DNA of 45,826 nt from Clostridia bacterium (GTDB lineage: Bacteria > Bacillota > Clostridia > Christensenellales > CAG-314), in the NCBI GenBank assembly GCA_017409765.1, contig JAFQSA010000012.1, forward strand, positions 1-45,826, given 5' to 3'. Within the stretch, counting starts at the first letter, position 1. Each line of letters starts with the position of its first letter. The position numbers and the translations under genes are program-made. Below, in pieces: positions 1-45,826 of this stretch. The notes under the pieces are model-generated. The model worked only from the letters and a program-made list of their open reading frames with translations, did no database searches and was not told the DNA's origin.

Positions 1-512
1 AGGTCTTACAGAAGGCAAACACTGCTCCGTATGTGGCGAAGTACTTGTAGCACAAACAGTAGTTCCAGCAACAGGTCACAGCTACACAACAGTTGTAACA
101 GCTCCAACATGCGAAGACAAGGGTTACACAACCTACACTTGTCACTGTGGCGACACATACAAAGATAATTATGTAGCAGCAACAGGTCACACAGAAGTAA
201 TTGACGCAGCAGTAGCACCTGATTGTGAAAACACAGGTTTGACAGAAGGCAAGCATTGTGAAGTTTGTGGCAAAGTTCTCGTTGCTCAAACAGTAGTAGA
301 TGCACTTGGTCACACAGAAGTAATTGATAGCGCAGTAGCTCCAACATGTACCGAAACAGGTCTTACAGAAGGCAAACACTGCTCCGTATGTGGCGAAGTA
401 CTTGTAGCACAAACAGTAGTTCCAGCAACAGGTCACAGCTACACAACAGTTGTAACTGCTCCAACATGCGAAGACAAGGGTTACACAACCTACACTTGTC
501 TCTGTGGCGATA
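1..512 (+). repeat. Near-identical internal DNA duplication in the Cys-repeat gene
   Basis: Positions 1-155 and 358-512 are nearly identical at DNA level, offset by 357 bases (119 codons, three protein repeats). I see only scattered single-base differences. The neighbouring repeat units have diverged in third codon positions. This points to a recent in-frame duplication or gene conversion of a three-repeat block, and suggests that repeat number can vary. Confidence 0.75.
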
Positions 513-1693
513 CTTACGTAGCGGACTACGTAGATGCACTTGGCCACAATGTAGTTGTTGACAATGCATCCGATCCAACATGCACAAGTATAGGTCTTAC
601 CGAAGGTAAGCATTGTGATGTTTGTGGCGAAATCATTGTAAAACAAGATGTTATTCCAGCACTTGGTCACACAGAAGTGATTGACAATGCAAAAGCGCCA
701 ACATGTACAGAAACAGGCCTCACACAAGGCGCACATTGCTCCGTATGTGGCGAAATTATCACAGCCCAACAAGTAGTTGAGGCGCTCGGTCACACCGAAG
801 TAGTGGACGATGCAGTGGCTCCAGATTGTGAAAATACCGGTCTTACCGAAGGTAAACATTGTTCCGCATGTGGCGAAACTCTTGTAAAACAAAATGTCAT
901 TCCAGCACTTGGTCACACAGAAGTGATTGACGCAGCAGTAGCGCCAACATGTACTGAAACAGGTTTGACAGAAGGTAAACATTGCTCCGTATGTGGCAAG
1001 GTTTTGGTTGCACAACAAACAATCAATGCTCTCGGTCACACCGAAGTTGTTTACGAAGGAAAGGACGCAACGTGCACAGCACCTGGCTACACAGCCCTTG
1101 TTAAGTGCTCTGTTTGTGGCGAAACAATTTCCGACAGACAAACAATTCCAGCACTTGGACACAACCTCACAGCGTACGTACCAAACAACGATGCAACGTG
1201 CACCTCTAATGGTACCGAAACTGCAGAGTGTCTAACTTGTGGCGAACACATCACTCGCGAAATTGAAAACAGCAAACTTGCTCACACAGTTGTTGTTGAC
1301 AAAGCAGTTTCCGCAACGTGTACAGCAACAGGTCTTACCGAAGGTAGCCATTGCTCCGTTTGTGGCGAAATCTTGGTGGCTCAACAAGTTACCGAAAAGA
1401 CACCACACAATGTTGTTGTAGACCAAGCAGTAGACCCAACATGTACAACAACCGGTCTTACTGAAGGCTCTCATTGTGCAGATTGTGGCGAAGTTTTGGT
1501 TGCTCAACAAGTAGTGGAAGAACTCGAACACGAGTACAAACGCGGTAAGTGTATCCATTGTCAAGCACAAGACGACAACTACGTATCCCCAATCTTGATT
1601 GTTGGTTTGTCCATCCTTGGCATTGGTTTGATTGTCTTGATTGTACTTTTGGTCATTCGCGAAATCAAAAAACGCAAAAACAAGAAAGCGTAA
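2..1693 (+). CDS. Cys-repeat surface protein with C-terminal membrane anchor (5' partial)
   Basis: The open frame runs from the window edge, so the true start lies upstream. The visible 563 residues are about 13 tandem repeats of about 40 residues, each with a core like [13 protein letters not shown], then LVAQ, then a GH pair, then a PTC cysteine. The Cys-X2-Cys pairs with a following His and Cys could bind metal or form disulfides. The C-terminus has one transmembrane helix (about 22 residues after the sequence DDNYVSP) followed by a basic tail ending KKRKNKKA, so the repeats should lie outside the cell. Similar Cys-rich repeats are common at the ends of large surface proteins of gut Bacillota. 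The function is unknown; a stalk or spacer role is inferred. A rho-independent terminator follows directly, so this gene ends its own transcription unit. Confidence 0.75.
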
Positions 1694-1753
1694 ACGTCAT
1701 CTAGATGGTGTTGCGAGTAACGCAAACATTGCATTTTGCAACTAACAAACAAC

Positions 1754-1787
1754 AAAAAGCCAAGTCCTTTCGACTTGGCTTTTTTTG
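1754..1787 (+). terminator. Rho-independent terminator after the Cys-repeat gene
   Basis: A perfect 9-bp stem (AGCCAAGTC at 1758-1766, GACTTGGCT at 1772-1780) with a 5-base loop is preceded by an A-run and followed by a T-run. It lies 61 bases after the stop codon. The rest of the gap to 2239 is AT-rich and I see no gene in it. Confidence 0.9.
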
Positions 1788-2132
1788 CGCAAAAAAACAC
1801 CACGTGTCCGCAAAAAATGGTAAAAACAACAGTATTTTTCCCTGTAAATTACGTGTTCTTATCAAAATTTTTGCAATGTTTTGTCAGGAGTACAAGCCAC
1901 TTGCCCAAACGATATTTCCATTGAACAAATCACTCACACCAAATTTATCAAAAGTTTTTATACCTGCTTTTTGTTGCAACAAACGCAACTATCACACGCG
2001 GTTGCTAAACATATTCTCAAACAAATTGAAAATTCGTTTTTTGTAACTTGTGCGCACTTGGCAAACTCGGTATGCGAAAGTTTTCCCGTACTAAGTAAAA
2101 TAGTTGCGCCTTGCAAACACAAACATTGTAAA

Positions 2133-2174
2133 TAATGTATATAAAAATTTACATTTTGTACATTTTTATTGACT
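2133..2174 (+). promoter_or_regulatory. Candidate promoter with upstream paired regulator sites for the 2240 operon
   Basis: TTGACT at 2169-2174 fits a -35 box. No -10 at ideal spacing is obvious (TTAGTT at 17 bases, TATAAC further down at 2199-2204), which is typical of an activator-dependent promoter. Two 10-mers 21 bases apart just upstream, TAATGTATAT (2133-2142) and TTTTGTACAT (2154-2163), resemble the TTTTGTGTAT cores of the stronger pair at 9438-9468. They stand at almost the same distance from the -35 box (5 against 4 bases). Control by the AraC regulator at 8502-9410 is inferred. Confidence 0.45.
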
Positions 2175-2239
2175 TTTCATTATGTTAAAATTTAGTTGTA
2201 TAACATTATCGCGCCCTTTTGCTCCTAGGAGGTATCACT

Positions 2240-3802
2240 ATGAAAAGAAAACTCTCCCTTTTGTTAGCATTGATGATTCTTGTTTGTTGCCTTTGTCTTT
2301 CCGCCTGCAAGGATGGCGTAGATGGCAAGGATGGTATCGACGGCAAAGATGGTGCCGACGGCAAGGACTTTACCTACGATATGTTCACTCCCGAGCAACT
2401 AGAGGCGTTGCGTGGCCCACAAGGTCAAACAGGCGCACCTGGTCAAAGTGGATTGAGTGCCTACCAGCTGTACAAAAAGAACAATCCCAACTACGCTGGT
2501 AGCGAAACGGAGTGGCTCAACGACCTTGCAAGCGGCGCATTGTCCACAAGCAAAAACTACCAAGTGATAACCTACGGCAAAAACTTGTTTGCCAACGTTA
2601 CAAGTGGCTCTGCCACAGGGGGTAATGCTACAATGACATTTTCTAGCGGTGTAGCGCAACTAAACGAGCCCATGTACTTGCCAGTTGATGCGCTTGGTTC
2701 TTGGCAAATCAACATTGCCGGCACGTTGGCAACAGGCAGTAGCGGAGTTCAACTACTCACTTCCTCCAAGGATGCAATCCCCGGCCGTGTGTACTTTGCA
2801 GCAAATGCCGGTCAAAGCAAAATTTACCTTGGCGTAAACATCGGTGGCGTGTACTTCAACTACTGTTGGGACGTTCCTGCTTCCACAATCAACAGCGAAC
2901 ACGCCTACGTTGTAAGATATAGCAAAGGCTTGTATCAACTTTCCATCGACGGTCAAGATTTCCAAAACTTCCACTCCTTCAACTACGACCAAAGCACAAC
3001 AGGCAAGGCGGAAGTTACCGATGCTTTGGCAGTATCGGCGGATTTGACGTCCAAAATTAGAGCCGTTATGGGACAAGAGTGCATTGTGTTCACCTCTTTG
3101 GGCGCGCAATCCTTCACGCTCAATAGCAAAATTGCCTACCTAACGGCACAAACCTCCTCGGTGTACAAGTACCAACAAATGTACTGCCACCCATTGTACG
3201 GCAAAACAATCTACCACCTTGGCTCTTCCATTTCCTACGGCTCAGCAAACAATGGTGTTTCCTTTGCCGAACAAATCCGCGATATTACCGGCTCCAACAT
3301 GGTCAAGCAAACGGTAAGTGGCACAACCCTTTCCGCACAAAAGTCCAATTCCTATGCCGACCGTTGGTCCAACTTTACCTTTACCGATAGTCCCGACTAC
3401 CTAATCATCCAACTTAGCACCAACGACTTTACCCAATCAGGCATAACCCTTGGCTCCGTTGGCACGCAAAAGGATGGTTTCGACAAAAACACAACCGCCG
3501 GTGCATTGGAGTACATCATCTCCGAAACTCTCAAAAAGAGCCCCAACACCAAGGTGGTTATCTACTCTTGCTCAGTACGCGACAGTTGGGCATCTAGTTA
3601 CCCCAACTATGCTCGCTTTGCCAATATCGAACTAGCCAAACTTCAAGAAAAGTGGGGTATTTTGATTGTTGACCTGTTCAGTTTGGATGCAATGTTGCCA
3701 AACGTGATGAGCGACGACATCCACCCCAACAAACAAGGCTACGCGTTGTTGTTTACTCCAACAATGATCAACGTTTTGCTCAACGATATCCAAGCAAACT
3801 AA
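2240..3802 (+). CDS. Secreted SGNH/GDSL-type hydrolase lipoprotein, probable carbohydrate esterase
   Basis: The 520-residue protein has a lipoprotein signal (LSAC, lipidated Cys23). A short collagen-like Gly-X-X stretch (about 24-70) follows as a spacer. Residues about 100-300 look like a beta-sandwich domain. The C-terminal SGNH hydrolase domain has GSSISYG (Ser330 as likely nucleophile, with the usual Asp of GDS changed to Ser), SGTT, STND (Asn395) and DDIHPN (Asp492 and His495). Known members remove acetyl or other acyl groups from sugars; here that would happen at the cell surface, and the substrate is not known. The start was chosen at ATG 2240, eight bases after an AGGAGG site; an in-frame upstream TTG overlaps that site. 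The GH31 gene follows after 36 bases, probably in the same operon. Confidence 0.8.
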   Translation: MKRKLSLLLALMILVCCLCLSACKDGVDGKDGIDGKDGADGKDFTYDMFTPEQLEALRGPQGQTGAPGQSGLSAYQLYKKNNPNYAGSETEWLNDLASGALSTSKNYQVITYGKNLFANVTSGSATGGNATMTFSSGVAQLNEPMYLPVDALGSWQINIAGTLATGSSGVQLLTSSKDAIPGRVYFAANAGQSKIYLGVNIGGVYFNYCWDVPASTINSEHAYVVRYSKGLYQLSIDGQDFQNFHSFNYDQSTTGKAEVTDALAVSADLTSKIRAVMGQECIVFTSLGAQSFTLNSKIAYLTAQTSSVYKYQQMYCHPLYGKTIYHLGSSISYGSANNGVSFAEQIRDITGSNMVKQTVSGTTLSAQKSNSYADRWSNFTFTDSPDYLIIQLSTNDFTQSGITLGSVGTQKDGFDKNTTAGALEYIISETLKKSPNTKVVIYSCSVRDSWASSYPNYARFANIELAKLQEKWGILIVDLFSLDAMLPNVMSDDIHPNKQGYALLFTPTMINVLLNDIQAN

Positions 3803-3838
3803 TTTTACCTTAGCAAACAAACTTTAGGAGTTTTACCT

Positions 3839-6358
3839 ATGAGTCAACATGTATTCGACAAAGTACGTGTACAAATTTTGCACAAAAACATTGTTCGTAT
3901 CGAGCAAATGTACCAAAATGGTTTTTGCGACCAAAACACCTACTTTGTTCCCAGTAGAGATTGCTTTGGTGGCTACCCAAGCAGTTGCCAAACGGACGAA
4001 CACGGCAATAACGTTGTAGTATTTGACGACTACAAATTGGTTGTGCCAAATGGCGCTAAAACGCTTGCAAATGTCCAGTTGTACCACAACGATAAACTTG
4101 TATACACCTACAAATCCATCTCCAACAGTGGCGAACTGCCCGTGCCTCACAAAACGCCCGCAGTTTTTGCCATTGCCGACAAACCCCGCCTTTTGATGCC
4201 CGCAAACGGCTACACAAAGGGCGCAAGGTATCCATTGCACAAAGGAGCAAAGGACACCTATCTTTTGCTTTGTCAAGGCAACCACGGCCTCCTACGCCAA
4301 CTTTACGTACAACTTACCGGCCGTACGGAAATGGTGCGCCTGTCCACACTTGGTTTGTGGAACTCTCGCTACTTCGAGCACAGCGACGAGTCTGCCCGCC
4401 AACTACTTTGCGACTACGCCAAACACGACGTTTCATTGGACGTGATGGTGCTAGATACCGACTGGCGCAAAGCATCCGACCGCGGTATTGGTTACGAAGT
4501 CAACACCCAACTTTTCCCATCTATCAAAAAGTTCTTCCAGTTTGCCCACAGCAAGCACGTGGAAGTTTGTTTCAACGACCACCCCGAACCAGTTGCCGGC
4601 GCGCGAAACATGTTTTCCGCAACGGAAATTGCCTACCGCTACAAAAACTTGACCAACCATCTCAAAAGCGGTTTGGACTACTGGTGGTACGATCGCAACT
4701 GGCACACAAAACTCATCAGCCCAAACGATGGAATTGATGCGGAAAGCCTTGGCGCGTACGTGTTTACCGACATCACCAAAAGTTACTTCCAATCGGTGGC
4801 AAGCAAGGACATTTACCGCCGTCCCATCATTTTGTGCAATGCCGACAACATCGCCAATGGTAACTATGTTGCCATTCAGGACAGCGCAAGCCACCGCTAC
4901 TCCACCCAATGGACAGGGGATATCCCCTCCGACGAGGCATCCATCGCAACGGAACTAAATAACTTGATGCGTGCGCAAAACAACTGCGTTACCTATCTCC
5001 ATCCCGATTGTGGCGGTCACACAGGCAACCCCACCAAGGAGGAGTACATCCGCTGGATGCAATTTGGCGCATTTTTGCCCATCTATCGTCCACATTGTAC
5101 CAAGGACGTTGTGCGTTTCCGCGAGCCTTGGGTGTACGACCAACAAACGTTGGATATTTGCCGACAATTCATCAAAATGCGCTATCGCTTGATGCCTGTC
5201 TGGTACAAAAACGCCTACGAAAGTTACCTCAAAGGCATGCCACTTTTGCGCCCAATGGAGTTTTGTGACGTTACCGACAAACGTACCTACAACATCACCG
5301 ATCAATACATGCTTGGCGACAACATCCTTGTTGCTCCAATGCACGGTGTTGCGCCCCTTCGCGTTGCCCCCAAAAGTTACCTTGCGCCAGTAAGCGCCAC
5401 GTACTACCAAGGAGTGGACTTCCAAGGAGAGCCAATTTATCAAACTGAGTACAAAATTCTTCAAAACTACTTCAACCACACAGCGCCAGCGCCCCAAGTG
5501 CCGGTGTATAACTACTCGGCTGTGTTCAAAACAAAACTTTGTTTCGACAAGGATGTCGAATTGATTGTTGAGGCGGACGATGGCGTAACTGTTTTGGTGG
5601 ATGGCGTTGTCACTTTGAAGGACGACAACTACCACAGCGCCTGCAAGATGAAGGCGGGCACACTCAAAGCCAACAAGCAGTACGACGTGGAAATCCGCTA
5701 CTTCCAAGGCGGAGGCGAGGCGTCCATCGCATTGTTCTACAACCCAATTCACTCCGGTTGCAACTTGGTTGAGCGCTCGGTATACCTACCTCAAGGTCAA
5801 TGGATTGATGCCTTTACCGGTGCACAATGCGCTCACGGCACACGCAAAGTGGTTTGCAACTACAACGCAATGCCACTCTACATCCGCAAGGGCGCAGTTA
5901 TCCCCATTTTGCAAAGCGCTCAAACAACTGCGGAACTGGATTGGTCCAACGTTACTCTCGATTGGTACCCCAGCAAGGAAACCAACGTTTGCGACTACAT
6001 CTACGAGGATGACCACGAAACAACCGCCTACAAACTTGGCCACGTTAGGACTTCCGCCTTTGAAACGTCTTATGACTCTCCAAACAACACCTTGCAACTG
6101 ACGTTGCATCCATCTTGTGGCAGTTTTGACGATGGCATGACTAGCAGACAAATGCACGTCAAGTACCACTTGCTTGGTGGTACAAGCGCCATCAAAAAGG
6201 TGCTTGTCAACGGAAAGGCGGTGGACTACTCCGTAACTATGGCGGACAAACTGGACTACCCATTGTCCACCAAAGCCGATTGCACAAGCAACACGTTGCA
6301 ATTTTCCTTCCAACACCCACTACAAAGTACCTCCGTTGTACAAGTAGTGCTAAAGTAA
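3839..6358 (+). CDS. Cytosolic family GH31 glycosidase with PA14 insertion
   Basis: The 839-residue protein has no signal peptide, so it should act on imported oligosaccharides. The GH31 barrel shows the LDTDW strand, the nucleophile region YWWYDRNW (Asp285) and the acid/base region QWTGD (Asp361). A PA14-like beta-barrel (about 515-640) is inserted between the end of the barrel (NILVAP) and the C-terminal sandwich (VYLPQGQW, then PLYIRKGAVIPI). GH31 includes alpha-glucosidases, alpha-xylosidases and others; I cannot choose a specificity, though PA14-bearing GH31 enzymes are known among alpha-xylosidases. It is a clear paralogue of the secreted GH31 at 9683, with the same WWYDRNW and WTGD motifs. 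An AGGAG site precedes the ATG. It lies between the esterase and an ABC ATPase. Confidence 0.88.
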   Translation: MSQHVFDKVRVQILHKNIVRIEQMYQNGFCDQNTYFVPSRDCFGGYPSSCQTDEHGNNVVVFDDYKLVVPNGAKTLANVQLYHNDKLVYTYKSISNSGELPVPHKTPAVFAIADKPRLLMPANGYTKGARYPLHKGAKDTYLLLCQGNHGLLRQLYVQLTGRTEMVRLSTLGLWNSRYFEHSDESARQLLCDYAKHDVSLDVMVLDTDWRKASDRGIGYEVNTQLFPSIKKFFQFAHSKHVEVCFNDHPEPVAGARNMFSATEIAYRYKNLTNHLKSGLDYWWYDRNWHTKLISPNDGIDAESLGAYVFTDITKSYFQSVASKDIYRRPIILCNADNIANGNYVAIQDSASHRYSTQWTGDIPSDEASIATELNNLMRAQNNCVTYLHPDCGGHTGNPTKEEYIRWMQFGAFLPIYRPHCTKDVVRFREPWVYDQQTLDICRQFIKMRYRLMPVWYKNAYESYLKGMPLLRPMEFCDVTDKRTYNITDQYMLGDNILVAPMHGVAPLRVAPKSYLAPVSATYYQGVDFQGEPIYQTEYKILQNYFNHTAPAPQVPVYNYSAVFKTKLCFDKDVELIVEADDGVTVLVDGVVTLKDDNYHSACKMKAGTLKANKQYDVEIRYFQGGGEASIALFYNPIHSGCNLVERSVYLPQGQWIDAFTGAQCAHGTRKVVCNYNAMPLYIRKGAVIPILQSAQTTAELDWSNVTLDWYPSKETNVCDYIYEDDHETTAYKLGHVRTSAFETSYDSPNNTLQLTLHPSCGSFDDGMTSRQMHVKYHLLGGTSAIKKVLVNGKAVDYSVTMADKLDYPLSTKADCTSNTLQFSFQHPLQSTSVVQVVLK

Positions 6359-6424
6359 CACAACCTACCCACTTTTGGTGCAAAACCCAACTCACTCGAA
6401 ACTATTTACAAGGAGAACAAAGTA

Positions 6425-8281
6425 ATGGCTAACATAGTATTGAAAAACATCTACAAAGTCTACGATGGTGGCGTGCGTGCTGTATCCGACTTCAACTTGG
6501 ATATTGGCGACAAGGAATTTGTCGTTTTTGTAGGCCCATCCGGCTGTGGCAAATCCACAACGTTGCGCATGATTGCCGGCCTTGAGGAAATCACAGCAGG
6601 TTCTTTGTTTATGGATGGCGTTTTGGTAAACGACATCGAGCCAAAGGATCGCAACATCGCAATGGTATTCCAAAACTATGCGCTCTACCCACACATGACG
6701 GTGTACCAAAACATGAGTTTCGGCTTGCGTATCCACAAGATGCCCGCTGACGAAATCGACCGCCGTGTAAAAATGGCAGCGGAAATTTTGGGTATCGAGG
6801 ATCTTCTTTCCCGCAAACCAAAGGCGCTTTCCGGCGGACAACGTCAACGCGTAGCGCTTGGCCGTGCTATTGTTCGCGAGCCAGCAGTATTTTTGCTGGA
6901 CGAACCACTTAGTAACTTGGATGCAAAACTGCGCGTACAAATGCGTGCGGAAATCACCAAGTTGCACCACAGACTTGCCACAACCTTTATCTACGTTACT
7001 CACGACCAAACCGAGGCCATGACAATGGGTACGCGTATTGTAGTTATGAAGGATGGTTTCATTCAACAAGCGGATACCCCAACAGTATTGTACGAAGAAC
7101 CCATCAACGCATTTGTTGCAACCTTCCTTGGTTCTCCTCAAATGAACATGATCAACACCGTATTAGCGCCAAACGGCAACAGTATGTCGGTGGACGTTGG
7201 TGGTGCAACAATTCTCTTCCCGGAAATCAAGCGCAAGCAACTGATTGGCGGAGATGACGTGTTTGGCGAAGTTATCTTTGGTATCCGCCCAGAAAACATC
7301 ACAATCAGCCAAACTGATGGCGTTCCTGCCACAATCGAACTTGTCGAGCACCTCGGTCGCGAAACAATCGTCTACTGCAGGATTGCCGACCGCGAGGAAA
7401 ACGTCATCGCAAGCGTACCAAGCAACCACGGCCTAAAACGCGGTATGGACGTGTTCCTTCAATTCGACATGCTCAAAGCGCACCTGTTCAACCGCACAAC
7501 CGAGCAAACAATCATGGGTGTTCCCGCATTCAACAATTACCCATGCAAACTGGAAAATGGCACGGTAGACCTTGGCATTGCAAAGTGGCAACTTCCAAAG
7601 GAATTTGTAGCACGTACCTTCGATTTTACCGAAAAACGCGCCTGCAAAATCAGTATCCAAACATCCAAAATCAGCACTCAACCTGTGGAAAACGGCGTAA
7701 GTGTGGAGGGCATTGTAGACTTTGTCAGCAAGGGTAGCGACACGTCCGCAGTATATCTCAAGATGGATGGCGCTCAAATGGTGTTCCGTACAGCGGAAGG
7801 CAACTACGAGCCCGGCCAAAAGGTAACTTTGTACATCCCACAAGATGGCTTGATGCTCTGGGACGAGGAGGGCAACAAACTTGTTAGCCAACACGTTGTA
7901 TCCAACAACAGCGCTCCTTGCACGGTAAAAACTGTTGGCGACACCATGAAGGTAAAAGTTGGCCCAACAACACTAACTTTGCCCGCGCGCGAAGGTATCC
8001 AAGATGGCGAACATACCATCACACTTGCCTCCGACAAACTCAAGGTTGTCTACGACTACAAGTTTGCCAAGAAAAACGGCATCGAGCGTAACTCCGCTAG
8101 CAAAAACGTCGTTACCGCCCTTGCTTACGACGAAGACGAACTTGGCGCGCTCAACGCTGTGTTCGTTCAACTAAAGGGTTGGGATAGCTACGTAACAGCC
8201 GTTGTTCCAAACAACTTCTCCGTGTACCAAATGCCAAAGTTCGCATTGGAAATCACCCCCGAAAGCGTAATCATCAAGTAA
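6425..8281 (+). CDS. Sugar ABC transporter ATPase, MsmK/UgpC type, with extended C-terminus
   Basis: This is a 618-residue cytoplasmic ATPase expected to energise a carbohydrate importer. It has Walker A GPSGCGKST (37-45), Q-loop VFQNYALYPH, signature LSGGQRQR (about 135), Walker B FLLDEP (about 159), D-loop SNLDAK and H-loop VTHDQ (His193), all intact. Normal family members are about 370 residues with one TOBE region. Here about 250 extra residues follow, ending in a block (VFVQLKGWDSYVTAV) also found at the end of the second ATPase at 30845. The extension may carry more TOBE-like or regulatory domains. It is the last gene of the first operon. The matching permeases are probably those at 23778 and 24679. 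Confidence 0.88.
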   Translation: MANIVLKNIYKVYDGGVRAVSDFNLDIGDKEFVVFVGPSGCGKSTTLRMIAGLEEITAGSLFMDGVLVNDIEPKDRNIAMVFQNYALYPHMTVYQNMSFGLRIHKMPADEIDRRVKMAAEILGIEDLLSRKPKALSGGQRQRVALGRAIVREPAVFLLDEPLSNLDAKLRVQMRAEITKLHHRLATTFIYVTHDQTEAMTMGTRIVVMKDGFIQQADTPTVLYEEPINAFVATFLGSPQMNMINTVLAPNGNSMSVDVGGATILFPEIKRKQLIGGDDVFGEVIFGIRPENITISQTDGVPATIELVEHLGRETIVYCRIADREENVIASVPSNHGLKRGMDVFLQFDMLKAHLFNRTTEQTIMGVPAFNNYPCKLENGTVDLGIAKWQLPKEFVARTFDFTEKRACKISIQTSKISTQPVENGVSVEGIVDFVSKGSDTSAVYLKMDGAQMVFRTAEGNYEPGQKVTLYIPQDGLMLWDEEGNKLVSQHVVSNNSAPCTVKTVGDTMKVKVGPTTLTLPAREGIQDGEHTITLASDKLKVVYDYKFAKKNGIERNSASKNVVTALAYDEDELGALNAVFVQLKGWDSYVTAVVPNNFSVYQMPKFALEITPESVIIK

Positions 8282-8312
8282 TGAAAAAGTAGCACGTATC
8301 TGCAAAAAATAA

Positions 8313-8366
8313 CAAAAACCACCTATCAAACTACATTGTCAAAAATGTAAAGATAGGTGGTTTTTT
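8313..8366 (+). terminator. Rho-independent terminator of the first operon
   Basis: A 13-bp stem (8315-8327 with 8352-8364, core ACCACCTATC and GATAGGTGGT) has a nested TACATT/AATGTA hairpin in the loop and ends in a T-run. The remaining 135 bases to the convergent AraC gene are AT-rich and contain no visible gene. Confidence 0.9.
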
Positions 8367-8501
8367 CACTTATTATTTTTGTTTTTGATATTCCTAAACG
8401 CAAGCACAAATGCTACAATAGTTATAACAAAATCACAACAGTATCACAACATCACTTTTGGGTGCGAATTTTGTTGCATTTTGTCATTTTTTGCGCACAC
8501 G

Positions 8502-9410
8502 TCATTCGTTTTTGCCCTTTACCGAGTGCTTGCTACTAGGCAAAGTGTTCAGTTGTTTGCGGTATTCCACGGGGGAAAGTCCCACTTTTTTCTTGAATAG
8601 GTTGGAAAAGTAGTTTTGTTCGTCAAATCCAAGGGACTCGGCAATTTCCCCAACGCGCGACGATGTCGTTGCCACAAGGTGTTTGGCAATTTCCATCTTT
8701 CTGTCGATGTAGTAGGAGTAGGGCGTCTGTCCGTAGTACTTTTTGAATTCACTAATTACCTGCGCCTTGCTAACAAGCAATCCCTTGGCAATGGTATCAA
8801 TGGTGATGTTTCCGTACAGATTGTTGTCCAAAAACACCTTTGTGTACTTGGCAATGGTGGAGGTGTAGTGCTTTTCCTGCTTGTTTTGCGCAAGTCGTGT
8901 GATGATTTTGAACACAATCACGGCAGCGTCGTAGCACACTTCGTCGTTGAATATGGTGGATTTGGACAGTTGCAACAGGTCAAAAAACAAATCCTTGCAT
9001 TGGGAGTTTTTGAACACCGTCTTGTCGTCCAGCTTGTAGGCGCTAAGCAGTTGCCCGATTATCTCCCCGTGGATGTTGATCCAAATCTTTTCGTAGGGGT
9101 TGTCCTTGTCCGCCCAGTAGTGGTGGGTTTCGTTTTCCTTTAGGATGTACAGGTCGTCCTCTCTAACGGTGATGGATTTTTTGCCCATGGAGATGTGTCC
9201 AACACCCTTCAAAACGTACTCAAACACGTAGTAGTCACTGCGCTTTCGGTCGATGTAGTACTTGGGGTTGGGGTGTGTTATGCCAATGCAATCCACAATG
9301 ATGGGCGTGTCCAAGTCCCCCACAAAGTGGGTAAGTTCCTCTTCCGACACGTCGCCGTAACTGATATTTCCCAAGGGGTCAATTAACTGTTTTTTACTGT
9401 TTAGTTTCAT
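8502..9410 (-). CDS. AraC-family transcriptional regulator with N-terminal cupin sensor
   Basis: The 302-residue protein has an N-terminal sugar-sensing cupin-like domain (about 20-150, with YYVFEYVLKGVGHI and the His-containing NETHHYW) and a C-terminal double helix-turn-helix of AraC type (about 200-295, ending in GFDEQNYFSNLFKKKVGLSP, then the typical EYR). Such proteins usually bind paired direct repeats and activate sugar-use genes when a sugar is bound. ATG 9410 is preferred over an in-frame upstream ATG at 9452 because a GAGGA site lies 11 bases before it and the upstream stretch overlaps the operator-like repeats. It is transcribed against both glycan operons and likely controls them. 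Confidence 0.88.
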   Translation of the reverse strand: MKLNSKKQLIDPLGNISYGDVSEEELTHFVGDLDTPIIVDCIGITHPNPKYYIDRKRSDYYVFEYVLKGVGHISMGKKSITVREDDLYILKENETHHYWADKDNPYEKIWINIHGEIIGQLLSAYKLDDKTVFKNSQCKDLFFDLLQLSKSTIFNDEVCYDAAVIVFKIITRLAQNKQEKHYTSTIAKYTKVFLDNNLYGNITIDTIAKGLLVSKAQVISEFKKYYGQTPYSYYIDRKMEIAKHLVATTSSRVGEIAESLGFDEQNYFSNLFKKKVGLSPVEYRKQLNTLPSSKHSVKGKNE

Positions 9411-9432
9411 AGCACCAGTTGTCCTCGTAAAT

Positions 9433-9468
9433 TTTAATTTTGTGTATAACAACTTTAATTTTGTGTAT
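9433..9468. promoter_or_regulatory. Paired direct repeats, likely AraC operator
   Basis: The 15-mer TTTAATTTTGTGTAT occurs exactly at 9433-9447 and 9454-9468, a 21-base (two helical turn) period. The second copy ends four bases before TTGACT at 9473, the usual place for an AraC-type activator touching RNA polymerase. The repeats also lie just upstream of the regulator start, so autoregulation is possible. Binding is inferred. Confidence 0.65.
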
Positions 9469-9472
9469 TGAG

Positions 9473-9503
9473 TTGACTATTTTTGTTCTATTATAATTAT
9501 AAC
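9473..9503 (+). promoter_or_regulatory. Promoter for the secreted GH31 gene group
   Basis: TTGACT (9473-9478) is followed by TATAAC (9498-9503) at 19 bases. A better TATAAT (9492-9497) is only 13 bases away. The poor spacing fits a need for activation from the adjacent repeats. The leader to the ATG at 9683 would be about 170 bases, AT-rich, with no other gene visible. Confidence 0.5.
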
Positions 9504-9682
9504 ATAAAACGATGTCAATATCTTTTGCCAAATTTTTAGCAGTTTTGTGGCGCTCAATTTGTTCCTATGATTAAATTCCAGCATTTTTTGCAAAAATACG
9601 CAAAACGCCATCGTTTTTAGACAATTTTATCAAAAGTTATCAAAATTCAAAAAGTTCGCTTTAGTTATCATTTGGAGGCAAA

Positions 9683-12600
9683 ATGACATTATCCAGCAAA
9701 AAACGAAGCATTATCACACTTGTACTACTGATTGTTTTGGTAGTATCGTTGTTGGTTGCCTGTAATCAACAACACGAATGTCAAAATATATGCGAAAAAT
9801 GTGGGGGTTGTACGTCCGACTGTGCAGAGGAAATTTGCGTCGAAAACAAATGTCCTGGTCACGGTCCTACTGTAGAGCCCCATTTTTGCAAAAATGCCTG
9901 TGACAAATGTGGTTTGTGCACCAACCTTGCTTGCACCGATCCCGTTTGCGCGCAAAAGTGCGATGGCGTTCATGCCCCAGCAATGTACGTGCAAGTGGGC
10001 AACTTGCGTGTAGGACTTCTTTCCGACACACTTGTCCGCATCGAGGAACGCGGTAGCAAAGGTTTCGAAAACCGCAACACCTACCTTGTTTCCAACCGCA
10101 CCGATTGGAATGTGCCCGAACACACGGAAAATGTCCAAAATGGCGAAACAATCATCACAACTGCAAACTATGTCGTTCACGTTCCACAAAACGCAACTAG
10201 TTTGAACGGTGTCTACATCGAAAACCCCAAAGGGGAGTTGTTGTGGCAATACACAGGCGAAACAACGTCCAACGTGTACCTTCCAAGTCCATCTGACCAA
10301 CTTTCCAGTTGGTACTTTACCGATAGTCCACGTGTTGTTCCTTCCGACAAGGGCTACCACTACGAACTAGACGACAATGCTGATCCGCTCCAAGGTTGGG
10401 ATTTCAACAACGATGCCCCCGATTGTTACGTATTCTTGCCACAAGGCGACTACAAACAATTTTGCAACGACTACGTAAACTTGACAGGCAGTAGCGAAAT
10501 GGTTTCCTTGCAAATGCTTGGTTATTGGGACTCTCGTTGGTATGCCTACAACGAAGAAACCGCCCTTGCGCAAATCAAGGAGTACACCGACCGTGGCTAC
10601 AGTTTGGACGTTCTTGTTATCGACACCGACTGGCACTCCAGTAACGGTATCGGTGGTGTAGGTTACCAAATCAACACCGAATTGTTCCCCAACATGTCCA
10701 AGTTCTTGGACGAGTGCCACGAACTAGGCGTAAACGTCATGTTTAACGACCACCCACAACCAGTTCCCGGCACAAACAACGTTTTGGACTACGACGAAGT
10801 GCAATATCGTCACCAAAAGTTGACAATGATTTTGTCCCTTGGTCTGGACTACTGGTGGTACGACCGCAACTGGAGCGTATCACTTAACAATGCTCATCCC
10901 GATATCTCCGTGTTTGCATTTGGTATGTATGCTTACCAATTTGTAACGGACGACTACCTACAAAGCATCACCGACATTGGCGAGTATGCAAAGCGCGCAC
11001 TCATCATGGGTAACGTCGATGGATGCTTGCACGGCAAGTGGATGTACGCAAGTGATATCTCCGCCCACAGGTATTCCATCCAATGGACGGGCGACATCAA
11101 CACCGATAGCAACGCTCTCGCTCAAGAAATCTACGCAACCATCTATGGTGGCGCGGAAGTTGGCCTTCCATACATGTCCTCCGACTTGGGTGGCCACACG
11201 TCCAGCGTTTCCGACGATATGTACGTTCGTTGGATGCAATATGGTGCATTGTCCACAATTTGCCGTGTTCACTGTACCGACGTAAACAACATCGGTCAAG
11301 AGGGCCGTATGCCATGGTTGTATGGCGACTTGGCAGAGGACGTTGTTCATCAATACATGGACATGCGCTACCGCTTGCTTCCACTTTACTACTCACTCGC
11401 TCGCGAAAACTACGATACAGGCCTACCAATCATGCGCCGTACCGATATCGAGTACCCCGACTACAACGAGGCATCTCGCAACGACCAATACTTGCTTGGC
11501 GAAAACATCCTTATTGCTCCATTCGATTCGGCGGAAAAAACCGACCTTGTTCCAACAAGTTGGCTCAAGGACAAAAACGGCAAACCTGGTTTGACAGGTA
11601 CCTACTACGGCGACACAAGTTTTGGTCAACAAATTGGTCAACGCACCGACTCTCAAATTGATTTCAACTGGGATGGTGGTGTGTTTGGCACAAACAGCAA
11701 CTACACAGTTAGATGGGAAGGCACAATCACCATTGGCGAAAAGGACTCCCGTTTGTGCTTCTTTGCTGACGATGGTATCCGTGCTTATATCGATGGCAAA
11801 CTTGTTGCCGATGGCTGGTCTGTCTACGACAAACTTATCTCCACCGACTACTACAAAGCAGGCACAACACACACCATCAAAGTAGAGTTCCGTCAAGACT
11901 ACGGTGGATCTCACTGCTACATGTACTACAACGAACGCAACGACGATGGCACAATGATTCCAAACACACGCACCGTGTTCATCCCCGATGGCACTTGGAT
12001 GGACGTTTGGACAGGCGAACGTTTTGTTGGTCCACAAACTATCACAGTTTCCCACGACCTAAAGACATCCCCAATCTTCGTTCGCGAAGGCGCAGTACTT
12101 GCCTTGGCAGAAAACATGAAGAACACCTCCGAAAAGGATTGGTCCAACATGGCTTTGGATGTGTACACAGGCACAACTAGCACCTCCACAACTCTTTATG
12201 AGGACGACACTCAAACTCAAGCGTACAAGTACGGTCACTACCGCACAACGCTCATCACAAACGAGCACGCAAACGGCACCTACACAGTAACAATCAACCC
12301 TGCCCAAGGCACGTTTAGTGGCGACCGCGCATTTGAAAAGCGCAACTGGACAGTTCGTATCCATGTTCCCGAAGGTTGTGGCAACCTCAAAACTTTGCGC
12401 GTAAATGGCAAAAACTTCCAAAACTTTGCCCTTTACCAACAAAGTAGCAAAGCAAACCCATTCGCATTCTCAGGTCCAGCGTTGGATGGTGACGTTATCG
12501 AATTTGTTTTGACCGATTGTGATATTCGTCAAGCAATCACAATCACATACTCGTTCCAAAATGCACAAACAACCCTTCAATCTCCCGAGTATCATAACAC

Positions 12601-13729
12601 ACCATCCAATGTTGAGATTGACGTTCAAAACAGCGTTGGCGACGACGTAAATCTCACCGACGTGGGCGAAATGGACTGGGTTCACTTTGGTGTGGACGAC
12701 GTCAAAAAGACCGTTCGCAAGGATACGGCAAACCACTTGATTGGTCAAATCTCCAGCTACTCCAACTACGAACTGTTGAGTTCTAACGTGTACGCAAGAT
12801 GGACTGATGGCGACCAAACAATGCCAAGTGCAAACATCGTCAACGGCGGACTTGTTTCCTACAAGAACTTCGACATAACACTTAACGTTGACCAAACAGA
12901 ACGCTACTACGTTCTTAACCTCGGTGGCGAAAACTGCATTGCAAAACTTACCGTTCGCGACCGCGCAGGCAATGCTCAAACAGTAACGTTTGGTAACCTC
13001 TACGGCTCCTTTGCAAAACGCGTTGTCATCAAGGCAAACAGCACCGAGCAAAGTCAACTTCAACTGACTTACGCAGTTATGGTAAGCAGACCAAACGGCA
13101 CAGGTGCATATTCCAAGGTTAACGTCAGCGCAATGTACGTAACGGCACAAGTAAAGGACGTTGTAACAATCGACACATCCCGCGTATCCGTAAAGGTTAG
13201 CGCACCAATGGACGTTCCTGCAACAGCCGATTTGTCCACAACCGATGTCGAAGGCGCAAAGGTTGCCGACTGGCGTCACTTTGGCAGTACGGAAAACGCA
13301 TCCTACATCAGCAAAGCCGATGGCGACACAATCGGTCGCACATCGTTTAGTAGCGGTAGCGCTTTCTACGACTACACAACAAAAATCACTTGGACGGATG
13401 GCGATAGCCTTGCAACAAACGCAGGCACAACCAACGGCACTTGTGGCGACATGGTGGATTTGTACTTCAACGTGGATGCCAACACAAAACAAATCATCAT
13501 CTACACCGGCGCTTGGAATGGCACCAACCTCACAACCGTTCGCGATATCAAGGGCAACGAGATTGGTCGTGCAAAAACCTTCTCCGCTGGCGAAGATGCA
13601 TCCCGCAAAGTGATTGTAATTGATGTCGAAAGTCAATTGGAAACAACAATCGTTGTTCGCATCCAAAAGACGGAGGGCACAGGCAACGTTGCCTTGGCAG
13701 CAATCCAAGTTTTGGACAAAGCCGACTAA
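9683..13729 (+). CDS. Secreted GH31 lipoprotein with Cys-rich N-terminus, PA14 and two C-terminal surface modules
   Basis: The 1348-residue protein has a lipobox LVAC (Cys27). Two Cys-rich repeats follow (31-100; pattern C-X3-C-X2-C-X2-C then more Cys and GH), likely a metal- or disulfide-stabilised spacer. The GH31 catalytic region has nucleophile motif WWYDRNW (Asp394) and acid/base WTGD (Asp471). A PA14 domain (about 636-753) is inserted before the C-terminal GH31 sandwich. Two related modules (about 976-1150 and 1165-1345) begin with an NLTDVGEMDWVHFG-like motif and are shared with the next protein; they look like sugar-binding or surface-display modules, but no function is shown. The enzyme would trim glycan outside the cell. 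A TTGGAGG site precedes the ATG. The start of the second gene group is under the AraC-type operator. Confidence 0.88.
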   Translation: MTLSSKKRSIITLVLLIVLVVSLLVACNQQHECQNICEKCGGCTSDCAEEICVENKCPGHGPTVEPHFCKNACDKCGLCTNLACTDPVCAQKCDGVHAPAMYVQVGNLRVGLLSDTLVRIEERGSKGFENRNTYLVSNRTDWNVPEHTENVQNGETIITTANYVVHVPQNATSLNGVYIENPKGELLWQYTGETTSNVYLPSPSDQLSSWYFTDSPRVVPSDKGYHYELDDNADPLQGWDFNNDAPDCYVFLPQGDYKQFCNDYVNLTGSSEMVSLQMLGYWDSRWYAYNEETALAQIKEYTDRGYSLDVLVIDTDWHSSNGIGGVGYQINTELFPNMSKFLDECHELGVNVMFNDHPQPVPGTNNVLDYDEVQYRHQKLTMILSLGLDYWWYDRNWSVSLNNAHPDISVFAFGMYAYQFVTDDYLQSITDIGEYAKRALIMGNVDGCLHGKWMYASDISAHRYSIQWTGDINTDSNALAQEIYATIYGGAEVGLPYMSSDLGGHTSSVSDDMYVRWMQYGALSTICRVHCTDVNNIGQEGRMPWLYGDLAEDVVHQYMDMRYRLLPLYYSLARENYDTGLPIMRRTDIEYPDYNEASRNDQYLLGENILIAPFDSAEKTDLVPTSWLKDKNGKPGLTGTYYGDTSFGQQIGQRTDSQIDFNWDGGVFGTNSNYTVRWEGTITIGEKDSRLCFFADDGIRAYIDGKLVADGWSVYDKLISTDYYKAGTTHTIKVEFRQDYGGSHCYMYYNERNDDGTMIPNTRTVFIPDGTWMDVWTGERFVGPQTITVSHDLKTSPIFVREGAVLALAENMKNTSEKDWSNMALDVYTGTTSTSTTLYEDDTQTQAYKYGHYRTTLITNEHANGTYTVTINPAQGTFSGDRAFEKRNWTVRIHVPEGCGNLKTLRVNGKNFQNFALYQQSSKANPFAFSGPALDGDVIEFVLTDCDIRQAITITYSFQNAQTTLQSPEYHNTPSNVEIDVQNSVGDDVNLTDVGEMDWVHFGVDDVKKTVRKDTANHLIGQISSYSNYELLSSNVYARWTDGDQTMPSANIVNGGLVSYKNFDITLNVDQTERYYVLNLGGENCIAKLTVRDRAGNAQTVTFGNLYGSFAKRVVIKANSTEQSQLQLTYAVMVSRPNGTGAYSKVNVSAMYVTAQVKDVVTIDTSRVSVKVSAPMDVPATADLSTTDVEGAKVADWRHFGSTENASYISKADGDTIGRTSFSSGSAFYDYTTKITWTDGDSLATNAGTTNGTCGDMVDLYFNVDANTKQIIIYTGAWNGTNLTTVRDIKGNEIGRAKTFSAGEDASRKVIVIDVESQLETTIVVRIQKTEGTGNVALAAIQVLDKAD

Positions 13730-13756
13730 CAAACTTTCCCAAACATAGTATTTTTA

Positions 13757-13787
13757 GCCATTGGTGGGGTTTTTCTCCACCGATGGC
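13757..13787 (+). other. Intergenic hairpin, weak terminator or processing signal
   Basis: An 11-bp stem (GCCATTGGTGG with CCACCGATGGC, one G-U pair) has a 9-base loop between the GH31 and Big2 genes. No T-run follows it, so it may lower rather than stop read-through, or protect the upstream mRNA. Confidence 0.5.
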
Positions 13788-13878
13788 AAAGTGCATTTTG
13801 CATTTGCAAACGCGCACGTCTAAATAGATTTTTTTAGATATCTAGATATATCTTTAAGAATAAAAAAAGGAGGAAATT

Positions 13879-16800
13879 ATGAAAAACGCAAAACTAGTAC
13901 TTGCATTAGTAGTTGTGCTTGTTATGTGTATGGCGTTGAGTGCTTGTCAAGACCCAATAACCTACACATTGGACAAAACAACCCTTTCCTTGGAGGAAGG
14001 CAAAACACAACAACTAAAAGTAATCGCTTCTGATGGAAGCCAAGCCACAGTTACGTACACGTCTAGCGACGCAAAAGTGGCAACAGTAAGTAACAGCGGT
14101 CTTGTGACGGCAGTTGCACCTGGTAGTGCAACCATCACAGCCAAAGTAGGCGAGACCGAGCTTAAGTGTGCAGTTACAGTAACAGCAAAACCTGTTGAGT
14201 ACACTTACGCAATCAGCAAATCTTCCGTCGAGTTGGAAGTAGGCGAAAGCGAAACTTTGTCCGTAACAGTTACACCAAACCAATCCATTTCCGTAACTTG
14301 GACAAGTAGTGCTCCTGCAGTTGCAACAGTAACTAACGGCGTTGTAGAGGCAGTTGCACCAGGCACAGCAACAATCACAGCATCTGTAGACGGCAAAACT
14401 CTCACTTGCGACGTTACAGTTGTAAAAGCGCCACCACTCTTCACTCTTGCTCCATCCGGCACACAAGATTTGGAAGCAGGCAAAACGTTGCAACTAACAG
14501 TGACGTCCAGCGACGAAGACCCATTCGAGGTTGTTTGGTCCAGTTCCAACAACGAAATTGCAACAGTTGACCAAAACGGTTTGGTAACAGCAGTTGCCAA
14601 GGGCGAAGCCATCATCAAGGCAACCATTGGCGAAGTGGAAAAAACTTGCACAATCAAGGTATTCCAATACGAATATTCTTACGCGCAAGAAGTTGCTCTT
14701 TCCTTTGGCGAAACAGGCAAGATCGATGTTTCCGTTGCTCCAAACAAGGAAATGGCTCTTTCCTTCCAAGTTAGCGAAGGCACAAGCGTTTCCGTTGACG
14801 CTCAAGGCAACATCACAACCGAAGGCATTGGCGCATCCACAATCATCATCAAGGATGGCGACAAGCAAGTTGGTCAAATTGCAGTTCAAGTAAATGCAGT
14901 ATTCACAACTGCGGAAAGTGTAAAACTCCACGCAGGTGCAACACACCAAATTGAAATTGCATCCAAGCCCGAAGGCGCAGCACAATCCATCACATACGCA
15001 TCCAACAACGAACAAGTTGCAACAGTTAGCGAAACTGGTCTTATCAGCGCAGTTGCAAACGGCAGTGCTACAATCACAATCACAGTTGATGGCATCACAT
15101 TGCAAACGGAAGTTGTTGTTAGCGACACATTTGCATCTAGCAGTATCGAGTTGCTTCCAAACGGCAACAGAGATAACCCAATTGATTTGACAGCAGGCGC
15201 AGAGTATTGGGAACAATACATTGCAAACGAAGTTAACCACAAGGCTTACGTCACCGCGGAAGAAGATATCATCACTATGTCCGCCGACGGTCTTGGCTAC
15301 TTGTCCGACTACAAATCCTTCATTTCTTGGAATGGCGGTGCAAACAAATCCACATGTTCTTGTGGCAAGTGCGACAAGGAAAGTCAAAACGGTGGCGACG
15401 GTGGTTGGACAGATGGTGGCACAAAGGCAGCAGCATTGAACGTTGTTGACGCAATTATCCGCATTGAAATCAAATTGCAAGCGGGTCAGTCCACAATCAA
15501 AATCTACACCGGTGGTTACAACCTCATCGGTCGTGTTCAACTCAAACTTGGCGAACAAGTCCTTGGCGAAGAATCCTTCAACAACCAAAGCGCGCACAAC
15601 TCTCAATGTGTAACCTTCCAAGTTAGCACACTCAAAGCACAAACTGTTGTTGCGGAACTTGTAATGGAAAACAACTTTGGCGATGATGGTCACTCCTGCA
15701 TCTCTTTGGCAGGCGTAAGCGTATCTGGCGACGTTTACCAACTTGAAAAAGCAGGCGTACGTCTTGTTCCAGGCGAACAAGCACAAATTGTTCTTAACAA
15801 AAATGGCGAGGCTCTTGCCCAAGGCGTTACATACGAACTTATCTCTGGCGAAGGCATCGTTTCTCTTGACGGTGGCAAAGTTACCGCATTGGCAGTTGGC
15901 GAAGCGAAAGTCAAAGCAACTGCGGACGGCCGTGAACGTATCTTCACAGTAGAAGTTGGCTACGTTTACAAAGTAGAAGAGTCCGTTGCTCTTCACGTTG
16001 GCGAAAAATACCAACTCAACGTTGTTTCCGAACCAGCAGGCTCCAGCGCAAAAGCAACCTTCCAAAGTGGCGACGAAGCAATCGCAAAGGTTAGCGAAAG
16101 TGGCGAAATCGAAGCAATTGCAAATGGCGTTGCTTACATCACAGTTACAGTTGATGGTCAAACATTTACAGTAACAGTTAACGTTGCTGACGTTGTTGCA
16201 TCTGCCGAAGTTACAAAACTTGGCAAAGACAAGGCTAACCCAATCGACCTTACAGCAGGCGCAGAGTATTGGGAACAATACATTGCCGGCGAAGAAAACC
16301 ACAAACTTTACAAATCTGCACAAGAAGATATCATTGTTAAATCTGCCGAAGGTCTTGGCTATTTGTCCGACTACCCAGCATTCATTTCTTGGAACGGTGG
16401 CGCAAACCAAAACATTTGTGATTGCGGACATTGCAACAAGGAAGACCAAAACGGTGGCGATGGCGGTTGGAACGGCGATGCAGGCACAAAGGCTGCAGCA
16501 TTGAACGTTGTAAACGGCATTATCTCCCTCGAGTTCAAAGTTTACGCGGGCGACAGAGATATCAAAATCTACACCGGTGGTTACAACCTCAAGGGACTTG
16601 TAGAACTCAAACTTGATGGTCAAGTTATTGCAAGCGCTACGTTCGACAACCAAAGCGCTCACAACGCTCAACTTGTAACATTCCACGTTAGCGCAAACAA
16701 AGACGTTACTCTTGTTGCCGAACTCTCCATGACAGATAACTATGGCGACAATGGTAACTCTTGCATCTCCTTGGTAGCAGCATCCATCAGCGGTGACGTT

Positions 16801-18363
16801 TACCAACTTGCCGATGCGGAAGTTCGCATTGCATCCACAGGCGAATACGCTCCAGTTCTCAACAAGAACGGCGAACCTTTGACCGAAGGCGTTGAACTTG
16901 CAGTTATCGAAGGCAACGACGTAGTAGAAATTGTCGATGGCAAAGTTAAAGCATTGAAGGCTGGCTCTGCAAAAATCCAAGTTTCTGCTGATGGCAGAGT
17001 TCGTACACTCACAGTTAACGTTGGCTACGAGTACAGCGTTGGCGAAACACACCTCACATTGAAACAAGGCACAACTCACCAAATTGTTGTAACAAGCGAC
17101 CCAGCAGGTTCAACAGAAAAGGCAACCTACGCAACCGATAGCGATGCAATTGCAAAGGTTGACGAAAACGGTCTAGTGACAGCAGTTGGCGCAGGCGAAG
17201 CGCACATCACAATCACAGTGGAAGGCAAACAATACATCATCCAAGTTGTTGTAACCGGTATGGAAGTTTCCGTTTCCAACCGCAACATCGCAGGCGAAAT
17301 GATCGACTTGACAGCCGACAACGTTATCTACTGGGAACACTACATCTGGAACGAAACCAACCCAATGGCTATCGAAAATGATGCACAAGACATCATCAAC
17401 ATGGATATCTCCGACAACGGTGGCGATCCAGGTTACGGTGCTCACATGTACTTTACAGGTAGCCGTGGTCCAAAGGCAGACTCCTTCAACGACGGTGCAT
17501 ACCACAAGTTCAGCAGAGATAGTTTGTTCCAAGGTACAGTAACAGTTCCTGCAGGCACACACGAAATCCGCATCTACACAGGCGCTTGGGAAAACACTCA
17601 AAACAAAGTTTCTTTGCTGGATGGTGAACAAGAACTTGCTAGCTACACAATTGAAAAGACTGCTGGAGGTATCAACATACTTGTAACCTTTACAGTTACA
17701 ACAGAAGAAGCAAAAACTCTCACAGTAAAACTCCAAGCATTGGAAGGCGACAACTGCCGTTTGGCAGCAATTGCCGTTGCAACTCCCGAAACTCCACAAT
17801 CTATCGTAGCAAGTCACGAACAAACAGAACTTGATGGCAATGATATCAACCTCAGCACAGTTGGTACAATCGACTGGGTTAAGTACAACGTGGAAAAGGA
17901 CGGCACAACAAACAACGTTATCGGCAAAGCAAGCGGCACACTCATCAGTAGAAACGATATCGGTACCGGCAACGGTTGGGACTACAAAGCTAAGTTCACT
18001 TGGGGCGAAGATGGTAGTGTTCTCGCAACAGATTGCGACGACGGCGACTTCGATCCTGGTATCCACAACAACTTCCGCTTTGCGGACGAATTTATCGATG
18101 CAACAGTTCATCTCACAGCTGATGTCAAGACAATTACATTGTACGTATCCGGTTGGAACTCCAACTATGGTTTGTACATCATCAACCCAGATGGACAACT
18201 CGAGTATGTATCCGACGTATTCACATCTAGAGATGGCGGTTCTCATGCATTTGCTATCACATTGAAAGTTAACGTTGCAGAAGAAGGCGACTACAAACTC
18301 TGCTTGCGCAGACTTGGCTCCGACGGTAACATGGGCTTTGCAGCAATCGCACTTGGCGAGTAA
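13879..18363 (+). CDS. Very large Big2-repeat surface lipoprotein with four related surface modules
   Basis: The 1494-residue protein has lipobox LSAC (Cys23). Residues about 30-410 hold several bacterial Ig-like Big2 domains (signature SSDAKVATVSNSGLVTAV and similar), and further Big2-like units sit between the later modules. Four related modules follow: about 424-615 and 775-975 (nearly twins, with AGAEYWEQYI and a Cys cluster CSCGKC or CDCGHC), about 1126-1310 (YWEHYIWNE) and about 1315-1494 (GTIDWVKYNV). The last resembles the C-terminal modules of the GH31 lipoprotein. There is no catalytic motif. A role in binding the target glycan at the cell surface is inferred. GGAGG precedes the ATG, and the gene lies 149 bases after the GH31 gene. 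Confidence 0.8.
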   Translation: MKNAKLVLALVVVLVMCMALSACQDPITYTLDKTTLSLEEGKTQQLKVIASDGSQATVTYTSSDAKVATVSNSGLVTAVAPGSATITAKVGETELKCAVTVTAKPVEYTYAISKSSVELEVGESETLSVTVTPNQSISVTWTSSAPAVATVTNGVVEAVAPGTATITASVDGKTLTCDVTVVKAPPLFTLAPSGTQDLEAGKTLQLTVTSSDEDPFEVVWSSSNNEIATVDQNGLVTAVAKGEAIIKATIGEVEKTCTIKVFQYEYSYAQEVALSFGETGKIDVSVAPNKEMALSFQVSEGTSVSVDAQGNITTEGIGASTIIIKDGDKQVGQIAVQVNAVFTTAESVKLHAGATHQIEIASKPEGAAQSITYASNNEQVATVSETGLISAVANGSATITITVDGITLQTEVVVSDTFASSSIELLPNGNRDNPIDLTAGAEYWEQYIANEVNHKAYVTAEEDIITMSADGLGYLSDYKSFISWNGGANKSTCSCGKCDKESQNGGDGGWTDGGTKAAALNVVDAIIRIEIKLQAGQSTIKIYTGGYNLIGRVQLKLGEQVLGEESFNNQSAHNSQCVTFQVSTLKAQTVVAELVMENNFGDDGHSCISLAGVSVSGDVYQLEKAGVRLVPGEQAQIVLNKNGEALAQGVTYELISGEGIVSLDGGKVTALAVGEAKVKATADGRERIFTVEVGYVYKVEESVALHVGEKYQLNVVSEPAGSSAKATFQSGDEAIAKVSESGEIEAIANGVAYITVTVDGQTFTVTVNVADVVASAEVTKLGKDKANPIDLTAGAEYWEQYIAGEENHKLYKSAQEDIIVKSAEGLGYLSDYPAFISWNGGANQNICDCGHCNKEDQNGGDGGWNGDAGTKAAALNVVNGIISLEFKVYAGDRDIKIYTGGYNLKGLVELKLDGQVIASATFDNQSAHNAQLVTFHVSANKDVTLVAELSMTDNYGDNGNSCISLVAASISGDVYQLADAEVRIASTGEYAPVLNKNGEPLTEGVELAVIEGNDVVEIVDGKVKALKAGSAKIQVSADGRVRTLTVNVGYEYSVGETHLTLKQGTTHQIVVTSDPAGSTEKATYATDSDAIAKVDENGLVTAVGAGEAHITITVEGKQYIIQVVVTGMEVSVSNRNIAGEMIDLTADNVIYWEHYIWNETNPMAIENDAQDIINMDISDNGGDPGYGAHMYFTGSRGPKADSFNDGAYHKFSRDSLFQGTVTVPAGTHEIRIYTGAWENTQNKVSLLDGEQELASYTIEKTAGGINILVTFTVTTEEAKTLTVKLQALEGDNCRLAAIAVATPETPQSIVASHEQTELDGNDINLSTVGTIDWVKYNVEKDGTTNNVIGKASGTLISRNDIGTGNGWDYKAKFTWGEDGSVLATDCDDGDFDPGIHNNFRFADEFIDATVHLTADVKTITLYVSGWNSNYGLYIINPDGQLEYVSDVFTSRDGGSHAFAITLKVNVAEEGDYKLCLRRLGSDGNMGFAAIALGE

Positions 18364-18486
18364 GTCAAACAACTATCTAGCAATCAGTTACTTGTAAACA
18401 AATTCCTGTAACTTGGCGACTAACGAGTTGCAAAACATTGGTTGCTAACAGGATTTTGCAACAAACCGATTACTAACCAACCAATT

Positions 18487-18527
18487 GGATGGACATTCCC
18501 CTGATTTTCAGGGGAGTGTCACCATCC
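18487..18527. repeat. Long imperfect hairpin in the 18364-18926 gap
   Basis: GGATGG-ACATTCCCCTGA pairs with TCAGGGGAGTGT-CA-CCATCC (two-base bulge, one G-U, three-base loop), about 18 bp. No T-run follows, so it is not a classic terminator. Its sequence style (AGGGGAGTGTCACC) resembles the nearby palindromic element, and it may be a relic of the same family. Confidence 0.6.
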
Positions 18528-18560
18528 ATTATCAAAACTTTCAATTTTGTATATTTACAA

Positions 18561-18651
18561 GCCTCTCACTTTGGGGCGCAGCGCGTAAATCAAACAGTAC
18601 ATAAATGGCTCCCACTCTGGGGGAGCTGTCACCATAGGTGACTGAGAGGGC
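18561..18651. mobile_element. Small palindromic intergenic repeat, MITE-like
   Basis: A stretch of about 90 bases starts with GCCTCTCA and ends with TGAGAGGGC (near-perfect terminal inverted repeats). It has an internal GGCTCCC...GGGGGAGCT hairpin and a GGTGACTGAGAGGG end. This sequence style is familiar from short palindromic repeats scattered between genes in gut Clostridia. It is non-coding and probably non-autonomous. The rest of the gap (18652-18926) shows no gene. Confidence 0.55.
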
Positions 18652-18926
18652 TACTCTGTCACTACATAATCGTAGTTGTAAAAAGTTTGTCAGCAACTAA
18701 TCTTTGATTATTTTTAACCTTTCAACTTTCGTGGAGTTATCCACAAAACCTTGCAAACGTGGTGGTTTGCATTGTATCGCAACCCCGTGGCAAAGGGCTT
18801 TTGCCAACCTACTTAACTTCGACTACAACGCATTTTGCGTGTATATAAAACTCACTACAACTCAACTGTTGACAACCTTTGTCAACTTAGCAAACCTAGC
18901 AAACACATTGACTAATGGAGGACGTA

Positions 18927-21830
18927 ATGAACAAAAAAATCCTTGTCATATTTCTACTATTCACGATGATTCTATCGTTACTTTGCCTGTCTGCTTGTGG
19001 TGGCAACGAAATTGTCCTTGCTGGCACACAGCATGGTAGTATTTCCGCCAGTCACACCTCGGCGCGCGAAGGGCAACAGGTAACAATCTACCTCACACCT
19101 GACCAAGGCTACAGGGCGGACAAAGTGCTCATCAATGGTCAAGAACACCCCATCCAAAACAACCAAGTTGTGTTCCCAATGCCCAACCAACCTGTCAACG
19201 TCGAGGCAACATTCGTCACTGATGACTACGCGCTCAACGTGCAAAACTCCGTTGGTGGCTCCATCGTTGCTAACGACCGCTACGCATCCGGCGAACAAGT
19301 AACCCTCAAGGTTGTCCCTGCATTTGGCTACTACGTTCAAGGCCTTGTTGTGGATGGTGTTCCAGTAAGTCTAAGTGGCGACAAATACCAATTCCCAATG
19401 CCCGCAAGGGACGTGGACGTTAGCGCATCATTTGCAATGAGTTCCGTTCAACCAACAACAGTTCCCGGTGGCGAGGTTGCAAACATCTCCGCCAATGCTC
19501 CCGCAGGTGGCACGGCAACATCCAAGTGGTACTTGGCGTTTCAAGAACAAAAGGTTGTTGTAACAGCCTACGTTACCGACGGAACAATCCTTTCTAGCAA
19601 GGATGGTATCATGTTGTACAGCGGACGCAACAACTTTGCTGACCGCATCGGTGCGGACAACCACAGCATCAAGGTTTCCCCAAGTGGCGAAGTTACTGTC
19701 AAAAACGGCTACAACGGCAGTTTTGTTTCGGCAGATAACGGTGGTGTAAGCGCAACTGTCAAAGTTCTCAGTTTGCAAGGCAACGCAGTTGATGGCTACG
19801 TCATTTCCGTTGACCTCCCCTACGAGTTTTTGGGCGTAACCAAGGATAACGCGCAAAGCAACCTAACCCTTTTGCCATATCTTTTGAATGGCGACCGCGA
19901 AGGCACAGCGTTTGGCGCAACGGAAAGCACCTTGGACGAGTTCTATTCTTCCGTCAACCCCAACACCTATCCATTGGTATCTACTCAAGGTTTCCGTCAA
20001 AACGGCTACATGTTTGGCCAAGGCGAACTTGGTTCCTACAAGGATATCTTGGCTCAAGGCGGTCAATGGGATACCTCCCGCGACTACCCACAAGGCCACG
20101 AAAACTACAATGATCGCATTGTAACTTTGAACGGTCACGATGGTGGCGACAACAACATTGCATTTGTTCGCTCCGCCGGCACAACGTCTTTTGTCAAGGC
20201 AACCTTCAAGGTAAATGCCCTCCACAACGAGTACGAACGCTTCCCCAAGTTTGGCTTTATGGTGTACGACACTCAACTTGCCAACAGCGGTGTGTTCATG
20301 TACGTGGATGCCTACGCAACCGAAGGCAAAACAAGCGGTATTCAACTGATCGACCTTGTTGGCACCTCTTTGGGCTATGCATCTCAACTACAAGGCGCTT
20401 GGCTCAACTGGACAACACTTTCCGGCACGGAAGGTATGTTCAACCCCAACACAAAAACAATCACTCTTTCCGTTTGCTACAACAATGGTTTTGTCTACTT
20501 CTTTGTGGAAGTTGGTGGCCAAGACGTTTTGGTAGGCGTAACAACCTACAAGGCGCAAGGCGACGTGGTAATTTCCATCAAGAGTTTCGCTCTTGGTTTG
20601 GAAGTAACCAACTACTTTGCAACCAACGATCCAAGTGACGAATCCTTCAAAACACACAACAAGCGCGCTGACGGCACAACCATCGGCGACAACGCAAGTG
20701 GCTATGCCTACACCGAAGGATGGAGTTTCTTTGGTGACCTTGCGGAAAACACAGGCGCAGGCGACCAAATTGTCTACATCAAGGGCGTAACAGCCAGCGC
20801 AAACTTCTACGCACAAGCAGACCTCACTTCCCCAACAAAGGTGGGCAACATGGCCGACCAATACACCAAGGCAGGTGCCGTTCTCAAAAACGAAAACTAC
20901 ACAATCATGGGCTACGTGGACCTCAACGACCACACAGCGGCAAACAACCGCGTTGTATGCAACTTTGCCGTACGTTTCGAGTCGGGCGATCGCATTGGCC
21001 AATGGATTTGGGAGGCAGGCGTTTCCAGTAGTTTTGGCGTAACCATCGAAGACAAGTTTGTAACCATCGGTATTGCAAAACTTGGCCCACGCGTATACCT
21101 CACAATGAATGGCACAATCGTTGCCACCTACTACAACAAGGATATCGAAAACCAAACCTTTGTTGCCGGCATGATGGGCTTCAACCGCTCCATGATGGTA
21201 AAAAATGGTAGTGGCACAATGGATATCGACCAAGTAAAACAAAAGATTGGTCTTACCACTGCGGAAAACGTTGTGTTCGATGGCGTTTTGGACGATGCAA
21301 TTTGGACAGACAAAGTGCTCGACGCAACACAAACCTTTGCCGACCAAGGCGACGGTCGCAAGGTACAAATTTCCGCTGTCAAAGGTCAAGACGGTGTGTT
21401 TGTAGCGCTCACGTTGTACACAAACACAATGCAACGTCAATTTGCTCAATCAGTTGGTTGGAGCGAGGCGTGCAACATCGAGTTTAGATTGCACCAAATG
21501 AGCGACTCCAACAAAACAAACAAAAACCTCGTTCACTATGTTGCTTTCTACGACTTTTTGGATGGCGACGTAACAACGTCTGCAAGTTTTTTGAACGCTC
21601 AATCCAAACTTGAACAAGTAACATTCGAAAACGGCCAAAAGGGCTACAAAGTAACTGTGGAATTCTTCATTCCATACAACTACTTTGGCAACAACGCGTC
21701 TGCGGACAAACTTCCAATCTACGTTTGGACGGCAACCTTCGACGACAACAACATGCCCGCAATGAATCGCACCTATAACCAACAAATCATGTACGTAACG
21801 GACAATGGTTTGGTTGTAGAAAATATCTAG
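18927..21830 (+). CDS. Large surface lipoprotein with InlB-like repeats and C-terminal CBM9-like domain
   Basis: The 967-residue protein has lipobox LSAC (Cys24). Residues about 30-165 are two divergent InlB-B-like beta repeats (GSISAS...DQGYRADKVLINGQ and GSIVAN...FGYYVQGLVVDG). The middle part (about 190-770) is beta-rich and resembles lectin-like sandwiches with no clear family. The C-terminus (about 774-967) starts with FDGVLDDAIW, the typical entry of CBM9-like sugar-binding domains. No catalytic residues were recognised. It probably binds the glycan for the neighbouring enzymes and importer. ATG 18927 is preferred over ATG 18915 because the GGAGG ribosome site overlaps the earlier ATG. 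The importer genes follow after 66 bases. Confidence 0.78.
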   Translation: MNKKILVIFLLFTMILSLLCLSACGGNEIVLAGTQHGSISASHTSAREGQQVTIYLTPDQGYRADKVLINGQEHPIQNNQVVFPMPNQPVNVEATFVTDDYALNVQNSVGGSIVANDRYASGEQVTLKVVPAFGYYVQGLVVDGVPVSLSGDKYQFPMPARDVDVSASFAMSSVQPTTVPGGEVANISANAPAGGTATSKWYLAFQEQKVVVTAYVTDGTILSSKDGIMLYSGRNNFADRIGADNHSIKVSPSGEVTVKNGYNGSFVSADNGGVSATVKVLSLQGNAVDGYVISVDLPYEFLGVTKDNAQSNLTLLPYLLNGDREGTAFGATESTLDEFYSSVNPNTYPLVSTQGFRQNGYMFGQGELGSYKDILAQGGQWDTSRDYPQGHENYNDRIVTLNGHDGGDNNIAFVRSAGTTSFVKATFKVNALHNEYERFPKFGFMVYDTQLANSGVFMYVDAYATEGKTSGIQLIDLVGTSLGYASQLQGAWLNWTTLSGTEGMFNPNTKTITLSVCYNNGFVYFFVEVGGQDVLVGVTTYKAQGDVVISIKSFALGLEVTNYFATNDPSDESFKTHNKRADGTTIGDNASGYAYTEGWSFFGDLAENTGAGDQIVYIKGVTASANFYAQADLTSPTKVGNMADQYTKAGAVLKNENYTIMGYVDLNDHTAANNRVVCNFAVRFESGDRIGQWIWEAGVSSSFGVTIEDKFVTIGIAKLGPRVYLTMNGTIVATYYNKDIENQTFVAGMMGFNRSMMVKNGSGTMDIDQVKQKIGLTTAENVVFDGVLDDAIWTDKVLDATQTFADQGDGRKVQISAVKGQDGVFVALTLYTNTMQRQFAQSVGWSEACNIEFRLHQMSDSNKTNKNLVHYVAFYDFLDGDVTTSASFLNAQSKLEQVTFENGQKGYKVTVEFFIPYNYFGNNASADKLPIYVWTATFDDNNMPAMNRTYNQQIMYVTDNGLVVENI

Positions 21831-21896
21831 TCAACCTATTCACTAATGGACGGGTGCAAAAACATCCGTCCCAATACAAATTCTCTGGAGGAAAGT

Positions 21897-23690
21897 ATGA
21901 AAAGAAAATCTCTCATTTGCCTTGTGATGGTACTTTTGCTTTTTGGTACACTCATCTTGACTGCCTGTGGCGGAGATGATGACGACAAAGGCACAACAGT
22001 AGTATTTTGGGCTAACTGCAACGACGTAGAATTGCGCGTTTTCCAAGAAATCGTCAAAAAATTTAACGAAAAGTTCAAGGGCGAAATCAACGTAAAAATG
22101 GTTCCCAAAACAGGCGATTCCTATGGCGACACTTTGGGCTTGACATTGCAAGGTAGCAAAGCCCCCGACGTATTCTACGTAGGCGACTCTGGTTACAAGG
22201 AATATGCCGAACTTGGCTACTTGTACGACATCACCGACTTTATTGAGGAAAGTGACATCTACAACGTCGAAGACATGTGGAGCGACGTTGCCGTACGCTA
22301 CAAGTACGACACACAAACTCGCCTAACAAACACTCCAAACAGCCGTTACTACGGCGTTCCAAAGGATATCGGCCCAACTGTTCTCTACTACAACGAAACA
22401 CTCTTCACGGGCGCTGGTATCACAATCTTGAGCGTTGACGAAAAGGGTCTTGATGCCTTCAATGCTGGTGGCAAGGACGACCGTGGCAACACCAAGGCAG
22501 ACTTGGGACTTGGCAACTACACAGTCAAGCAACAAGGCTTTTTCGAAGTTAACGGTCGCAAGTACTTCAACAACTCCATCCCAATGAGCTGGGAGGAAAC
22601 AAACGCTTGCGCAAACCTTGTTCAAAGTTACATACGCAACAGTGGCGACAAAAACGGCTACGGCTACTTTACCGAGTGGTGGTTCAACTACGGTTGGACA
22701 GTTGGTGGCGACTGCATCCAACAAATCCCATCTGATGATCCATCCTTGAACGGCTACTACTACGACTTCACTCTTATGGAAGACACAACCAACTACATCG
22801 TTGCTGACGATTGCGCTTCCGTACAAGTCAACGGCAAAACCTACACAGCCGGCCAAATCATCGAGTACCAAGACAAAATTGATATGAGTGGCTACTCTAG
22901 TGACCCAACTGGCAACGCCGCTAAAAAGGATTCCTACAAGGTTACAGCGGAAGTGGAACGCCTTGCTGACGAAGGCAAACTCAACCGCCTTCCAAGTCAA
23001 CGTGACGCATTTACCGAGTTTGTTCGCCTTGCATCCAAAACAGACACAGTCGTAGACGTTGTCGATGGCGAAAAACTCTACGGCTACGGCATCACTCCAT
23101 ACCCAACAAGTATCGGTGGCGACGCAGGTAAAACTGTATCCTTCATGAATGGTCACTTGGCTATGCTTGTAGACCTTCGTTACATCACAAGTACCTTCCG
23201 TGAAGAAATGGACGGCGCTTACGAGTGGGACGTTGCTCCATTGCCAATGTACAAGGAGTACGACGCTGAAGGTAACATCACAGTTCACGGCGTAGAGGCA
23301 GGCCACAGCGGTTCCGTTGCTTTGTGTATCAGTAGCAAAACAAAGGTTGCTCCCGAAGCGTGGAAGTTTATCGAGTTCTGCGCAAGTGAGGAGGGTCAAA
23401 GCATGCAAGCGGAAGCGGGATTTGCAATTCCACTTCAACGCGACCTTGCTAACAGCCCAGTATTCTTGGATGGTCAAGCGCCTCGCAACGCAAAGGTGTT
23501 TATCCGCGCAGCCGAGTACGAAACAGCCGGCGACTGGTGGTACCTCAAAAACAACAAGTGGATCGACACTTGGGCAAACGTTTTGAACGGTTCCGTTCGT
23601 AACGGCAAGCTCACAATGACGGACTTCTACAACAGCAAAGAGTACGACATCACGTTTGAAACTCTCATCAAAGACTACTGTAAAAGATAA
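21897..23690 (+). CDS. Sugar ABC transporter substrate-binding lipoprotein (family 1)
   Basis: The 597-residue protein has lipobox LTAC (Cys24), an acidic linker and a family 1 extracellular solute-binding fold. Typical features are TTVVFWANCND at the start of the N-lobe, APDVFYVGDSG, the hinge region near YYGVPKDIGPTVLYYNE, and WKFIEFCASEEGQSM near the end. It is longer than the usual 420-450 residues, with insertions around 180-380. It captures oligosaccharide outside the membrane for the permeases directly downstream. The ATG at 21897 has GGAGG seven bases upstream; an in-frame ATG at 21846 has no site. The 87-base gap to the permease has no terminator. Confidence 0.92.
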   Translation: MKRKSLICLVMVLLLFGTLILTACGGDDDDKGTTVVFWANCNDVELRVFQEIVKKFNEKFKGEINVKMVPKTGDSYGDTLGLTLQGSKAPDVFYVGDSGYKEYAELGYLYDITDFIEESDIYNVEDMWSDVAVRYKYDTQTRLTNTPNSRYYGVPKDIGPTVLYYNETLFTGAGITILSVDEKGLDAFNAGGKDDRGNTKADLGLGNYTVKQQGFFEVNGRKYFNNSIPMSWEETNACANLVQSYIRNSGDKNGYGYFTEWWFNYGWTVGGDCIQQIPSDDPSLNGYYYDFTLMEDTTNYIVADDCASVQVNGKTYTAGQIIEYQDKIDMSGYSSDPTGNAAKKDSYKVTAEVERLADEGKLNRLPSQRDAFTEFVRLASKTDTVVDVVDGEKLYGYGITPYPTSIGGDAGKTVSFMNGHLAMLVDLRYITSTFREEMDGAYEWDVAPLPMYKEYDAEGNITVHGVEAGHSGSVALCISSKTKVAPEAWKFIEFCASEEGQSMQAEAGFAIPLQRDLANSPVFLDGQAPRNAKVFIRAAEYETAGDWWYLKNNKWIDTWANVLNGSVRNGKLTMTDFYNSKEYDITFETLIKDYCKR

Positions 23691-23777
23691 CACACGTATC
23701 CCGTACAAATGCGCAAGTTGTAGCAAATTTTTGTTGCAACTTGCCACAAACAAAATTCAACTAAGGAGAGAATAGTC

Positions 23778-24686
23778 ATGTTTCTCGACAAAGTTTATTC
23801 CAAAAAGAAAAAGACCAAAAAGGAAGGTATCCTTGGTCTGCTGTTGTCCCTTGGACCAGTAGTGGGATTTCTGTTGTTTGGACTTGTTCCAATGATTCTT
23901 GCAATATTCATGTCCTTTATGCATATCGAAGGTTTCTCTTTCGAAGGCTCCAGTTTCAACGGCTTGGATAACTACAAGGAAGTTCTCAACGACCCATTGT
24001 TTTGGAAGTCCATCGGCAACACCCTCAAGATGAGCATTTCAACATTTATCAACATTGTTCTTGCTTTGATTATCGCATTTTTGCTCACCAAAAACATCCG
24101 TGGCAAAAAGGTATTTAGAACAATCTACTTTATCCCTTACGTTTGTTCCGTTGCCGCACTCACAATCATGTGGAAGTGGATTTTCAACACAAACTACGGC
24201 CTTATCAACGGTTTGTTCACACCGGAAGGTCAAGACCCCATCGACTGGTGGGGACGTGCCGACACCTTCATCCCATGCCTAATCATCATGGGTGTTTGGT
24301 CGGGCACAGGCTACGGCATTATCTTGTATAGTGCGGCACTTACCAACGTCAAGGGCGCTTTGTACGAGGCGGCTCGCGTGGATGGTGCAAACGGTTTGCA
24401 ATGTTTCTTCAACGTTACTTTGCCAGCCATCAGCCCAACCTCCTTCTACCTTCTTTTGACAGGCTTGATTGGCGCTTTGCAAGAGTTTGCAAGACCACAA
24501 ATCATCAGCGGAACAGGTGGCCCGGATAACGTCGGCGTCACGGTAGTGTTCTACTTGTATCGCAATGCCTTCCAGTACTACAACATGGGCGTAGCATCCG
24601 CTACCGCTTGGTTGTTGGCAATCCTAATTGTATTTTTGACAATTATCAACTTTACAGTTTCCAAGTTGTGGGTGAGCTATGATTAA
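23778..24686 (+). CDS. Sugar ABC transporter permease, MalF/UgpA type
   Basis: The 302-residue protein has six predicted membrane segments. The cytoplasmic EAA loop is clear (EAARVDGANGLQCFFNVTLP, followed by AISPT), which contacts the ATPase. The N-terminal KKKKTKKE patch is cytoplasmic. It pairs with the next permease, whose start overlaps its last eight bases, and with the binding protein just upstream. A GGAGAG site precedes the ATG. Confidence 0.95.
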   Translation: MFLDKVYSKKKKTKKEGILGLLLSLGPVVGFLLFGLVPMILAIFMSFMHIEGFSFEGSSFNGLDNYKEVLNDPLFWKSIGNTLKMSISTFINIVLALIIAFLLTKNIRGKKVFRTIYFIPYVCSVAALTIMWKWIFNTNYGLINGLFTPEGQDPIDWWGRADTFIPCLIIMGVWSGTGYGIILYSAALTNVKGALYEAARVDGANGLQCFFNVTLPAISPTSFYLLLTGLIGALQEFARPQIISGTGGPDNVGVTVVFYLYRNAFQYYNMGVASATAWLLAILIVFLTIINFTVSKLWVSYD

Positions 24687-25572
24687 CGATGTACTAACAA
24701 ACAAAAATAAATCCGCCCGTACTTCCAAGGCGATATCAAACTTTTGTATCTATCTTGTACTGGTGTTGTTTGCCATTTGGATTTTGGCGCCATTTTCCAT
24801 GGTTGTCATAACCTCCTTCAAAACCCGCAAGGAGGCAAGCGACCCCGAGTTCAAGTTCTTCCCCGAAAAGTGGTCGTTTGAAGCCTACAAAGATGTTTTC
24901 ACCTACGTTGCTGGCGTTGAGGAAAACGAAATCCCCGTCATGCTACGTGGCTTCATCAACACACTCATCATCGTGTTGCCACCAACAATCATTGGTTTGT
25001 TTATGTCGGCAATGAGCGCCTACGCATTTGCAAAACTGCGTTTCAAGGGCAAAAACTGGTTGTTCTCGTTGTTGCTTCTCACAATGATGATCCCCGGCAC
25101 AATCATGCTCACGCCATCCTACATGATCTACGACATGCTTGGCTGGGTAGATACTCCATTGCCACTTATGATCCCCGGTATGTTTGGTTCGGCAACTTGC
25201 GTATTTTTCATGCGTCAGTTCTACAGCGGTATCCCCGATTCGCTTATCGAGGCCGCCAAACTAGACGGCATGGGCTACTTCAAAATCTTTTGGAAGATCA
25301 TGGTTCCCCTTTCCGTACCCGCGTTGTTTGCGCAAGGCATTTTGGGCTTTATCGGTGGTTACAACGACTACTTCGGCCCATATCTCTACCTACACGACCC
25401 CGAGTGGTACACTTTGCAACTTGCACTCACTTCCTTTAGTGGAACCTATTCCATCAACATCCCAACAGTAATGGCAGGCGCAATTGTTGCAATCATCCCT
25501 GCATTGGCAATCTACGTTGTGGCACAAAAGTACTTTATCGAAGGTATTGCCACAAGTGGTATGAAATTGTAA
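24679..25572 (+). CDS. Sugar ABC transporter permease, MalG/UgpE type
   Basis: The 297-residue protein is a six-helix permease with the EAA loop IEAAKLDGMGYFKIFWKIMV. Its ATG overlaps the upstream permease by eight bases, so the two are translationally coupled, as usual for heterodimeric importers. The ATPase partner is not adjacent; candidates are the two ATPases at 6425 and 30845. Confidence 0.95.
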   Translation: MINDVLTNKNKSARTSKAISNFCIYLVLVLFAIWILAPFSMVVITSFKTRKEASDPEFKFFPEKWSFEAYKDVFTYVAGVEENEIPVMLRGFINTLIIVLPPTIIGLFMSAMSAYAFAKLRFKGKNWLFSLLLLTMMIPGTIMLTPSYMIYDMLGWVDTPLPLMIPGMFGSATCVFFMRQFYSGIPDSLIEAAKLDGMGYFKIFWKIMVPLSVPALFAQGILGFIGGYNDYFGPYLYLHDPEWYTLQLALTSFSGTYSINIPTVMAGAIVAIIPALAIYVVAQKYFIEGIATSGMKL

Positions 25573-25593
25573 TACATAACCAAGGAGTTTACA

Positions 25594-27972
25594 ATGAAAA
25601 AACGCATTTTATCCGCTTTGATAGTGCTCGTTATGGTTCTGCTTAGCCTTTCCGTTGTTGCTTGTAGCGGTGCACAAATGCCCAACAAGGCGTATGCATC
25701 CATCAACAATGCCGACGACTACAACAAAAACCTGTACTATCTAAACGAACTCAAGTTCGAAATTGCCGACCCATCCGTAATCTACATCGAGGAAGGGGAT
25801 CAAAAAGGCTATTTCTACGCATACGGCACAAGCGACTTGGTTGGATGTTTTGGCATTCAATGTTGGCGCAGTAAAGACCTTACCAACTGGGAGTACGTTT
25901 CCGTTGCTTACCAACCCAACTTCGACACAACCTGGGGCTTTTCCAACCATTGGGCTCCGGAAGTTATCTACGACGAAGGTATGTACTGGATGTTCTACAA
26001 TGCCGATTGGAACGCCAAAGGTAGCGAACGCAAGTACATCAGCGTTGCCATTTCCGAAAACCCACAAGGTCCATTTGTGTGTGTCGAGGAGGAAGTTCCC
26101 GCTTTCGACTTTACTTCCGCCAATCCGGAAATCACCAACCGCGATCCAAGTCTTGCTCGTAACGAGTCCATCGACGCCCACCCATTTATCGACCCAGTTT
26201 CTGGCGAAAGATATCTCTACTACTCTGGTTACAGCCACGGTAGTAACCAAACAATCTTTGGCGTAAAGATGATCGACTGGTTGCACCCAGACTACTCCAC
26301 ATTGGTGGAACTCACTCACTTGTTCTACACAACAACGGACGACACCGAGGAAATCTTCGAAGGTCAAGGTTGGGACACCGTTAACGAAGGTCCATTCATT
26401 TGGTATCAAGATGGCACCTACTTTATGACGTTTTCGGTATTCAGTTGGCCACGTCCACAATACCAAGTTCGTCAAGCCGTTTCCACTTCCCCACTTGGCA
26501 ACTACACCAAGATTCAACCGGAAGATGGCGGTGCAGTAATCGTATCCGACATGGCTTGGAACACCAACGCAAGTGTAGGCCACAACTGCTTTATCAAGTG
26601 TGGCGACAAACTTATGATGGCTTACCACACCTTCCGCAACCGTAGCGACATCTCCGATGGTCGTGCTTTGGCGGTGGACACAATCTCCTTTGTGGAAAAC
26701 ACCAAGGGCCAAATGGTAATGCACTGCAACGGTCCAACCTACGCATACCAACCATTGCCAGCGGAAATCTCCGGCTACCAAAACGTTGCCAAACTTGCAA
26801 ATGTCGAGGCAACCAATGCCGTTGACGAAGATGATATCTCCCTTCTTACCGACGAAACAATCAAAATCCACGAAACAGACATGGTAAAAGAGTTGGAAGT
26901 TACCGGTGGCAAAACAAAACTAACCTTCACGTTCGATAACTTTGTTAACATCCGCTCCATTTTGGTCTACAACAGTTCCGACTACACCAAGTGTTTCGAC
27001 AAGGTAAGTAGCATCGAACTTCAGTACAAAAAGGGTCAAAACGGCACAGGCACAACCAAGTTGACAAACATTCCGTTTGACAGCGAGTGGGGCTACGACG
27101 AGTACTCCGAGTTTATGAACCCCGGCACAAGTAGTATTGTGGAGTTTGATGAAATCCCCGTAAACAAAGTGACCATCACTTTGGAAGGCAAGTTCGACGA
27201 CCTTGCGCTCAACGAAGTAATGATTTTGGGCAAGGTTGTAAACAACCCAACAGGCGTACAAAAGTTTGCCGACAGTTACTCATTTAGCAATCCCGATCCA
27301 GTTGAGGCAATCCCCGTTTACGAAAGCTTAACGTTTGGTTCTGCCGGCACTCACGTAAGTAACTTTGGTTACGACCTAACCCACGACGACGGCACGGAAA
27401 ACCGCTATGTCGACAAGGTTTGGTGCGGTAACTCTCAATTATTGTTCTTCAAAGGCATCTCCAGCACGTCCGTCTATGTCGAGGCGTACATCTCCGTTTT
27501 GGATCACCGCGCAAACTACATGGGCGATATGTGGCCAAAGATTGGTCTTGTTCTCAAAAACAACACCAACAACAGCAACTACAGTTACTTTGCATTCTTC
27601 AACATCGATTGCACAGCAAACTTCAACGGTCAAAACGTTGGCTGGGTAGAAAGTAACGCCGCTGGTACCGACTACCTGTGGGACTACTACGCAGAGCAAA
27701 GCACCTACGTTCCCGGTATCAAGTACACAGGCAACAACTACACCAAACTTGCATTTGCTCGTATTGGCAACCATTGTTGGATGTTCGTCAACGACACTCT
27801 TGTGTTCGATTTGCCTGATGGCGCATTGATGGGCTTTACAAACGACCAACGTACCGCTTGCTCCCCAGCATTTTTAACATACAACACGTTTGCAAGATTT
27901 GCCAACTACAGCGCAACAGGCGATCTTCAACAAGTTAAAGAAAGACTCGCACAATTGGGTGTCAAAGTATAA
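25594..27972 (+). CDS. Secreted GH43-type glycosidase lipoprotein with C-terminal binding domains
   Basis: The 792-residue protein has lipobox VVAC (Cys24). Residues about 50-390 form a five-bladed propeller of GH43 type with the expected triad: Asp59 (ADPSV), Asp194 (IDAHPFID) and Glu265 (NEGPF). GH43 members are mostly beta-xylosidases, alpha-L-arabinofuranosidases and arabinanases; the specificity here is open. Residues about 420-550 look like a discoidin-type or CBM sandwich, and 570-790 like a lectin-type domain. It acts at the cell surface. It lies 21 bases after the permease with an AAGGAG site, so it is the same operon as the importer. Confidence 0.88.
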   Translation: MKKRILSALIVLVMVLLSLSVVACSGAQMPNKAYASINNADDYNKNLYYLNELKFEIADPSVIYIEEGDQKGYFYAYGTSDLVGCFGIQCWRSKDLTNWEYVSVAYQPNFDTTWGFSNHWAPEVIYDEGMYWMFYNADWNAKGSERKYISVAISENPQGPFVCVEEEVPAFDFTSANPEITNRDPSLARNESIDAHPFIDPVSGERYLYYSGYSHGSNQTIFGVKMIDWLHPDYSTLVELTHLFYTTTDDTEEIFEGQGWDTVNEGPFIWYQDGTYFMTFSVFSWPRPQYQVRQAVSTSPLGNYTKIQPEDGGAVIVSDMAWNTNASVGHNCFIKCGDKLMMAYHTFRNRSDISDGRALAVDTISFVENTKGQMVMHCNGPTYAYQPLPAEISGYQNVAKLANVEATNAVDEDDISLLTDETIKIHETDMVKELEVTGGKTKLTFTFDNFVNIRSILVYNSSDYTKCFDKVSSIELQYKKGQNGTGTTKLTNIPFDSEWGYDEYSEFMNPGTSSIVEFDEIPVNKVTITLEGKFDDLALNEVMILGKVVNNPTGVQKFADSYSFSNPDPVEAIPVYESLTFGSAGTHVSNFGYDLTHDDGTENRYVDKVWCGNSQLLFFKGISSTSVYVEAYISVLDHRANYMGDMWPKIGLVLKNNTNNSNYSYFAFFNIDCTANFNGQNVGWVESNAAGTDYLWDYYAEQSTYVPGIKYTGNNYTKLAFARIGNHCWMFVNDTLVFDLPDGALMGFTNDQRTACSPAFLTYNTFARFANYSATGDLQQVKERLAQLGVKV

Positions 27973-27987
27973 CAAAACATACGTCAA

Positions 27988-28018
27988 AAAATGCCCTGGT
28001 GATACACTGGGGCATTTT
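27988..28018 (+). terminator. Intergenic hairpin, possible partial terminator
   Basis: A 9-bp stem AAAATGCCC (27988-27996) with GGGCATTTT (28010-28018) has A-rich and T-rich flanks, between the two GH43 genes. The T-run is short, so transcription may partly continue into the downstream coupled genes. Confidence 0.6.
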
Positions 28019-28035
28019 GACATAACAGGTGATTT

Positions 28036-28941
28036 ATGAAAATTGTAGATATCAAGGGTACTTGTCAAGCAGACCCCTATGTGATATACTATTGTGGCAA
28101 GTATTATATGTACTGCACCGGCTCCGATGGTGTACAATGCTACGAGTCAGCCAACCTTCAAAACGGCTGGACGCTAGTTGGCAACGTGTTTAGTCAAGAT
28201 GGCTTCAAGGAGTACTGGGCGCCTTGCGTTTTCGAGCAAGATGGCACCTTTTACATGTACTACTCCTCCATGCCAATGGATAGCGACGACGTGCACCTGC
28301 AACAAATCAAGGTTGCAACAAGCACTAACCCAACAGGTCCATTTACCTACGTTTGCGACCTGTTGCCACCATTTTCCATCGACCCACACGTGGTGCAAAC
28401 GCCAAGTGGTCTGTACATGTTCTACTCCGTCAACAACTACACAGCCCTTCGCGCAGGCACCTACATTGTTTGCGACAAGATGGATGGCTTTTTTGCCATG
28501 GCAAACAACCCCAAAGCAATGGTAGTGCCCACCTTGGACGAGGAAATCTTCCAAAAGGATCGCTTTGTTCAAGGGCAACATTGGCACACAATCGAGGGCG
28601 CATTCTACTTCTACAAGGATGGCTATCACTACTGCATGTACAGCGGAAACTGCTACGAAAAGCCCACCTATCACATCGGCTACGCAGTTAGCAACCAACC
28701 TTTCGACCAACTCAATCAGTTGGATTTTGTAAAGCACGTCCAACTACCCTTTGCGCCACTAATTGGCACAAACGACGTGGAAACAAGCACCGGACACAAC
28801 AGTTTGATTGTTGTGGATGGCCAAATGTACGTGGTTTATCACGGCAGAGATTTGTCAACGGACATGTCCAACAAGCCACGCACAGCACGAATATGCAAAC
28901 TATTTGCCAACAACGGCAAACTCACGGTGGAACGAATTTGA
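28036..28941 (+). CDS. Cytosolic GH43-type glycosidase
   Basis: The 301-residue protein has no signal peptide. It is a single five-bladed propeller with triad candidates Asp13 (QADPYV), Asp116 (SIDPHV) and Glu187 (TIEGAF). The compact length equals a bare catalytic domain. It would act on oligosaccharide brought in by the ABC importer, releasing pentose or another terminal sugar. Its stop codon overlaps the start of the next gene (TTG within TTGA), which begins a chain of overlapping genes to 32353. Substrate unknown. Confidence 0.85.
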   Translation: MKIVDIKGTCQADPYVIYYCGKYYMYCTGSDGVQCYESANLQNGWTLVGNVFSQDGFKEYWAPCVFEQDGTFYMYYSSMPMDSDDVHLQQIKVATSTNPTGPFTYVCDLLPPFSIDPHVVQTPSGLYMFYSVNNYTALRAGTYIVCDKMDGFFAMANNPKAMVVPTLDEEIFQKDRFVQGQHWHTIEGAFYFYKDGYHYCMYSGNCYEKPTYHIGYAVSNQPFDQLNQLDFVKHVQLPFAPLIGTNDVETSTGHNSLIVVDGQMYVVYHGRDLSTDMSNKPRTARICKLFANNGKLTVERI

Positions 28942-29405
28942 AAAAGCAAGTCTACACACAACAAGTAATATCCAATATCCGTGCCACAGCACAAAAAACA
29001 CTTGCAGTCTACATTGCGATTGCGGTGTTTTTTGCCATTTTCTGTGGCATTTTTTGCTATCTTGCCATTGCGGAAATTGCCAGTATCTACCTTTGTTGCG
29101 CCTTGAATATTGTTGCAACAATTTGCTTTTTGTGGTACACGTACTTGTTTTTTGCAGTAATTTCCCAACCAATTTTTGCAAAAAAGAAGTTTATCAAACT
29201 TCTCGATACCTGCTTGCCTGTCGTTATGGTGGCAAAACTTTTGAACTGTCAACTTTCTAGCGATGGCTACTACGTTCTCGCGTTGGAAAACAACAAAACT
29301 CTCAAATTGGACCAATCAAACGGCCCACTCAAAACAGACGTTGCCTACAAAATTGAGCAAGTCAACGACATTGTGCTGACTTACTGTGAGGTGCAAAATG
29401 ACTAA
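28938..29405 (+). CDS. Small two-helix membrane protein, unknown family
   Basis: The 155-residue protein probably starts at TTG 28938, overlapping the previous stop by four bases, with GGTGG upstream; an in-frame ATG further back lies deep in the GH43 gene. Two hydrophobic helices (about 22-45 and 50-75) are followed by a cytoplasmic-looking domain (80-155). I do not recognise the family. It is coupled by an 8-base overlap to the next membrane protein, which suggests a joint complex, possibly accessory to the transporter ATPase at 30845. Confidence 0.7.
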   Translation: MKKQVYTQQVISNIRATAQKTLAVYIAIAVFFAIFCGIFCYLAIAEIASIYLCCALNIVATICFLWYTYLFFAVISQPIFAKKKFIKLLDTCLPVVMVAKLLNCQLSSDGYYVLALENNKTLKLDQSNGPLKTDVAYKIEQVNDIVLTYCEVQND

Positions 29406-29907
29406 ATCTCAATTTGTAGAACAACTCAAAAATCCCAAACTTTGGCTAACCTTTGTGCTGATTGCAGTTTTGCTTTGGAGTTTTGCCTTCTATTGGATTG
29501 CGCAACCCACCAAAAGCGAAAAATTGGTCATTTGGCTTGCCGGCGACTTCCAACTCAAAACGGAAATCAAAAATAAAATCTTTTCCGCTGTCGAGCCATT
29601 GGGTATCAAGGTTGTCAATGCCAAAAGTTACAACCCCAACGATGCCTACTTCCCACAGGCATTCAGCCTGCAAGCGCACTCGGTTGATATCTACATTCTA
29701 ACCAAGGATTTTGCGCAAACTGTTTACCAAACGCAACTTTTCAGGCAAATGATGCAGTTTGATGGTGCAACCTATTTGCAATTTGACCAACAAAACTACG
29801 GTATCCATTTTGTTGGCGACTACTACATTTTTATCAACGCCATGTCCAAACAGAGCGACGACGTACTGCGTAGTGCGATTGCGGTGTTGATTTCGGAGGC
29901 ACAATGA
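29398..29907 (+). CDS. Membrane-anchored small extracytoplasmic protein, binding-protein-like fragment
   Basis: The 169-residue protein has one N-terminal membrane helix (about 18-38) then an outside domain. KLVIWLAGDFQLKTEI, and further on SVDIYILTKDFAQ, faintly resemble the first lobe of family 1 solute-binding proteins. If true it is a half-size, anchored binding module. This is a weak similarity. The start ATG 29398 overlaps the previous gene by eight bases, and its stop overlaps the next ATG (ATGA). No lipobox is seen. Confidence 0.7.
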   Translation: MTKSQFVEQLKNPKLWLTFVLIAVLLWSFAFYWIAQPTKSEKLVIWLAGDFQLKTEIKNKIFSAVEPLGIKVVNAKSYNPNDAYFPQAFSLQAHSVDIYILTKDFAQTVYQTQLFRQMMQFDGATYLQFDQQNYGIHFVGDYYIFINAMSKQSDDVLRSAIAVLISEAQ

Positions 29908-30848
29908 AAAAGGGCTTTATGCACAAATTGCTGTATGGCAAGGACAAAAGTCGCGACTACACCCACGACCAACTGCCATCCACCCGTGCAAAACAATTTT
30001 TTCATATCTACAAAACAGCTTTTGGCAAGTTGACAAACGTCAACATGCTAACGGCTCTTTTTGCGTTGCCCCTCATCGTGTGGGATTTGCTCGCCTCAGC
30101 CTACGTTGGCGATTTTCTCAAGGGCATGGATATCCCAACACAGTTTTCCTACCTACTAAACTTGACACTTCTGCAGTACGGCACGGAAATTCCCCTGATT
30201 ATGCTTGCATCCGTTGGCTTTGCCGGCGCACACTACGTCATTCGCAAAATCAGCTGGAAAGCCCCCGTCCAACTGCTCAAAGATTTTGGCAAAGGCATCA
30301 AAACCAACTACAAACAGTTTTTGGGCCTTGGCTTTATTGTTGGCATTGTCAATATGCTTGCCAACTACTTTATCGATTTTAGCATCTACACCTTTGGCGA
30401 AGATCAATTCAGCGCCATTTTGGGGCTTGTGAGCGTTGTTTTACTTGTGATAGCCGTTGGCTCGATAGCAATGTTTGCAACCTGTCAAAGCACCTTGTAC
30501 AACCTCACGTTTGGCAATTTACTAACCAACAGCATTGCGCTAACCTTCAAACGACTTTTTGCAAGTGTTGGCGTGTGTATCCTTTCTTGGCTACCCATCA
30601 TCATTTTCCAAGCATTGCCTTGGGTATTTGTGCACGTCATTGGCGGATGTGTAACCTTTGTGTTTAGTCTTAGTTTTGCCATCACAATGCAAACAGTCTA
30701 CTGCCACGGCGTGTTCGACAAATTTATCAACCAAAAGCAATATCCCGACTTTGTTGGTATGGGTCTTTCCACCGGCAAAAGTTATTTTCAAGCCATTTGC
30801 GATACAACCGAAGTGGAACAAAATCAACCACAGGGGGCGGAAAAATGA
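29904..30848 (+). CDS. Multi-pass membrane protein, YesL/DUF624-like
   Basis: The 314-residue protein has about six predicted membrane helices, with the cytoplasmic pattern VIRKISWKAPVQLLKDF and a repeat of it around TNSIALTFKRLFASV. This matches the style of YesL/DUF624 proteins, which often sit beside carbohydrate ABC importers. Its exact role is unknown. It starts with GGAGG upstream at ATGA overlapping the previous stop, and its own stop overlaps the ATPase start. The position argues for physical association with that ATPase. Confidence 0.75.
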   Translation: MKKGFMHKLLYGKDKSRDYTHDQLPSTRAKQFFHIYKTAFGKLTNVNMLTALFALPLIVWDLLASAYVGDFLKGMDIPTQFSYLLNLTLLQYGTEIPLIMLASVGFAGAHYVIRKISWKAPVQLLKDFGKGIKTNYKQFLGLGFIVGIVNMLANYFIDFSIYTFGEDQFSAILGLVSVVLLVIAVGSIAMFATCQSTLYNLTFGNLLTNSIALTFKRLFASVGVCILSWLPIIIFQALPWVFVHVIGGCVTFVFSLSFAITMQTVYCHGVFDKFINQKQYPDFVGMGLSTGKSYFQAICDTTEVEQNQPQGAEK

Positions 30849-32353
30849 GAGTTGATGCCAAATATGTTAGCCAAGTTTACCCCAGTGGAGTGTACGGCTT
30901 GGACGACTTTTCATTGCATATTGATAGTGGCGATTTCGTTGCCGTCGTTGGTCCATCAGGTTGTGGCAAAACAACCCTTTTGCGGGTACTTGCCGGATTG
31001 GAAAAAATCAGTTGTGGCGAACTGTACGTCAACGGCCTTTTGGCGGAAAACATCCCCTTGATTGAGCGAAAAATCGCATACGTGTTCCAAGAATATGCCC
31101 TTTACCCCAACTATACCGTGTGGGAAATTGTTCAAACGGCATTGCAACGCTACAAACTTTCGCCAGAGGAGGAAAACAAGCGTATCAAGCAAGCGCTAAT
31201 TGCCTTTGGCTTGGCGGATGTTGCCGGCGCATTGCCTCGTCAACTTTCCGGTGGTCAGCAACAACGCGTTGCCCTTGCAAAAGCGGTGGTAACCACTCCC
31301 GACTTGATTTTGTTTGACGAGCCACTTTCCAACGTTGCCCCCAAACAACGCGCCGAGTACATGCAGTACCTCAAACTCCTCAAGGAGCAACTGCCCAATG
31401 CAACCTTCGTGTATGCAACGCACAACAGTAGCGAGGCTTTCACTTTGGCAAACAAACTGCTTGTCATGTCCAACGGCAAAGTTTTGCAGTACGGCAACAC
31501 CCAACATGTCATGGCAAATCCCTATCACTTGGACGTTTTGCAAAGCCTTTCCCCAACGGAAACCTACAAGGTGGAACTAACCGACGGCATTGCCAAATTG
31601 GACGATATTGTGGTGCAAGTGGATGCGCCCAACCAACAGGTGGAACTTGCATTCAATCGCTTGACGGACAAGTGGTGTGTTTTCGATATCGACGGTAACT
31701 CCCTTGTTGGCCAACCACAGTATCTCAAAATTCCCGCATTGTACCAAAACAAAAAACTTACCGTTGGCGAACAAACTCTGCCTACTGACGAGCACTTTTC
31801 CGCCCGCTACTTGGGCGCGGAACAATGCAATCTTGTTGTTGCTACCGACCTTTTGAGCGATCACGACGATGGCGCTTGCGTAAGCCTGCACGTCACTCAT
31901 CTTGGCGACAACATTTTCGATATTTGTGGCACCAAAGTGCTACTAAAACAAATTAACACGTCTGCAACCAAGGTGTACTTCCGTATGGATGACCTTTCCT
32001 TGTGGACTAACTCTCGCAAACTTGCCCACTACAAGGTGTACAACAGCGCCTGTGTTGGCAAAGTGTTGTGGGGCAAGATTCATCTACCCTGTGGAAGTTT
32101 CCCCTACAATGGCAAAAATGGACGTGTCGTTGTAACCATCAAGGGTGGTGCGCACGCAACTTTGCAAAAGGGCGGACTTAAATTCTCCACCCTGTGCGAA
32201 GACGATTTCGGTAGCCATCGTTTGGCATACGTGCGACTAAAGGGCTTTGATAATTACGTCACTCTCAACGTCGGCAAGAACAAGTCCATGTCCAACAAAA
32301 AACACAAATTACAAATTGATTCCAAAGATATTTCCATTCGCTACATCCACTAA
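30845..32353 (+). CDS. Second sugar ABC ATPase with altered D-loop and extended C-terminus
   Basis: The 502-residue protein has Walker A GPSGCGKTT (36-44), Q-loop VFQEYALYPN, signature LSGGQQQR, Walker B LILFDEP with catalytic Glu159, and H-loop His193 (YATHNSSEA). The D-loop normally reads SNLDAK but here reads SNVAPK (162-167), so the conserved Asp at 165 is Ala. Loss of the D-loop Asp usually weakens coupling between the two ATP sites. The C-terminus extends past the normal TOBE region and ends in a block (YVRLKGFDNYVTL) shared with the ATPase at 6425. The start ATG 30845 overlaps the previous stop. It may be a regulatory or heterodimer partner rather than a full engine. Confidence 0.85.
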   Translation: MRVDAKYVSQVYPSGVYGLDDFSLHIDSGDFVAVVGPSGCGKTTLLRVLAGLEKISCGELYVNGLLAENIPLIERKIAYVFQEYALYPNYTVWEIVQTALQRYKLSPEEENKRIKQALIAFGLADVAGALPRQLSGGQQQRVALAKAVVTTPDLILFDEPLSNVAPKQRAEYMQYLKLLKEQLPNATFVYATHNSSEAFTLANKLLVMSNGKVLQYGNTQHVMANPYHLDVLQSLSPTETYKVELTDGIAKLDDIVVQVDAPNQQVELAFNRLTDKWCVFDIDGNSLVGQPQYLKIPALYQNKKLTVGEQTLPTDEHFSARYLGAEQCNLVVATDLLSDHDDGACVSLHVTHLGDNIFDICGTKVLLKQINTSATKVYFRMDDLSLWTNSRKLAHYKVYNSACVGKVLWGKIHLPCGSFPYNGKNGRVVVTIKGGAHATLQKGGLKFSTLCEDDFGSHRLAYVRLKGFDNYVTLNVGKNKSMSNKKHKLQIDSKDISIRYIH

Positions 32354-32366
32354 AGAAGGTGCACAA

Positions 32367-34109
32367 ATGAACTTCCAACACACCAAGTGTTACACAAAAG
32401 ACTACCCTCGACCACAGTTTGTCCGCAAAAACTGGCAAAACCTCAATGGCGAGTGGGATTTCTACCTCGACTACAACAACGTTGGCGAAAGTTGTGGCTT
32501 TGCCAACGGCTTTACCGCATCACAAAAGATACTTGTCCCCTTTGCCTACCAATGCCCAGCAAGTGGTATTGGCAACGAGCAACTTTGCCAAACAATTTGG
32601 TATCAACGCCACGTCAACGTGGACAAAACTCACGACCAACTTGCCCTTTTGCACCTCGAAGGATGCGACTACAACGCAACAGTTTGGGTAAACGGCAAAC
32701 TTTGTGGCAACGATAGCGGTGGATACCATCGAATGACCTTCGACATCACAAATGCCTGCAATGCTGGGGATAACCTTTTGGTAATCAAGGTTACGGATGA
32801 CTACTCTCGACTTATCCCCCGTGGCAAGCAACGTTGGGAAAAATCCAACTTTGGCTGTTGGTACGTGGATATTGCCGGCATCTACAAAACCGCCTGGCTG
32901 GAAGTTGTGCACAAAAACCACATCCAAGGGGTAAAAATAACACCAAATCTAAGTGACGGTAGTGTGTCAATCGACTTTGCCACAACAAACCAAAAGGGTC
33001 AACTTCAAGCCACAATTTGGTACCAAAACCAACTTGTGGAACAACTCACAATCCCTGCAAAAAACAACCACGTGGTGGCAAATTTGTTGAAAAACTTGCA
33101 CCTTTGGGAGCAAGGAGAGGGCAATTTGTACGACCTTCAGTTGGACCTAGTTTGCGATGGGGCAGTTACCGATAGTGTCGGCAGCTACTTCGGCATGAGG
33201 GAAATTTCCATTCAAGATGGACGCGTGCTTCTCAACGGCAAGCCACTTTACCAACGACTAATTTTGGATCAAGGCTATTGGCCACAATCTGCGCTAACTC
33301 CCCCAAGCGAACAAAGTTTGCAGCAAGATATCACGCTTACCCTTCAAATGGGCTTTAACGGCGCACGCAAGCACCAAAAGGTGGAGGACGAGCGCTACTT
33401 GTACTATGCCGATGTGTATGGTTTCATCGTCTGGGCGGAAATGCCATCCATGTACGATTTTACCGAGCAATCTGCGCAAAACTTTGAGCGCGAGTGGCTA
33501 CTTGCCGTTCATCAACAGTACAATCACCCTTGCATTTTGTGCTGGGTGCCCTTCAACGAAAGTTGGGGCGTGGAACACATTTTGACGGACAAAACCCAGC
33601 AAGATTTTGTCAACAAAGTGTACCACGCAACCAAGCAAATTGACCCAATGCGCCCCGTTATAACCAACGATGGTTGGGAACACACCATCTCCGACTTTGT
33701 AACGTTACATCACTACACGCAGGATGGCGCAACGCTAACAAAGGCATTTGGCAATGTGGCTGATTGTGTTGGTGGCCCTTGGTTGGACCACGACAGGCAA
33801 ACTTTTGCCCACGGCTACTTGCACCAAGGTCAACCCATTTTGCTAACCGAGTTTGGTGGCACATCCTTTGTCAAGGACACCTTTGGTGGCAACTGGGGCT
33901 ACGGTAGTGCCGTTGCAAACGATGCCGAGTACCTTGCCCGCCTTGGCAATTTGGTGGACTCTATCCGCGCTTTACCCCACATGCAGGGCTTTTGCTACAC
34001 TCAACTGACGGACGTCTATCAAGAGGTCAACGGCCTTCTCTACTTCGACCGCACCCCAAAGCAACCCCTAACGTCTTTCGCCCAAATCTTCGGCAACAAG
34101 GGCAAGTGA
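32367..34109 (+). CDS. Cytosolic family GH2 glycosidase
   Basis: The 580-residue protein has no signal peptide. The N-terminal sugar-binding jelly roll (about 10-175), Ig-like domain (about 180-270) and TIM barrel (about 275-580) are in the GH2 order. The acid/base is Glu398 (VPFNESWG) and the nucleophile is Glu495 (LLTEFGG). It lacks the extra C-terminal domains of long LacZ enzymes and is near the size of beta-glucuronidases and short beta-galactosidases; the substrate cannot be chosen. An AGAAGG site lies 13 bases after the ATPase stop. It is the last gene of the glycan locus. I see no clear terminator behind it, only 22 bases before foreign AT-rich DNA. Confidence 0.92.
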   Translation: MNFQHTKCYTKDYPRPQFVRKNWQNLNGEWDFYLDYNNVGESCGFANGFTASQKILVPFAYQCPASGIGNEQLCQTIWYQRHVNVDKTHDQLALLHLEGCDYNATVWVNGKLCGNDSGGYHRMTFDITNACNAGDNLLVIKVTDDYSRLIPRGKQRWEKSNFGCWYVDIAGIYKTAWLEVVHKNHIQGVKITPNLSDGSVSIDFATTNQKGQLQATIWYQNQLVEQLTIPAKNNHVVANLLKNLHLWEQGEGNLYDLQLDLVCDGAVTDSVGSYFGMREISIQDGRVLLNGKPLYQRLILDQGYWPQSALTPPSEQSLQQDITLTLQMGFNGARKHQKVEDERYLYYADVYGFIVWAEMPSMYDFTEQSAQNFEREWLLAVHQQYNHPCILCWVPFNESWGVEHILTDKTQQDFVNKVYHATKQIDPMRPVITNDGWEHTISDFVTLHHYTQDGATLTKAFGNVADCVGGPWLDHDRQTFAHGYLHQGQPILLTEFGGTSFVKDTFGGNWGYGSAVANDAEYLARLGNLVDSIRALPHMQGFCYTQLTDVYQEVNGLLYFDRTPKQPLTSFAQIFGNKGK

Positions 34110-34131
34110 CCTTCTCAAAAATCCAAATTGA

Positions 34132-34299
34132 TATAACTCAACAATAATTGAACAACAACAAATTGCAGAATACTTGAAACAAAAGTGTGATTACATCAAC
34201 GTAATGATTGTAATCAAACAACAAAAAATCGAAAAACTACAAGAATACAAAAAATCGCTAATTTACGAATACGTAACAGGCAAAAAGGAAGTTGTGCAG
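34132..34299 (+). pseudogene. hsdS: C-terminal remnant of type I restriction specificity subunit HsdS
   Basis: The frame after the TGA at 34129 encodes IEQQQIAEYLKQKC, then MIVIKQQKIEKLQEYKKSLI and YEYVTGKKEV. This is the typical closing helix and tail of HsdS target-recognition subunits. Everything before it (about 350 residues) and the hsdM gene are missing, and the glycan locus GH2 gene ends only 22 bases earlier. The remnant runs in frame into the next gene without a stop. The breakpoint marks a deletion or insertion boundary near 34110-34132. Confidence 0.75.
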
Positions 34300-35421
34300 A
34301 TGGCAAACAATGCTTACAAAGAATACGAAAAAATGCTATATTCTTATGCAAACGAATCAATACTATCGGAAGATGTAGTAAATGAGCTGTTTTCAGAGTT
34401 GTTGAAAGTATTACCGAACAATGGAAAACTTTACAAGTATAAAGCATTGAGTACTTTTCATTTAGATGAATTAGAAGATAAGTATGTGTGGTTTAGTTCT
34501 GCAAAGAATCTCAACGACAAAAAAGACTGCACATTCAATGTTTTGTTTCCCAAAGAGATGGAAGCGCTAGTAAAGTTTTTCTTGAAGGATGACAATTATC
34601 GCAAATTTTTGGCAACAAGTTTACATTCGGGTTTAGCTAAATTCTGCCGTGATTTAACCCTAACAATGGTAGAAGATGCTCTAAAATGTTTTTCTGGTAA
34701 TGGACCTAAACTTGCAAACTTGCAATTTGATGCATTTTGCAAAAAATACAGGTTAAATAAGTCACAGAAACAATTATTGCTACAAACTTCTCAACTTTAT
34801 AGAATTGTAGAACCAAGTGACCAATTGATAAGGAATATAGTTGGACGTATGTTCAATCAAATGCAGGAAGTTCGAAATAGTATGCACATATTGTCGTTGA
34901 CTACTTCCTATGATAAGGACAGCATGTGGGCATACTACTGCAATAATGAGGGAATTTGTATTGAATATGATTTTGCAAGGATAAATACAGCGGCTCTCAA
35001 ACGAGTTTTTATCAACACTCAAAAGGTTCGTTACGGCAAGAAAAAGAAGTTTAGTATTGTAGAATTGTTTAAGTCTAAAATCTACAATGATCATTTGGTA
35101 GAATCTGAAAAAATGATCTTCGAGCAGTTGCTGACCAAAGAAAAATCTTGGCGAGCGGAAGAAGAGTGGCGAACTATTATCAATGATCGTGGCAATACCA
35201 CTGGATCTAAAATTCCAGCCGATATTGTTAGTGCTGTTTATTTGGACTATTCTATACTGCAAAAAGACAAGGCGCAGCAAATAATTAGTTTGGCTCAAAC
35301 AAATAAATGGGCTATTTACATAAGGTATTTTAGTGAATTAGAGGGGCAATATCGCTATGTTGAATTGGAGGATTTGCCAAAATTGTCCAAAATTGAAAAT
35401 TGGACTAGATTTTCTAGTTAG
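34300..35421 (+). CDS. DUF2971-like protein in a restriction-modification context
   Basis: The 373-residue product starts at ATG 34300 with AAGGAAG upstream. The core YKALSTFHLDELEDKYVWFS, then SLTTSYDKDSMWAYYCNNEG and ICIEYDF, is characteristic of DUF2971 proteins. These are often found inside defence loci between restriction subunits; the activity is not established. DNA here is much more AT-rich than the glycan genes, with different codon use, which fits horizontal origin. The frame is open upstream into the HsdS tail, so a read-through fusion (415 residues from TTG 34174) is possible but less likely. The hsdR remnant follows after 33 bases. Confidence 0.78.
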   Translation: MANNAYKEYEKMLYSYANESILSEDVVNELFSELLKVLPNNGKLYKYKALSTFHLDELEDKYVWFSSAKNLNDKKDCTFNVLFPKEMEALVKFFLKDDNYRKFLATSLHSGLAKFCRDLTLTMVEDALKCFSGNGPKLANLQFDAFCKKYRLNKSQKQLLLQTSQLYRIVEPSDQLIRNIVGRMFNQMQEVRNSMHILSLTTSYDKDSMWAYYCNNEGICIEYDFARINTAALKRVFINTQKVRYGKKKKFSIVELFKSKIYNDHLVESEKMIFEQLLTKEKSWRAEEEWRTIINDRGNTTGSKIPADIVSAVYLDYSILQKDKAQQIISLAQTNKWAIYIRYFSELEGQYRYVELEDLPKLSKIENWTRFSS

Positions 35422-35454
35422 AAACAAGTAATTAAGGGATATAGGAGTATCATT

Positions 35455-35670
35455 ATGGATCTATCCGAAAAACGTTTTGAGCAGGATATTGAAAGCTTTT
35501 TGATAAGCCAAGCTGGCGGTTACGAGCAGTTTTCTTATACAAATCCTGATGGACACAGAATAAAGGCATTTTGCGAAAAAATCGCCTGTAATAAGCGGAT
35601 TGTTGAGCGTGTACCTATTGTTAGCCATTTCTTTTTACCGCTTACAAGCCAAAATACGGCCTCAAAATAG
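35455..35670 (+). pseudogene. hsdR: N-terminal fragment of type I restriction subunit HsdR, cut by the mobile element
   Basis: MDLSEKRFEQDIESFLIS followed by QAGGY is the usual start of HsdR nuclease-helicases of about 1000 residues. The reading frame here ends after 71 residues, and the similarity fades after about residue 25-45. A TAGGAG site precedes the ATG. The rest of hsdR is expected beyond the right end of the mobile element, outside this window. Confidence 0.7.
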
Positions 35671-35686
35671 GGCAAAAAATAAAAAA

Positions 35687-35724
35687 AATAGTCTAACCTG
35701 AACATTGGTTCAAATTAGACTATT
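35687..35724 (-). terminator. Terminator of the serine recombinase gene
   Basis: AATAGTCTAA (35687-35696) pairs with TTAGACTATT (35715-35724), and an inner TGAAC/GTTCA stem (35699-35703, 35708-35712) continues it. On the minus strand a T-run follows. The recombinase TAG stop lies inside the stem. It could also stop plus-strand hsdR transcription. Confidence 0.88.
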
Positions 35725-37261
35725 CTTGGCGGGATGTCGATGTTTGCATTCTAAAATCCAAACTGGTTTTTAGAACGGTGTTTGTGTCGTCAAGATCAAC
35801 CAAATCTACGGTTTTTCCACCCTTTATGTTAAAGTAGACCACAGTATGGTCATCGCTGACAAACACTTGACTAACCAAGTTATCTACAATTTTTTGTTGG
35901 TATTCCTTATCGTTTCTATCTCCTTTTAGCAACTCTGCTACAAAATCAATGATGTCCTTTTTAGTTATTTTGTAGCCACGTTCAAGTTCCAATAGTGCTT
36001 CTTGGTATTTCAAATCGTTAAGAAGAATTTCGTACTCCTCCATCTTCTTTTCGATGGTCTCTTGAAGAAGCCTGCTTTTTGCTTTTACAAAAGAATCAGC
36101 AAGTGCTTCAACCTCTCTTTGAGCATTTGCTATTTTCGTTTGGATTGACTTCAGATTGCTGACATCAGTCCTTTTTTCATAGTAGTTCAAAACATCAGTC
36201 GCAGCAACTTCTACATTTGCAGGGTCGCTTAGGAAGTCACAAACGCAATTTACTACGTATAACTCGATAGCATCCTTGTGTTCTCTACGTTTGTCACATT
36301 TGCCTCTTCTTTTCTTTTTGCAAGTATAGTAGTGGTATTCATATCCTTGCTTGCCAACACCTCCGTCCGAAACCATTTCTGAGCCACAATGAGCACAAAA
36401 TAGCTTACCAGACAAAAGATATGTTAGCTTTGCTTTGTTCATACCACCTAGGAAGTATTGGTTCTTTTTCAAGCGTTCTTGAACTCTCTCAAACAATCCT
36501 TTGTCTATAATTTGTGGATACATATTGTTGCACAAACGTCCACCAAATTCAAATTCTCCAGTGTACTTTCTATTAACCATCCAGTTATCAAAGGTCCTGC
36601 CCTTGAAGGGCTTGCCTTTATACCTGTATCCTTTCTCATTCAAGGTATCGGCTATTTCTTTTTTGGACTTACCTAAATCGTATTGCTCAAAAACAAATCT
36701 AATAATCTCTGCCTCTTCTTCCTTGATAGCAACACGCTTTATAAACTTGCCAGGCTTGCCGGAGATAGGTTCAAGGTCTATTTTGTAGCCATACACTAAA
36801 TATCCACCACAAAACGTTCCATTGGCAACACTTGTATCAAGGCCATCTCTAACACGTTTAGAAAGGCGCTTGCTGTATTTTTCAGCGTTCCACTCCAAGA
36901 ACATTTCATAGAACTCACCACCTTCATCCTCAGCAATAGGCTCCAATGCAGACAGCACCCTAATACCATACTTTTCTTTCAGCATTTCTTTGTACATAAT
37001 GCTGTCTCTACGGTTACGAGCAAATCTGTCAAACATGTACACGATTATATATTGAAAAGCCCCGCTGTTTGCATCGGCAATCATACGTTGAAATCCGGGA
37101 CGAGCATCATTCGTTCCCGTTTTTGCTTTGTCAGTATATATGTTAATATTCTTGAATCCCTTGCTTTCGGCAAATTCTCTACAAATACGAACTTGCGCTT
37201 CAATGCTTTGTTCATTTTGTCCGTGAGAACTAAATCTTGCGTAAATTACACAACTTTCCAT
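35720..37261 (-). CDS. Large serine recombinase (integrase) of the element
   Basis: The 513-residue protein has an N-terminal resolvase catalytic domain (1-150) with YARFSSHGQ (Ser11 as nucleophile) and the Arg-rich FDRFARNRRD. A recombinase DNA-binding domain (about 160-270) follows, then a zinc beta-ribbon (CAHC and a CKKKRRGKC pair, about 305-340) and a coiled-coil region (about 365-430). The length fits phage or transposon large serine integrases, which join attP and attB without ligase cofactors and need a directionality factor for excision; no obvious excisionase is seen here. The AAGGAGT site lies 7 bases before the ATG. It reads outward towards the left end of the element. Confidence 0.95.
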   Translation of the reverse strand: MESCVIYARFSSHGQNEQSIEAQVRICREFAESKGFKNINIYTDKAKTGTNDARPGFQRMIADANSGAFQYIIVYMFDRFARNRRDSIMYKEMLKEKYGIRVLSALEPIAEDEGGEFYEMFLEWNAEKYSKRLSKRVRDGLDTSVANGTFCGGYLVYGYKIDLEPISGKPGKFIKRVAIKEEEAEIIRFVFEQYDLGKSKKEIADTLNEKGYRYKGKPFKGRTFDNWMVNRKYTGEFEFGGRLCNNMYPQIIDKGLFERVQERLKKNQYFLGGMNKAKLTYLLSGKLFCAHCGSEMVSDGGVGKQGYEYHYYTCKKKRRGKCDKRREHKDAIELYVVNCVCDFLSDPANVEVAATDVLNYYEKRTDVSNLKSIQTKIANAQREVEALADSFVKAKSRLLQETIEKKMEEYEILLNDLKYQEALLELERGYKITKKDIIDFVAELLKGDRNDKEYQQKIVDNLVSQVFVSDDHTVVYFNIKGGKTVDLVDLDDTNTVLKTSLDFRMQTSTSRQE

Positions 37262-37288
37262 CTTGTTTACTCCTTATCTATTTTGTTC

Positions 37289-37434
37289 CAAATTGTCTTT
37301 GCGAACGAACTGAACTTGCCAGTAGGGCGCATTGTCAAGGAAAAAGACAATGGCTTATGCTTAACGAGGGATAACCATTGTCCCTTTACAATGTGGACTA
37401 ATGGCGACACCCAACCCCAAGCAAAGACAATTTG
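37289..37434 (-). ncRNA. Compound palindromic leader of the recombinase mRNA
   Basis: A perfect 14-bp outer inverted repeat (37289-37302 with 37421-37434; core AAATTGTCTTTGC) encloses a second stem (37316-37325 with 37398-37407, one mismatch and one G-U) and two inner hairpins (37330-37336 with 37346-37352; 37376-37381 with 37388-37393). The whole folds as a four-helix multibranch of about 146 bases. It would lie in the 5' leader of the recombinase transcript, ending 13 bases before the ribosome site. It might control recombinase translation, or serve as a DNA site for the recombinase or a partner. I know no named family that matches. Confidence 0.5.
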
Positions 37435-37476
37435 CAAAATAGTTTTTAGAAATTTCTAATTATTTCTTCAAATCGC

Positions 37477-37505
37477 TTGACTTCTACTCCTATTATAGCT
37501 AAAAT
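37477..37505 (+). promoter_or_regulatory. Promoter of the LexA-like repressor gene
   Basis: TTGACT (37477-37482), a 17-base spacer and TAAAAT (37500-37505). The start of transcription would fall near 37512, at the edge of the palindromic operator. Confidence 0.7.
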
Positions 37506-37520
37506 ATAATCATAACGCAA
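37492..37520 (-). promoter_or_regulatory. Divergent promoter of the serine recombinase gene
   Basis: On the minus strand TTGCGT (37520-37515), a 17-base spacer and TATAAT (37497-37492). The -35 box is one half of the palindromic operator, so a bound repressor would block it. The leader to the recombinase ATG would be about 225 bases. Confidence 0.6.
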
Positions 37521-37532
37521 CAAAAATTGCGT
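37515..37532. promoter_or_regulatory. Palindromic operator, likely LexA-like repressor site
   Basis: ACGCAA-CAAAAA-TTGCGT is a perfect 6-6-6 palindrome. It overlaps the start point of the repressor promoter and the -35 box of the recombinase promoter. Repressor binding is inferred from position. Confidence 0.65.
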
Positions 37533-37560
37533 ATTAAATTTAAAAAAGGTAAAAATTTTT

Positions 37561-38169
37561 ATGAGAGTAATGAATGAGAGTAATTTCAGCGCAATAATTG
37601 CTTTTATAGACGACTATTACAACAAACATGGCAAAGTTCCTACTCAACAAGAGATTGCCGATGCAGTACACCTTGACAAAAGTAATGTTAACAGAAACTT
37701 GAAGGTCATGCGTGCGCGCGGACTTATTGATATGGATGGCGGTTGGCGTGGAATTAGAACAACCAAGATCCAAAAAAGGTCCGACGAACTGAATTACGTT
37801 CCAGTAGTCGGAACCATTGCTTGTGGTACACCAATGCTTGCAGAGCAAAATATTGATAGATATATCCCAATTCCTAAAGCTCTAACAGGGCATGGAGATT
37901 TTTTTGCATTGCACGCAAGTGGCGACAGTATGATCAATGCAAATATCGATGATGGCGACTTTGTAATAGTTAGACAACAAAACACAGCAAACGAAGGCGA
38001 CATTGTTGTTGCACTCATTGATGACGAAGCAACTCTCAAAAGATATTACCTTGACAGACAAAACAACAAAGTTAGATTGCATCCTGAAAATGACGATATG
38101 GAAGATATGTATTTTGATACCATCAACATTCAAGGTGTGGCAATAAAGGTTGTAAAAGACCTTATTTAA
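37561..38169 (+). CDS. LexA-like self-cleaving repressor
   Basis: The 202-residue protein has an N-terminal winged helix-turn-helix (about 10-65; PTQQEIADAVHLDKSNVNRN) and a C-terminal S24-type autoprotease domain. Ser123 (SGDSM) and Lys160 (ATLKRYY) form the catalytic dyad. Cys88-Gly89 (IACGTP) is the likely cleavage bond. In the family, RecA filaments trigger self-cleavage after DNA damage. As the first inward gene of the element and divergent from the recombinase, it probably silences excision until SOS. ATG 37561 was chosen, with AAAGGT upstream; ATG 37570 is an alternative. It is its own transcription unit with operator control. Confidence 0.9.
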   Translation: MRVMNESNFSAIIAFIDDYYNKHGKVPTQQEIADAVHLDKSNVNRNLKVMRARGLIDMDGGWRGIRTTKIQKRSDELNYVPVVGTIACGTPMLAEQNIDRYIPIPKALTGHGDFFALHASGDSMINANIDDGDFVIVRQQNTANEGDIVVALIDDEATLKRYYLDRQNNKVRLHPENDDMEDMYFDTINIQGVAIKVVKDLI

Positions 38170-38286
38170 CTGCGTTTATGTATAAAGGTCAATATCGTGA
38201 CTTACTATGTGGGCGGATTCCCTAACCCCTGCAATATAGTTTGTCAAATCCAACCGAGAAGTGACTAAGGGAAAGGAGGGTGAAAA

Positions 38287-38469
38287 ATGTATAAGTACAT
38301 CACTTGTCCTCAATGTGGGAAACGTTTGTGTAGGGCAGTTCTTGGAAGTAAGCTTGAAATTACTTGTGCTGCTTGCAAACAAGATTATGTTTCTACCGTA
38401 GATGAAAACGGTGGCGTTCACACATTGCCGATTGATAGTAAAACTATACTTAAAACAAAAAGAGTATAG
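38287..38469 (+). CDS. Small zinc-ribbon protein, Com-like
   Basis: The 60-residue protein has two Cys-X2-Cys knuckles (CPQC and CAAC) about 20 residues apart with CGKRL between, similar in shape to the small Com-type zinc proteins of phages and elements. An AAGGAGGG site lies just before the ATG. The 117 bases between lexA and this gene contain GGATT/AATCC and TTCCCT/AGGGAA pairs that could fold over the ribosome site, but no gene. It may bind nucleic acid; function unknown. Confidence 0.72.
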   Translation: MYKYITCPQCGKRLCRAVLGSKLEITCAACKQDYVSTVDENGGVHTLPIDSKTILKTKRV

Positions 38470-38518
38470 ACAATCACATTTAATAACTAAATATTTTGAG
38501 AAAATGAAAGAATAAATC

Positions 38519-38724
38519 CTGTATTTGGCAAGCCAGTAGGGCTACGAAGCGACCACCAAGAGGAACTTTACATTTTCAAAAATTGTTGTTATCTACTTGT
38601 AAAGGTAGATACAAGAGTGTCCGTATTTGGCTAGTCAATTAAGACTTCAAAAGCGACCATCAGAGGGCCTAACAATAGCTAAATCACTTTTAGATAAGTG
38701 GTTTTCTATTGTTGGCTCTTTTTT
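38519..38724 (+). ncRNA. Tandem structured RNA with terminator, unidentified family
   Basis: Two copies of one motif lie at 38521-38565 and 38623-38668. Each has GTATTTGGC, a 4-bp hairpin, a GCGACCA box and a GAGG end. The hairpins differ but keep pairing: AGCC/GGCT in copy 1 and AGTC/GACT in copy 2, a compensatory change that supports RNA structure. After copy 1 a TATCTAC/GTAGATA hairpin has a loop (GTAAAG, 38599-38604) complementary to CTTTAC (38566-38571), a possible pseudoknot. After copy 2 a long stem ends in a T7 run. It is either a cis attenuator for the downstream genes or a separate small RNA. Confidence 0.6.
38667..38724 (+). terminator. Long-stem terminator after the tandem RNA motif
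   Basis: GCC-AACAATAG (38667-38678, one bulged T) pairs with CTATTGTT-GGC (38706-38716). An inner ATCACTT/AAGTGGT stem fills the loop, and seven or more Ts follow. Confidence 0.85.
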
Positions 38725-38748
38725 TATGCCCAAAATCCAATAGTAACC

Positions 38749-38788
38749 CCCGATAATTGTGGTTTAGCCCACGATTGTCGGGCTTTTT
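38749..38788 (+). terminator. Second terminator before the sigma-like gene
   Basis: A 14-bp stem (38749-38762 with 38769-38782; CCCGATAATTGTGG with two G-U pairs) has a 6-base loop (38763-38768), then C and a T5 run. Two terminators in a row before 38843 mean that downstream genes need antitermination or their own promoter. Confidence 0.82.
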
Positions 38789-38842
38789 CATATCTGCTTC
38801 CGGCAGTCGTTACAAAACGAAATTAAAAACCGGAGGTTTATT

Positions 38843-39289
38843 ATGAAAAAAGTAACAACAAAAATTCAAGACAAAAATGGCTACATTAGAACGATCCGAG
38901 CTTATTTGGACGATAAAACATGGGAAATTCTTTCTACTCTTACTGAAGAAGAAAGGCATCAATACATTATTGATGAGCATTATGGAGTCTTTCTCAATGA
39001 TTTTACTGAAAGAAGGCGTCACATTTCATTGAATAGAGCATTAGATGCAGGTCATGATTTTGAAGACAGACTATTTGATATGGATGATGCCCTAGATGAA
39101 AAGATTTTGTTGACTAGGTTACAAGAAGCTTTAAAGACATTGACATCGGAACAACAATGGCTTGTTAATGAGTTTTATTTCAAAGGACGTTCTAATAGGG
39201 ATATCGCTAAAGAATTGGGCGTTGATAAATCTGCTGTTAGTCATAAATTGGAAAGAATTTTGAAAAAATTAAAAAATTTTTTGAATTAG
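38843..39289 (+). CDS. Sigma-70 region 4-like regulatory protein
   Basis: The 148-residue protein has a C-terminal helix-turn-helix (about 95-146; FKGRSNRDIAKELGVDKSAV, then SHKLERILKKLKN) matching sigma region 4 as found in many element-borne sigma-like proteins. The N-terminal half (1-80) carries no clear region 2, so it may not act as a full sigma factor. It could direct RNA polymerase to element promoters. A CGGAGG site lies eight bases before the ATG. It stands behind two terminators. Confidence 0.8.
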   Translation: MKKVTTKIQDKNGYIRTIRAYLDDKTWEILSTLTEEERHQYIIDEHYGVFLNDFTERRRHISLNRALDAGHDFEDRLFDMDDALDEKILLTRLQEALKTLTSEQQWLVNEFYFKGRSNRDIAKELGVDKSAVSHKLERILKKLKNFLN

Positions 39290-39367
39290 ACCGTCAACTT
39301 TCGCTATTTCCGTGTGTTATAGGTGAAGGGTGAAGAACTCTTCAAATCTAAAAAGGAGGAAATACCT

Positions 39368-39616
39368 GTGAGTGAAAGGTATCAAAAGGTTGCATATATA
39401 GGGCTGCGCAATCCAGATGGTTCTTACCTAGCAAACGTTCCGTTATATGTCAAAGTAAGTGAACTAAATCAAAATGGTCTAACAGATATGCAAGAAGAGC
39501 TTATACACAAAATTACAGGTATTATGCTCCAACATTATCAACAAAGGTTTGGCGAGTTTATAGACAGTAAGAAGAAGGAAAAAGCCAACGAGTTGATGAA
39601 CAAATCTAAAACCTAA
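39368..39616 (+). CDS. Small element protein, unknown function
   Basis: The 82-residue product starts at GTG 39368, eight bases after AAAAGGAGG; an upstream in-frame GTG at 39323 overlaps no good site. It is mostly charged, with YIGLRNPDGSYLANVPLYVK near the start and a Lys/Glu-rich helical tail. I do not recognise the family. It lies 15 bases before the next gene in the same series of GGAGG-led small genes. Confidence 0.65.
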   Translation: MSERYQKVAYIGLRNPDGSYLANVPLYVKVSELNQNGLTDMQEELIHKITGIMLQHYQQRFGEFIDSKKKEKANELMNKSKT

Positions 39617-39631
39617 AAGGAGGAAAAAGCA

Positions 39632-39877
39632 ATGAAGACTGTAGATTACTTCAGCGAAGCGGATAACGTTTATCGCACAGAAAACTACATTGTATGCCAA
39701 AAGGTCTCTCTTTGTAGGAGTGGCGAAGGTAACACCTTGATGCTAAGTCAAGATACATACCTTGCTCGCACGCATAAAAGAGATGCCGAGTACGAGCTTG
39801 TGTATAAAGTTCGTGGCAGAAAAATCAACGGAAAGCGCATGCGTTCAGGCACTTATTCACGCAAGTACGAAGATTAA
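39632..39877 (+). CDS. Small basic element protein, unknown function
   Basis: The 81-residue protein has a strong AAAGGAGG site. It is predicted beta-rich with a basic end (KVRGRKINGKRMRSG), possibly binding nucleic acid. No family was recognised. Confidence 0.65.
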   Translation: MKTVDYFSEADNVYRTENYIVCQKVSLCRSGEGNTLMLSQDTYLARTHKRDAEYELVYKVRGRKINGKRMRSGTYSRKYED

Positions 39878-40119
39878 CCCTAGCATGACATAGTTAACAA
39901 CTACATTTTATGCACTGACAGTTGCGTGGTCTATATTAGATAAAGTTGGCCGACTACCACAATACGAGTGCCCGGACGTGATGTTCAACTAAGGTTCTTA
40001 ACTATCTCATAAAACTACAACTCAATAAACCATTCCAGCTGAGCCAACGGCAACACGGGCAACAAAAGATGAGCTACCAGACTTAACGGGCATACAAAAT
40101 TTAATCATAAGGAGGACCA
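39878..40119 (+). other. Non-coding gap of unknown role in the element
   Basis: These 242 bases lack a convincing gene and are richer in G and C than the flanks. TGCCCG (39969-39974) and CGGGCA (40087-40092) could close a 120-base structure, and AGTTGGCCGACT is palindrome-like. A structured RNA, replication origin or transfer origin are all possible. I see no strong match to any. Confidence 0.35.
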
Positions 40120-40125
40120 TTGAAA

Positions 40126-40413
40126 ATGGCAAAAAGCAAAACTAATGAAACTAGGGATTTTTCCCAACGTAGATGGATGAAGCCATCTGTACGTGCAAAA
40201 GGTTATGCTGAAGAGCGCAAAGCAGCTGTTCACAAGCGTGGCCCAAAGAATGGTGAACCATTGTCTGAATACGACAAGGGCATTCGTTCCGGTTACCTAC
40301 TTGCACAATCCGATAGTACTGGTATCTACAAGTACAAAAAGGCATTGGGCGAAGGTAAGACCAAGCAACAAGCAAGAGACATTTCCAGACAAAAAGGCAA
40401 AAAGAAAAACTAA
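40126..40413 (+). CDS. Small lysine-rich element protein
   Basis: The 95-residue protein starts at ATG 40126, ten bases after GGAGG; TTG 40120 in the same frame is an alternative. It is strongly basic, with SEYDKGIRSGYLLAQSD in the middle and a QKGKKKN end. A DNA- or RNA-binding role is possible. No family was recognised. The next gene follows after 16 bases. Confidence 0.65.
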   Translation: MAKSKTNETRDFSQRRWMKPSVRAKGYAEERKAAVHKRGPKNGEPLSEYDKGIRSGYLLAQSDSTGIYKYKKALGEGKTKQQARDISRQKGKKKN

Positions 40414-40429
40414 AAGGAGGTAATGAGTC

Positions 40430-40768
40430 ATGGAAAACAAGATTTTTGTTCAAAGAGAAACATTCAAAAAGAACGGTAAGGAGTTCTATACATACTTCAT
40501 TAAAGGTCAAGTACGTGGTCGTGAAGTAAGGGTGGCTGTTATGCCCCCAGATTTTGGTGGTTACACCGTTTTGGACATTGTGTTTGACGGTGCAAACCAA
40601 GCAGAACTTGTAGTATCTCCATATGAAATGACTGACGCAAAGGGTAAAGTCCTTCGTGGTGTTACGTATGGAGTACGTTCTTGTGACGAAGATGGTGAAA
40701 TCTACGAATGTAAGATTAAGCCTGTTCGCACATCAGATAAAGACATGCTCAGCATGATCTTGCGCTAA
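40430..40768 (+). CDS. Small element protein, predicted beta-rich, unknown function
   Basis: The 112-residue protein has an AAAGGAGG site. The first part (VQRETFKKNGKEFYTYFIKG, then QVRGREVRVAVMPPD) alternates like an OB-type or single-strand-binding barrel, but I cannot confirm that. It is soluble, and lies between a basic protein and a membrane protein in one operon. Confidence 0.62.
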   Translation: MENKIFVQRETFKKNGKEFYTYFIKGQVRGREVRVAVMPPDFGGYTVLDIVFDGANQAELVVSPYEMTDAKGKVLRGVTYGVRSCDEDGEIYECKIKPVRTSDKDMLSMILR

Positions 40769-40786
40769 TAAAGGAGGTAAAACAAC

Positions 40787-41251
40787 ATGAGTTACTATGA
40801 TGCTCACATCAAAAACGACAAAGCAAAGTGGGTTGTTACATTCATTGTAATGGCATTGCTTGTCGTAGCAGTTATTGGACTTGGCGTTGGCCTTTCCAAC
40901 CAACTCCCTGAAGAAATCAATGCAAGCGACTTCAAAATTGGTGCATTGAATAGTCAAGGTCAGTTTGTGGAAGACAATGCGTCCATTGTAACCAAGAGCC
41001 TTATTGATGTAGAAGGACTCGAAATTGCCATTGACGAAGATGCCGAAGTTACATACAAAGTATTCTTCTTTGACGAAGGCAAGGAGTTCATCTCCAATAC
41101 AGATGCTCTTAGTGCAGACTTTGATGCAACTTCTATCCCTGCAAATGCAGCATACGCAAAGGTGGTAATTGTACCAACCGAAGATGCCGAAGTAGGTGCT
41201 TTTGAAGTAGCCAAGTATGCAAAAATGCTCACTATTACTCTTGGCGAGTAA
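40787..41251 (+). CDS. Single-pass membrane protein with small outside domain
   Basis: The 154-residue protein has one N-terminal helix (about 17-37), with residues 40-154 outside, acidic and beta-rich. No lipobox. It resembles the protein at 42949 in layout (short cytoplasmic start, one helix, beta-rich outside part). A terminator follows at once. It could be a surface component of a mating or attachment structure; no family was recognised. Confidence 0.68.
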   Translation: MSYYDAHIKNDKAKWVVTFIVMALLVVAVIGLGVGLSNQLPEEINASDFKIGALNSQGQFVEDNASIVTKSLIDVEGLEIAIDEDAEVTYKVFFFDEGKEFISNTDALSADFDATSIPANAAYAKVVIVPTEDAEVGAFEVAKYAKMLTITLGE

Positions 41252-41262
41252 TTAACATTACT

Positions 41263-41297
41263 AAAGCCTTTGTCTATCTTAGGCAAAGGCTTTTTCT
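41263..41297 (+). terminator. Rho-independent terminator
   Basis: AAAGCCTTTG (41263-41272) pairs with CAAAGGCTTT (41284-41293) and a T-run follows. It separates the small-gene operon from the InlB-repeat gene; the next ribosome site begins only about 10 bases later, so some read-through is likely. Confidence 0.9.
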
Positions 41298-41312
41298 TAA
41301 AAGGAGGAAAAC

Positions 41313-42635
41313 ATGAAAACATTTATTCAAAACAACAAACGTAAGTTGCTCTTGATTCTTTCAGCAGTTTTGGTTGCATGCACATTTTGTGGCTTTATGC
41401 TTACTGCAAGTGCGTTTACTCTTGCAACTGGTTGGACTGTTACATACAGAACCGACTGTGAAGCAATTATCTCAACTACTACTGAGGACTTGGATACGGT
41501 AACGGCTTATCCAGTATCCGGCTCTGTTAACGAATTCGGTATTGTAGTTAACGGACAAGTGTATGGTAACGCAAATGTAGCAAGTACTTTGACGGCTAAT
41601 AAGCTTATCCTTGGTACTGTAGGTGAAGACTTTAACGAAGGTTCCAACTACGAAGACTACGCCATTTATTACAAGCTCTCTACGGACACATACTTCACAC
41701 GTGCAAACACAAGAACAATTACAACACCAAGCAGCAAAAAGGTACAAATTGCACCGGTAACAATTACCGAAGCTGGTACTTATACCATTTGTGCTGTTCA
41801 ATGTAGTTATACAGTCGATGCAGACGATGTAGAAGAATATTTCACCCGTTCCGCGTTCTTGACTGTAACAGTTAACCCAGATTACACATTGCCAGAGAAT
41901 CCAACAAAGACTGGTTACACTTTTAGTGGTTGGTACACAGACCAAGCATGTACAACATTGTTTGAGGGTGACACCATTACAAGCGACCTTGTATTGTATG
42001 CTGGTTGGACAGCAAACAATTACACAGTTCATTTCCACTTCGTTGCTGGTTCGGAAGAAAGAACTCAATCTTTTGTTTACGATACTGCACAAACACTTGC
42101 TCCAAATGAGTTTGAATACACGGGTTACACATTCAAGGGTTGGGCAACTTCAACGCCTGCTACGTCAGTTAAATATACTGATGAACAGGAAGTTAAGAAC
42201 CTTACTGCCGATGCCGATGGTCACGTGCATTTGTATGCAGTATGGGCCCCAACATCTTTCACTGTAGCATTCAACGCTAATGGCGGTGAAGGTCAAATGA
42301 CATCACAAGTAATTACGTACGATGCCCCAACTGCGCTTAGTGCTTGTACATTTACAAGAGAGGGCTACATCTTCAAAGGTTGGGCTACAAGTGCTGATGG
42401 TCCAGTTGTATATGACGACAAAGCTATTGTAAAGAACTTGGCGTCCAATCCAAACAATCCTGTACAACTTTATGCAGTTTGGGAGATCATCCAATGCAAC
42501 GTAACATTCATTGTTGATGGTAAAGTGTATGCGGTTGTAACTGTAGATTACGGTACTCCTGCTGAGGAAGTTATTTCTTCTGCAGTGAACACAGCTTTGT
42601 ACAATGTTGTCGAAGAAGAACTCCCTTTAGAATAA
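41313..42635 (+). CDS. InlB-repeat secreted protein, zero-frame (released) form
   Basis: The 440-residue product has a signal peptide (about 1-34, cleavage after TASA likely; an LVAC lipobox-like run at 20-23 is a less likely alternative). Residues about 40-185 are beta-rich and unknown. Three InlB-B/Listeria-Bacteroides repeats follow (GYTFSGWYTD, GYTFKGWATS, GYIFKGWATS), then a partial fourth strand set (CNVTFIVDGKVYAVVTVDYG). The zero frame stops at TAA 42633 and gives a form without a membrane anchor. A slippery site and predicted pseudoknot span this stop, and the -1 frame encodes an anchor (see 42629). GGAGG precedes the ATG. A role in surface attachment or cell contact during transfer is inferred. 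Confidence 0.85.
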   Translation: MKTFIQNNKRKLLLILSAVLVACTFCGFMLTASAFTLATGWTVTYRTDCEAIISTTTEDLDTVTAYPVSGSVNEFGIVVNGQVYGNANVASTLTANKLILGTVGEDFNEGSNYEDYAIYYKLSTDTYFTRANTRTITTPSSKKVQIAPVTITEAGTYTICAVQCSYTVDADDVEEYFTRSAFLTVTVNPDYTLPENPTKTGYTFSGWYTDQACTTLFEGDTITSDLVLYAGWTANNYTVHFHFVAGSEERTQSFVYDTAQTLAPNEFEYTGYTFKGWATSTPATSVKYTDEQEVKNLTADADGHVHLYAVWAPTSFTVAFNANGGEGQMTSQVITYDAPTALSACTFTREGYIFKGWATSADGPVVYDDKAIVKNLASNPNNPVQLYAVWEIIQCNVTFIVDGKVYAVVTVDYGTPAEEVISSAVNTALYNVVEEELPLE

Positions 42636-42687
42636 CCTCTGATCTTACAATTCGACTAACAAGAACAGAGGTTGGAGAAATAGTCGA
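42623..42687 (+). promoter_or_regulatory. Programmed -1 frameshift signal: slippery heptamer and H-type pseudoknot
   Basis: C CCT TTA (42623-42629) fits the X XXY YYZ rule in the frame used by the gene. After a four-base spacer, stem 1 is AACCTCTG (42634-42641) with CAGAGGTT (42666-42673), 8 perfect pairs. The loop base run TCGACTA (42652-42658) is the exact complement of TAGTCGA (42681-42687) after stem 1, giving stem 2 of 7 pairs. Together they form an H-type pseudoknot, the classic stimulator of -1 frameshifting. The zero-frame stop lies between. The three independent parts and the useful -1 product make chance unlikely. Confidence 0.75.
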
Positions 42688-42808
42688 TGACATCGAAGAA
42701 AACGTTTGGCTGAATACAGCAACTAAATTTCTTGGAGTAATTTTAGTGCTTTGCTTTGTCCTTTGGATAGCAACACTAATTAAGAAAGCAACCAAGAAAA
42801 AGCGCTAA
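42629..42808 (+). CDS. -1 frame extension with membrane anchor of the InlB-repeat protein
   Basis: Read in the -1 frame from AGA 42629, 59 residues follow before TAA 42806. They are an acidic linker (EVGEIVDDIEENVW), a hydrophobic helix (FLGVILVLCFVLWIATL) and a basic stop-transfer tail (KKATKKKR). This is a textbook C-terminal anchor. The frame has no ATG, GTG or TTG and no ribosome site before the helix, so it can hardly be a separate gene. Frameshifting would give a 498-residue anchored protein. A sequencing or mutational frameshift is the main alternative. Confidence 0.72.
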   Translation, partial: RITSDLTIRLTRTEVGEIVDDIEENVWLNTATKFLGVILVLCFVLWIATLIKKATKKKR

Positions 42809-42820
42809 GCCAAAATACTA

Positions 42821-42849
42821 ACGGCTTACAGTTTATGTAGGCCGTTTTT
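42821..42849 (+). terminator. Rho-independent terminator after the frameshift gene
   Basis: ACGGCTTAC (42821-42829) pairs with GTAGGCCGT (42837-42845, one G-U), followed by a T-run. It lies 12 bases after the -1 frame stop, not after the zero-frame stop, which supports the extension belonging to the gene. Confidence 0.88.
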
Positions 42850-42854
42850 ACTTA

Positions 42855-42922
42855 AGCGATGCTTTGTGTGGATAAATACATGTTTTATTAGACACTACAT
42901 GGCTACCATATGATGCATCGCT
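42855..42922 (+). repeat. Inverted repeat in the leader of the 42949 gene
   Basis: AGCGATGC (42855-42862) and GCATCGCT (42915-42922) are perfect complements enclosing 52 bases. The second arm ends about 12 bases before the GGAGG site. It may be a leader structure or operator; no match to a known element. Confidence 0.5.
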
Positions 42923-42948
42923 AATGCGAAAAAAAAGGAGGAAAAATT

Positions 42949-43521
42949 ATGACAGGAAAAACATTTGGCAAAGTGATTGCTTTCGTTGCAATTTGCTTTG
43001 TTATTATACTTGTGTTTGGTGTTATTAGCAAATACACAAGTGGTTTTACAAGCAGTTTCAAGACCTTCTACATTCAGGCAAACGGTAAAGATATTTTCAC
43101 TACTGCCAGCAATTATGTATTAAGTCCAGAAGAGGAACTGCATGTAGAAGTAAGATACACATTCACTAATGAAAACGAAGAGTTTCGTGGCTACAATGTA
43201 AAGATAGTGCCTAATAAAGTACAAGATAATGACTTTAATGTTGTAACTAGTACAGGAACGTATTCTTTCCAAGCAGAAGAAGATTATACTAAGGCTTTTG
43301 ATATCCAGAAATACAATACGTATTTTACTATCCAACCCAAGGGCGCTCTTAATGACATGCTTTCAAGTTATTTCGGTGGCGAAGTTGAAGACTGCACAGA
43401 TAACGTCTATGAAAACATGTTTGTTTTGGTGGTAAGTTCGTATAACGAGGAATCCATTGTAACCATCTATTTCACCATTGGCGAAACCCAAGATACCGGG
43501 CAGGTGATTGCTTATGACTAA
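42949..43521 (+). CDS. Single-pass membrane protein with outside beta-rich domain
   Basis: The 190-residue protein has an N-terminal helix (about 8-28), with residues 35-190 outside. The sequence HVEVRYTFTNENEEFRGYNV suggests an Ig-like sandwich. No lipobox or sorting signal. Its stop overlaps the next start by eight bases (ATGACTAA), so it is coupled to the large surface protein that follows. Layout resembles the protein at 40787. A role in an element-encoded surface complex is inferred. GGAGG precedes the ATG. Confidence 0.7.
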   Translation: MTGKTFGKVIAFVAICFVIILVFGVISKYTSGFTSSFKTFYIQANGKDIFTTASNYVLSPEEELHVEVRYTFTNENEEFRGYNVKIVPNKVQDNDFNVVTSTGTYSFQAEEDYTKAFDIQKYNTYFTIQPKGALNDMLSSYFGGEVEDCTDNVYENMFVLVVSSYNEESIVTIYFTIGETQDTGQVIAYD

Positions 43522-45436
43522 AGCAAAAACAGGTTTTACACTTGTGCTTTTGGTGGTAACCTTGCTGTGCTCAGTAATGCCAGTAAGTTATGCACAGGAA
43601 GTAGGTGGCTTAGATAAAAGTGACGTTATGGACGACTTGTTTACAGGTAACGCATTTAACATTTTGGACTACCCGTATAACCCTTTTGGCTCAGTACAGG
43701 TAATGAACTTTGTGGAGTATTGCTACTCCTACAAAGCCAATATGAAAAGCAACTATGGGTTGTACATATATGTGTATAACCCACAACAGTTGGCTTTTGT
43801 GGAGAACTCAGGACAGAACAAAATACAGATTGCGACTGCTTTCGATGCTGACCACAATGCAATAAAGTATGAGAAGTTTCCACTTGAGTGTGCAAGTATG
43901 TCTAAGGGGGATTACTACCAACTATTCTATAAATTCAAGGTAGTTGGTGCTGAGAAACTCTTGGATGTATTAAACAGTAACAAAAGAAGGTATTTCATTT
44001 CCGGCATTGAGTTGCTTGAAAAAGGCAACACAAACGCAACGGAATATGGCATTGGTGGCACGTATGTGTTTAGTGGTTATGCAAAGGGGTATGGACCTGA
44101 CGTCAATGCAGAAAGCACTCTTGCTTGTGATGTGGAAGAGTTTGAAACCATCAATTTGAAGGTACATCATACAAACTACCGAACAGGTATGTCGAGCTTA
44201 GGTAACAACCACTACAACGAAGTAAATACCGTGTATTTTTCTGTGCCTAATAGGTACTTTGAAGAGTATGGCAATCTACAAAAGATTGCTGCTGAATGGT
44301 GGGAGTACAAAACAAAGATGGCTGTTGTGACAGCAAATGAGGAGTTCTACAACAAGATTTTGCCATACGTTGGTACACAAATTGGTGACGGAGTAACAGC
44401 GCCATTTTCCGTGTATTCTGGTGCGAACTCTACTGTATCTATGAACGGATACATAACTTGTAGATACCAATGGTCGTTCAATAAGTATATTGGTACAACC
44501 ACATCAGTGCTTGGCCCAACTGGTAGTTATTCAACTGACTATGATGCAAAGATTATTCCCTATGCGTTCTATAGCCCAACAGTTAACCTTGATACCGTCT
44601 TTGACTTTCTTTGCAAAAAGGTAACTGCTGGCAGTGTTGAAAGTAACGTTGTGCAAGATTGGATCTACAACTACTCCAACGACCTTGGACATGGCTACAT
44701 TGACTGCAATGGCAGACAAATAAGCAAAGACTTGTTCGAAGAATACGTAGATGAGGGACGAACCATGGGCTACAACAATGTAGAAATAGACCTTGGGGAC
44801 ACCTTTGACCTTGACAGTTACGACAGTAACCATACTTGGTGGGACAAGCTGTGGGACTTTGGTCTAAGTTGGCCTACAACGGATGAAGAACACAAAGACG
44901 TTGCACCTATCCACATCTTGGATGGCAGTGAACTAACAGGATTAAAAGGGGACGTATCTACGAATTTGCTTGTAAACAAGGAACACTTAGCAGATTTGCA
45001 AGACTATTACTCAGCAGAGACAGCCAAGGGTAACAAGGTAGTTTTGTTTAGATTTGCCAAGACGGACTACTACTCAGCACCTGCAGTTTACACGGGATAT
45101 GAAGGTAGCATTCCAGAGTCCGACACATACGTAGCATCTGAAACAGTCTTTCTCGATTTCGATATCCTCTCCCTAACTTTCCACAAAGACGGTGTGTACA
45201 AGGTAATTCCAGCCGTAAGTAATCCCATTGACATTGTTAATGGTTTCACGCCCCCGGATACAGGAAAAGACATAGGAAAATCTCTTCTTTCCATACTGCT
45301 CTTAATTGTTTTGTTGGTGCTACTCATCATATGCCTACCTTGGATTTTGAAGGTGGTTTGGTTCCTTATTTCCACCCCTTTCAAAGCACTAGCAAACCTT
45401 GCAAGTGACGACAAAGACAAGGGGGATAAGCGATGA
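43514..45436 (+). CDS. Large secreted, C-terminally anchored surface protein of the element
   Basis: The 640-residue protein starts at ATG 43514 (overlapping the previous gene) with a signal peptide ending near VSYAQ. A long outside region (about 30-590) has no recognised repeats or catalytic motif and is Tyr- and Asn-rich. It ends in a strong helix (SLLSILLLIVLLVLLIICLP) and a second amphipathic or membrane stretch before the basic tail KDKGDKR. It should display a large ectodomain. It resembles the placing of adhesins or mating-pair proteins in Gram-positive elements, but no family was recognised. Its stop overlaps the next small gene (ATGA). Confidence 0.72.
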   Translation: MTKAKTGFTLVLLVVTLLCSVMPVSYAQEVGGLDKSDVMDDLFTGNAFNILDYPYNPFGSVQVMNFVEYCYSYKANMKSNYGLYIYVYNPQQLAFVENSGQNKIQIATAFDADHNAIKYEKFPLECASMSKGDYYQLFYKFKVVGAEKLLDVLNSNKRRYFISGIELLEKGNTNATEYGIGGTYVFSGYAKGYGPDVNAESTLACDVEEFETINLKVHHTNYRTGMSSLGNNHYNEVNTVYFSVPNRYFEEYGNLQKIAAEWWEYKTKMAVVTANEEFYNKILPYVGTQIGDGVTAPFSVYSGANSTVSMNGYITCRYQWSFNKYIGTTTSVLGPTGSYSTDYDAKIIPYAFYSPTVNLDTVFDFLCKKVTAGSVESNVVQDWIYNYSNDLGHGYIDCNGRQISKDLFEEYVDEGRTMGYNNVEIDLGDTFDLDSYDSNHTWWDKLWDFGLSWPTTDEEHKDVAPIHILDGSELTGLKGDVSTNLLVNKEHLADLQDYYSAETAKGNKVVLFRFAKTDYYSAPAVYTGYEGSIPESDTYVASETVFLDFDILSLTFHKDGVYKVIPAVSNPIDIVNGFTPPDTGKDIGKSLLSILLLIVLLVLLIICLPWILKVVWFLISTPFKALANLASDDKDKGDKR

Positions 45437-45564
45437 AAACGGTAAGAAGAATTGTAGCAGTTTTTGTCCTATTGGTTTGTTGCTTTTTAATTGGTTACGT
45501 AATGTATACAGCAAAAATCTTTGGCGAACTAAAGGACGCTGTTAGCGCAATTTTGTGGAGGTGA
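45433..45564 (+). CDS. Small single-helix membrane peptide
   Basis: A 43-residue product begins at ATG 45433, overlapping the previous stop by four bases, with GGGGGA upstream. It is MKTVRRIVAVFVLL and on through one membrane helix to a short outside tail ending AILWR. Too small to assign. Coupling on both sides (the next ribosome site GGAGGTG includes its last codons) argues that it is real. Confidence 0.65.
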   Translation: MKTVRRIVAVFVLLVCCFLIGYVMYTAKIFGELKDAVSAILWR

Positions 45565-45570
45565 TTGCCT

Positions 45571-45826
45571 ATGACTAAAGCAAGAAAAAACATTTATGTA
45601 GGGCTTACTGTGACTTTCTCGCTGGCGTTTGTTGTTCTTGGTGTGTTCGTGTTCAAAGATTCGTATTTGCGTTTGTGGGAAGCTTTAAGAGATTTACTCG
45701 TATGCTTTAAGTACTATTTCTGCTACATATTCGACCTTGACACCAATTTCGTTTTAGGCATCAACAACCCTTCAAATGTGCTTACGTTTGAGGGGTACTT
45801 GCCTAAAAATTGGGACAGTTTCCAAG
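45571..45826 (+). CDS. Membrane protein, 3' partial, possible start of a transfer-type protein
   Basis: The ATG at 45571 follows GGAGGTG by eight bases. The 85 visible residues have one membrane helix (about 8-28) then LRLWEALRDLLVCFKYYFC and a region ending LPKNWDSFQ at the window edge. This start vaguely resembles the N-terminus of FtsK/TcpA-type coupling proteins in Gram-positive conjugative elements. That is a weak impression from the first residues only; the ATPase part would lie outside. Confidence 0.55.
   Translation, partial: MTKARKNIYVGLTVTFSLAFVVLGVFVFKDSYLRLWEALRDLLVCFKYYFCYIFDLDTNFVLGINNPSNVLTFEGYLPKNWDSFQ

Follow-up and report, generated by a model that had tools for sequence, protein, structure and literature searches.

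To our knowledge, bacteria and their phages offer few examples of productive −1 frameshifting beyond those of insertion sequences, dnaX, csoS2, copA and the structural genes of tailed phages. In dnaX of Escherichia coli a slippery heptamer is combined with a 3′ stem-loop and an upstream Shine-Dalgarno (SD)-like stimulator, and the gene yields two products with a common N-terminus; some bacteria reverse which of the two products frameshifting gives (PMC5009743). In tailed phages (T3, Lactobacillus phage A2 and Listeria phages) frameshifting gives a fraction of a structural protein a C-terminal Ig-like extension, of which in-frame versions occur in relatives, and in the Ebola virus glycoprotein gene recoding by transcriptional slippage decides between a soluble and a transmembrane surface protein (PMC5009743). 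Frameshift-extended phage structural proteins, and a soluble or transmembrane choice made by slippage of the Ebola virus polymerase, are already known from these examples. Filamentous phages of Gram-positive bacteria (Enterocloster, Propionibacterium freudenreichii and Clostridium beijerinckii) have been found via their pI/Zot-type gene, in a paper that mentions neither a frameshift nor an InlB-repeat protein (PMC10061712).

Here we describe a surface-protein gene of inovirus-like Clostridia prophages that very probably contains a conserved site of programmed −1 ribosomal frameshifting, a reading that rests on sequence comparison. As in dnaX, the two products would have a common N-terminus, and heptamer, 3′ stem-loop and upstream SD-like stretch are all present in the four loci with the heptamer A AAT TTT; in E. 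coli dnaX, however, frameshifting gives the shorter product and in the prophage gene the longer, the heptamers differ, and the gene described here encodes a phage surface protein. In-frame versions exist in relatives, as they do for the tailed-phage extensions, but the addition is a membrane anchor instead of a surface domain and the element is inovirus-like. The choice between soluble and transmembrane forms resembles that of Ebola virus, where it is made by transcriptional slippage in an RNA virus, whereas here it would depend on a −1 shift of the ribosome on a gene of a bacterial prophage. The surface-protein operon also sets these elements apart from the Gram-positive inoviruses described so far. 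InlB-repeat proteins of the same prophage group (genomes G147, G400, G071, G106 and G268, and others) share a homologous C-terminal domain, transmembrane (TM) anchor, basic end and operon position, but carry the anchor in the zero frame with no stop before it. In the literature searched, with subscription papers mostly outside it, we found neither a filamentous phage gene reported to be frameshifted nor a frameshift that gives a bacterial surface protein its membrane anchor. If the shift is real, a surface protein of these phages comes in two forms at a fixed ratio, of which gene callers would report the short one only and miss the anchor.

The window, which is the whole stretch of 45,826 nucleotides that was analysed, carries the gene at 41313-42808; all features are on the forward strand unless stated. 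The zero-frame ORF (41313-42635) encodes 440 residues, with an N-terminal signal or hydrophobic segment followed by InlB-type (Listeria-Bacteroides) repeats that match the Pfam family PF09479 over three stretches (E 5.4e-31, 107 bits against a cut-off of 27). This frame terminates ...CTC CCT TTA GAA TAA, and its stop (TAA, 42633-42635) lies one codon past the slippery heptamer C CCT TTA at 42623-42629, with CCT as the P-site and TTA as the A-site codon. The phase of the heptamer with respect to the zero frame is that required for tandem slippage (X XXY YYZ), after which the first −1 codon would be AGA (42629-42631). From there the −1 frame encodes a tail of 59 residues (42629-42808; RITSDLTIRLTRTEVGEIVDDIEENVWLNTATKFLGVILVLCFVLWIATLIKKATKKKR) that comprises a linker, a predicted TM helix (FLGVILVLCFVLWIATLI, 42728-42781) and a basic end, KKATKKKR, before its stop TAA at 42806-42808; the tail was flagged by a hydropathy scan and the exact limits of the helix were set by eye. 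A terminator-like hairpin with a T-run (42820-42851) is found 3′ of the −1 stop. The earlier note on this DNA had proposed a programmed −1 frameshift that joins the InlB-repeat ectodomain to a TM anchor, and its heptamer with the zero-frame end right after it, its 59-residue tail with TM helix and basic end, and its terminator after the −1 stop all agree with our reading of the sequence and its translation; the joining of ectodomain and anchor by such a shift is supported by the five loci described below, which have heptamer, stem and a selected −1 anchor.

Relatives of the gene were sought with the next gene of the operon as bait, which encodes a 190-residue membrane-linked protein (42949-43521) and has homologues in 33 of the 297 genomes searched in the order (that of the window included), and then with the fused C-terminus. 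In two loci of the same genus, G012:C17 (L028) and G013:C4 (L032), an InlB-repeat gene precedes the 190-residue gene and its zero frame stops before a −1 TM anchor. The fused C-terminus gave a third relative, G012:C7 (L051), and a fourth, G027:C118 (L088), that belongs to another genus of the same family, so that the relatives span two genera and all five known loci, window included, fall in one family. In all four relatives the heptamer is A AAT TTT and the very next codon a stop, TAG or TAA. The window differs from them in this, yet the position of the shift is homologous in five of five when the proteins are aligned. Upstream of the zero-frame stop, the −1 frame of G013:C4, G012:C7 and G027:C118 has just three open codons, so the frame would have to change within about 10 bases, and these hold the heptamer. 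No additional frameshift case was found by a class-level search, by IMG/VR searches with P0001 and with profile A1 (built from the fusions), or by a pattern scan for the signal of the relatives; a mechanical scan of 786 distinct ORFs in the loci gathered revealed no other InlB-type case, and the other frames that it flagged had no gene-like context. InlB matches in RUI064 and SUG144 (L084-L087) turned out to be in-frame proteins of another kind.

The in-frame homologues give good support to the view that the −1 tail is a membrane anchor. The window tail is homologous to the −1 tails of the other four loci and, via a joint profile, to the in-frame anchors of relatives; indeed, profile A1 matches in-frame anchored relatives end to end (G400, E 4.7e-10; G147, E 8.9e-10). 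In families f6 and f32, end-to-end matches were found only with the anchor in frame, one of them with an internal TAA. A full-length match to the C-terminal profile on the reverse strand of G207:C36 (2588-2926) contains one in-frame TAA and is possibly a decaying copy. Homologues with an in-frame anchor and no heptamer had been named in advance as evidence against the frameshift; they do exist, outside the family, but they argue that the tail is a genuine anchor rather than that the shift is refuted. In pairwise comparisons of unsaturated pairs among the four relatives, dN/dS is 0.19-0.33 for the −1 tail and 0.18-0.29, a similar range, for the zero-frame part, which indicates purifying selection on the tail; with the window most comparisons are saturated, and the single value obtained is 0.44. 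A tree of the C-terminal region groups the five frameshift forms into one clade with support of 99/99, and the simplest history would be one switch from in-frame to shifted decoding in this family, which was then kept.

Downstream of the window heptamer, the 5′ arm of stem 1 (AACCTCTG, 42634-42641) pairs perfectly with its 3′ arm (CAGAGGTT, 42666-42673), and the two arms of stem 2, TCGACTA (42652-42658) and TAGTCGA (42681-42687), are likewise perfectly paired, just as described when a pseudoknot was proposed for this site. Among dinucleotide shuffles, 1.1% have a stem at least as long as that of the window, starting 3-12 nt past the heptamer; among synonymous recodings the figure is 2.9%, and the 7-bp stem 2 is expected by chance in 1.4% of base shuffles. 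The spacer before the stem is only 3-4 nt, compared with a most studied range of 5-9 nt for −1 sites (PMC5009743), and the 7 nt between the two stems are long for a classical H-type pseudoknot. Since each of the chance figures is modest, the window taken alone is suggestive only, and the real weight comes from the relatives.

Across the five loci a stem of 9-10 bp is found 3-10 nt past the heptamer in every case, in three unrelated architectures. The chance of such a stem is 0.5-2% per locus by dinucleotide shuffle and 0.5-5.9% by synonymous recoding, and random stems are unlikely jointly across the loci. G012:C17, G013:C4 and G012:C7, three of the five that are closely alike around the stem, share a 9-10 bp hairpin 6-7 nt past the heptamer. 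At one position of this hairpin the G-C pair of one locus is replaced by T-A in the other two, and at a second the pair is G-C or G-T. The 9-bp stem of G027:C118 is unrelated to these; it starts 10 nt past the heptamer and has a second hairpin enclosed within it. Stem 2 was not found in the four relatives, where the longest loop complementarity is 2-4 nt and hairpins or a long-range stem are present instead. The pseudoknot is a possible structure of the window (7-bp stem 2, P 0.014), specific to it and not conserved, and the alignment of homologues that the earlier note had put forward as a check recovered the heptamer, a stem, the −1 anchor and one paired G-C/T-A change, but not stem 2.

The upstream region differs between the window and the relatives as well. 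A purine-rich, SD-like stretch precedes the heptamer in four of the five loci, namely the relatives, with duplex energies of −6.2 to −9.5 kcal/mol that are reached by about 5% or fewer of background windows, whereas that of the window is weak (−2.1) and no better than background. SD-like stimulators of −1 sites act at a distance of 9-14 nt (Atkins et al., PMC5009743); the stretches of G013:C4 and G012:C7, at 12 nt upstream, fit this range, and those of G012:C17 and G027:C118, at 4-6 nt, are closer. If the shift is real, a possible pseudoknot in one lineage against an SD-like stretch with a hairpin in its sisters offers a natural comparison of how stimulators are exchanged.

Comparison thus supplies the homologous slip site in five loci, the selection on the tail, the in-frame anchors elsewhere and the prophage context, and from these we infer slipping in cells, its efficiency and its purpose. 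Most ribosomes would probably halt at the zero-frame stop to give the InlB-repeat ectodomain alone, and some would move back by one base, at C CCT TTA in the window or at A AAT TTT in the relatives, stimulated by the 3′ stem and in the relatives probably also by the upstream SD-like stretch; the slipped ribosomes would then add the C-terminal TM anchor with its basic end. As to purpose, we somewhat favour the view that the shift sets the ratio between a C-terminally anchored form and a form without the anchor, the latter being released if its N-terminal segment is cleaved. In the window, the putative signal peptide (residues 1-34, 41313-41414) has a possible cleavage site ASA-F, between ASA and FT, when read by eye, and this N-terminus looks cleavable, so it is plausible that the short form could be released. 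The four relatives have an N-terminal hydrophobic segment without a clear cleavage site (also by eye), and their short form may therefore stay attached by its N-terminus, with the shift adding a second anchor. The switch from released to anchored protein that was originally suggested is thus plausible for the window; in any of the loci release would require cleavage of the N-terminal segment, for which the relatives show no clear site.

Filamentous-phage coat proteins reside in the membrane before assembly, and the anchored form, in the same way, might remain in the membrane or enter the virion. By this analogy, it is an attractive candidate idea that virions take up only the shifted form. We tentatively suggest, as something that may or may not hold, that inovirus-like phages of gut Clostridia use programmed −1 frameshifting to set the ratio of an anchored (virion or membrane) to a non-anchored adhesin and have swapped the heptamer and the stimulator type, an SD-like stretch with a hairpin against a pseudoknot, while keeping the switch.

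The strongest competing explanation accepts the frameshift as real but grants it a single functional product, the anchored fusion, with the shift being a tolerated scar that is kept efficient by its stimulators and does not set a ratio. In other families the same protein is a single anchored product read in frame, so that a short form is no general requirement, and a similar indifference between in-frame and shifted versions of the phage Ig-like extensions has been suggested to reflect chance (PMC5009743). We nevertheless regard this explanation as the less likely one, because the zero-frame stop is kept within 0-1 codons of the heptamer in five of five loci; moreover, heptamer and stem types have been exchanged but decoding has never returned to in-frame, which suggests that the short form has value.

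It is also very improbable that the frame is changed by RNA polymerase, slipping on an A3-4T5 run, instead of by the ribosome. A run of this kind (AAATTTTT or AAAATTTTT) is present in four of the five loci, but the window CCCTTTA has no long run, and a stem, an SD-like stretch and an X XXY YYZ heptamer in phase with the zero frame are in keeping with slippage by the ribosome. Runs of three to five bases are short for polymerase slippage.

Even less probable is a broken gene, i.e. a recent inactivating mutation or an assembly error that has left the tail as a relic. An indel could create such an arrangement, given the in-frame anchors of relatives in other families; in five divergent loci, however, the reading frame is interrupted at one and the same point, each time with a canonical heptamer and stem, the tails have the low dN/dS given above, and one clade at 99/99 implies long maintenance. 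An assembly or indel error at the window junction, which the earlier note had listed among the findings that would count against it, is ruled out by L080 (JAFQEG010000026.1, from a goat-caecum MAG), a separate assembly of the window locus that was obtained from a scan of GTDB genomes: over 6,410 bp (window 36486-42895) it has 2 substitutions and 0 gaps, and the junction is identical. The slip site is kept in five separate gene copies, which also makes a sequencing error very unlikely. Separate translation of the tail, by termination and re-initiation at the zero-frame stop, is the least credible explanation, for although this stop and the −1 frame overlap closely there is no consistent start, the tails of the window and G012:C17 having no ATG, GTG or TTG upstream of the TM helix (for the window, as first noted) and those of G013:C4, G012:C7 and G027:C118 no more than isolated TTGs, none with an evident ribosome-binding site.

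The element that carries the gene is read as an inovirus-like prophage, based on the Zot and G2P-type Rep of its relatives and on a gene order around an ATPase-like gene that it shares with G188. At the edge of the window element is a large serine recombinase (35720-37261, reverse strand; PF00239, PF07508), followed by a LexA-like S24 repressor (37561-38169; PF00717, PF01726), a sigma-70 region 4-like regulator (38843-39289; PF08281) and a 112-residue protein (40430-40768); prophages with this operon have an integrase or serine recombinase at one end. Beyond the 190-residue gene lie a 642-residue surface protein with a signal peptide and a C-terminal TM segment in its translation (43508-45436) and the start of a membrane ATPase-like gene (45580-45826) with a P-loop-like motif, GSMGKKKTT, and a match of E 8e-16 to profile A3. 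The contig ends 247 bases into this longer gene, with the gene order as in G188, and the element's own Rep and ATPase, bar its start, are therefore outside our view.

In G012:C7 a Zot gene (PF05707, 29.9 bits against a cut-off of 20.3) is located about 1.9 kb downstream of the frameshift gene, and its product has 34% identity over 82% of its length to the Zot of bajarodino virus 12, which is classified in the Inoviridae. A G2P-type Rep (PF23343) is found in the G188, G012:C7 and G400 elements. The membrane protein A3 of the window group, which has a P-loop-like motif and occupies the place of Zot, gave no match to the Zot profile. We call the window element inovirus-like, and not a strict member of the Inoviridae, since its Rep is beyond the contig and its ATPase family has no Zot profile match; what had been described as a mobile-element adhesin can, on the evidence of the relatives' Zot and G2P-type Rep, be narrowed down to a surface protein encoded by a prophage of inovirus-like type. 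In genome G012 (L108, L038) a frameshifted InlB-repeat gene is present in both of two distinct prophages; where one of these has the Zot gene, the other encodes a different P-loop membrane protein.

Searches of the operon proteins against PHROGs and NCBIfam yielded no informative match, and the AlphaFold model of the 708-residue ATPase-like protein is poor (pLDDT 43). The model of the small, conserved 112-residue protein is confident and consists of two beta-beta-beta-alpha units. A search with this fold gave weak matches, including SSB proteins and Orf1 of the Gram-positive phage B5, none with E below 0.001, so the suspected ssDNA-binding role is only a lead. The G122 homologue of this gene (L012, 1077-1422) is in two overlapping frames, as could result from a sequencing indel, decay or other recoding. 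The G013 prophage (L036, 5162-7363) adjoins a cluster of eight tRNA genes, and its integrase lies next to tRNA-Gly.
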